Shown here: one piece after another, positions 1-38,773 of the stretch
Position numbering within the stretch: the first letter of the stretch is position 1
How the letters are laid out: each line of letters begins with the position of its first letter
DNA from: Alphaproteobacteria bacterium
Lineage (GTDB): Bacteria; Pseudomonadota; Alphaproteobacteria; SMXP01
Direction of reading: 5' to 3'
Assembly (NCBI GenBank): GCA_021774915.1
Contig: JAJFIO010000136.1
Span: 1 to 38,773 of the forward strand
Length of the DNA: 38,773 nt
Notes under the pieces: model-generated
What the model saw: the letters and a program-made list of their open reading frames with translations, nothing else
Told to the model about the DNA's origin: nothing
Database searches by the model: none
Program-made: the position numbers and the translations under genes

Positions 1-28
1 TCATCAGCAAAAGGTCCGGAGTTAAACG

Positions 29-1243
29 GTGCGCGCAATTTTGGTAGTTCTCGATTCTCTTGGTGTCGGCGCCAGTGATGATGCGGCACGCTTCGGGGAT
101 GAGGGGGCCAATACATTCGGCCATATCCTGTGCGCTTGCGCGGCGGGGAAAGCTGACAAGACGGGTCTGCGAAAAGGCCCGCTCCATATTCCAAATTTAA
201 TGGCTCTTGGGTTGGGACATGCCGCGCAAGAAGCCGCACATGAACCCCTGCCCTTGTCACTACCTGGTAGGGTTACGGCTAAATACGGATTTGCTGCTGA
301 GAAAAGCTGCGGCAAAGACACTCCCAGCGGCCATTGGGAAATGGCGGGCCTGCCGGTAGAGTTTGAATGGCACACATTCCCGAAAACCCGCCCAAGCTTT
401 CCCGATACTCTTACTGAAAGATTGATCGAGAAAGGTCACCTGCCAGGCATAATCGGAAATTGCCATGCATCGGGCACCACGATCATTGAAGAGCTGGGTG
501 CTGAACATATGCTGAGCGGCAAACCTATTTGTTACACGTCAGGTGATTCCGTTCTCCAAATTGCCGCTCACGAAAAAACTTTTGGGCTGGAGCGACTCTA
601 TGAGCTGTGCGCCATCGCGCGGGAAATTGTTGATAATTATAATGTTGGCCGGGTGATCGCCCGGCCTTTCGTCGGCACAGGTCGAGGTGATTTTCAAAGA
701 ACGAACCATCGCAGAGACCTATCGACACCGCCACACGCCCCAACTCTGCTGGACAGATATTGTGAAAGCGGTGGAGAGGTGATCGCGATAGGAAAGATTG
801 ACGATATTTTCGCCCATCGCGGAATCATGAAAACCCTTAAAGCAAATGGAATTGAAGGAACATTCCACTGCCTCATGGATCAGATCAAAACCGCGCCGGA
901 CAACACGCTTATTTTTGCTAATTTTGTTGATTTCGATACCCTGTACGGACACCGCCGGGATGTACCCGGCTACGCAGCCGCATTAGAAACCTTCGATCTG
1001 ATCTTGCCTGAATTCCAAAAACATCTTTGTCCGAATGATATTGCCATATTCACCGCAGATCATGGATGTGATCCCACATGGCCGGGATCCGATCATACCC
1101 GCGAGTTCATTCCCATCCTGGCCTTCGGTGAGAAAGTAACCCCCGGCTCCATCGGTAAACGCGATACCTTCGCCGATATAGGGCAAAGCCTGGCCCAGCA
1201 TTTGAAAATCCCTCCACTACCATTTGGAACGTCTTTTTTGTAA
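29..1243 (+). CDS. deoB: Phosphopentomutase DeoB
   Basis: Interconverts (deoxy)ribose-1-phosphate and (deoxy)ribose-5-phosphate in the cytoplasm, feeding the next gene, DeoC. The 404-residue length matches the E. coli enzyme. The alkaline-phosphatase-superfamily metal sites are visible: an N-terminal LDSLGVGASDDA, the central SCGKDTPSGHWEMAG with the phosphorylated Thr, and the C-terminal FTADHGCDPTWPGSDHTRE with its Asp/His ligands. The start is GTG, with CCGGAG a few bases upstream. It is the first gene in view of a five-gene plus-strand operon; nucleoside phosphorylase genes (deoA/deoD) would be expected further upstream but are outside the window. Recognition is secure; operon membership is inferred from spacing. 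Confidence 0.96.
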   Translation: MRAILVVLDSLGVGASDDAARFGDEGANTFGHILCACAAGKADKTGLRKGPLHIPNLMALGLGHAAQEAAHEPLPLSLPGRVTAKYGFAAEKSCGKDTPSGHWEMAGLPVEFEWHTFPKTRPSFPDTLTERLIEKGHLPGIIGNCHASGTTIIEELGAEHMLSGKPICYTSGDSVLQIAAHEKTFGLERLYELCAIAREIVDNYNVGRVIARPFVGTGRGDFQRTNHRRDLSTPPHAPTLLDRYCESGGEVIAIGKIDDIFAHRGIMKTLKANGIEGTFHCLMDQIKTAPDNTLIFANFVDFDTLYGHRRDVPGYAAALETFDLILPEFQKHLCPNDIAIFTADHGCDPTWPGSDHTREFIPILAFGEKVTPGSIGKRDTFADIGQSLAQHLKIPPLPFGTSFL

Positions 1244-1275
1244 TCTGAATTCAACCTAGGAAACGCTAAAGCCCC

Positions 1276-2283
1276 GTGACCCAGACAAAAGTCACAAACA
1301 TTAAGAGCCTCATCAACCCTGACGGCGTGGCCGATTCGCAGCGCAATCGCGGAACGCCCTTCCATGCCAGCTGGGTGGATGAAATTCGTATCAACCGATC
1401 CGCTGTGGAGCGCCGCGTCTCAACGCTTAATGCGCGCCGGACCGTCAAGAAAGAGTGGCAAGCCGCATGGCTCCTGAAAGCTATTTCCTGCATTGATCTC
1501 ACCACATTGTCGGGCGATGACACGGAAGGTCGCGTGCGTCGTCTGTGCGCCAAAGCGCGGGCTCCGGTGCGCAGCGATCTTCTGCGCGCACTGGGCGCCG
1601 ATCAGCTCGGCCTGACAACGGGCGCGGTCTGCGTTTATCACGCCATGGTACCCACCGCTGTCAATGCGTTGCAGGGAAGTTCTATTCCTGTGGCGGCCGT
1701 TTCCACCGGGTTCCCTGCGGGTCTGTCGCCTTTTGAAACCCGGCTGGCAGAAATCAAAGCCTCCGTAGAGGCGGGCGCCGCAGAAATTGATATTGTCATC
1801 AGCCGCCGACATGTGCTCACCGGTAATTGGCATGCCCTTTATGATGAAGTGCGCGCCTTTCGAGCCGCCTGCGGCAGCGCTCATCTTAAAACTATCCTTG
1901 CAACAGGAGAATTGGGCTCAATCACCAAGGTCGGAAAAGCTTCTCTTGTGTGTATGATGGCAGGCGCTGATTTTATCAAAACTTCCACCGGCATGGAATC
2001 TGTCAATGCGACCTTGCCTGTCTCTCTGGTGATGATGCGCATGATACGCAACTATTATGAACGGACGGGACAAAAAGTGGGATTCAAACCAGCGGGCGGG
2101 ATCAACACGGCCAAAATTGCTCTTCACTATCTCATGATGGTCAAAGAAGAACTGGGCGATGACTGGCTCGGGCCTCATCTTTTTCGTTTCGGCGCCTCGC
2201 GTCTTTTGGGCGATATTGAGAGACAATTAGAGCATTTCGTGACGGGCCGTTATTCAGCGGCAAACCGGCACCCGATGGGTTGA
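1276..2283 (+). CDS. deoC: Deoxyribose-phosphate aldolase DeoC (long form)
   Basis: Class I aldolase splitting 2-deoxyribose-5-phosphate into acetaldehyde and glyceraldehyde-3-phosphate. The Schiff-base lysine sits in DFIKTSTG and the second active-site lysine in VGFKPAGGI; EIDIVISR and LKTILATGELG are also family motifs. At 335 residues it is longer than the E. coli enzyme (about 260) and resembles the longer animal/alphaproteobacterial DERA form with an N-terminal extension of about 70 residues. The start is GTG, 32 bp after deoB, with a rather distant AGGAAA. Its stop overlaps the first possible start of the aldehyde dehydrogenase downstream, which would take the acetaldehyde it makes. Confidence 0.95.
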   Translation: MTQTKVTNIKSLINPDGVADSQRNRGTPFHASWVDEIRINRSAVERRVSTLNARRTVKKEWQAAWLLKAISCIDLTTLSGDDTEGRVRRLCAKARAPVRSDLLRALGADQLGLTTGAVCVYHAMVPTAVNALQGSSIPVAAVSTGFPAGLSPFETRLAEIKASVEAGAAEIDIVISRRHVLTGNWHALYDEVRAFRAACGSAHLKTILATGELGSITKVGKASLVCMMAGADFIKTSTGMESVNATLPVSLVMMRMIRNYYERTGQKVGFKPAGGINTAKIALHYLMMVKEELGDDWLGPHLFRFGASRLLGDIERQLEHFVTGRYSAANRHPMG

Positions 2284-4679
2284 AAAAACTGATGACACAC
2301 GTGGCAGAAATTTATCAGAAGATGTCCTACGGACCTGCACCTGAGCAGGCCGATTATGTGCTGGACTGGCTGGCCCAACACGGGGAAGGTTTTGGGTTTT
2401 TTATCGGCGGGAAATGGGTCAAGCCCCTCAAACCAGCCCAGACCTTGGACAGTTTCAATCCGGCCACTGGAGAAAAGCTGGCCGCGATTTCCATAGCCGG
2501 CCTTGATGATGTCGATGCCGCGGTAACCGCCGCCGGGCAAGCCTACGCAACATGGTCGCGCGCACCGGGGCACGAACGGGCCCGCGTTCTTTATGCCTTG
2601 GCGCGACTCATCCAAAAAAACAGCCGGTTTTTAGCCGTGCTCGAAACCCTCGATAACGGCAAACCGATCCGAGAGACACGTGACATTGATGTGCCTTTGG
2701 CCGCACGTCATTTTTATCACCATGCCGGATGGGCGCAATTGCTGGCTGAAGAATTTCCCAAGCATCAATCGCTAGGCGTTGTCGGCCAAGTCATCCCCTG
2801 GAATTTTCCGTTCCTCATGCTGGCCTGGAAAATAGCGCCCGCCATTGCCGCAGGAAATTGCGTGGTGTTGAAGCCTGCCGAATACACCAGCCTCACGGCA
2901 CTTTATTTTGCCGAATTGGCCCATGAGGCGGGCGTCCCGCCTGGGGTCATCAACATCATCACCGGCGCTGGGCAAACCGGGGCCTGGCTGACCGAGCACG
3001 ACGACGTGGCCAAGGTGGCCTTTACCGGCTCCACGGAAGTCGGTCGCATCATTCGTGAAAAGACGGCGGGGTCGGGCAAAAAACTCACCCTTGAACTGGG
3101 CGGTAAATCGCCCTTCATCATTTTTGAAGATGCGGATCTCGACAGCGCCGTCGAAGGCCTGGTCGACGCCATCTGGTTTAATCAGGGCGAGGTGTGCTGT
3201 GCAGGTTCACGCCTGCTGGTGGAAGAAAGCATTGCCGACCGGCTGGTGAAAAAGATCAAAGCGCGGCTTGAAAAATTCCGGCTTGGCGATCCTCTGGATA
3301 AAGCCATCGATATGGGCGCCATCGTGGATCCGGTTCAGCTTGAGAGCATCCGGAACCTCGTGAGCATGAGCGCGAGGGAAGGCGCTGAAATCTGGCAACC
3401 CAGCATCCCCTGCCCGGACACGGGTTCATTTTATCTGCCAACTCTCATTACTAATGTCGCCCCCAGCAACACAGCGGTTACGCAAGAAATTTTCGGCCCC
3501 GTCCTCACCATTATGTCCTTCAGGACGCTGCAAGAAGCCGCCTTGCTGGCCAATAATACACGCTACGGTTTGGCCGCCTCTGTCTGGTCGGAAAATATCA
3601 ACCGTGCCTTGGAAGTGGCCGGACAAATTAAAGCGGGCGTTGTTTGGGTCAACACCACCAACCAGTTTGATGCCGCATGCGGCTTTGGCGGCTACCGGGA
3701 ATCAGGCTTTGGGCGTGAGGGTGGACGCGAGGGGATGTTCGAATATTTGAAACTGAAAGATGAATGGTTGCCCGAAGGTAAGGCAGTCCTTCCCACACCA
3801 ACACCTTCCCCCGCATCGGAAAATTCAGTGCGCGGCATTGATCGCACGCACAAGCATTATATCGGCGGCAAACAAACGCGCGCCGATGGTGGCAACACGA
3901 GTTTGGTAACAACCCAGGAAGGCCGTGAGGCTGAGCGCGTCAGCAAAGGCAACCGCAAGGATATACGCGATGCCGTCGAGGCCGCGTTTAATGCCGCCTT
4001 CTGGGCATCAACAACCGCCCACACCCGCGCGCAAATTCTCTATTACATGGCGGAGAATTTAAACATTCGGGCGGGCGAATTTCAAAATTGGCTAAAAGAC
4101 CTCACGGGCGCTTCACCCAAAATGGCGAAAAAAGAAGTGGGCTGCGCGATCTCCCGGCTTTTCAGCGCCGCCGCCTGGGCCGACAAATATGATGGTCTGG
4201 TGCACGCCCCGCCGATTAGGAATATATCATTGGCTGTCAATGAACCTCTGGGCGTCTTAGGGATTGTCTGCCCGGACAGCTTTGCGTTCCTCTCTTTCAT
4301 TTCCCTGCTTGCCCCCGCCATGGCCATGGGTAATCGGAGCGTGATTGTGCCCTCTCAGCGCTATCCCCTTCTCGCCACAGATTTTTATCAGATTCTCGAA
4401 ACGTCGGACGTTCCCGGCGGGGTCGTCAATATTGTCACCGGAGACCGGGATGAATTGGCCTGCGTGCTCGCGGGGCACGCCCAAGTGGATGGGCTTTGGT
4501 ATCACGGGTCGGCTGAGGGAAGTCGTGCGGTTGAACAATTATCCACTTCAAATTTAAAGCGTACGTGGGTCAATGATGGCAAGGCCCGCGATTGGATGGA
4601 CCCGGCAAAAGGCGAAGGACGCCAGTTCCTCCGCGAAGCAACCCAAGTTAAAAATATCTGGTTGCCGTATCAGGATTAA
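2280..4679 (+). CDS. Double-domain aldehyde dehydrogenase, ALDH16 type
   Basis: The protein has 799 residues in two ALDH-fold halves. The first half (about 1-500) is a complete dehydrogenase: NAD-site VIPWNFP and FTGSTEVG, general-base Glu in LELGGKSP, and catalytic Cys in NQGEVCCAGSR. The second half (about 520-799) keeps ALDH-like segments (LGVLGIVCPDSFAF, VPGGVVNIVTG) but has no LELGG motif and no catalytic Cys, so it is probably structural. This is the layout of the ALDH16 family. In this operon the likely substrate is acetaldehyde from DeoC, giving acetate, which is inferred. The start is either TTG 2280, overlapping the deoC stop, or the in-frame ATG 2292; the sequence does not decide. 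Confidence 0.9.
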   Translation: MKKLMTHVAEIYQKMSYGPAPEQADYVLDWLAQHGEGFGFFIGGKWVKPLKPAQTLDSFNPATGEKLAAISIAGLDDVDAAVTAAGQAYATWSRAPGHERARVLYALARLIQKNSRFLAVLETLDNGKPIRETRDIDVPLAARHFYHHAGWAQLLAEEFPKHQSLGVVGQVIPWNFPFLMLAWKIAPAIAAGNCVVLKPAEYTSLTALYFAELAHEAGVPPGVINIITGAGQTGAWLTEHDDVAKVAFTGSTEVGRIIREKTAGSGKKLTLELGGKSPFIIFEDADLDSAVEGLVDAIWFNQGEVCCAGSRLLVEESIADRLVKKIKARLEKFRLGDPLDKAIDMGAIVDPVQLESIRNLVSMSAREGAEIWQPSIPCPDTGSFYLPTLITNVAPSNTAVTQEIFGPVLTIMSFRTLQEAALLANNTRYGLAASVWSENINRALEVAGQIKAGVVWVNTTNQFDAACGFGGYRESGFGREGGREGMFEYLKLKDEWLPEGKAVLPTPTPSPASENSVRGIDRTHKHYIGGKQTRADGGNTSLVTTQEGREAERVSKGNRKDIRDAVEAAFNAAFWASTTAHTRAQILYYMAENLNIRAGEFQNWLKDLTGASPKMAKKEVGCAISRLFSAAAWADKYDGLVHAPPIRNISLAVNEPLGVLGIVCPDSFAFLSFISLLAPAMAMGNRSVIVPSQRYPLLATDFYQILETSDVPGGVVNIVTGDRDELACVLAGHAQVDGLWYHGSAEGSRAVEQLSTSNLKRTWVNDGKARDWMDPAKGEGRQFLREATQVKNIWLPYQD

Positions 4680-4697
4680 AATGGGGGGAATGATTCT

Positions 4698-5930
4698 TTG
4701 AGGATTGAATATTTTGGCGTCGCGGCGCTTTTATTGATCGCTTTCCTGTTTTCAGAAAACAAGCGCTCGATAAACATCAGAATCGTCGCAAGTGCCTTTG
4801 CCTTGCAGGCTGGCATTGCGTTTTTTGTCTTGCGCACATCCCTCGGCAAACAAGTCCTGACCACGGTCGCCATGGGTGTTCAGGCTATTATGAATCACGC
4901 CAATACGGGGATTGAATTTCTATTTGGAGATTTAAGCGGCCAAAGTCTCGGGTTTATTTTCGCCATCAAAGTCTTGCCCGTCATTATCTTCGTTTCGTCT
5001 CTCATGGCGACTCTCTATTATTTGCGCATCATGCAATATGTGGTGCTTTTTTTTGGAGGCGCCTTACAAAAAATCATTGGAACAAGCCGGGTTGAATCGC
5101 TTTGTGCGGCGGCTAATATTTTTGTCGGACCGATCGAAGCCCCGCTCGTTGTGCGCCCCTATCTGGATGAACTCAACCGGGCGCAGATGTTCACCGTTAT
5201 GGCGGTCGGGCTTTCCTCCGTTGCCGGCGCCATCATGTTGGGCTATGCTAGCATTGGTATCCGTCTGGATTATCTTGTCGCCGCCGCTTTCATGTCCGCC
5301 CCGGGCGGCCTGCTTATGGCGAAAATGATTATCCCGGAAACAAAAGAAGAGTTCAAAAAATCCCAGAGCATGGATGCCCTGAACGTCAGCTCGTTCGATG
5401 CAGAGCACAGGCCTGTAAACGTAATCGAAGCGGCGGCCGATGGCGCTATCTCCGGTGTGATACTAGCCGCCAACATCGGCGGCATGTTAATCGCTTTTGT
5501 CGCCCTTATCTCTTTGCTGAACGGCTTGTTTTCATTTTTGGGAGGCTTTGTCGGCCTGCCTGAGCTTACCTTGGATTATATTCTCGGTCTCATTTTCTCT
5601 CCACTGATGCTGCTTTTAGGGATCCCCTGGGACGAAGCCATCGCTGCAGGAAACCTGGTGGGGCAGAAAACCATCCTCAATGAATTTATCGCTTTTGTGA
5701 ATTTAGCGGCCATCAAAGATACTTTGAGTGAACACACACAAGCCGTGCTCACCTTTGCCCTGTGCGGCTTTGCCAATCTGAATGCCCTTGCCATTGTTTT
5801 TGGGGGCCTTGGCGCGATGATTCCTGCACGCAAGTCTGAAATTGCACAGCTCGGCATGAAAGCCGTTCTTGCGGCTGGACTATCGAATTTAATGAGTGCC
5901 GCGCTGGCGGGTTTATGGCTAGCGGTATGA
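4698..5930 (+). CDS. Concentrative nucleoside transporter (CNT/NupC family)
   Basis: Inner-membrane, ion-coupled nucleoside importer of 410 residues, with about eight or more hydrophobic segments. The family's hairpin/substrate motifs are present: AANIFVGPIEAPLVVRPY, GIPWDEAIAAGNLVGQKTILNEF and ALCGFANLNALAIV. The start is TTG, with GGGGGAA eight bases upstream; an ATG at 4690 is out of frame. It lies 18 bp after the aldehyde dehydrogenase and 35 bp before amn. Oddly, the usual GQTEAPL motif reads GPIEAPL, replacing two residues known in Vibrio CNT to contact the base, so specificity may be altered. Family assignment is firm; the substrate is inferred. Confidence 0.92.
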   Translation: MRIEYFGVAALLLIAFLFSENKRSINIRIVASAFALQAGIAFFVLRTSLGKQVLTTVAMGVQAIMNHANTGIEFLFGDLSGQSLGFIFAIKVLPVIIFVSSLMATLYYLRIMQYVVLFFGGALQKIIGTSRVESLCAAANIFVGPIEAPLVVRPYLDELNRAQMFTVMAVGLSSVAGAIMLGYASIGIRLDYLVAAAFMSAPGGLLMAKMIIPETKEEFKKSQSMDALNVSSFDAEHRPVNVIEAAADGAISGVILAANIGGMLIAFVALISLLNGLFSFLGGFVGLPELTLDYILGLIFSPLMLLLGIPWDEAIAAGNLVGQKTILNEFIAFVNLAAIKDTLSEHTQAVLTFALCGFANLNALAIVFGGLGAMIPARKSEIAQLGMKAVLAAGLSNLMSAALAGLWLAV

Positions 5931-5965
5931 TAGACTTAACCACAATGTATGCATGAGAGGGTTCA

Positions 5966-7450
5966 TTGAAAAAATCGACCGCCGTTGAAACAGATTTGAG
6001 CTGTGTCCCGGCCACAGAATTACAGCCGTGCGCCAGCGCACAAAGCGCTTTTGATCGCATCGCGTTGCTCTATAAACAAGAACTAGCGGCGATGAAAACA
6101 CGCTTTAAATCCTATGCTAGCGATAAGCTCCAACCGGGAAACGAAATGCCGGTTTACCCTTATCTTTGTGCAGATATAAAAGCAGAAGCGGCTTCCGCCC
6201 TCCCCTCCAGCAGCCTGGCTTTTGGCAAAATATCTTCGCCCGGCCTCTATGGAACCACACTCACCGCTCCGCGTCTTCTTGAAGATTATCTCATCGAACA
6301 GATGGACCTGCTGATTAAAAACTATAATGCAAAATTATATGTCGGCCGAAGCCGCGTCACGATCCCGCTTTCCTTTGCATTGGAACGCGCAGAATCACAG
6401 CTCTCAAACGATCAAAGACGGCAGCTTCAGCAATATTTTAAAATGCCGAATCTGGCGGCGACAAATGATCATCTTGTTGATAAGTTCCACACGGACAATC
6501 CGGGAGAGCCCTCGCCCCTTTCTCTCTTTACCGCTGAACGGATTGATTATTCCCTCCACCGTCTGCGTCACTACACGGCAACCGAACCTTCCTATTTTCA
6601 ACGCTTTGTTATTTTTACGAATTACCAAAGATATGTGGATGAGTTTCTTGCCTTTGGCAAAAAGGAGATTCAGGCGGGCAATTACGATATATTCGTTGAA
6701 CCTGGAAACAGGGTGACCAAAAAGACTCAAGCCCCCTCCATCGGGGTTTTAGCAAAAATGCCGCAAATGCCTGCTTATCATCTGGTCCGGGAAGACAAAA
6801 CGGGCATTACATTAGTCAATATCGGCGTGGGGCCGTCAAATGCCAAAACCGCAACAGATCATATCGCCGTTTTGCGCCCCCATGTCTGGCTGATGGTTGG
6901 GCATTGCGGCGGCCTGCGTAGCTCTCAGCGTCTAGGCGATTATGTCCTCGCCCATGCCTACTTGCGCGATGATCATGTCCTGGACCGGGCCTTGCCCGTC
7001 GAAATCCCGCTGCCGACCATTGCCGAAGTACAATTAGCGCTGGCGCACGCGGTGAGGGAAGTGACGGACCTGGAAGGCTCTGTTATCAAATATCGTTTGC
7101 GCACCGGTACCATTGTCACCACGGATGACCGCAATTGGGAGCTGCGCTACGACGAACTGGCTCTGCGGTTCGACCAATCGCGCGCCATTGGCATTGATAT
7201 GGAATCGGCCACTATTGCCGCAAACGGCTATCGGTTCCGAGTTCCCTATGGGACGCTGCTCTGCGTCTCCGATCGCCCTTTGCACGGTGAGATCAAACTC
7301 CCCGGCATGGCCGATGCGTTTTACGAGGAAAGCGTGAGCCAGCACTTTCAGATCGGGATTAGGGCCCTTGAGCTTTTGCGTGATGAAGCCCTGGCGGGAA
7401 CCCTTCACTCACGTAAATTGCGCAGCTTCAATGAACCGGCCTTCCGATAA
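5966..7450 (+). CDS. amn: AMP nucleosidase
   Basis: Hydrolyses AMP to adenine and ribose-5-phosphate. The 494-residue length is close to E. coli Amn (484). It has the Amn-specific N-terminal domain (about 1-270) followed by a nucleoside-phosphorylase-fold domain with LMVGHCGGLR, LGDYVLAHAYLRDDHVLD and the GIDMESATIAANG segment carrying the ribose-binding Met-Glu. The start is TTG with GAGAGGG just upstream. It is the last gene of the deo-type operon and ends 20 bp from the convergent LOG gene. The adenine produced is the substrate of the adenine deaminase encoded nearby on the opposite strand. Confidence 0.95.
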   Translation: MKKSTAVETDLSCVPATELQPCASAQSAFDRIALLYKQELAAMKTRFKSYASDKLQPGNEMPVYPYLCADIKAEAASALPSSSLAFGKISSPGLYGTTLTAPRLLEDYLIEQMDLLIKNYNAKLYVGRSRVTIPLSFALERAESQLSNDQRRQLQQYFKMPNLAATNDHLVDKFHTDNPGEPSPLSLFTAERIDYSLHRLRHYTATEPSYFQRFVIFTNYQRYVDEFLAFGKKEIQAGNYDIFVEPGNRVTKKTQAPSIGVLAKMPQMPAYHLVREDKTGITLVNIGVGPSNAKTATDHIAVLRPHVWLMVGHCGGLRSSQRLGDYVLAHAYLRDDHVLDRALPVEIPLPTIAEVQLALAHAVREVTDLEGSVIKYRLRTGTIVTTDDRNWELRYDELALRFDQSRAIGIDMESATIAANGYRFRVPYGTLLCVSDRPLHGEIKLPGMADAFYEESVSQHFQIGIRALELLRDEALAGTLHSRKLRSFNEPAFR

Positions 7451-7470
7451 TTTCTATGTAGAGCGGCCGT

Positions 7471-8049
7471 TTACAGGGTATCTTGAGTGATCCACTTTGC
7501 CGTTCGCGGCGGCACATATGTCTCGAAAGCGCTGAGAAGAACCTCAGGGTCCTGCTCAACAATCAACATGTCACGGTGCATGGGACGCAAAAACTTTTCA
7601 TCGCGCACCATGTTGAGAAACTCAACGAGCTTGTCGTAAAAACCTTCCACATTCAGAAGCGCACATGGTTTTGGATGCACACCCAATTGCGCCCATGTCC
7701 ACACTTCGAATATTTCTTCCAGCGTTCCGATCCCTCCGGGCAAGGCAACAAATGCGTCCGAAAGCGACGCCATAAGTGCCTTGCGTTCATGCATGGTCCC
7801 AACAATCCTGAGATCGCTCAGCGTCGCGTGCGCAACCTCAACATCAGCTAAAGCTTTAGGGATCACGCCAATCACCTCGCCGCCTGCCGTAATGGCCGCA
7901 TCCGCCACCGCCCCCATCAGACCTATCGAGGCGCCTCCGTAAACCACGCCGATATTTTTTTCAGCCAGCAATGTACCGAAGCGACCCGCGATCTCAAGGT
8001 AAGATCCGTTGCGGCCATCGCTTGACCCACAAAAAACACAAATCCTCAT
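7471..8049 (-). CDS. LOG-family nucleoside 5'-monophosphate phosphoribohydrolase
   Basis: Lysine-decarboxylase-like LOG fold. Members cleave the N-glycosidic bond of cytokinin nucleotides or AMP, giving free base and ribose-5-phosphate. Seen here are MRICVFCGSSDG at the N-terminus, VYGGASIGLMG, the Arg of MHERKALM and the signature PGGIGTLEE. The ORF runs back to 8160, but the family begins at MRICVFCGSS, so ATG 8049 (with AGG upstream) is chosen; ATG 8061 is possible. That gives about 192 residues, usual for LOG. It sits 28 bp after the TrpF-like gene in an apparent ade-trpF-like-LOG operon and is convergent with amn, an unrelated enzyme with the same type of reaction. The natural substrate cannot be told from sequence. 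Confidence 0.88.
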   Translation of the reverse strand: MRICVFCGSSDGRNGSYLEIAGRFGTLLAEKNIGVVYGGASIGLMGAVADAAITAGGEVIGVIPKALADVEVAHATLSDLRIVGTMHERKALMASLSDAFVALPGGIGTLEEIFEVWTWAQLGVHPKPCALLNVEGFYDKLVEFLNMVRDEKFLRPMHRDMLIVEQDPEVLLSAFETYVPPRTAKWITQDTL

Positions 8050-8077
8050 AGATTGCCTCATATCAATAGGGGAGATC

Positions 8078-8728
8078 TTAAAAGCGCCCGACCGTATCGC
8101 AAAAACGAATAAGTTTTTGTTGATCCAAATGTCCTGCTGTCCGCAAGCCGGAGCACACATCTACCCCGAACGGGCGAATGATGTCTATCGCTTCATCAAC
8201 ATTATCAGGTGTTAAACCGCCCGCCAGATAGACCGGGCAGTCCACCGCCTCAACGATCTGCCGACTGATCTGCCAATCATGTGTGCGGCCGGTGCCGCCA
8301 AGTTGCTTGACGGCCAGTCCTGGATTGCCTGAATCAAGCAAGATGGCATCGGCAGTGCCTGCACAGTGGCGCGCTTCGTCAATCGAATGCTCATGCATCA
8401 CATGGATCACCTGAACAATTTTGACATTGGGGAGACTTTGTCTAATTTTCTCATGGGCACCTTGCTCGACAGCATCAACAAGCTGCACGGTGTTCGTCCC
8501 GCACGCCTTGATGTGCTGAATAATATCATCAGCTTCTCTCCTGCAAGTCAGCAGGAAAGTTCCAACACCAGGGGGGCAATGTGATGCGATCTGACTGATC
8601 CGCGCATCATCAATTGCACCAGGACCACTTGGCATCTCGGAGACCAGCCCTAAGGCTGTCACACCAGCGGCAACGGCTATCGATGCTTCTTCCGGGGAAG
8701 ATATGCAGCAAACTTTTATGCGCACCAT
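8078..8728 (-). CDS. Phosphoribosylanthranilate isomerase (TrpF)-like protein
   Basis: A (beta/alpha)8 barrel of 216 residues. N-terminal MVRIKVCCIS keeps the catalytic Cys at position 7. ILLDSG keeps the catalytic Asp, GGTGRTHDW the following loop, and VYLAGGLTPDNVDEAI plus GVDVCSGL the phosphate-binding end. Some normally conserved features have changed: KICG is KVCC, the loop usually containing the K/R-rich FxPxSxR is SEMPSGPG, and QLHG is QLVD. No trp genes are nearby; it lies 15 bp after adenine deaminase and before LOG. It could be the genome's only TrpF, but its place and altered loops suggest Amadori-type chemistry on another N-phosphoribosyl amine. That is inference. Confidence 0.8.
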   Translation of the reverse strand: MVRIKVCCISSPEEASIAVAAGVTALGLVSEMPSGPGAIDDARISQIASHCPPGVGTFLLTCRREADDIIQHIKACGTNTVQLVDAVEQGAHEKIRQSLPNVKIVQVIHVMHEHSIDEARHCAGTADAILLDSGNPGLAVKQLGGTGRTHDWQISRQIVEAVDCPVYLAGGLTPDNVDEAIDIIRPFGVDVCSGLRTAGHLDQQKLIRFCDTVGRF

Positions 8729-8743
8729 GGGTGGCGAGTCCCT

Positions 8744-9760
8744 CTAGTTAAATCTTTCGGCATAGCGGTCAATCGCGGACATGTGTTCGCACTTATCCTT
8801 ATCGTTCAAAAAAGATCCGGCAAAACTATTCTTGGCCAAGGTCACCAATTGAGCGCGACCAAGAGACAAGGCTTGCGCAACCGCCAGGTAATTATCGTTG
8901 ATATAGCCACCAAAATAAGCAGGGTCATCCGAGTTAATCGTGGCGCACAAGCCAAGATCCAGCATCCGGCGCAAAGGGTGATCGCCCAAGTTTTTCACGA
9001 CGCAGAGTTTCAAGTTGGACAGAGGACAAACCGTCAAGGTTATCTGCTCCCGGACAAGCCGCGCCGTCAATGCCTCATCCTCCAAAGCCCGGTTGCCATG
9101 ATCAATGCGGTCAACATGAAGAATATCGAGCGCATCCCAAACATAAGCGGCCGGTCCCTCCTCCCCCGCATGAGCCACGAGGCGTAAACCCTTATCTTTT
9201 GCCGCTTTAAAAACTTTTTCAAATTTAGCTGGAGGATTTCCCATTTCAGACGAATCAAGACCAACACCACCAAAAAACTCCAGATACGGCTCCGCACTTT
9301 CCAGCATTTCAAAAGCAGCCTCTTCAGAAAGGTGCCGCAGGAAACAAGGTATAAGTTTGGAAGTTATCCCCAGATCACCTTGCGCTTTCTTAAGCGCCCC
9401 GGTGATCCCCCCGATGACTGAACCAAAATCAATACCCCGGTCGGTATGTGTCTGCGGATCAAAAAATACTTCCACATGAGCCACGCTATCGCGATGAACG
9501 CGTTTCATATAGGCCATCGTCAGATCAAAAAAATCCTGCTCGGAGACCAACACGTTGGCGCCCTGATAATAGATGTCGAGAAAATCCTGAAGGTTACCGA
9601 AGTTATAGGCGGCGCTAATTTCTTCGACGTCGGCGAACGGAATGTCAACTTGGTTTCTCTTGGCCAAGGCAAACATCAACTCAGGCTCCAAGCTGCCTTC
9701 CAGATGGAGATGCAACTCGGCTTTCGGCAGACCTGAAATGAAGGTTCTTAGATCGTCCAT
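8744..9760 (-). CDS. Adenine deaminase, adenosine-deaminase-like (Aah1/ADE type)
   Basis: Converts adenine to hypoxanthine plus ammonia. The metal-dependent deaminase motifs are ELHLHLEGSLEP, VAHAGEEGP, RIDHGNRA and INSDDPAYFGG. The signature stretches FFDPQTHTDRG, VGLDSSEMGNPP and CPLSNLKLCVV are those of the adenine deaminase branch of the adenosine deaminase superfamily rather than true adenosine deaminases. The track ORF begins at TTG 9775, but ATG 9760 has GAGGA five bases upstream and is preferred (338 residues). It is the first gene of the ade-trpF-like-LOG operon, just downstream of the receptor's terminator. AMP nucleosidase in the same cluster supplies adenine, which supports the adenine assignment. 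Confidence 0.9.
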   Translation of the reverse strand: MDDLRTFISGLPKAELHLHLEGSLEPELMFALAKRNQVDIPFADVEEISAAYNFGNLQDFLDIYYQGANVLVSEQDFFDLTMAYMKRVHRDSVAHVEVFFDPQTHTDRGIDFGSVIGGITGALKKAQGDLGITSKLIPCFLRHLSEEAAFEMLESAEPYLEFFGGVGLDSSEMGNPPAKFEKVFKAAKDKGLRLVAHAGEEGPAAYVWDALDILHVDRIDHGNRALEDEALTARLVREQITLTVCPLSNLKLCVVKNLGDHPLRRMLDLGLCATINSDDPAYFGGYINDNYLAVAQALSLGRAQLVTLAKNSFAGSFLNDKDKCEHMSAIDRYAERFN

Positions 9761-9792
9761 GGCATTCCTCGTCAAAACTGATGGCTCATTAT

Positions 9793-9822
9793 AAAAAGGC
9801 CCGGCATTGAGTGCCGGGCCTT
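9793..9822 (-). terminator. Rho-independent terminator of the TonB-dependent receptor gene
   Basis: A perfect 11-bp stem (AAGGCCCGGCA / TGCCGGGCCTT) with a 5-nt loop. Read on the minus strand it is followed by TTTTTAT. It lies 43 bp after the receptor stop and before the adenine deaminase start, so it separates those two transcription units. Confidence 0.9.
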
Positions 9823-9865
9823 CCTTGGACTTTACGATAGTCCGGTTACACTTAACGGCAGTCGA

Positions 9866-12136
9866 TTAAAACCGTGTGATCGCCTCAACGCCCCAGAACG
9901 GCGGGTCATTGACAAAGCCTGTCAGATTATTGAAATCGATGGCGCCGGTGGCCGATTCATCATTGGTGATGTTCCGGCCAAAAGCGGCGATTTCATACTG
10001 ACCATCATTGGCGACATAACCGACACGGACGCCGCCTTCCAGCATCATCTCATCATTGAATTCAACCGAATCATAGAGGAAGAAGCTGACTTCACTGCGA
10101 TAGGCCCAATCAGTATAGACATAAAGTTCACCATTAGCGCCAAACGGCACACCATAACGAGCTGTCACGTTTGCGATCCATTTGGGCGCTTGTGGCAACT
10201 GATTGCCGTCAATGAAGGCATTGCCGGAGCCATCAACCGGATCCAAAACCGTACAGGGCGTTATCGGAGAACCGCAAGGCTGAACGGTCAGATTTGGGTC
10301 GTCGATTTCCGTATGATTGTAGCTCACACCCGTTGTGATGAAAAGATTATCATTGGGCGCAAACTCGGCGTCCAGTTCAAAACCATACCCCGTCGTTTCA
10401 TCGGCGTTGAGGAGCGTGTTGAAATTCCCAGCTCCACCAACGGCGGTGATTTGCTGATCGTCAATCGTGTAATAGAAGCCAGATGCATTAATCCGCGCCC
10501 GGCCGTCGAACAGCAGTGATTTAATACCGCCCTCAAATGACAGAACCGTTTCTGTCTTAGCTACACTGATGGCGTCATTAGGGCTTAATGCTCCAGGAAT
10601 AGAAAAGAAGGCAATACGGCCCTGCACGCTTGGCGCGCGGAAACCCCGTGCAATACGTCCATACACATTGACGTCATCATTCACAGCGTAAGTGGCACTC
10701 ACATCCCAGGAGACCACTTCATCGTCCGGGCTCACTGAGGCGGGTGTAAAGACACCGCCAAAGCCCAAAAACCCGGGCCGCGTATCAACAGTCCGTGAGG
10801 CGCTGAAGTCTTTTTCATCGCTTGAGAACCGAACACCGCCTGTCACGTTGAGTTGATCGGTAATCTCAACATCCGCCGATCCAAATATGGCCCAGGCCGT
10901 GGTTTCTTGTGTCTGCACCGCGATAGCGACCGGCGTCGCATTATTGGCGCCAAAGTCCAGGGTCTCTGCATCAAGATCTTCATTAAAGAAGAACGCACCG
11001 ATCTGAAAATCGAACCGGCCCCATTCATTGGTGGTCAAACGAACTTCCTGAGTGATTTGCTCGAGGCTGGGAATGTTATCCTGGGTTGTTGTGGCGAAGG
11101 GAATAAGGCCCGGCCCCGTAGGGAAAACGCCACCGAACACATCGCCGAACCCGCCATCGATATCACCCCTGGTGAAGATCTCGGCATTTTCGTAGCCGGT
11201 GATAGAGGTCAGCGTCACCGAACCGGTATCATATTCAAGTTTAAGCGAACCGCCGATTTCATTAACGTCCTGGGTATTGGATCCATCTTGGGAGACTTTA
11301 TCCCGTTTGAACCCTGGGCGAATATTATTGGTTCCGGGCGTGAACAGATTGCCCCGAAAGACCCGCGCCGTACCATCGAGTTTTCGCCCATGGACATTCA
11401 ACAGCGCACTGAAATCCTCATTCGGTTCAAAGAGAAGTTGGCCCCGTCCGGCGAATTCATCAAATCCGCCCAGAGCATCGTTTTGCCCGGTAAAGGTATT
11501 GTCAATCCAGTCATCGCGGTGTTGAAACATCACCGAAACGCGGGCTGACAAGACATCGCTAATCGGGCCGCCAAAAGCGCCTTCCGCATTCACGGAATTA
11601 AAACGTCCATAGGAAATCTTGCCATAGCCTTCTGATTCCTGTGAAGGTTTCTTGGAATCAAACTTTATCAGCCCGGCCGGTGTGTTCCGTCCAAAGAGCG
11701 TCCCCTGAGGCCCGCGTAGAACCTCGATCTTGTCAAGGTCAAAAACAGGGAAGCCTTTCAGGATTGGACTTTCCAGAACCACATCATCATAAACCAGAGA
11801 AACGGGCTGAGATGCGTTCAAATCAAAATCAGTGTTCCCTAACCCACGAATATAGAAACGTGGGAAGGTGCGGCCAAATGACGATTCAATATAGAGGCTT
11901 GGCACCCGCGCTCTTAAGAACCGAATGTCCGCACCGCCGGAGGAGAGAATATCAATCTTGTCGCCGGTCAAAGCCGTGACCGACAGCGGAACCTTTTGGA
12001 TGTTCTCCGCGCGCTTTTGCGCCGTCACGATAATCTCATCAAGCGCCGCTTGAGCCACAGTGCTCGTCGCCAGTAAGGCCACCGCGCTGCAACAGCCCAG
12101 CAACACCCGTGATCTGAATTCTTTACAAATGTTCAT
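9866..12136 (-). CDS. TonB-dependent outer-membrane receptor
   Basis: 756 residues. The signal peptide is about 30 residues, ending at VAQA. A TonB box (LDEIIVTAQKR) follows directly, then the plug domain with YIRGLGNTDFD, VYDDVVL and the plug-end motif IEVLRGPQGTLFGRNTPAG, then a C-terminal beta-barrel ending in aromatic F (ITRF). GAGGGGG lies eight bases before the ATG. It is monocistronic, bounded by the terminator at 9793-9822 and about 400 bp of upstream non-coding DNA. Its barrel resembles the broad family of receptors for carbohydrates and other nutrients in alphaproteobacteria. Inside a purine cluster, nucleosides, purines or nucleic-acid fragments are plausible ligands. That is an inference; siderophore uptake cannot be excluded. 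Confidence 0.93.
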   Translation of the reverse strand: MNICKEFRSRVLLGCCSAVALLATSTVAQAALDEIIVTAQKRAENIQKVPLSVTALTGDKIDILSSGGADIRFLRARVPSLYIESSFGRTFPRFYIRGLGNTDFDLNASQPVSLVYDDVVLESPILKGFPVFDLDKIEVLRGPQGTLFGRNTPAGLIKFDSKKPSQESEGYGKISYGRFNSVNAEGAFGGPISDVLSARVSVMFQHRDDWIDNTFTGQNDALGGFDEFAGRGQLLFEPNEDFSALLNVHGRKLDGTARVFRGNLFTPGTNNIRPGFKRDKVSQDGSNTQDVNEIGGSLKLEYDTGSVTLTSITGYENAEIFTRGDIDGGFGDVFGGVFPTGPGLIPFATTTQDNIPSLEQITQEVRLTTNEWGRFDFQIGAFFFNEDLDAETLDFGANNATPVAIAVQTQETTAWAIFGSADVEITDQLNVTGGVRFSSDEKDFSASRTVDTRPGFLGFGGVFTPASVSPDDEVVSWDVSATYAVNDDVNVYGRIARGFRAPSVQGRIAFFSIPGALSPNDAISVAKTETVLSFEGGIKSLLFDGRARINASGFYYTIDDQQITAVGGAGNFNTLLNADETTGYGFELDAEFAPNDNLFITTGVSYNHTEIDDPNLTVQPCGSPITPCTVLDPVDGSGNAFIDGNQLPQAPKWIANVTARYGVPFGANGELYVYTDWAYRSEVSFFLYDSVEFNDEMMLEGGVRVGYVANDGQYEIAAFGRNITNDESATGAIDFNNLTGFVNDPPFWGVEAITRF

Positions 12137-12219
12137 TTTGAAACCCCCTCTTGAACGCCCAATTCCCTAGCGATTTTTTGCAAACCTTCAGAAATTGTCT
12201 GATTTGTCCGGTAACTGCG

Positions 12220-12235
12220 TTACAATTAATTGTAA
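12220..12235. promoter_or_regulatory. Perfect 16-bp palindrome upstream of TonB receptor
   Basis: TTACAATTAATTGTAA is fully self-complementary. It lies about 85 bp upstream of the receptor start codon, where an operator is expected. On the minus strand, TTGTCG followed 17 bp later by TGTAAC could be a weak sigma70-like promoter overlapping it. The binding protein is unknown. Confidence 0.4.
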
Positions 12236-12263
12236 TTTGTTCGACAATAAAGCTTATACATTT

Positions 12264-12278
12264 TTGACAGTTCGTCAA
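12264..12278. promoter_or_regulatory. Inverted repeat TTGAC-N5-GTCAA upstream of TonB receptor
   Basis: Five-base perfect arms around AGTTC, about 130 bp upstream of the receptor start. Its minus-strand half TTGACG could be a -35 element. It is a possible operator; the function is unproved. Confidence 0.3.
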
Positions 12279-12389
12279 TTAACCCTGCAAAAGCTTAAAT
12301 CCTTAGGCAGACTAGGCGTGAACCCGCCATTTGTGAAGCTAAGAATAAGAGCGGAACACCCCGTCTCTCGATTAGCCTCACATTACTTT

Positions 12390-12447
12390 AAGTGATTGAA
12401 ACCATAGGAAAAATAAGTCTTCTTTTCTATAGTTTCCACAATCGCTT
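12390..12447. repeat. Long imperfect inverted repeat downstream of adenosine deaminase
   Basis: AAGTGATTG..AAACCATAGGAAAA pairs with TTTTCTATAG..TTTCCACAATCGCTT around a loop of about ten bases. There is one G-T pair, one mismatch and small bulges. It begins about 90 bp beyond the adenosine deaminase stop, so it may be that gene's terminator or an RNA-processing hairpin. A degenerate mobile repeat is an alternative. Confidence 0.4.
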
Positions 12448-12539
12448 CCAGTTTAAGGGACTGTTTCGCCTCAAATGTGTGCCAAATATACAACGCAAAG
12501 CCAACATGCTTGTTGCGATCACACGCCGTAGAAGATCGC

Positions 12540-13568
12540 TTATGATTCGGCGCAGGTTGCAGCACGCTCCCAAATATCCATGTCCCGCAAAATGTCCTTT
12601 TTGATGTCTTCATCACAAAAGGCTGCGGTCATGGCATTTCTGCTGATCTGGAGCATGTCTTCCGGGCTCAGACCATGAGTGGCAGCCACGGACGCGTATT
12701 CCGCCCCGATATCCGTTCGGAAAAAGGGTGGATCATCCGTGCTGATGGTCACATTCAGACCGGAACGGAAATATGCCCCGATGGGATGTTCTGCGATGGA
12801 AGCCACTACATTCATGCAAACGTTCGAACTGGGGCACAATTCCAGTGCCAAACCTCGGTCAGCCAATTCATGCACCAGGTCAGGGTCTTCGTGCACCCGA
12901 ACGCCATGGCCGATACGCGCCACATCCAATTCATCCACCATGCCGCGAACGCTCTCCGGGCCCATCAACTCTCCGGCATGGGCCGTTAGGTGCAAGCCCG
13001 CGCCTTTGGCAATCTGAAAAACACCGGCGAAATCACGCGGTGTGCCATACGCTTCATCCCCGGCCATGCCAAACCCCACCACCATGGGGTGCGGGTGTGA
13101 AGCGGCCAGTCGGGCCACCTGCTCAGCCTGTTTAACTCCATAATGGCGCACGCAGGTTAAAATCAACCGGCCGATCACACCGCATTCTGCTTCAACTTGG
13201 GCCAACGCCTCACCAATCGCATCGAGCAATGTGGGATAGGAAATCCCGTGTTGTGCGGCATGTGCGGGCGATATGAACATTTCTCCATACCGCAAACCCT
13301 GCGCTGCAGCATCACGGTAATAGGCGCGGGTGATATCAAAATAATCTTCCGGCGTCTGAACCGCCGCGCTCATTGCATCATAAACTTTCAGAAAAGACGC
13401 AAACGAATCCCATATATAGTTCCCATCGGGATCAATCACAGCAGATAAATCAATGCCATGACGCACGGCTAGTCTTTGTGCAAGCATTGGAGAAACCGTA
13501 CCTTCTATATGGCAATGAAGCTCAACCAATGGCATCATGCCAGGCAAAGAATTTGTCGGTTCCGACAT
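12540..13568 (-). CDS. add: Adenosine deaminase
   Basis: Deaminates (deoxy)adenosine to (deoxy)inosine. Of its 342 residues the metal and catalytic motifs are clear: VELHCHIEGTVSP, LTAHAGELMGPES (catalytic Glu), RIGHGVR and STDDPPFF. It differs clearly from the other deaminase at 8744-9760: it lacks FDPQTHTD and has MFISPAH in that position, as in adenosine-type enzymes. The ATG at 13568 follows GGGTGAGA at good spacing. It is transcribed divergently from the PhyH gene, with palindromes between them. Adenosine is the inferred main substrate; a related 6-aminopurine nucleoside is possible. Confidence 0.88.
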   Translation of the reverse strand: MSEPTNSLPGMMPLVELHCHIEGTVSPMLAQRLAVRHGIDLSAVIDPDGNYIWDSFASFLKVYDAMSAAVQTPEDYFDITRAYYRDAAAQGLRYGEMFISPAHAAQHGISYPTLLDAIGEALAQVEAECGVIGRLILTCVRHYGVKQAEQVARLAASHPHPMVVGFGMAGDEAYGTPRDFAGVFQIAKGAGLHLTAHAGELMGPESVRGMVDELDVARIGHGVRVHEDPDLVHELADRGLALELCPSSNVCMNVVASIAEHPIGAYFRSGLNVTISTDDPPFFRTDIGAEYASVAATHGLSPEDMLQISRNAMTAAFCDEDIKKDILRDMDIWERAATCAES

Positions 13569-13641
13569 TTTTTCTCACCCTTAAGAAATAATTGAAATGT
13601 TGATGAGTTGAGACCCAAGCATTGGCATATCAAAGGCTAAA

Positions 13642-13666
13642 CGGCAAGCCATGAGGTGTCTTGCCG
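13642..13666. promoter_or_regulatory. Inverted repeat between add and PhyH genes
   Basis: CGGCAAG-N11-CTTGCCG, perfect 7-bp arms, in the divergent intergenic region. There is no T-run on either side, so an operator or mRNA leader hairpin is more likely than a terminator. Confidence 0.35.
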
Positions 13667-13684
13667 CTCGGTTGATTGCATGCG

Positions 13685-13698
13685 TGAACATTAGTTCA
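13685..13698. promoter_or_regulatory. Palindrome TGAAC-ATTA-GTTCA between add and PhyH genes
   Basis: Perfect 5-bp arms, extended by an imperfect outer ATGC/GCAT pair (GCATGCGTGAAC...GTTCATTGCATT). It lies about 60 bp upstream of the PhyH start and 120 bp upstream of add. It is a candidate operator for a shared regulator. Confidence 0.4.
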
Positions 13699-13755
13699 TT
13701 GCATTCGCCCCAAAAGATATTTGCATAACCAAGTGCGGCAGATCAGAATAGATCG

Positions 13756-14625
13756 ATGGATTGTATTCAGAATTTACCAGAGCAGACAAACATCATGCCA
13801 CTCATACCCCACCCCAAGAACGCTCATTTTCGTTGGAAAGACAGGCCCACAAAGTCTCTTCGACTCTTGAAGGCCGCTCAAATTGACGCTTTCAATACCA
13901 ACGGGTTCTGTCTGCTTGAAAATGTGATTGCTACAGAAACCCTCTCAAAGCTGATACCAGAAGCCGATCGCGCGGAGAGCGCCATGACATCCTCCACAAT
14001 CACTCTGGAAGACCAACAGACATATGTTTATGACGCCACGGAAATGTCGTTCGCTGTAAATCTAGTCAAGCAATCTAAAATCGTTCGAGATTTTATTGGG
14101 AGCACCCTGTTTCAAGACATCACCCATGACTTGTTAGGGGACAGCATCCGGCTCTATTGGGATCAGGCCGTTTATAAAAAATCAAGATCCGGCGGGCTTT
14201 TTCCCTGGCACCAGGACAACGGATATACGTTCACCGAGCCTCAATGCTATCTGACATGCTGGATCCCCCTGAATGAGGCAAATGTGGAAAACGGGTGTCC
14301 CTGGGTCATTCCCAAACTTCACAGCAAGGGGACATTACTCCACGAAAACTCCGAAAGGGGTCTGGAAGTGAAGGGCGTAGAAACTTGTGATGAAGTTAAA
14401 AGCGCGCAAGCCTGCCCGGCCAAAGCGGGAGATATTATTATCTTCTCCTCCCTCACGCCCCATAAGACCGGACCGAACGTGTCCGATGCGACGCGTAAAG
14501 CCCTGATAGTTCAATTCATAGAGGACGGAACCAACCTCATTGCTAAAGACGGATCTGTACGCCCTCAGAACGATCCACTTCTCAATATGATGGTCTTGCA
14601 AAACGGTCGCCCACCCGCTTCTTAA
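13756..14625 (+). CDS. PhyH-family Fe(II)/2-oxoglutarate dioxygenase
   Basis: 289 residues with the phytanoyl-CoA-dioxygenase-like jelly roll. The iron triad is visible as FPWHQDNGY (His, Asp) and LTPHKTGPN (distal His), followed by the 2-oxoglutarate-binding Arg in ATRKALIVQF. CYLTCWIPLNEANVENGC and WVIPKLHSKG are typical of the family. It is a single plus-strand gene between divergent add and convergent guaD, ending 7 bp from guaD. The start ATG 13756 has no good ribosome site; ATG 13795 is an alternative. PhyH enzymes hydroxylate many small molecules, so the substrate is unknown; a purine-related compound is suggested only by the neighbours. Confidence 0.85.
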   Translation: MDCIQNLPEQTNIMPLIPHPKNAHFRWKDRPTKSLRLLKAAQIDAFNTNGFCLLENVIATETLSKLIPEADRAESAMTSSTITLEDQQTYVYDATEMSFAVNLVKQSKIVRDFIGSTLFQDITHDLLGDSIRLYWDQAVYKKSRSGGLFPWHQDNGYTFTEPQCYLTCWIPLNEANVENGCPWVIPKLHSKGTLLHENSERGLEVKGVETCDEVKSAQACPAKAGDIIIFSSLTPHKTGPNVSDATRKALIVQFIEDGTNLIAKDGSVRPQNDPLLNMMVLQNGRPPAS

Positions 14626-14632
14626 GCCGCGC

Positions 14633-15934
14633 TCACCACCGTGAGTAAGCCGGTTCACCCGCCAGGTACGTGCGTCGCACCACACGATCATCCCCCAACA
14701 TGCTCAAAACGAAGAGGCGCTCTTCTAAACTCCTGCACTGTTTCAAGCGACGCGCCAGCAACGGGCTTGCTTTAAGGTCCAGAACGATAAAATCCGCTTC
14801 CTTACCGGACTCAAAGTTTCCAACCTTTCCTGCCAACCCAAGCAACTCAGCGCCCCCCAATGTGGCCAAGTAAAAGGACGTCAACGCATCAAGATAATTG
14901 CCCTGCAATTGGCACACTTTATAAGCCTCATTCATCGTCTGAAATAAAGAAAAACTTGTGCCGCCGCCAATATCCGTACCAAGCCCGACCTTGATCCCAT
15001 GTTTTTTCACACGATGAAATTCGAACAAACCGCTGCCCAAAAACAGATTGCTTGTTGGGCAGAACGCCAAACCGGCTCGGGCGTGGGATAGGCGCACCAA
15101 TTCATTCTCGCTTAAGTGAATTCCGTGGGCAAAGACTGACCTGTTCGTCAACAAGCCGCAACTTTCATATACACCCAAATAATCACGGGCTTGAGGGAAA
15201 AGTTCCTTCACCAATTTGAGTTCATCTTCATTCTCGGAAAGATGTGTATGGAGAATGACATCCTCAAACTCATTCAGAAGATTTCCGGCCATGCGCAATT
15301 GCTGATCGGAACAGGTGAAGGCAAACCGGGGGGTAATGGCGTATTGAAGCCGCCCTTTATGGTGCCATTTTTGAATCAGTGATTTACTTTCCCGATAACC
15401 GATCTCCGGTGTATCGCATAGATGCGCGGGCGCGTTGCGATCCATCAACACTTTGCCGCCGATGATGCGCATATTGCGCGCCAGGGCTTCCTCAAAAAGC
15501 GCATCTACAGACGTCGCATGCATCGATCCGAAAACAAGCGCCGATGTGGTGCCATTGCGCAAGAGCTCTTCCAGAAAAAAGCGCGCGCACTCTCGGCCAT
15601 GGGGTTTATCTTCAAAAGCGGCTTCCGCCGGGAAGGTATAATCATTGAGCCAGTCCATGAGCTGATCACCGGGCGAGGCAATAACGTCCACCTGCGGATA
15701 ATGAATATGACTATCCACAAAGCCGGGGATAATCATCGCATCTGCAAATATCGTGATCTCAATACCCGATGGCAAGCTGGCTTCAAGCTCAGCCCGCGGT
15801 CCGGCACGAAGAACCATACCATCCTCCACGATCAACAAACCATCTTCATAAAACCCATGCGCCACATCAGGCCCCATGGCGGACGGATCGCCCAACATAT
15901 GGAAGACATCGGCGTTATAGGCTGCAATCGTCAT
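14633..15934 (-). CDS. guaD: Guanine deaminase
   Basis: Converts guanine to xanthine plus ammonia. It is an amidohydrolase-superfamily enzyme of 433 residues. The zinc ligands are in GFVDSHIHYPQ, HTHLSEN and FAHGIHLSENE, with the Asp in GLGTDIGGGTSFSL; LNDYTFPAE and NGTTSALVFG are typical of GuaD. It is the last gene of the uraH-xdh-puuD-allA-guaD operon. Its ATG overlaps the allA stop by four bases (ATGA), so translation is probably coupled. Its product xanthine is the substrate of the xanthine dehydrogenase in the same operon. Confidence 0.95.
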   Translation of the reverse strand: MTIAAYNADVFHMLGDPSAMGPDVAHGFYEDGLLIVEDGMVLRAGPRAELEASLPSGIEITIFADAMIIPGFVDSHIHYPQVDVIASPGDQLMDWLNDYTFPAEAAFEDKPHGRECARFFLEELLRNGTTSALVFGSMHATSVDALFEEALARNMRIIGGKVLMDRNAPAHLCDTPEIGYRESKSLIQKWHHKGRLQYAITPRFAFTCSDQQLRMAGNLLNEFEDVILHTHLSENEDELKLVKELFPQARDYLGVYESCGLLTNRSVFAHGIHLSENELVRLSHARAGLAFCPTSNLFLGSGLFEFHRVKKHGIKVGLGTDIGGGTSFSLFQTMNEAYKVCQLQGNYLDALTSFYLATLGGAELLGLAGKVGNFESGKEADFIVLDLKASPLLARRLKQCRSLEERLFVLSMLGDDRVVRRTYLAGEPAYSRW

Positions 15935-16455
15935 GCCTTTTGTCTCTCGGGAGGCAAACCGCTCTCATCAATCTCGATGCACTGGTCCGGGGTCAACTTA
16001 ACTTCCTCAAGATTGTCTCCCGGCCCTTTGCGGTCGATCACCAGAAAATCGCTGTCCCCGCCTAGCGCCAAAGAAAAATGATGCCAGACACCCGGCCTGT
16101 AATTTACACCCTGATCGGGGCCCGCCACAAAGATCTTTATATCAGAAGGAAAAGGCGCTTTCGCTGCGACCACAACCAGATACGGTCGAGGGCTCAGCGG
16201 ATAAAACGCCTGGCTGGAAAGAGGATGCCGCTCCATCAAACGGACGATGAGCGGACGCTTCAAAGGCTTCGTGCGGAAGAGACTGATCTGAGACCGCCCT
16301 TGCGGCTCCCCAATTTCGATATGAGCCAGATCATTGTAGCGCATGGTGTGGCCGTGATTGATGGCGAAGTGTTGCGCCGTTCCCGATGCTTCAATGACGT
16401 CACCGTAAGGCGTGAAGGCTTGCGCGGTCAGTGGCTGCGGCATGATGCATTTCAT
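15931..16455 (-). CDS. allA: Ureidoglycolate lyase
   Basis: Splits (S)-ureidoglycolate into glyoxylate and urea, the last step of this pathway. The 174 residues show the AllA pattern: AFTPYGDVIE near the N-terminus, INHGHTMRYNDL, LMERHPLSSQAFYPL, and the cupin strand VNYRPGVWHHFSLALG. It overlaps puuD upstream and guaD downstream by four bases each. An in-frame ATG at 16443 is an alternative start, but 16455 fits the overlap. Urea would leave the cell or need a urease, which is not in this window. Confidence 0.94.
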   Translation of the reverse strand: MKCIMPQPLTAQAFTPYGDVIEASGTAQHFAINHGHTMRYNDLAHIEIGEPQGRSQISLFRTKPLKRPLIVRLMERHPLSSQAFYPLSPRPYLVVVAAKAPFPSDIKIFVAGPDQGVNYRPGVWHHFSLALGGDSDFLVIDRKGPGDNLEEVKLTPDQCIEIDESGLPPERQKA

Positions 16456-17663
16456 GGCGTTATAGTTTCTTCAGGGTCGATGATGCCGCGCGCCCAGCGC
16501 CCAAGCAACAGGCGTTCTTGCACTGTCATATCTGTTTCATTCCCAAGCGGCATCGCATCAGTGATCACGGCGCGCTCGTAAATACTTTGTGCGTATTGCT
16601 TAATCTGATCAGGCGAATCCAACAACATGTTTGTGGGAGCAAAGCTAAAATCCGGATGAGTCGGCTGGGCACTGTGGCACGACACGCAATGGCGGTCGAT
16701 GATCATCATCGCCAGCGTTAAAGATACTGGTTCATCAGAATCATCTTTTATTAAGTTACGCTGTTGCACGCTGGTCGCGAAATAAGCCACAAACAAGAAC
16801 CCCGCAAACGCGGCAAATACCAATTCATAGCGCACGACGCCCACATGCCTGAGATTGAAAAAATAGCGTATCACCCACCCAATTGCGCCAAGTCCGGCCA
16901 GGAGAATCCAATTGATCGAACTGCCCACCACCATCGGATAGTGATTGCTGATCATGATGAAAAGCACCGGCAGGGTCATATAATTATTATGCAAAGAGCG
17001 CTGCTTGGCTTGGCGTCCCAGAACCGGATTAGGCGTTTCACCATTGATCATAGCTGACACGACTTTTCTTTGGTTTGGAATGATCACCAAAAAGACATTG
17101 GCCGCCATGACGGTGCCAATCATGGCGCCAATATGAATGAATGCCCCACGGTCACTGAAAATCTCACCAAGCAGATAAGCGCTTCCCGTGAGAACCACAA
17201 ACCAAATTAACCCAATCACTGTATCGCTTTTGATGACCGGCAGCCGACACAACCCATCATAGATGAACCACCCCGCGCCTAAAAACCCAAGCCCGATCAG
17301 AATGGCCTGTAGTTGAGAAAAATCAGCCTTGCTCCGATCAATCAGATACACATCCGCGCCATAATAATAGATCAGTACAAGAAGCAAAAAACCGCTGATC
17401 CACGTGAAATAAGCCTCCCACTTGAACCAATGAAGGTCATCGGGCATGGCGGAAGGCGCCACCATGTATTTCTGGTTATGATAAAAGCCACCGCCATGAA
17501 CCGCCCACAGGTCGCCGGCAATGCCATCCTCAGGAGTTTTAGAGGGACGTAGGTGATTGTCCAGCCAAACAAAATAAAATGAAGCCCCGATCCAAGCAAT
17601 CCCTGTAATGAGATGCAGCCATCGAAGACCCAGGTTTGCCCAAGCTGCAATATCTATTTCCAT
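16452..17663 (-). CDS. puuD: Membrane-bound, cytochrome c-linked urate oxidase PuuD
   Basis: Oxidises urate to 5-hydroxyisourate. Residues 1 to about 310 form an integral membrane domain with eight or nine hydrophobic helices and conserved WLHLITGIAWIGASFYF and VHGGGFYHNQKY motifs. The C-terminal 90 residues are a cytochrome c domain with heme motif CVSCH and a likely Met ligand in DAMPLGN. This is the known PuuD architecture, in which electrons pass to cytochrome c rather than directly to oxygen. It lies 25 bp after xdhC and overlaps allA. No soluble uricase or HpxO-type hydroxylase is present, so it is the pathway's urate oxidase. Confidence 0.95.
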   Translation of the reverse strand: MEIDIAAWANLGLRWLHLITGIAWIGASFYFVWLDNHLRPSKTPEDGIAGDLWAVHGGGFYHNQKYMVAPSAMPDDLHWFKWEAYFTWISGFLLLVLIYYYGADVYLIDRSKADFSQLQAILIGLGFLGAGWFIYDGLCRLPVIKSDTVIGLIWFVVLTGSAYLLGEIFSDRGAFIHIGAMIGTVMAANVFLVIIPNQRKVVSAMINGETPNPVLGRQAKQRSLHNNYMTLPVLFIMISNHYPMVVGSSINWILLAGLGAIGWVIRYFFNLRHVGVVRYELVFAAFAGFLFVAYFATSVQQRNLIKDDSDEPVSLTLAMMIIDRHCVSCHSAQPTHPDFSFAPTNMLLDSPDQIKQYAQSIYERAVITDAMPLGNETDMTVQERLLLGRWARGIIDPEETITP

Positions 17664-17688
17664 TTAAAACACTCATTTATACAGGACC

Positions 17689-18732
17689 TCATGTTGCGCT
17701 TCCCTTTAATGACAGCAATTCCGCCACCGCAGCGATGGCAATCAGCTCCGGTGACTTCCCGCCAAGGGCCGCTCCACCGATGGGGCAGGTCAACCGCCTG
17801 ATGACGGACGCTTCTATCCCCCGTTCTTTCAAACGATGTTCAAACCGCAAGCGTTTGGTTTTTGAGCCGATCAACCCACAATAAAGGAAATCACCCCGGA
17901 TAAGGATTTCAACCGTAATCTCAAGATCAAGCTCATGGCTATGAGTAAAAACATAATATGCCGACGATGGTGGCGCGGTTTTCACATGAGCTGCCGGAGC
18001 CGAAGCCACAATGGTTTCAATATTACTCGGCACATTCTGCGGAAAAATATGCGAGCGGCTATCGATCCATGTCACAGGGCACTCAAGCGCTCCAAGCACG
18101 CGAGACATTGCCTGACCTACATGACCCGCCCCAAACATGGTAATATGCAGCGACGCGGGGGCAAGCGTTTCAATAATATGCGCGCCATCTTGCATGGGCT
18201 TAACTCGGCCTTCAATCGGTTGACCTTCCTGATCCAACAAAGTCACGGCATATTGGCCTTCAAAAGAAGGATCGCCGCTCACTGCTGAACCCAAGTTTTG
18301 CCATGAGGCCAACTCACTTTGCGGACAGACATGTTTATCCAGACGCTTACCCCGGATTGTGGAATGAATGGCAATAGCCCGCCTTTCCCCTGTGAGAATT
18401 TTGAGTTTTTGCAACCAGTCAACGCTTGAACGATCAATTGTTTCAAGCAAAAGCCGCACATGCCCCCCACAACATTGCCCCAGAAGCGGCCCTAAAGGAT
18501 AATCCTGAAAAACAAAACCATCATCCGACTGCTGGATCATTTTTCTGGCTTGCTCGATCACGATATATTCGAGATTACCGCCTCCGATCGTGCCGAATTG
18601 CTGATTGGCTGATACAACCATTTTCGCTCCCGCTTCGCGCGGCGCAGATCCTTCCACGCAGCACACTGTGATCAGGACACCGCAGCCACTCTGCTCAATC
18701 AGGTTTAAACATGCAGAGATCCAATCAGTCAC
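17689..18732 (-). CDS. xdhC: Xanthine dehydrogenase accessory protein XdhC
   Basis: Binds and sulfurates molybdenum cofactor before it is inserted into XdhB. The 347 residues comprise an N-terminal XdhC/CoxI domain (GSAPREAGAKMVV, GTIGGGNLE, GQCCGGHVRLL) and a C-terminal Rossmann domain (ITMFGAGHVGQAMSRVL, and YCGLIGSKTKR followed by RLTCPIGG). The start is GTG, six bases after the xdhB stop. It is a maturation factor, not an enzyme subunit. Confidence 0.94.
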   Translation of the reverse strand: MTDWISACLNLIEQSGCGVLITVCCVEGSAPREAGAKMVVSANQQFGTIGGGNLEYIVIEQARKMIQQSDDGFVFQDYPLGPLLGQCCGGHVRLLLETIDRSSVDWLQKLKILTGERRAIAIHSTIRGKRLDKHVCPQSELASWQNLGSAVSGDPSFEGQYAVTLLDQEGQPIEGRVKPMQDGAHIIETLAPASLHITMFGAGHVGQAMSRVLGALECPVTWIDSRSHIFPQNVPSNIETIVASAPAAHVKTAPPSSAYYVFTHSHELDLEITVEILIRGDFLYCGLIGSKTKRLRFEHRLKERGIEASVIRRLTCPIGGAALGGKSPELIAIAAVAELLSLKGSAT

Positions 18733-18738
18733 TGGAGA

Positions 18739-21066
18739 TCAACTTTTTCCAACGCCGGCACGGCGCCGGGTTTCTTCAACTGCGGTCAGAATTCGCTCTG
18801 GGGTGGCCGGCGCATCCAGCCGAGGCATGAACTTATGACCTGCAACGCTTGCCACTGCATCGCCAAGAGCAGAGAAAACTGAAATCGCCAACATGAGAGG
18901 CGGCTCTCCCACGGCCTTGGAGCGATGAATGGTTTCTTTAAGATTGCTTCCCTTTTCCCAGATTTCAATATTGAACTCCACCGGTCGGTCACTGCACGCG
19001 GGAATTTTATATGTAGAGGGCGCATGGGTCAGCAAGTGCCCCCCATCATCAAAATATAACTCTTCCGTGGTCAGCCAGCCCATGCCTTGAACAAAACCTC
19101 CTTCGATCTGCCCCCGGTCAATAGCCGGATTCAACGAGCGCCCCACATCATGCAGAATATCCACACGAAGCACTTTGTTCTCACCTGTCAGGGTGTCGAT
19201 CACCACTTCCGAGACGGCGGCGCCATATGAAAAATAATAAAACGGCCGCCCGCGATGCGTGGCGCGATCATAGTGAATCTCCGGCGTTTTATAAAATCCG
19301 GTCGATGACAGAGAAACACGCGCCAGATAAGCTTGATTTACCAAATCCGCAAAGGCAATGACCCGATTTCCTATAGTGACGTGGTTATCAGAGAATGAAA
19401 TATGTTCTCTGGCGCAATGATAGTGTTTCGCTGCAAACGCGATCAGCCTCCCTTTGATTTCCTGAGCCGCATTCAGCGCCGCCATGCCATTGAGATCAGT
19501 TCCGGCGGAAGCCGCCGTGGCCGATGTGTTGGGAACTTTGCCCGTCGTGGTCGCAGTGATTTTCACGCACCCGAGATCAATTGCAAATTCTTCCGCAATA
19601 ATCTGCGCCACTTTAATCAACAGCCCCTGCCCCATCTCGGTGCCGCCATGATTCAAATGGACGCTGCCGTCCGCATAGATATGAATCAACGCGCCAGCTT
19701 GATTGAGGTGAGTCTTGGTGAAGGAAATCCCAAATTTCACCGGCGTCAAGGCCAGCCCTTTTTTGAGGAACGGGCTCGCCCGGTTAAAATCTTTTATTTC
19801 TGCGCGCCTCTCCCGATAGCGCGCATGGGCCTCAAGCTGCGTTATTAATTCCGGCGCGACGTTATCTTCAACGTGCTGATGATAGGGCGTGATATTGCGC
19901 GGCGCTTTGCCGTAGAGATTGACTTTGCGGATATCGAGCGGATCTTTGCCAAGGGCCATGGCGATCTCGTCCATGACACGCTCTATTCCCATCATCCCCT
20001 GAGGGCCTCCAAATCCCCGAAACGCGGTGTTCGACACGGTATGCGTTTTGTACCGGTGGGAAGTAATCGTAGCCTGACCTAAAAAGTAAGCGTTATCGAC
20101 GTGAAACATGGCCCGGTCATTGATTGCAGAGGAAAGATCTTCCGAATATCCACAGCGCGATGCCAGCGCCAGATCAATGCCTTCTATGCGGCCGGTTTCA
20201 TCAAATCCCACATGGTAATTAATCTCGAAATCATGCCGTTTGCCGGTGAGCTTCATATCGTCATCACGATCAAGGCACAGTTTCGCGGGCCGCCCGGTTT
20301 TGCGCACCACCAGAGCGGCAGCAGCAGCCATCAAAGCGGGCTGCGTTTCCTTGCCGCCAAACCCTCCACCCATGCGCCGCACTTCGACAGTCACCGAATG
20401 GCTGGCCAGCCCCAAAACACGCGCAACACAATGCTGAACTTCTGAAGGGTGCTGCGTGGAAGAGTGGATGACCATGTCGCCATCTTCCTGGGGTAGAGCC
20501 AGGGCAACCTGTCCTTCCAGATAAAAATGATCCTGCCCGCCAATGATCATGCGCCCTTTGAGGCGCCGGGGGGCATTTTTCAACGCAGCAGCCGCATCAC
20601 CACAAGCCATCGTTTGCGAATCTTCGATATACGATCCCGCTTGGCGCGCCTGATCAATCGTAATCAAGGGTGTCAGGATTTCATACTGGACTTTCGCTTC
20701 CAACGCCGCCGCCCGCGCAATTTCCAGACTCTCCGCGGCAACGGCAAAAAGAGATTGGCCAGCATAGTACACTTCTCCTTCGGCAAACAGCGGATCATCT
20801 CCCGCGACGGGACTGACGTCATTTTGGCCGGGGATATCACCAGCGCTCACCACCGCAGCCACACCGGTGACAACTCTCACCGCATCCAGATCCATCTCCA
20901 AGATCCGGGCATGAGCGTGCGGGCTCATAGCAATGTAAATATGGAGCATGTCAGACGGCGCAGGCAAATCATCAACATAAAGAGCCTCTCCAGAGACATG
21001 CTTTAAAGCACTGTCATGGCGAAGCGCTTGATGCACACGCATCCCTTTGCCTGGCCGGCTATCCAT
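18739..21066 (-). CDS. xdhB: Xanthine dehydrogenase, molybdopterin-binding subunit
   Basis: Large catalytic subunit that hydroxylates hypoxanthine and xanthine to urate. Family motifs are in order: SGEALYVDDLPAP at the N-terminus, RRMGGGFGGKETQ and FRGFGGPQGM around the cofactor, GTEMGQGLLIK, and AVGEPPLMLA with the catalytic Glu. The track ORF starts at TTG 21075; ATG 21066, three codons later with GAGAG upstream, is preferred and overlaps the xdhA stop by eight bases. About 775 residues, normal for the split bacterial XdhB. Its partner XdhA is upstream and its chaperone XdhC downstream. Confidence 0.96.
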   Translation of the reverse strand: MDSRPGKGMRVHQALRHDSALKHVSGEALYVDDLPAPSDMLHIYIAMSPHAHARILEMDLDAVRVVTGVAAVVSAGDIPGQNDVSPVAGDDPLFAEGEVYYAGQSLFAVAAESLEIARAAALEAKVQYEILTPLITIDQARQAGSYIEDSQTMACGDAAAALKNAPRRLKGRMIIGGQDHFYLEGQVALALPQEDGDMVIHSSTQHPSEVQHCVARVLGLASHSVTVEVRRMGGGFGGKETQPALMAAAAALVVRKTGRPAKLCLDRDDDMKLTGKRHDFEINYHVGFDETGRIEGIDLALASRCGYSEDLSSAINDRAMFHVDNAYFLGQATITSHRYKTHTVSNTAFRGFGGPQGMMGIERVMDEIAMALGKDPLDIRKVNLYGKAPRNITPYHQHVEDNVAPELITQLEAHARYRERRAEIKDFNRASPFLKKGLALTPVKFGISFTKTHLNQAGALIHIYADGSVHLNHGGTEMGQGLLIKVAQIIAEEFAIDLGCVKITATTTGKVPNTSATAASAGTDLNGMAALNAAQEIKGRLIAFAAKHYHCAREHISFSDNHVTIGNRVIAFADLVNQAYLARVSLSSTGFYKTPEIHYDRATHRGRPFYYFSYGAAVSEVVIDTLTGENKVLRVDILHDVGRSLNPAIDRGQIEGGFVQGMGWLTTEELYFDDGGHLLTHAPSTYKIPACSDRPVEFNIEIWEKGSNLKETIHRSKAVGEPPLMLAISVFSALGDAVASVAGHKFMPRLDAPATPERILTAVEETRRRAGVGKS

Positions 21067-22540
21067 GGCTCTCAACCGCCAATTCTAAAATGTCTAACGG
21101 TTCTTCGTTTTTAGTGTCAGCAAGAAAGCATTTATACAGCAGGTTCTTGGCGACAGTCATGCGATAACTCTCAGAGGCTCTCATATCACTGAGCGGTTGA
21201 TAATCCTTCTCAAGAGCACGCATGGCATCCTGCACCACAGCGTATGACCAGAGCTTGCCCATCAGACTGTCTTCGCACGCTCGAGCCCTTTTAGGCGTGG
21301 CCGCCATGCCGCCATAGCAAATGCGCGCCGCTTTCACGTGACCTTTTTCAATGGTGAAATTGAAGGCGCCGCACACAGCGGATATATCTTGATCAAAGCG
21401 TTTTGATATTTTATGCGCCCAAAAAACCTGGTGCGCGCACGGTTTCGGCAAAATGATTTTTTCAACAAACTCGCCCGGCTGGCGATCTTGTTTTCCGTAA
21501 GAAATAAAATAATCTTCCAGGGGCATTTCTCTCGTTTTATTTCTTTTTCGTAAAACCAAAATCGCACCGCTGGCGATCAAGACCGGCATCATGTCGCCAA
21601 TCGGCGAGCCGTTGGCAATATTGCCGCCAATGGTGCCGCTATTGCGAATCTGAACCGATCCAATGCGCCGGATCAACGCGCCCATATCAGGATAATACGA
21701 ACCCAAGCGCGCCATAGCTTGCCCATAGCGCATTCCGGCGCCTATCTCGATGGTGCTATCTGTATCCACCCACAGATCAAAATCCTTGACGTCACCGACA
21801 GAGATAACCGTTTTGAGCATGCGGTGTTGCTTGGTAACCCACAGGCCCACATCGGTGCCCCCTGCCAAAATCACGGCATCGTCATGCGCGCCGATCGCTT
21901 CTGACAATTCATCAAGTGTTCTGGGCGCGAAAAACTTCTTCATCACACCGGACCGGGTGCACTCATGCACAAGAGCCAGCATAGACGTGCGTTGGATGGA
22001 GGCCAAAAGAGTTTGCGTTTCAGTATCTCCCAGGCCACCGGATGGCGAGGGGTAGTCATACATAACTTGCGCGGCGGCGACGATGGGGCGATACCCCGTG
22101 CACCGGCACAAATTTCCCGCCAGCACATCATTGAGGGTGGCCACATCGACCGGCCCCCTATTCAGGTAATGCGCATAAAGCGACATAACGATCCCCGGTG
22201 TGCAAAACCCGCATTGCGACGCATGATGATCGACCAAGGCCTGTTGAACCGGATGAAGCCATCCATCACGCCCGCGCAAACTCTCCACCGTCATCAGCTC
22301 TTTGCCATCCAGCATGGGAAGAAAAAGAATACATGCATTGATCGCGCGATAATGCACTGCCCCGCGCCGCATCTCACCAATGACAATGGTGCACGCGCCA
22401 CAATCCCCTTCAGCGCAGCCCTCTTTGGTTCCGGTGCGCCGCCAGTGAGTACGCAGAAAATTCAAGAGTGTCAGTTCAGGATCCACATTGTGAACGGCCT
22501 GAATCTGCCCATCAAGAATGAAGCGAATGACATCTGACAC
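21059..22540 (-). CDS. xdhA: Xanthine dehydrogenase, Fe-S/FAD subunit
   Basis: Carries electrons from the molybdenum site to NAD+ or another acceptor. The N-terminal plant-type [2Fe-2S] domain has GCAEGDCGACT. The second [2Fe-2S] helical domain has CGFCTPGIVMS and CRCTGYRPI. The FAD domain shows ILAGGTDVGLWV and IGGNIANGSPIGD. 493 residues, as in Rhodobacter capsulatus XdhA. The start is GTG, five bases after the uraH stop. It is the second gene of the purine core operon. Confidence 0.96.
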   Translation of the reverse strand: MSDVIRFILDGQIQAVHNVDPELTLLNFLRTHWRRTGTKEGCAEGDCGACTIVIGEMRRGAVHYRAINACILFLPMLDGKELMTVESLRGRDGWLHPVQQALVDHHASQCGFCTPGIVMSLYAHYLNRGPVDVATLNDVLAGNLCRCTGYRPIVAAAQVMYDYPSPSGGLGDTETQTLLASIQRTSMLALVHECTRSGVMKKFFAPRTLDELSEAIGAHDDAVILAGGTDVGLWVTKQHRMLKTVISVGDVKDFDLWVDTDSTIEIGAGMRYGQAMARLGSYYPDMGALIRRIGSVQIRNSGTIGGNIANGSPIGDMMPVLIASGAILVLRKRNKTREMPLEDYFISYGKQDRQPGEFVEKIILPKPCAHQVFWAHKISKRFDQDISAVCGAFNFTIEKGHVKAARICYGGMAATPKRARACEDSLMGKLWSYAVVQDAMRALEKDYQPLSDMRASESYRMTVAKNLLYKCFLADTKNEEPLDILELAVESHG

Positions 22541-22545
22541 GTCTT

Positions 22546-22905
22546 CTAACTGCCTCGATATGTACTGTACCCATAGGGCGATAGGAGCAGGGGCACATGA
22601 TAAGGGGAGCCGGGCTCCGCAATGCCAAAAGAGATCGTGACAATATCCAGAAAGGCCGGATTGGGCAGATCTAGCCCCGTGGCGCGAAAATAATCCGCGA
22701 CATCAAATTCCAGGCGATAGCGCCCAGCTTTCATGGCCCCTTTCTCCAGAAGGGGGGCCTCGCACCGGCCATCCTGATTGGACCGCGTCTCCACTATCAA
22801 AACATCCGGACCGGCGCCGCGCTCACACTCATAGAGGCGAATCGCGACACCACCGGCCGGGCACCCTCGCGCTGTATCCAAAATATGAGTCGTTAAACCG
22901 GACAC
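22546..22905 (-). CDS. uraH: 5-Hydroxyisourate hydrolase (transthyretin-like)
   Basis: Hydrolyses 5-hydroxyisourate, the product of PuuD, to OHCU. The 119 residues show the expected LTTHILDTARGCPAGG start, the Arg-containing middle, and the diagnostic C-terminal YGYSTYRGS. The start is GTG with GGAGG seven bases upstream. It is the promoter-proximal gene of the seven-gene minus-strand operon and divergent from puuE. No signal peptide is seen, so it is cytoplasmic. Confidence 0.96.
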   Translation of the reverse strand: MSGLTTHILDTARGCPAGGVAIRLYECERGAGPDVLIVETRSNQDGRCEAPLLEKGAMKAGRYRLEFDVADYFRATGLDLPNPAFLDIVTISFGIAEPGSPYHVPLLLSPYGYSTYRGS

Positions 22906-23121
22906 GCCTCAACCTCCATTGGCCAAGGGAATGTATTCAGCCATAGGTTTTCACAATATCATTCAATATGCAGTGCATTTTGTTGACAATCAATGGCTAT
23001 ATTACTTAACAATCTAATGGACAAAATGAAAAACTGGGGCCTCATTTCTGAGGCGCCAATGCATTATACGAGGCATCACGTCACAGCTGATGCTCCAACA
23101 AGACAGATTTTGGTGAAGTCT
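22906..23121. promoter_or_regulatory. Divergent promoter region, uraH operon / puuE operon
   Basis: About 215 bp separating the two purine operons. It contains TTGTTGACAATCAA around 22979-22993, with a TTGA-N3-TCAA dyad. TTGACA reads as a -35 element toward puuE and the opposite strand reads TTGTCA toward uraH. No clear -10 element can be assigned. No riboswitch fold was recognised. Confidence 0.45.
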
Positions 23122-24045
23122 ATGCCCTCTTCCTATCCTCGCGACATGATCGGATATGGCCAAACCCCGCCAGACCCACGCTGGCCGGGCGGGGCGAGAC
23201 TCGCGCTTCAGGTCGTCCTCAATGTCGAAGAGGGATCTGAGAATTGCGTACTCCATGGCGATCCAGGCGCGGAAACTTTCCTCTCAGAGATCATCAATGC
23301 CGCCCCGGTGCCAGGCGCGCGTCATATGAGCATGGAATCGCTTTACGAATACGGCTCCCGGGTGGGGGTCTGGCGGCTTCTTGGGCTTTTTCGTAAACAT
23401 CAGATCCCTGTGACCCTTTTCGCCGTCGCCATGGCATTGAGCCGCAACCGGGCGGTGGCGGAAGCGGCCCTGAAAGACGGCCATGAAATCTGCTCCCATG
23501 GTTATCGCTGGATCAATTATCAGGATGTGGACATAGAGACCGAACGCGCTCATATGAACCAAGCCATCGCCCTGCACCAGAAGATAACAGGGTTCAGGCC
23601 GCTGGGCTGGTATACCGGCCGCACCAGCCCCAACACCCGCCGCCTTGTGATGGAAGAAGGGGGCTTTTTGTATGATGCCGACGACTACAGTGACGATCTG
23701 CCCTTCTGGGTCAGCAACAACGACAAACCCCATCTGGTGATCCCCTACACGCTTGACGCCAACGATATGCGTTTTGCTACACCGCAAGGATTTAACTGCG
23801 GTGATCAGTTTTTCACCTATCTGAAAGACACCTTTGACGTGCTCTATGATGAAGGCAAAACACATCCCAAAATGATGTCCGTCGGACTTCATTGCCGGCT
23901 TGCTGGCCGTCCAGGGAGAATTGCTGCGCTTGATCGCTTTTTCTCCTACGCCAAACAATTCAGTGATGTATGGATCTGCCGGCGCGTGGACATTGCCCGG
24001 CATTGGCGCAGCCAGCATCCCATGACCAATGCAGGCCCGTCATGA
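23122..24045 (+). CDS. puuE: Allantoinase PuuE (polysaccharide-deacetylase fold)
   Basis: Hydrolyses allantoin to allantoate. The NodB-like fold shows the PuuE-specific opening YPRDMIGYGQTPPDPRWPGG, then LNVEEGSENCVLHGD, MSMESLYEYGSRVGVWR, GHEICSHGYRW and GWYTGRTSPNTRRL. The track ORF starts at 22993, but known PuuE proteins are about 308 residues and begin at this YPRD segment. ATG 23122, with GGTGAAG upstream, gives 307 residues, and the DNA before it looks like promoter. It is unrelated to the metal-dependent AllB allantoinase. Its stop overlaps the uraD start (ATGA). Confidence 0.93.
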   Translation: MPSSYPRDMIGYGQTPPDPRWPGGARLALQVVLNVEEGSENCVLHGDPGAETFLSEIINAAPVPGARHMSMESLYEYGSRVGVWRLLGLFRKHQIPVTLFAVAMALSRNRAVAEAALKDGHEICSHGYRWINYQDVDIETERAHMNQAIALHQKITGFRPLGWYTGRTSPNTRRLVMEEGGFLYDADDYSDDLPFWVSNNDKPHLVIPYTLDANDMRFATPQGFNCGDQFFTYLKDTFDVLYDEGKTHPKMMSVGLHCRLAGRPGRIAALDRFFSYAKQFSDVWICRRVDIARHWRSQHPMTNAGPS

Positions 24046-24596
24046 ATGAAAAGGTGACGCTTCCTCTCCGGAACAAACCGAGCAGTTTAAGCAAGGCCGC
24101 GTTCCTGAAAATTTATGGAGGGATCTATGAAAATTCGCCCTGGGTGGCTGAAACACTCTGGCGCACCGTAGCCCATAGCGAGATCGATACAGCGGAAGGC
24201 TTCGCCCAGGCCGCACAGTCTATCGTCGATCATGCAAGTGAAAGCAATAAATACGCGCTGATCCGTGCGCACCCCGATTTGGCGAGTCGGGCGACCACAA
24301 CGAACACTCTGACCCGTTCTTCTGCGCTGGAACAATCATCCGCAGGACTTGATCAATGCAGCGCCGAAGAATTTAAGCATTTCCAAACACTCAATGCCGC
24401 CTACAAAGAAAAGCTCAGCTTTCCCTTTATCCTGGCCGTCAAAAACTTGCAGAGATCAGAAATTCTGGAATTGTTTTCCCGGCGGCTTGAGAATACCGCA
24501 AGTCAAGAATTCCAAACCGCCATGTCGGAAATTCACAAAATCGCTTACCTGCGCCTGACCGCACTTGCTTGCGATCAAGACGAAACCAACACCTGA
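24042..24596 (+). CDS. uraD: OHCU decarboxylase
   Basis: Decarboxylates 2-oxo-4-hydroxy-4-carboxy-5-ureidoimidazoline to (S)-allantoin. The track ORF begins at 23970 inside puuE, but ATG 24042 overlapping the puuE stop is the natural start, giving 184 residues. Motifs are IYENSPWVAE, the signature RAHPDLASR with the catalytic His, SAEEFKHFQTLNAAYKEKL and FPFILAVK, and the C-terminal EIHKIAYLRL. It follows UraH in the pathway and lies between allantoinase and allantoicase genes. Confidence 0.94.
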   Translation: MNEKVTLPLRNKPSSLSKAAFLKIYGGIYENSPWVAETLWRTVAHSEIDTAEGFAQAAQSIVDHASESNKYALIRAHPDLASRATTTNTLTRSSALEQSSAGLDQCSAEEFKHFQTLNAAYKEKLSFPFILAVKNLQRSEILELFSRRLENTASQEFQTAMSEIHKIAYLRLTALACDQDETNT

Positions 24597-24608
24597 TGAA
24601 AAACCATT

Positions 24609-25598
24609 ATGAGTAATATCATTAACACCAAATGGATTGACCTGGCACAACCACGATTAGGCGCACAGGTTGTTTTTGCAACAGATGATTTTTTTGCCCC
24701 TAAAGAGCGCCTTATTCTTTCCCAAGAACCTGTTTTCATCCCCGATAAATATGATGATCATGGTAAGTGGATGGATGGCTGGGAAAGCCGCCGTCGCCGG
24801 GACGGCGGTTATGATTATTGCATCATCCGGCTAGGTCATCGCGGACAAATAAACAGCATTGACATCGACACACGACACTTTACGGGAAACTTCCCCTCTT
24901 CCGCATCTATTGATGCCTGTCAATGCGATGATATTATTCCTGGTACGGATGCCTCATGGATCCAAATTACCCCACAAAAAGAACTTCAGGGAAACCGCCA
25001 CAATATAGTGACCGCCCAGAGTGACCAGGCCTTCACGCATGTTCGCCTGAACATCTTCCCCGACGGCGGAGTGGCGCGGCTGCGTGTGTACGGCCAAATC
25101 GATATGGACTGGTCTTCAGCGAACCCGGCAGAAACGATCGACTTGGTTGCTCTTGAAAACGGTGGCCGCCCTATTGCCGCAAATGACGAACATTTTGGCA
25201 GACTGGAAAACATCATCGCGCCCGGTCGCGCGACAAACATGGGTGACGGCTGGGAAACCCGGCGGCGCCGGGAACCCGGCAATGATTGGGGCATAATAGA
25301 ACTCGGGCACATTGGTTCTGTTCAAAAGATCCTTATCGACACACAACACTTCAAAGGAAATTACCCTGATTCCTGCTCCCTTCAGGCAAGCTCGGACACA
25401 ATCACGCAAATCGAGGATATAGAGACACACTCCTTGTCCTGGCCCACTCTGCTGCCAGAGCAAAAATTATCAATGGATCAAGAACATATTTTTGAATCCG
25501 AAATCATTTCCCATGACCCCATTCGCCTGATCCGCATCAATATTCTGCCCGATGGCGGCATTGCGCGTTTGCGACTTTATGGCTTCATCAAGCCGTAA
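24609..25598 (+). CDS. alc: Allantoicase
   Basis: Hydrolyses allantoate to ureidoglycolate and urea. The 329 residues form two internally homologous domains. WMDGWESRRRRDGGYDYCII / DTRHFTGNFP in the first matches GDGWETRRRREPGNDWGII / DTQHFKGNYP in the second, and each domain ends in an INILPDGGIARLRLYG-like strand. It lies 12 bp after uraD and is followed by a terminator-like hairpin. With AllA, it completes the allantoicase-ureidoglycolate lyase branch, which yields urea rather than ammonia. Confidence 0.96.
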   Translation: MSNIINTKWIDLAQPRLGAQVVFATDDFFAPKERLILSQEPVFIPDKYDDHGKWMDGWESRRRRDGGYDYCIIRLGHRGQINSIDIDTRHFTGNFPSSASIDACQCDDIIPGTDASWIQITPQKELQGNRHNIVTAQSDQAFTHVRLNIFPDGGVARLRVYGQIDMDWSSANPAETIDLVALENGGRPIAANDEHFGRLENIIAPGRATNMGDGWETRRRREPGNDWGIIELGHIGSVQKILIDTQHFKGNYPDSCSLQASSDTITQIEDIETHSLSWPTLLPEQKLSMDQEHIFESEIISHDPIRLIRINILPDGGIARLRLYGFIKP

Positions 25599-25641
25599 TT
25601 CATTTACCCGCACATTCGCATGAACCGATAAAGCTTGCCAC

Positions 25642-26214
25642 TCAAGCGCTCTGGCGCTTTTTTGCCATCTCAAGCCCCCGAGGCGGGAAGGCTTTGTGTT
25701 TGAGAATTTCTTCGGCACTCAATCCATCCAGTTCATGTGGAAAGACAAGCCATTTTTCCGTTTCATAAATATAAAAATCGGGAATGCGATCTGTTTTGTT
25801 TTTCTCAGGCTTGTAATAGACGGTTGCTACACGAATATCCGCAGGCGTGTTCCGGCGACAACGTGTTGTCAACTCCTTTATAATGGCATCGACACTGCGG
25901 CCCGAATCAAACACATCATCCACAATCAACAACTGATCATCAGCGTTGATTGTATCAACGAGATATTCAAGGCCGTAGACACGCACGATATCGCTTTGAT
26001 TGTTTATGCCCAGATAGGAAGAAGTGCGCACAGCAAGATGATCATTGGCGACACCGCAATATTCCAGAACTTCCTGGACGGTGATGCCTATGGGTGTCCC
26101 TCCCCGCCACACGCCAACAATATAAGAGGGGCGGTAACCACTTTCGAAAATACGAATGCCAAGTTCGAATGAATCTTTGAGCAACCCATCAGCGGAAAGA
26201 AATATCTTATCCAT
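25642..26214 (-). CDS. Purine phosphoribosyltransferase (hypoxanthine/xanthine type)
   Basis: Transfers phosphoribose from PRPP to a purine base. The PRPP-binding motif is LLIVDDVFDSGRS, with YIVGVWRGGTPIG as the early pyrophosphate loop and KWLVFPHEL near the C-terminus. 190 residues. The layout resembles bacterial and fungal hypoxanthine/xanthine phosphoribosyltransferases rather than adenine ones (Apt), but the base cannot be fixed by eye. ATG 26214 is preceded by GTGAGG at good spacing. Placed at the end of the degradation cluster and convergent with alc, it gives the cell a choice between salvage and catabolism of hypoxanthine, xanthine or guanine. Confidence 0.85.
   Translation of the reverse strand: MDKIFLSADGLLKDSFELGIRIFESGYRPSYIVGVWRGGTPIGITVQEVLEYCGVANDHLAVRTSSYLGINNQSDIVRVYGLEYLVDTINADDQLLIVDDVFDSGRSVDAIIKELTTRCRRNTPADIRVATVYYKPEKNKTDRIPDFYIYETEKWLVFPHELDGLSAEEILKHKAFPPRGLEMAKKRQSA
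25644..25663 (+). terminator. Rho-independent terminator of the puuE-uraD-alc operon
   Basis: AAGCGC-TCTG-GCGCTT followed by a run of T on the plus strand. It lies about 45 bp after the alc stop and overlaps the last codons of the convergent phosphoribosyltransferase gene. Confidence 0.75.
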
Positions 26215-26325
26215 AAATTGGCCTCACCATCGTAATCGTTAAGAGCCCATGCAAGCTACCAAGAAGCCTTCAGGAGAGCAAATAGGACACGTTTCACGCA
26301 ACCTAGCTCCCGGCAATGAGATTAA

Positions 26326-26400
26326 TGGTGGGCGCGGTTGGGATTGAACCAACGACCCCTACGATGTCACCGTAGTGCTCTCCCACTGAGCTACGCGCCC
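26326..26400 (-). tRNA. tRNA-Val (anticodon GAC)
   Basis: The minus strand folds as a cloverleaf. The acceptor arm GGGCGCG pairs with CGCGCCC. The D arm has AGCTCAGTGGGAGAGC. The anticodon arm CTACG-GTGACAT-CGTAG has U33 and anticodon GAC. The T arm contains GGTTCAATCC. The 3' CCA is encoded. It lies 111 bp upstream of the phosphoribosyltransferase gene on the same strand. Confidence 0.96.
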
Positions 26401-26721
26401 GCTCTATGGCCCAAACAATCAAATTCTCAATGACGCGAAAGACGTCTTAACCGGGGCCATAAGGTGAGGCACCTCATATATCCGCTGAAATGCCCTGATG
26501 CAAGTTTTAACCGCAAGTGGGGCATCCTTTAGGGTCAGACGGCGCGGCTGAGATCAGCCTCAAAAAAATCGGCTAAAAACGCCAACATTACCCGGTGGCA
26601 TAAAAAAGACTGTCCGTCATCTACCGTAGCCGTCCTAAAGCTCCTCACTCCCACTCCATCGTCCTGACAAATATTGAGCAAATTCGGGAAGCTGAGACGA
26701 TAAGGACGGCGTGCGTTAGCG
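26401..26721. other. Intergenic region without a recognised gene
   Basis: About 320 bp between tRNA-Val and the MerR gene. It contains the tRNA promoter (a TTGAGA-16-CATAGA match on the minus strand is possible) and short dyads such as GGCTGA-GA-TCAGCC at 26546-26559. TAGCGC-TAT-GCGCTA spans the MerR stop at 26717-26731. None has a clear T-run. No gene is seen. Confidence 0.5.
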
Positions 26722-27159
26722 CTATGCGCTATGATCTGTCAAACAGTGCGCGTGCGAATGGTCGGCCAACACCTCAATGATACGGCAAGCGCCAATACGT
26801 CCGCCTTTGCATTGCTTGACCATGCGTTCTAGTTCACTTTTTAATGATGTAAGCCGAGCGATCTTTTCCACCACTTCGCTTAAATGAGATTTGGCTACCC
26901 GGTCAACGGTTTCACAAGGCTGATCCGGGTCATCGCTCAATACTAACAACTCGCGAATGGCGTCGAGAGAAAACCCTAACTCACGACTATGCCGAATAAA
27001 GGAGAGCCGCTTTACATGCACTTTATCATAAACCCTTTGATTTCCTGCCGTGCGTGGCGGCTCTGGCAGCAAACCAATCTGTTCGTAATACCGAATTGTC
27101 TGGACTTTGCATCCGGCATCCCTGGCAAGACGACCAATTGAAATATCTCGCAATGTCAC
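26722..27159 (-). CDS. MerR-family metal-responsive regulator (CadR/PbrR/ZntR-like)
   Basis: 145 residues. The N-terminal winged helix has ISIGRLARDAGCKVQTIRYYEQIGLL and the NQRVY segment, then a dimerisation coiled coil, then a metal-binding tail. Cysteines are in QPCETVD and in CKGGRIGACRIIE (C-x7-C), and the tail ends in the His/Cys-rich HSHAHC. This points to a divalent ion (Cd, Pb, Zn or Co) rather than Cu(I). The start is GTG with AGAGGA eight bases upstream. It is divergent from the CDF-like transporter and presumably controls it through the 19-bp-spacer promoter between them. The exact metal is inferred only to class. Confidence 0.9.
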   Translation of the reverse strand: MTLRDISIGRLARDAGCKVQTIRYYEQIGLLPEPPRTAGNQRVYDKVHVKRLSFIRHSRELGFSLDAIRELLVLSDDPDQPCETVDRVAKSHLSEVVEKIARLTSLKSELERMVKQCKGGRIGACRIIEVLADHSHAHCLTDHSA

Positions 27160-27171
27160 CGTATTTTCCTC

Positions 27172-27202
27172 TTGAACCTATAGTGACTGTAGATATTAGA
27201 CT
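27172..27202 (+). promoter_or_regulatory. MerR-type promoter/operator for the CDF transporter
   Basis: TTGAAC and TAGACT are separated by 19 bp, the overlong spacer typical of MerR-activated promoters. The spacer contains the dyad CTATAG-TGA-CTGTAG, close to known metal-MerR operators. It lies between the divergent regulator and transporter genes. Confidence 0.8.
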
Positions 27203-27234
27203 TAAGCTTCTTGAATACAAGGGAAGTGGAAAAA

Positions 27235-27873
27235 ATGTCTGGATGCGGTACTTGCGAAGTTAAATTCGAAGGCAATTCACGAGATTTTCGACGGGTGTTG
27301 TGGATCGTCATCGCCATTAACGGATTGATGTTTGTGGTTGAGATGATGGCCGGTGTTGCGTCGCAGTCGAAGTCTTTGCAGGCAGATGCCCTAGATTTTA
27401 TTGGAGATACAGCGACCTACGCCATCAGTCTTTACGTCGTCGGTCGCGCACTAAAGGTGCGCGCTACCGCGGCAATGATTAAAGGGTTCGCCCTCGCCGC
27501 CCTGGGCCTATGGGTGTTGGGATCGACTATTTATCGCGTATTTTACATAGGCATTCCCGATGCCGCGATGATGGGCATTGTTGGCGTCCTCGCCTTTGCA
27601 GCCAATGCCATCAGTGCGCTCTTGCTCCTGCGTTTCCGGGATGGAGATTCTAATGTCCGTTCTGTTTGGCTGTGCAGCCGCAATGATGCGATTGGTAACC
27701 TTGCAGTTATCCTTGCCGCCAGCGGCGTTTGGTCTTTAAAGACTGGCTGGCCGGATCTCATTGTCGCTGGTATAATGGCCAGTCTATTCCTTCACTCTGC
27801 GACTCGAATCCTCCGTCAGGCTTGGGGGGAGATTCAATCTGATAGCATTGATGTGAAGATTAAAACAACATGA
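27235..27873 (+). CDS. Short CDF-like cation transporter
   Basis: Predicted inner-membrane divalent metal exporter of 212 residues with about five or six hydrophobic segments. The cation-diffusion-facilitator pattern is visible: MFVVEMMAGVASQSKSLQADALDFIGD with the Asp pair of the transport site, and SVWLCSRNDAIGN as the second site. A cytosolic N-terminal CGTC may bind metal. It is short for a CDF, lacking the large cytoplasmic C-terminal domain. ATG 27235 with GGAAGTGGA upstream is preferred to the track start at 27211. It is regulated by the divergent MerR protein and followed by a DUF302 gene. Confidence 0.85.
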   Translation: MSGCGTCEVKFEGNSRDFRRVLWIVIAINGLMFVVEMMAGVASQSKSLQADALDFIGDTATYAISLYVVGRALKVRATAAMIKGFALAALGLWVLGSTIYRVFYIGIPDAAMMGIVGVLAFAANAISALLLLRFRDGDSNVRSVWLCSRNDAIGNLAVILAASGVWSLKTGWPDLIVAGIMASLFLHSATRILRQAWGEIQSDSIDVKIKTT

Positions 27874-27916
27874 CCGTAAAGCACTTTCACACATCATCCC
27901 TGCATGAGGCACTATC

Positions 27917-28300
27917 ATGACATATCACTTTTCAAAAACGGTACAAGGCGATTATAATGCAATTGTTGACTTAGTCACCGCCGCATTAAAAACGCAGGGC
28001 TTTGGCATTCTCACCGATATCGATGTGGCGGCAACATTGAAGAAGAAACTTGATGTTGATATCCGCAAATACCGAATTTTAGGAGCATGCAATCCACAAC
28101 TGGCTTACCAGGCCCTTCAAGTAGAAGATAAGATAGGCACCATGCTTCCATGTAATGTGATCGTTCAGGAAAGCGATGCAGGCATAGAGGTCTCCGCTGT
28201 CGATCCAGCGGCTTCCATGCAGGCGGTGGACAATCCAAAACTCAAAGAAGTCGCCCAAAACGTACGTGTCAAGATGAAGGCCGTGATTGACACCCTTTGA
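27917..28300 (+). CDS. DUF302 domain protein
   Basis: 127 residues, a single DUF302 domain: YHFSKTVQGDYNAIVDLVTAALKTQGFGILT at the start, the RILGACNPQLAYQAL motif and MLPCNVIVQE. No signal peptide is visible. GAGG lies nine bases before the ATG, 43 bp after the transporter. The biochemical role of DUF302 proteins is not settled; family members often accompany metal or redox genes. Co-regulation with the transporter is inferred. Confidence 0.88.
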   Translation: MTYHFSKTVQGDYNAIVDLVTAALKTQGFGILTDIDVAATLKKKLDVDIRKYRILGACNPQLAYQALQVEDKIGTMLPCNVIVQESDAGIEVSAVDPAASMQAVDNPKLKEVAQNVRVKMKAVIDTL

Positions 28301-28301
28301 G

Positions 28302-28320
28302 GAAGGGACAATCTCCCTTC
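28302..28320 (+). terminator. Possible terminator after DUF302 gene
   Basis: GAAGGGA-CAATC-TCCCTTC, a perfect 7-bp stem starting just after the DUF302 stop. There is no T-run, so intrinsic termination is doubtful. Confidence 0.35.
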
Positions 28321-28556
28321 AAGGAAGCCCTTCGTAGTTAGATAAGAAGTGGCTGCGTGAGCAGAGTTAAGTCAAATTTCAAGGGGCCTTCCCGGCAAGC
28401 CCTTATGCAAATCTTAAAAACATAGAATGCTCGAATTCAAATTCAGGTTTTTCTATTTCCAACCCGGAATTTTCTCGCGACTTGACACCCTTTGCCTTAG
28501 ACCTACATCCTTTCAGATATAGAGGCCTGCTTCCACGTTGAATCACATCCGCTTAA

Positions 28557-29756
28557 TTAGAAATTAAGTTGGCCGCGGAATTGTAGTGCCTCTGGCTCTT
28601 CATTAAGCCCCAGAGAATTCGGAGCGGCATCAATGAATATATAGTTCGCCATAAGACGGAAGTTCCTGCCGAGATACCAGTTAGCGCCGATTGTCCAGTT
28701 TTCCTGGATACCGCCCAGAAGAGGCCCGTCCGTAAGATCGAATCGGCTCCAGCGGGCCGCCACTTCCACAGCGCCTAAAATACCGCGGGGCTTAACGCTG
28801 CGGAACGTTCCATTCCTCTTGCTATACCGGCGCGACTCTCCCGTGATAAACCAGCTTGCCTGAATATAACCACCACCAACATCGGCGTTACTGCTCGCGG
28901 TCCGGTTAATCATGGAGTGCATATATTCGCCCTGAAGGGAGAACGGCCCCATCACCACGGCGCTTTCAACGCCATACGATATCGTATCGTCAACATCCAG
29001 CAAGGTGCCCGTGGTGAGCAAACGAGCATTTGCAATACCCACCTCAGGATACGTTCGAATACGGAAACCCTTATCGTCGCGAACCTCTTCATACTTCAAA
29101 GAGGCGCCTACTTGCACAAAGAGACGTTTTTTCTTTATCGGCGCGAAGGTCACACGGCTGGAAATATTCTTGCCTTTGTTTTTCGCATTCTCACCAGTGC
29201 CAATCGCATCTCCGAATACGCCGATAGCGGCTGTCCAGGATTTTCCATACGTGGCGAACTTGACGCCCACACCGTACCGCGCATTCAAGGCGTTTGGTAA
29301 GGCGCGCTCCATAAATGTCAGATTATTTGAACTACCGACATTCTCAAGACCGAAAGGTGGGATTTGATTTCCGGCGGTAATATTCGAATTACCCCAACCG
29401 GAATATCGCAGCCAGACATTTTTCCATCCTTTTGATGTACCACCAACATCCCGATCTACTTTTATTTTCCAATCGCCAAACTTTACCGATCCATAGACGC
29501 GGGCGCGCCGCACCTTGGTGGTGTCGTTAAAAGGCGTGATATCGGAGTCGAAATCCACCGTATCAAGATGAAGGCGACCGCCGATCCTGAATTCGATATT
29601 TTCGTCTTCGCTTTCATAGACCAAACCTTTTTTGCCAAATTCTACGTCCCCAGCGAGCGCCGGAGAGACGCTTCCAGCAAAAGCCACGGCAAGTGCTACA
29701 ATCATTCTCGAATGTTTCATGACATCTTCCATCAATTTATTATATAAAGTTTTCAT
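28557..29756 (-). CDS. OprO/OprP-like outer-membrane porin
   Basis: About 399 residues with a signal peptide (MKHSRMIVALAVAFAGSVSPALA within the first 35). The mature region is rich in alternating beta-strands: FRIGGRLHLDTVDFD, VRRARVYGSVKFGDWKIKVD, WLRYSGW, NQIPPFGLENVGSSN and a final QFRGQLNF ending in Phe. These fit the phosphate-selective porin O/P family. The track ORF starts at 29786, but ATG 29756 has GGAGAGGGG upstream and is preferred; 29720 is another option. It is the last gene of an operon with a P-loop protein, ABC exporter and hydrolase. Family members are not all phosphate-specific, so the solute is unknown. Confidence 0.87.
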   Translation of the reverse strand: MKTLYNKLMEDVMKHSRMIVALAVAFAGSVSPALAGDVEFGKKGLVYESEDENIEFRIGGRLHLDTVDFDSDITPFNDTTKVRRARVYGSVKFGDWKIKVDRDVGGTSKGWKNVWLRYSGWGNSNITAGNQIPPFGLENVGSSNNLTFMERALPNALNARYGVGVKFATYGKSWTAAIGVFGDAIGTGENAKNKGKNISSRVTFAPIKKKRLFVQVGASLKYEEVRDDKGFRIRTYPEVGIANARLLTTGTLLDVDDTISYGVESAVVMGPFSLQGEYMHSMINRTASSNADVGGGYIQASWFITGESRRYSKRNGTFRSVKPRGILGAVEVAARWSRFDLTDGPLLGGIQENWTIGANWYLGRNFRLMANYIFIDAAPNSLGLNEEPEALQFRGQLNF

Positions 29757-29795
29757 TGTTTCCCCTCTCCAACTGGTCAACCTCATGGGACAGCT

Positions 29796-30659
29796 CTAGC
29801 TCCCCTTGCATTTTTCTGACTCGAATAGAAACTCAAATACTCTTTCCCCAACATTTCCGTCGACCATGCACTTCTTGAACGAATGTCCGACACCTGGAAT
29901 CTCTATGAGCCGGGATTTTTGCTCCATGCCCATTTCATTGGCGCAATTATTCATCGCAGTGACCCACCGCCTGGCCCGTTCAACCCTCGTATCTCCCTGA
30001 ACAGAGCAAATCTCTGTCGACTGGTTCAGGCTCTTATCCCGCTTGGTATCGAGCGTTCCGACAAGGGCCAAAAACCGGATTTTTAGAAATTCTGCCACAC
30101 CAAAGTTGATATCTTCTAAATCACCCGATTTGCCAATTCCCAGTGGATAGGCCCGTGCGGGATCAGGAAAGGTATACCAGCCGGCTGCCGCAACCGCCGC
30201 CGCGGCAACTCTGTCGGGATATGCCATAGCATATCGGTGTACAAACTGGCCGCCGCCGGAAAAACCAAAAAAATGGAGTTTACTACTTGTTAAACCCAAG
30301 CGATCAGTCAACTCCGTCAGGATCTGATCCAGAAAGTGATCAGCACGGTTGAGTTTATCTCTACACAATAACTGTTGGTAACCCCGGTATAATCTCGTCG
30401 AAAAAATTGGAGCAACAAGAACAGCGCCATACTTATCTGCCCACGGAGCTAAATGAATCATATGCTCTAGAGGATTTCGGGTGATGCCATGCACGGTAAT
30501 GATGATGGGAGAATCAGGCCCAAAGCTGGATGGCAAACGCACGAAACAATCGGGTCGTGACCGTCCCTCAGTCGAGAAAGAATAGATTTTTTTCTGCACG
30601 ATACGCGTAGCATTAAGAACTATAACGGGTGAGCTTTCCTTGATTACACCGAGGTTCAT
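29796..30659 (-). CDS. Alpha/beta hydrolase, PHB-depolymerase/esterase-like
   Basis: 287 residues. ITVHGITRN forms the oxyanion loop, FGFSGGGQFVHRYAM the nucleophile elbow with Ser, LVGTLDTKRD a likely acidic residue and GVGHSFKKCM the catalytic His. The arrangement resembles the PHB depolymerase/feruloyl esterase-like group. No signal peptide is evident, so it probably acts in the cytoplasm. Its ATG overlaps the ABC transporter stop by four bases, which indicates translational coupling. The substrate is unknown; an ester made or moved by the neighbouring proteins is possible. Confidence 0.82.
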   Translation of the reverse strand: MNLGVIKESSPVIVLNATRIVQKKIYSFSTEGRSRPDCFVRLPSSFGPDSPIIITVHGITRNPLEHMIHLAPWADKYGAVLVAPIFSTRLYRGYQQLLCRDKLNRADHFLDQILTELTDRLGLTSSKLHFFGFSGGGQFVHRYAMAYPDRVAAAAVAAAGWYTFPDPARAYPLGIGKSGDLEDINFGVAEFLKIRFLALVGTLDTKRDKSLNQSTEICSVQGDTRVERARRWVTAMNNCANEMGMEQKSRLIEIPGVGHSFKKCMVDGNVGERVFEFLFESEKCKGS

Positions 30660-32359
30660 ATCCGGCTCCCCCCATTTTCTTGTCCGCCAACGCGATCCAC
30701 TTTTACTGGCTTGGTAGGCGTGCGGTTTTCAATTAGCATCAATGGCTGATGATCGAGGTGCCAGATTTCATCAGCGTGATCGATAAATTCTTGGTCATGA
30801 GTAATTAGAAGGACGGTGCCGTCATAAGAAGAGAGAATCTGCGCAAGCTTTGTTTTCGCACCAGTATCGAGATTGGCGTCTGCTTCGTCCAAGAGTAATA
30901 TTTTGGGCGCACCCAGCAAGGCCCGTGCTAAGGAGAGACGCTGCCGTTCCCCCAGCGATAAATTAAGGCCACGCTCTGTTAGCCTGGTTTGATCCCCCTG
31001 GGGAAGTTTAGAAAGTATTTCGTCTACGCCGGTGATTTGGCAAACATGGTTTATTTCTTCTTCAGAAGCGCCGGGATGTCGGTAACACAGATTCTTTCTG
31101 ATGGATCCACGCAAAAGAGGAACGTCAGGACTCATAATACCAATAGCGCGCAGCAGCGAACTGCGCCGAATGCTGCGCACGTCAACGCCGTCCAGCATGA
31201 TCTTACCCTTTTCAGGTTCAATCAGACGCATCACAAGCCCAAAAAGTGTTGATTTGCCGGAACCGTTGGGCCCAACAATCGCTATTTTCCTACCTGGCTG
31301 AGCGATGGCGCCGAATTTGTCTAAAGCGCCCGGAACCGTGACCTGTTGAAATTCGATGCGCTGAGCGCTTCGTCTCAGGCGCTTGGTTTGCTGTTTGCGT
31401 CGAGTCATGTGCGGCAGCGCCAATATTTCAGAAATTTTCTGCTGAGAGACACGGGCGCTATGCCAATATTCGTATACCCGGCCAAAATGGCGAAGCGGCA
31501 TGAGCAGCAATCCGACGATGCTCATCGCCGCAACTACTGTGCCTGGTGATGCGTTTCCCGTAGATACTTGCGCGACGCCCAGCAACAATGTTCCGGCCGA
31601 CGCGAGGCCGATCGTACCTTGTGTGACACCGCGCAAGGCTCCAATGAGGCGGGCGCGTTGCACCATGGCCTTTTGCAGACGCTTACTCTGCTTACCAATC
31701 CGGCCAACTTCTCGTGAGCGCTGGCGGTGTACCTGTACCGTGGTCATAGCGCTGAGCTTTTCGGTTACGTTATTCGCCAGATAGGTGCGGGTCTTACGCG
31801 CCTCCCTTACAGCCGCTTCCACTGGCTTGCCGAGCACCAACGAAACAACCCCGCCCAAGGTGACCACGGCGCTTACCATAAGCGCCAATTGCCAGTTGAT
31901 AAAAAACAAGGCTAAAAGCGTTCCCGTTATTCCCACACCTGCAACAATAAGTCTCGCCAATCCCAAACTTACCCATTGCCGCAAGGCGGTCAAATCACTC
32001 ACAAACCGCAGCATGACGCCCCCTTGCGCACGCGAGGCGCGCACACGGGGACTGACTTTAGCCAAGTGGTTAAAAAGTCTCAGGCGTAAACGGTGAACGA
32101 AATCCTGCCCCAGCCGCTCGCTTTGCACGCGTTCGTCAAAACGCAGCCAAGCTCCAAACAATCCGGCAGTGATGAGCCCAGCACCAAGCAGGGTGAGGCC
32201 GTCCGCAACGGCAGCGCCGTCACTGACGATAAAGCCATCGAAAATTCTTTGAATAAAGATAACCGTGACGATATTAGATGCTGCCTGTCCCAAGCCATTG
32301 CCAACCAAGCGCGCCGCAGCAACCTTCCGTTGCTTCAAGAAGTCAAAAAAAAGGTTCAA
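30656..32359 (-). CDS. ABC exporter half-transporter (fused permease-ATPase)
   Basis: 567 residues. The N-terminal membrane domain (about 1-310) has about six hydrophobic segments, and the C-terminal ATPase has Walker A VGPNGSGKST, signature LSLGERQRLS, Walker B ILLLDEAD, D-loop NLD and switch His in LLITHDQ. The Q-loop reads IMSPDVPLLRGS, where the usual Gln appears to be Pro, and the signature is LSLGE rather than LSGGQ. It would work as a homodimer. The start is TTG within TTGA, overlapping the P-loop gene stop. The substrate is unknown; with an outer-membrane porin in the operon, export of a small molecule or peptide is plausible. Confidence 0.9.
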   Translation of the reverse strand: MNLFFDFLKQRKVAAARLVGNGLGQAASNIVTVIFIQRIFDGFIVSDGAAVADGLTLLGAGLITAGLFGAWLRFDERVQSERLGQDFVHRLRLRLFNHLAKVSPRVRASRAQGGVMLRFVSDLTALRQWVSLGLARLIVAGVGITGTLLALFFINWQLALMVSAVVTLGGVVSLVLGKPVEAAVREARKTRTYLANNVTEKLSAMTTVQVHRQRSREVGRIGKQSKRLQKAMVQRARLIGALRGVTQGTIGLASAGTLLLGVAQVSTGNASPGTVVAAMSIVGLLLMPLRHFGRVYEYWHSARVSQQKISEILALPHMTRRKQQTKRLRRSAQRIEFQQVTVPGALDKFGAIAQPGRKIAIVGPNGSGKSTLFGLVMRLIEPEKGKIMLDGVDVRSIRRSSLLRAIGIMSPDVPLLRGSIRKNLCYRHPGASEEEINHVCQITGVDEILSKLPQGDQTRLTERGLNLSLGERQRLSLARALLGAPKILLLDEADANLDTGAKTKLAQILSSYDGTVLLITHDQEFIDHADEIWHLDHQPLMLIENRTPTKPVKVDRVGGQENGGSRI

Positions 32360-33543
32360 AATCTGTCACCTAAAACTCGTAGCGCAGGCGTACAAATCTT
32401 AGGCACGAGATTACCAATTTTCTCCGGGTTCGCGAGAGATCTTATATTGAGAACCGGCAAACCAGTTGCCTCTTCTGTGGCTTGTACTCCAACACGCGAT
32501 TCAGTAACCCGTCCGCTGATCGCAGTAGCCGGAAGGGAGAAGCGCTCCAGCCATTCGACCGCGGCCTTTGCCCCCATGGTATCGCCTGAAGAAATGACAA
32601 CGCTGTTCACAATATTCTTGAAGAGCGGCAAGCACATCACCGCAGAGGTTTCCTTTTGGAGTATTCCATCCGCCACCTCGATGACAATTGCATCCGGCTT
32701 TGCCGCTTGCAGATTACCAATGAGCGAAGAAAATATTCGCTCAAGATCTTCCATAGAGATACGGTGAGTCGAAGGAAACCCGGCGTCAACAAAATCATAT
32801 ACGGTAGTGGCGCCCGCGTCGCACATTTCCAAATAATCCCCGCAAGCGCCGGTACCCGTCACCTTCGCTGCAGCGACACCAAACCCGGCTCTGTGCAAAC
32901 CTTTGATGATATGAGCCACCGTGGTCGTTTTCCCGGCGTCCATTTCCGTACCGGCAACAGCAATAACAAGATTAGGCGCATCACAATTGGCTGGACGAAA
33001 CGGGAGAGACCAATCGGCCAGATTGATCGGCCGCCCCCCCGAATCTCCAATAAGACCAAGGGGTTCGATTTCCGTCGCTTTTTTCATCCGGGTATGACTT
33101 GAAGTGACTGTGGCCGCCAGCCCGCCGGACGCCACCAGATTACACCGCTTAAGAGAACGCGGAACAATCGCTTCAAACTGCTTTGCGGCATATCTGTTGC
33201 CATAGCAAACGACGACTTCATCGCCTTTATACAATCGGGCGCGCCGCCCTTCTTGTGTTTGAAGCCGTGTATGCTGACCAATAGTAGTAATCCGTGCCAA
33301 GACCAGGTCTCCCACGGACGGTGAAACCTTTCCCGTAAGGAGACTAACCATAGCCTCAGATGGTATACGGCGCGTGTTGAAGGAGAATTTTGCCGCTGCC
33401 ATACGTTCTCGGCTTAGCAGATTGGATAGAATTTTGGTTACATTTTCTTCTTGAGGAAGTCTGGAAAAGACGTCCTGCGATGATCGAATCTGTTCCATTG
33501 GCATATAAACCCAGCTTACGATTGCTGGTACTCTCTCTTGCAA
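32356..33543 (-). CDS. P-loop protein with BioD/MobB/DUF1611-like NTPase domain
   Basis: 395 residues. The N-terminal half (to about 170) is beta-rich and unassigned (VGDLVLARITTIG, KGDEVVVCYGNRYAA). The C-terminal half is a P-loop domain with VAGTEMDAGKTTT, VTGTGACGDYLEMCDAGA, IVIEVADGI and VVISSGDTMGAKAAVEWL. It resembles the SIMIBI-type group containing dethiobiotin synthetase, MobB and DUF1611 proteins, but I cannot place it in a named family. Start choices are TTG 33543 or ATG 33504. It is the first gene of the four-gene operon and overlaps the ABC exporter gene (TTGA). Some DUF1611 proteins are reported as N-acetyltransferases for D-glutamate; whether that applies here is unknown. Confidence 0.7.
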   Translation of the reverse strand: MQERVPAIVSWVYMPMEQIRSSQDVFSRLPQEENVTKILSNLLSRERMAAAKFSFNTRRIPSEAMVSLLTGKVSPSVGDLVLARITTIGQHTRLQTQEGRRARLYKGDEVVVCYGNRYAAKQFEAIVPRSLKRCNLVASGGLAATVTSSHTRMKKATEIEPLGLIGDSGGRPINLADWSLPFRPANCDAPNLVIAVAGTEMDAGKTTTVAHIIKGLHRAGFGVAAAKVTGTGACGDYLEMCDAGATTVYDFVDAGFPSTHRISMEDLERIFSSLIGNLQAAKPDAIVIEVADGILQKETSAVMCLPLFKNIVNSVVISSGDTMGAKAAVEWLERFSLPATAISGRVTESRVGVQATEEATGLPVLNIRSLANPEKIGNLVPKICTPALRVLGDRF

Positions 33544-33742
33544 GCACCCACATCAAAAAACCAGAAAAGCCTTTAATATGGATGAATAAAATACATAGAG
33601 TTACTACCACTTTAGGATTTTGACAGGCACGCGCTATAATGCCGCACGCATTTCCGCTACGGCTTGGGGGATAAACTCCGTTAGTTGCTCTGTCGTTCTC
33701 GCACGCGGCGGGACCAAGTAACAAACCACACCGCCACAGATC

Positions 33743-34219
33743 TTAACGTCCGAGCTCTCCCTGATAGACTTTGGACAGCTGCTTCAGAAGTGATAGAAAC
33801 ACATTCATATCCGATAGAATGTTCTCTTGGGTCATACCTCCCGCCACATTACGGTCCATCTGCAAAACCAAATCTTTATCCTTATCGAAATAGGCGCGCC
33901 CGAATTTGTTCTTGTGGTTAAACCGGTTCAAAATTTCATAATTCTGCTTGGTTAAGTCATAGCCGTCTAGGAAAGATATATAGCTGATATCGCCGTCTTT
34001 ACCCTTAACTACGATGAGCACCACATAATTACTGGTTTTAAGTCTTAGGGTCTCATCACTTATTCTCGTCAGATCATAACCTTCTGCCCGCAAAAAAATT
34101 TCAATCGTGGTAAAATTTAAATCTTCGTCATGCGCCGACGCCACAGGCACGGTCAAAACCGAAACCAACATGGCAAGAAACATAGATGCGGCGCTGATCA
34201 AACCGTACCGTGATGACAT
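33743..34219 (-). CDS. Secreted YbjN-like protein
   Basis: 158 residues with a clear signal peptide (hydrophobic residues 8-28, VASA cleavage). A single YbjN-like domain follows: TTIEIFLRAEGYDL, ILNRFNHKNKFGRAYFDKDKDLVLQMD and GGMTQENI. GGAAT lies eight bases before the ATG. YbjN proteins are type III secretion chaperone-like in fold and of unsettled function; this one should be periplasmic. It lies 200 bp upstream of the P-loop gene on the same strand and may or may not belong to that operon. Confidence 0.75.
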   Translation of the reverse strand: MSSRYGLISAASMFLAMLVSVLTVPVASAHDEDLNFTTIEIFLRAEGYDLTRISDETLRLKTSNYVVLIVVKGKDGDISYISFLDGYDLTKQNYEILNRFNHKNKFGRAYFDKDKDLVLQMDRNVAGGMTQENILSDMNVFLSLLKQLSKVYQGELGR

Positions 34220-34364
34220 GGGTCATATTCCTTATTCTATGGGCAAATTCGTCTATACCATTAAGGACAGGCCGAACTCATATATTCGTCACAAGTCCAA
34301 TGTCGCACAGAATAAAGCTAAGATCAGAAGATAAGAAGATAAGAAATTCATGATGTTTGATCCG

Positions 34365-34724
34365 TCACGCCGCCAGCATCCGATCTATTTCGCTCACCAG
34401 ATCGCGTAAGTGGAAGGGTTTGGAGAGTATTTTGGCTTCCTTGGGCGCCTTGTTGTCAGGGTTCAAGGCCACGGCGGCAAATCCGGTGATAAACATAATC
34501 TTCATCTCGGGAAATCGTGCGGTGGCGCGCCGAGCCAGTTCAATGCCATCCATCACCGGCATGACAATATCCGTCAACAACAGATCAAAGCCTTGCTCGT
34601 CCAGAAACTTTAAGGCCAAGTCTCCTTGCCCAAACGCACTCACTTCATGGCCAGCCTTCTGAAGGGCCTTAGCCAAAAAATTTCGCATGGACTCATCGTC
34701 CTCTGCTAACAAAATAGTCGCCAT
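34365..34724 (-). CDS. cpdR: CpdR-like single-domain response regulator
   Basis: In Caulobacter, CpdR in its unphosphorylated form directs ClpXP-dependent breakdown of cell-cycle proteins. The sequence has the receiver fold only, with ILLAEDDESMRNFLAKAL, the phospho-acceptor Asp in LLLTDIVMPVMDGIELA, Thr in MFITGFA and Lys in LSKPFHLRDLV, and no output domain. The length is 119 residues from ATG 34724 (GGGGAG just upstream); the track start at 34739 is less likely. It is divergent from an N-formylglutamate amidohydrolase-family gene, a neighbour seen in other alphaproteobacteria. Confidence 0.88.
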   Translation of the reverse strand: MATILLAEDDESMRNFLAKALQKAGHEVSAFGQGDLALKFLDEQGFDLLLTDIVMPVMDGIELARRATARFPEMKIMFITGFAAVALNPDNKAPKEAKILSKPFHLRDLVSEIDRMLAA

Positions 34725-34950
34725 ATTGGCTCCCCACACAAGGCCCGCTATGTCAACACTGAAGCATCAGGGCCGGGCGGACCTCACCCAACCAAATTCC
34801 AGTGAAATGCAAATCATGTATAGTCTATTGTAAAAGGGTAAACAGTGATTGAAAACACCCCACCCAAAAAGCGCCAAAATATCCCTCAAAACGCTGGGAA
34901 CCGGCTCTAGCGGTTGCATCATAGGGCGCCGCCGGGCTATTTTTACGGTG

Positions 34951-35865
34951 ATGAACGTTTACCCGCCATTAGCACAGCCGAATCCGGACGTCCCTCCTGA
35001 TCAGGGCATATTTTGCCGGCCTTATCAGGTCCTCCAGCCGGCTCAGCAAATACTGCCTTTTGTCTTCGCCTCACCTCATAGTGGGCGGAACTATCCGGCG
35101 GAATTCCTGGCTGCGTCCCGCCTCGACCTTATGTCACTCAGGCGATCTGAAGATGGCTTTGTGGATGAACTGTTCGCCTGCGCTCCCACAGCCGGAGCCC
35201 CGTTGCTCCACGCCCTATTTCCCCGCGCTTTCATAGATCCCAACCGCGAACCGTATGAATTGGATCCATGCATGTTTGCCGATTCCCTGCCCTCCTTTGT
35301 CAACACGCGTTCACTGCGTGTGGCGGGAGGCCTGGGCACAATCGCACGTGTGGTCACAGATGGCGCTGAAATCTATCATCAAAAAATGTTCTTTGCCGAA
35401 GTGCAACACCGCATCGATACGCTTTACATGCCCTATCATCAGTGCCTGCGGCAATTATTGGAAGAGACCAAAGCGCGCTTTGGATTTGCCGTTCTGTTTG
35501 ATTGCCACTCCATGCCCTCCACAAAGAGCCACCTAAAATCCGATGATGGGAACGAACTCACGGATATTGTATTAGGCGATCGCTTTGGAACCTCCTGTGC
35601 GCCGGGTCTGACGCAATTTGTGGAAGAAAGCTTCATCGCGCTCGGTTACACCGTAACGCGCAACAATCCCTATGCAGGGGGATACACAACAGACCATTAT
35701 GGCCGTCCCATGAAAAATGTGCATGCTCTTCAAATCGAAATAAACCGGGGCCTGTATATGGATGAAGACCGTATGGTTCGGGCCCCTCGCCTGCCGCAGA
35801 TCGCACAGGACATGGGCAAACTGATCCAGCACCTTTCCGCACTGAATGCAGCCTCACTTTGCTGA
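34951..35865 (+). CDS. N-formylglutamate amidohydrolase family protein
   Basis: Zinc-dependent amidohydrolase fold related to HutG. FVFASPHSGRNYP carries the first metal His, then RRSEDGFVDELF, RAFIDPNREPYELD, VLFDCHSMPS with the second metal His, and HALQIEINRGLYMDE. The track ORF opens at TTG 34849, but its first 34 residues are unlike the family, so ATG 34951 (304 residues) is preferred; neither has a strong ribosome site. No histidine-utilisation genes are nearby, so formylglutamate may not be the true substrate. It is divergent from cpdR and is followed by two hairpins. Confidence 0.85.
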   Translation: MNVYPPLAQPNPDVPPDQGIFCRPYQVLQPAQQILPFVFASPHSGRNYPAEFLAASRLDLMSLRRSEDGFVDELFACAPTAGAPLLHALFPRAFIDPNREPYELDPCMFADSLPSFVNTRSLRVAGGLGTIARVVTDGAEIYHQKMFFAEVQHRIDTLYMPYHQCLRQLLEETKARFGFAVLFDCHSMPSTKSHLKSDDGNELTDIVLGDRFGTSCAPGLTQFVEESFIALGYTVTRNNPYAGGYTTDHYGRPMKNVHALQIEINRGLYMDEDRMVRAPRLPQIAQDMGKLIQHLSALNAASLC

Positions 35866-35883
35866 TCATTCCAACACTAAAGA

Positions 35884-35910
35884 GGCCGCCTGAGTAAATC
35901 ACAAGCGGCC
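35884..35910. terminator. Hairpin after the amidohydrolase gene, possible terminator
   Basis: GGCCGC-N15-GCGGCC, perfect 6-bp arms about 20 bp after the stop codon. There is no clear T-run, so it may be Rho-dependent or structural. Confidence 0.4.
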
Positions 35911-35914
35911 CAAG

Positions 35915-35936
35915 TTTAGGGAGGAAACACCCTAAA
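35915..35936. repeat. Inverted repeat TTTAGGG-N8-CCCTAAA
   Basis: A perfect 7-bp stem directly following the previous hairpin. Read on either strand, the outer arm ends in A/T, which could give weak termination. It lies upstream of the glycosyltransferase gene. Confidence 0.4.
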
Positions 35937-35971
35937 AAGGGTGAATAGCATAAGCTTTCACAAAACCCATG

Positions 35972-35988
35972 CTACAAATTAATTGTAG
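35972..35988. promoter_or_regulatory. Palindrome CTACAA-ATTAA-TTGTAG upstream of glycosyltransferase
   Basis: Perfect 6-bp arms about 40 bp before the glycosyltransferase start. It closely resembles the TTACAATTAATTGTAA palindrome upstream of the TonB receptor, so the two may be sites for one regulator. Confidence 0.35.
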
Positions 35989-36029
35989 TCACTGTCCCGC
36001 CGCTGAATCAATTAATACTTATAGACATA

Positions 36030-37100
36030 TTGACGCGCCACCTACAAAGACACTACGACCGCAATCCGCGCAGAGTGCCCTGCGCGCTTCAGCAGCATTT
36101 ACGGATTTTGATCGTTACCGACGCCTGGCATCCACAGGTGAATGGCGTTGTGCGAACGCTCGAGTCTTTAGGAGAAGAACTGACCAGGCTGGGGCATGAC
36201 GTTTTTATTTTGGAAGGAAGCTCCCTTCGCAGCGTGCCCTGCCCTACTTATCCGGAGATACGCTTGGCGCTTTTTCCCGGACATCATGTGGCCTTGACGT
36301 TTCGTGCTTTCCGGCCCGATGTCGTTCACATTGCCACAGAAGGGCCACTGGGGCTTGCCGCCCGTAAATATTGTCTGCGCCAGGGACTCAAATTCACCAC
36401 CTCATACCACACAAGGTTTCCCGAATATATTCATGCCCGCACAGCCCTACCCGTAAAGTGGACTTATAAAGCATTACTCTGGTTTCACCGGCCGGCAGCC
36501 AGAACCATGGTGGCCACTGAATCATTAAGAAGAGAAATGCATACGAAGGGATTTGAAAACCTGCGCCTCTGGACCCGCGGCGTTGATCCCACTTTGTTTT
36601 ACCCCCGCAGTAAAGTCTGGTTGGATTTGCCGCGGCCTGTCTGGCTCTATGTGGGGCGTATCGCGATAGAAAAAAATATTGAAGCTTTTCTCAAACTTGA
36701 TCTTGAAGGCACAAAATTACTTATCGGTGGCGGGCCGCAGCTTGCTGATCTCAAAGCCCGTTTCCCCGAAGCTTGTTTTGCGGGACCACATCATGGTGAA
36801 ACTTTGGCGCGGTATTATGCGGCCAGTGATGTTTTCGTTTTTCCCAGTCTCACGGACACGTTTGGCCTTGTCCTCCTTGAGGCATTGGCAAGCGGTATCC
36901 CTGTGGCGGCCTATCCGGTGACCGGCCCTCTTGATATTCTAGGCCAAAGACCTGTGGGATCTTTAGATTGGGATCTGGCGCGCGCCGCCAGATGCGCACT
37001 CAATTTGGCTGAGCCGCAGGTTTGCAGGCGTGTGGCGTTAACGTTTTCCTGGGCCAGATCAGCTGAGCAATTCCTATCTCACATTGCGCCTAATGATTAA
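36030..37100 (+). CDS. GT4-family glycosyltransferase
   Basis: GT-B fold, retaining enzyme, 356 residues in the longest form. The N-terminal domain begins LRILIVTDAWHPQVNGVVRTL, the acceptor side has FTTSYHTRFPEY, and the donor side has WLYVGRIAIEKNIEAFL, YYAASDVFVFPS and TDTFGLVLLEALASGIPV. The pattern matches the group containing GDP-mannose-dependent mannosyl- and lipid glycosyltransferases; donor and acceptor are not certain. No hydrophobic anchor is present. The start is unclear: TTG 36030 and GTG 36075 both lack a good ribosome site. It is preceded by two hairpins and a palindrome. Confidence 0.88.
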   Translation: MTRHLQRHYDRNPRRVPCALQQHLRILIVTDAWHPQVNGVVRTLESLGEELTRLGHDVFILEGSSLRSVPCPTYPEIRLALFPGHHVALTFRAFRPDVVHIATEGPLGLAARKYCLRQGLKFTTSYHTRFPEYIHARTALPVKWTYKALLWFHRPAARTMVATESLRREMHTKGFENLRLWTRGVDPTLFYPRSKVWLDLPRPVWLYVGRIAIEKNIEAFLKLDLEGTKLLIGGGPQLADLKARFPEACFAGPHHGETLARYYAASDVFVFPSLTDTFGLVLLEALASGIPVAAYPVTGPLDILGQRPVGSLDWDLARAARCALNLAEPQVCRRVALTFSWARSAEQFLSHIAPND

Positions 37101-37112
37101 CCGACAGACACA

Positions 37113-37148
37113 AAAACCCCGGACAAGGCTGCCGCTGAAACAGTCCGG
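37113..37148 (-). terminator. Terminator-like hairpin on the minus strand
   Basis: On the minus strand, CCGGAC-N18-GTCCGG is followed by GGTTTTTG. It lies just after the glycosyltransferase stop and directly downstream of the small minus-strand ORF at 37176-37340. The loop is long, so strength is uncertain. Confidence 0.5.
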
Positions 37149-37175
37149 CAAGCAGGCGTCACTCCTATTTTAGGA

Positions 37176-37340
37176 TTAACGCGGCGCTTTAAATGACCAC
37201 AGGGTTTCGTTGTCATGAGAAGCGGCGCTTCTTCTGTCCCGAAAAATGACACATGCGCCATTTCCAGGTTCATTGATATAGGCAAACAACACTACCAACT
37301 GTTTCAGAACAGACGTGACACGAAAAACGAGACTTGCCAT
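37176..37340 (-). CDS. Possible small hypothetical protein
   Basis: A 54-codon frame from ATG 37340 (MASLVFRVTSVLKQLVVLFAY...), with GAGG five bases before the ATG and a terminator-like hairpin about 30 bp after its stop. The N-terminal third is hydrophobic. No family is recognised. The track ORF extends to GTG 37388. It could equally be a chance frame in a 540-bp gap. Confidence 0.3.
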   Translation of the reverse strand: MASLVFRVTSVLKQLVVLFAYINEPGNGACVIFRDRRSAASHDNETLWSFKAPR

Positions 37341-37440
37341 TTCAGCCTCACAGTCTTCTCCCTTCGAAAATTCAAGCACTATGCGCACAAGTTGAACAGC
37401 GCACCCGCGCGTTGATACAAAAACCTGTCAAATCACAAAC

Positions 37441-37456
37441 TTAACCTTCTGTTAAT
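37441..37456. promoter_or_regulatory. CtrA-like box 1
   Basis: TTAACCTTCTGTTAAT fits the CtrA recognition pattern TTAA-N7-TTAA(C) except for the last base. It is about 190 bp upstream of the XRE regulator start. Confidence 0.55.
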
Positions 37457-37583
37457 CATAAATCCGCTCAAGCCTAGAAATGGATAATCTGATTTTTTTG
37501 CTGATGAATCTCAAAACCGCCGGTCATGAAAAACAGCTTGGCCTACTCATCCGGCATACATGTTGCATCCTGAATATTATTTG

Positions 37584-37599
37584 GTAACCATTTGTTAAC
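37584..37599. promoter_or_regulatory. CtrA-like box 2
   Basis: GTAACCATTTGTTAAC matches TTAA-N7-TTAAC except at the first base. It is about 45 bp upstream of the XRE regulator start, where a response regulator could act directly. Confidence 0.55.
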
Positions 37600-37644
37600 C
37601 AATTGAGGGAGCACAGAGACAAAACGTCTTGTGAAAAAAGTTCA

Positions 37645-38013
37645 ATGGCACACCCAGTTGATATCCATGTCGGCCAACAGATGCGGCATCGCCGTAAGCT
37701 GCTCGGCCTCACACAGCAAAAGTTAGCTGATACTGTAGGCATACGTTTTCAGCAAATACAGAAATATGAAAGCGGCGCCAATCGCGTCAGCGCGAGCCGG
37801 CTTTGGGACCTCAGCCGCGCTTTGAATGTCCCTGTGACATACTTCTTTGATCAGCTCGAAAAACAGACGCCTGATCAAGCAGAGCACAGGGTTCAGGCCG
37901 ATGTCATGCAGAACAAAGAAACCATAGATCTCGTGCGCGCCTATTATGGTCTTGCCAAGGGTCCACGACAGCAATTACTCGCTTTAGCCAAAGCTCTGAA
38001 TTCTGCTGCTTGA
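37645..38013 (+). CDS. XRE-family helix-turn-helix regulator
   Basis: 122 residues. The opening VDIHVGQQMRHRRKLLGLTQ leads into an HTH (QKLADTVGIRFQQIQKYESG) and ANRVSASRLWDLSRALNVPVTYFFD, typical of a conserved alphaproteobacterial regulator group related to rhizobial PraR-type proteins. The C-terminal 45 residues are helical (DLVRAYYGLAKGPRQQLLALAKAL). The track start at 37603 adds 14 residues unlike the family, so ATG 37645 is chosen. Two CtrA-like boxes lie upstream. Targets are unknown. Confidence 0.9.
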   Translation: MAHPVDIHVGQQMRHRRKLLGLTQQKLADTVGIRFQQIQKYESGANRVSASRLWDLSRALNVPVTYFFDQLEKQTPDQAEHRVQADVMQNKETIDLVRAYYGLAKGPRQQLLALAKALNSAA

Positions 38014-38110
38014 TGCTTTGTTAAATATCCCTCAAACTGTGGCACAGTCTGACCCAAGCGTATTTTAAAATGGTCAGTCATCGCGCCGCAGTAAGAAGGG
38101 ATTTTAAGAG

Positions 38111-38773
38111 GTGATCGCATTCGACCCCGCCGAGCTTAAACAATTCGAAAACTTCGCCGCCCAATTGGCAGACGCTTCGGCAAAGATTACCCTTGAATTT
38201 TTCCGCTCCCGCATTGAAGTGGAAAACAAAGCCTCCGGCCAAGCCTTCGATCCTGTTACGATCGCAGACCGACAAGCCGAGAACGTCATTCGTGAATTGA
38301 TCGGCGCAACCTATCCCCAGCATGGGATCATCGGCGAAGAACACTCCAACAAGCCCACCGACCATGCCTTAACCTGGATCATCGATCCCATAGATGGAAC
38401 GAGATCTTTTATTGCCGGCGTCCCTCTCTGGGGCACTCTGATCAGCCTCGGTCATAATGGCGTCCCGTTTTTAGGGGTGGTGGATCAACCCTATCTGGGC
38501 GAACGATATATCGGCATCAACACCCATGAACGGTGTGAAGCCTGGCTCAGGACACGCGGCGCTGAGCAAGCCTTGCGCACACGGCCGTGCGCCGCACTCT
38601 CACAAGCAATCGTCACCTGCACAACACCTCACATGTTTGAGACTGGCGTCGAACGCGCGGCCTATGAAGCAGTGGAAAAAAAATGCCGCCTGGCCCGGTA
38701 TTCGCTGGATTGTTATGGCTATACGCTTCTGTCCATGGGCATGATCGATCTTGTTATTGAAGCCGGCATGGCG
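38111..38773 (+). CDS. Histidinol-phosphatase HisN / inositol monophosphatase family (partial)
   Basis: This frame is open to the window edge (221 codons), so the 3' end is missing and it is absent from the ORF track. Metal-site motifs are clear: DPVTIADRQAEN, IIGEEHSN and IIDPIDGTRSFIAGVP. The TRSFIAGVPLWGTLI variant is characteristic of HisN-type histidinol-phosphate phosphatases rather than SuhB or CysQ. A second metal Asp should lie in the C-terminal part; SLDCYGYTLLSMGMIDLVIEA is the expected region. The start is GTG 38111, with AAGAAGG somewhat far upstream. It dephosphorylates histidinol-P if the HisN assignment is right; other sugar phosphates are possible. Confidence 0.87.
   Translation, partial: MIAFDPAELKQFENFAAQLADASAKITLEFFRSRIEVENKASGQAFDPVTIADRQAENVIRELIGATYPQHGIIGEEHSNKPTDHALTWIIDPIDGTRSFIAGVPLWGTLISLGHNGVPFLGVVDQPYLGERYIGINTHERCEAWLRTRGAEQALRTRPCAALSQAIVTCTTPHMFETGVERAAYEAVEKKCRLARYSLDCYGYTLLSMGMIDLVIEAGMA

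Follow-up and report, generated by a model that had tools for sequence, protein, structure and literature searches.

A conserved four-gene operon that may modify and export an acidic amino-acid-like molecule

DgcN, a member of the DUF1611 family, is a D-glutamate N-acetyltransferase that contains a P-loop. A nucleotide-binding fold of the kind described below is found in dethiobiotin synthetase (BioD) and the SIMIBI/CbiA-type enzymes, while MsbA, CydDC and type I secretion-like exporters are half-transporters built from an ABC_membrane and an ABC_tran domain, and OprP and OprO are phosphate and polyphosphate porins. PahZ1, the studied relative of the hydrolase considered here, cleaves beta-aspartyl amide bonds (PMC4456602). 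In the window, the whole stretch of 38,773 nucleotides that was analysed, four genes stand next to each other on the minus strand: a P-loop protein (32356..33543, 395 aa, TTG start), an MsbA/LssB-like half exporter (30656..32359, 567 aa), an alpha/beta hydrolase of the PahZ1/LpqC family (29796..30659, 287 aa), and an OprO/P-type porin (28557..29756, the longest ORF extending to 29786). The strand and coordinates agree with those of the initial annotation, and the junction sequences confirm the spacing it described. The P-loop and ABC genes overlap by four bases, TTGA TTTTGAACC, the ABC and hydrolase genes by another four, ATGA GATATGAACC, and the porin ATG at 29756, preceded by a good Shine-Dalgarno sequence GGAGAGGGGAAACAATG, lies 39 bp past the hydrolase stop. 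The porin is likely to start at 29756 or at 29720, with a signal peptide. The TTG start of the P-loop gene may lie some 14 codons upstream of the true one, which is probably at about codon 14-16, because residues 1-38 are of low confidence in the AlphaFold2 model.

GTDB genomes were scanned with an 11-member P-loop alignment, and at least 582 stretches encode relatives, the best 80 of which were retained on the basis of the P-loop sequence alone. Gene sets were counted in the window and in the 55 of these loci for which the DNA downstream extends over 5.5 kb or more, 56 loci in all. The ABC, hydrolase, and porin genes occur together on the same strand in 25/56 loci, three of which also contain an Asp/Asn hydroxylase gene. 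The ABC and hydrolase genes are present in 35/56, ten of these without a porin; the remaining loci have partial sets, and 4/56 have none of the partners. The recurring order on one strand is P-loop, ABC, hydrolase, and porin across proteobacterial classes, with reduced forms elsewhere. The full set is found in Gammaproteobacteria, Nitrosomonas, Methylomonas, and Alphaproteobacteria, and thus spans the Alpha-, Beta-, and Gammaproteobacteria. Loci from Desulfobacterota (Desulfuromonadales), and some others, are without the porin, the cyanobacterial loci combine the P-loop and ABC genes with an OprB-type porin (PF04966) and no hydrolase, and Rhodobacterales plasmids show a different order (hydrolase, P-loop, ABC). 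The distribution of the family is sparse, with 19/385 genomes in the class sample and 5/399 in the phylum sample. Since the same order and strand recur in loci selected only by their P-loop protein, the four-gene arrangement is far beyond chance, and the constancy of this order among distant bacterial relatives makes it very likely that the four genes work as a single machine. The expectation that the genes are a set, staying together in other genomes, is therefore borne out. The set is indeed kept in alphaproteobacteria, where its conservation was to be sought, but it is not their speciality. No description of the four-gene set was found in the open-access literature, in line with the initial annotation, which knew of no such system. 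What had been an isolated observation thus becomes a cross-class conserved gene set.

The P-loop protein consists of an N-terminal beta-rich domain (residues about 39-180) and a BioD/SIMIBI-like nucleotide-binding domain (about 190-390). Its AlphaFold2 model, based on 61 homologs, has a mean pLDDT of 90, and the top Foldseek match is dethiobiotin synthetase 3of5 (E 8e-7, TM (target) 0.63), followed by SRP GTPases, HypB, and ParF. The N-terminal domain has no counterpart among the Foldseek matches, and a viral fold library gave no useful match for the protein. The likeness to BioD and the SIMIBI/CbiA-type enzymes lies in the fold of the nucleotide-binding half, where the P-loop can be aligned together with the Lys-x-TGT strand that follows it. 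In contrast to BioD, the protein has an extra N-terminal domain of about 140 residues and different conserved acid motifs (DxGA, DFxDxG, ExADG). Conserved across the 61 homologs are GTxMxAGKT, K227, D236, D242, DF250-251, E289, and ADG291-293. The protein falls far under the BioD family cut-off; the BioD equivalog TIGR00347 does not match the window protein and matches only 2/61 homologs weakly (best E 3e-4). All Pfam matches (CbiA, DUF1611, MobB) are subthreshold and NCBIfam provides no name. Judged by its sequence, the P-loop protein is outside every named family at curated cut-offs, in keeping with the initial annotation, which recognized no named family.

RefSeq calls some relatives "DUF1611 domain-containing", and a weak P-loop similarity to DUF1611/DgcN does exist, but the N-terminal domains are unlike. 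Membership of DUF1611 (PF07755) was rejected, with 18.1 bits against a gathering score of 25 and an E value of 1.3e-4 at best over the 61 homologs, as was homology over the length, with an hhalign probability of 1% and E 0.055 in a comparison with 13 true members of DUF1611. A phage origin, suggested by a "Bacteriophage sp." match (L013, MT835675.1), was likewise discarded: the scaffold carries two-component and glycosyltransferase-like genes, and its gene content appears by eye to be typical of an actinobacterial chromosome. The operon shows no PADLOC system marker that would make it a defence system; the anti-phage markers matched nothing but the ABC domain, as a generic ATPase. On a Priestia megaterium plasmid (L010:4781-13469), a distant P-loop homolog is contained in a phosphonate-type biosynthetic cluster with a PEP mutase, ThDP enzyme subunits, two ATP-grasp ligases, and a carbamoyltransferase. 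An isoaspartyl-peptidase-like gene adjoins the P-loop homologs in two genomes (G004 and G240).

The possible activity of the family is illustrated by a divergent clade located in arginine operons. This clade belongs to the same family as the main one (hhalign probability 100, E 4e-68), but it is only about 25-30% identical to it, and its activity may therefore differ. The P-loop gene stands directly before argC, overlapping or abutting it, in 10/10 loci examined, all from one alphaproteobacterial order. In G320 (L134) the operon comprises an M20 peptidase, the P-loop gene, argC, argB, argD, and argF, with argG two genes on; the same position immediately before argC in ArgJ-less alphaproteobacteria is seen at L131, L133, L141, and L170-L179. 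In the six genomes checked with this arrangement, argC is present, ArgJ is absent, and no ArgA lies above the cut-off, the weak ArgA matches covering the kinase part only and falling at the adjacent argB. Among the comparison genomes, eight have ArgJ and two without ArgJ are also without a confident argC; in the comparison, a confident argC is always accompanied by ArgJ. In the order sample, ArgJ was found in 0/55 genomes and the P-loop gene in 12/55. The fold of ArgJ and ArgA is unrelated to that of the P-loop proteins, of which the divergent clade takes the position of these enzymes in arginine operons that have neither. Because it precedes argC in genomes without ArgJ and ArgA, this clade is a candidate that probably replaces N-acetylglutamate synthase, and the arrangement points to amino-acid N-modification. 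In an order without ArgJ, it would be a candidate for the step that opens arginine synthesis and is otherwise missing.

The window ABC protein matches PF00664 (4e-29) and PF00005 (3e-27) in Pfam. Its Walker A and B motifs, signature, and H-loop are intact, with the Q-loop Gln replaced by Pro. ABC_membrane together with ABC_tran bearing Walker A, signature, and Walker B is found in 63 intact homologs, and among these the Q-loop residue is Pro in 51/63 and Gln in none. Most exporters of the family keep an intact nucleotide-binding domain (NBD). Walker A and the signature are gone in Rhodobacterales, Vibrio hepatarius, sphingomonads, an actinobacterial scaffold, and others. Three Novosphingobium loci and one MAG lack the ATPase domain altogether. 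At L089, L091, L109, and L096 the exporter is the membrane domain alone, still followed by hydrolase and porin. Decay or loss of the ATPase domain amounts to at least seven independent changes on a P-loop tree that was obtained by a quick search and has some long branches, and for which a few loci were assigned their states manually, according to their motifs. Thus, in contrast to the MsbA, CydDC, and type I secretion-like exporters that they resemble, the operon exporters have a replaced Q-loop Gln and have lost the NBD in several lineages; furthermore, the conserved set contains no HlyD-type adaptor. The exporter family agrees with the export across the inner membrane that was suggested at first, but because at least seven independent lineages have a degenerate ATPase domain or none, export driven by the ABC ATPase is not essential everywhere and cannot be universal. 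We are dealing with an ABC exporter family that tolerates the loss of its motor domain.

The hydrolase has only subthreshold Abhydrolase matches in Pfam. Its AlphaFold2 model (pLDDT 91) matches the poly(aspartic acid) hydrolase PahZ1 (9o7u) with a Foldseek E value of 1.8e-20, and a profile comparison with 9o7u gives 4.8e-42. In the Foldseek search, the PahZ1 and LpqC matches are better than those of any other family by about 8-10 orders of magnitude. The triad Ser134-Asp204-His259 is conserved. Judging from the modeled fold and the triad, the hydrolase is of the PahZ1/LpqC type, and it shares with these proteins the QFVHR, GWYT-PD, and QG-R-R motifs; it differs from PahZ1 in being only about 25% identical and in its location in a conserved operon. 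The ester cleavage initially proposed is better described as the action of a PahZ1/LpqC-type hydrolase, with a studied relative that cuts beta-aspartyl amide bonds. The substrate on which PahZ1-type hydrolases have been studied is a synthetic polymer, and this operon may be a context in which they act in nature. The window hydrolase has no clear signal peptide, and by a crude hydropathy rule 19/76 operon hydrolases have a signal-like N-terminus, several of them false. A universally periplasmic hydrolase was therefore rejected, as most, including that of the window, are without such an N-terminus. The porin matches PF07396 (E 9e-61, 206.6 bits against a gathering score of 20.9) across nearly its full length, as do OprP and OprO. 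In contrast to these, it accompanies the four-gene set and not phosphate genes; it is predicted to prefer anions. None of the observations suggests a role for phosphate, whose limitation the initial annotation had proposed as an expression test.

Several further genes recur as accessory neighbors. In alphaproteobacteria these are an ECF sigma factor, an anti-sigma factor, and an S8 subtilase; others are two-component systems, DUF5666 and DUF6502 proteins, and an Asp/Asn beta-hydroxylase (AspH, PF05118) that adjoins the operon in about ten loci. Some loci are thus associated with envelope-sensing regulators, either the ECF sigma/anti-sigma/S8 subtilase group or a PepSY-like protein with a two-component system. 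A sensory module in which a small PepSY protein is encoded beside a two-component system has been described (PMC12714742). The neighbor in Vibrio hepatarius and in G254 is a small exported PepSY-like protein with a poly-Asp end, PepSY_2 being above the Pfam cut-off only in a G254 paralogue. Small exported poly-Asp or Asp-rich proteins, several of them PepSY-like, are encoded at L168:6965-7381, L163:5214-7023, L013:10935-11546, and L009:6480-6932, and at L163 two such proteins flank a gene resembling a TIGR02466-type oxygenase. The sole GAY6 run of the window genome (L162:957-1577, G000:C235) codes for a portion of the poly-Asp tail that a c-type cytochrome carries. Poly-Asp runs show no apparent genome-wide enrichment in P-loop genomes, only local proximity in some lineages.

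We tentatively propose that this conserved accessory operon makes or tailors, and exports, a small, probably acidic, amino-acid-like molecule. The BioD-fold P-loop enzyme would modify an amino group of the molecule in the cytosol, by N-acylation or N-carboxylation, using a nucleotide triphosphate. The PahZ1/LpqC-type hydrolase, apparently cytosolic in most species, including that of the window, and with a signal-like N-terminus in a minority, may cleave this molecule at an amide or ester bond. According to their families, the MsbA-like exporter would then carry it over the inner membrane, and the OprO/P-type porin, predicted to prefer anions and replaced by OprB in cyanobacteria, would pass it through the outer membrane. 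The acidic-amino-acid theme arises from the PahZ1-type hydrolase and the Asp/Asn beta-hydroxylase and isoaspartyl-peptidase-like neighbors; on the strength of such neighbors the substrate is probably acidic. The decay of the exporter ATPase, the missing porin in Desulfuromonadales and others, and the missing hydrolase in cyanobacteria are points against modification and export, as is the finding that DUF1611/DgcN, an N-acetyltransferase family with a P-loop, is not detectably the family of the P-loop protein. A broader proposal, which we regard as somewhat unlikely, is that the P-loop proteins constitute a new class of nucleotide-dependent enzymes that N-modify amino acids. One clade would be an unrecognized N-acetyl(acyl)glutamate synthase in the arginine pathway, and the main clade, together with exporters that have repeatedly discarded their ATPase, would form a system not yet described that modifies and exports conjugates of acidic amino acids.

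The loss of the exporter ATPase raises the question of another role for the P-loop protein. ArsA serves as the ATPase motor or regulator of the membrane protein ArsB, and the P-loop protein might similarly be a nonenzymatic motor or regulator of the membrane domain, which would account for the dispensable ABC ATPase. Its SIMIBI-like fold, the direct coupling of its gene to the ABC gene in most loci, and an intact P-loop where the NBD is degenerate or missing are consistent with such a function. However, the homologs that lack any ABC gene and stand beside argC or an isoaspartyl-peptidase-like gene, and the one in the Priestia cluster, fit an enzyme; most exporters retain their NBD, and among the relatives of ABC exporters, SbmA and BacA have no NBD and are driven by protons. 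We therefore consider a motor improbable. The acidic proteins encoded nearby raise a different, similarly improbable idea, namely that the operon modifies these Asp/Glu-rich exported proteins and helps to secrete them, with Asp residues or stretches of poly-Asp as the targets of AspH and the PahZ1-type hydrolase. In several lineages the P-loop gene has a neighbor that encodes a secreted protein with a poly-Asp or D/E-rich tract: the sole GAY6 run of the 4.8 Mb Vibrio hepatarius genome lies about 0.4 kb from it, every run in a 211 kb Paracoccus albus plasmid lies within 4 kb of it, an acidic-tract protein is encoded within 0.2 kb in G254, another is encoded next to the gene on an actinobacterial scaffold, and nearly all associated S8 subtilases contain an acidic stretch. 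Conversely, GAY6 runs are common (55/96 alphaproteobacterial genomes) and often far from the P-loop gene, the window and many core loci have no acidic exported protein, and the tracts may merely bind cations for sensing.

Cation binding would also suit a metallophore or metal-stress operon, in which a small beta-hydroxyaspartate or amino-acid chelator is made, exported, and later hydrolysed, freeing the metal. We find this quite unlikely, since the conserved set has neither a TonB receptor nor a recognizable metallophore synthase, despite the AspH neighbors, the PepSY/two-component and acidic neighbors, and a hydrolase fold that also resembles, though far more weakly, the siderophore hydrolase EstB. 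The MerR and CDF genes near the operon in the window would agree with a metal function, but they are not conserved with it. The sparse accessory distribution and the envelope-stress-type regulators could indicate detoxification or overflow export instead, with the set N-acylating and expelling a harmful amine or amino acid and having no dedicated product. This appears very unlikely, as the strict gene order suggests a dedicated path and the hydrolase might reverse the modification.

As for the surroundings of the modify-and-export operon in the window, a YbjN-family exported protein (PF10722, 33743-34219), unconserved at other loci, is encoded about 200 bp upstream of the P-loop gene on the same strand. 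At the porin end, 26722-28300 encodes the MerR regulator, the CDF cation-efflux protein, and a DUF302 protein, with no co-conservation with the operon. Farther on, 22993-25598 contains probable ureide-degradation genes, recognized by eye as allantoinase PuuE-like, OHCU decarboxylase-like, and allantoicase-like.
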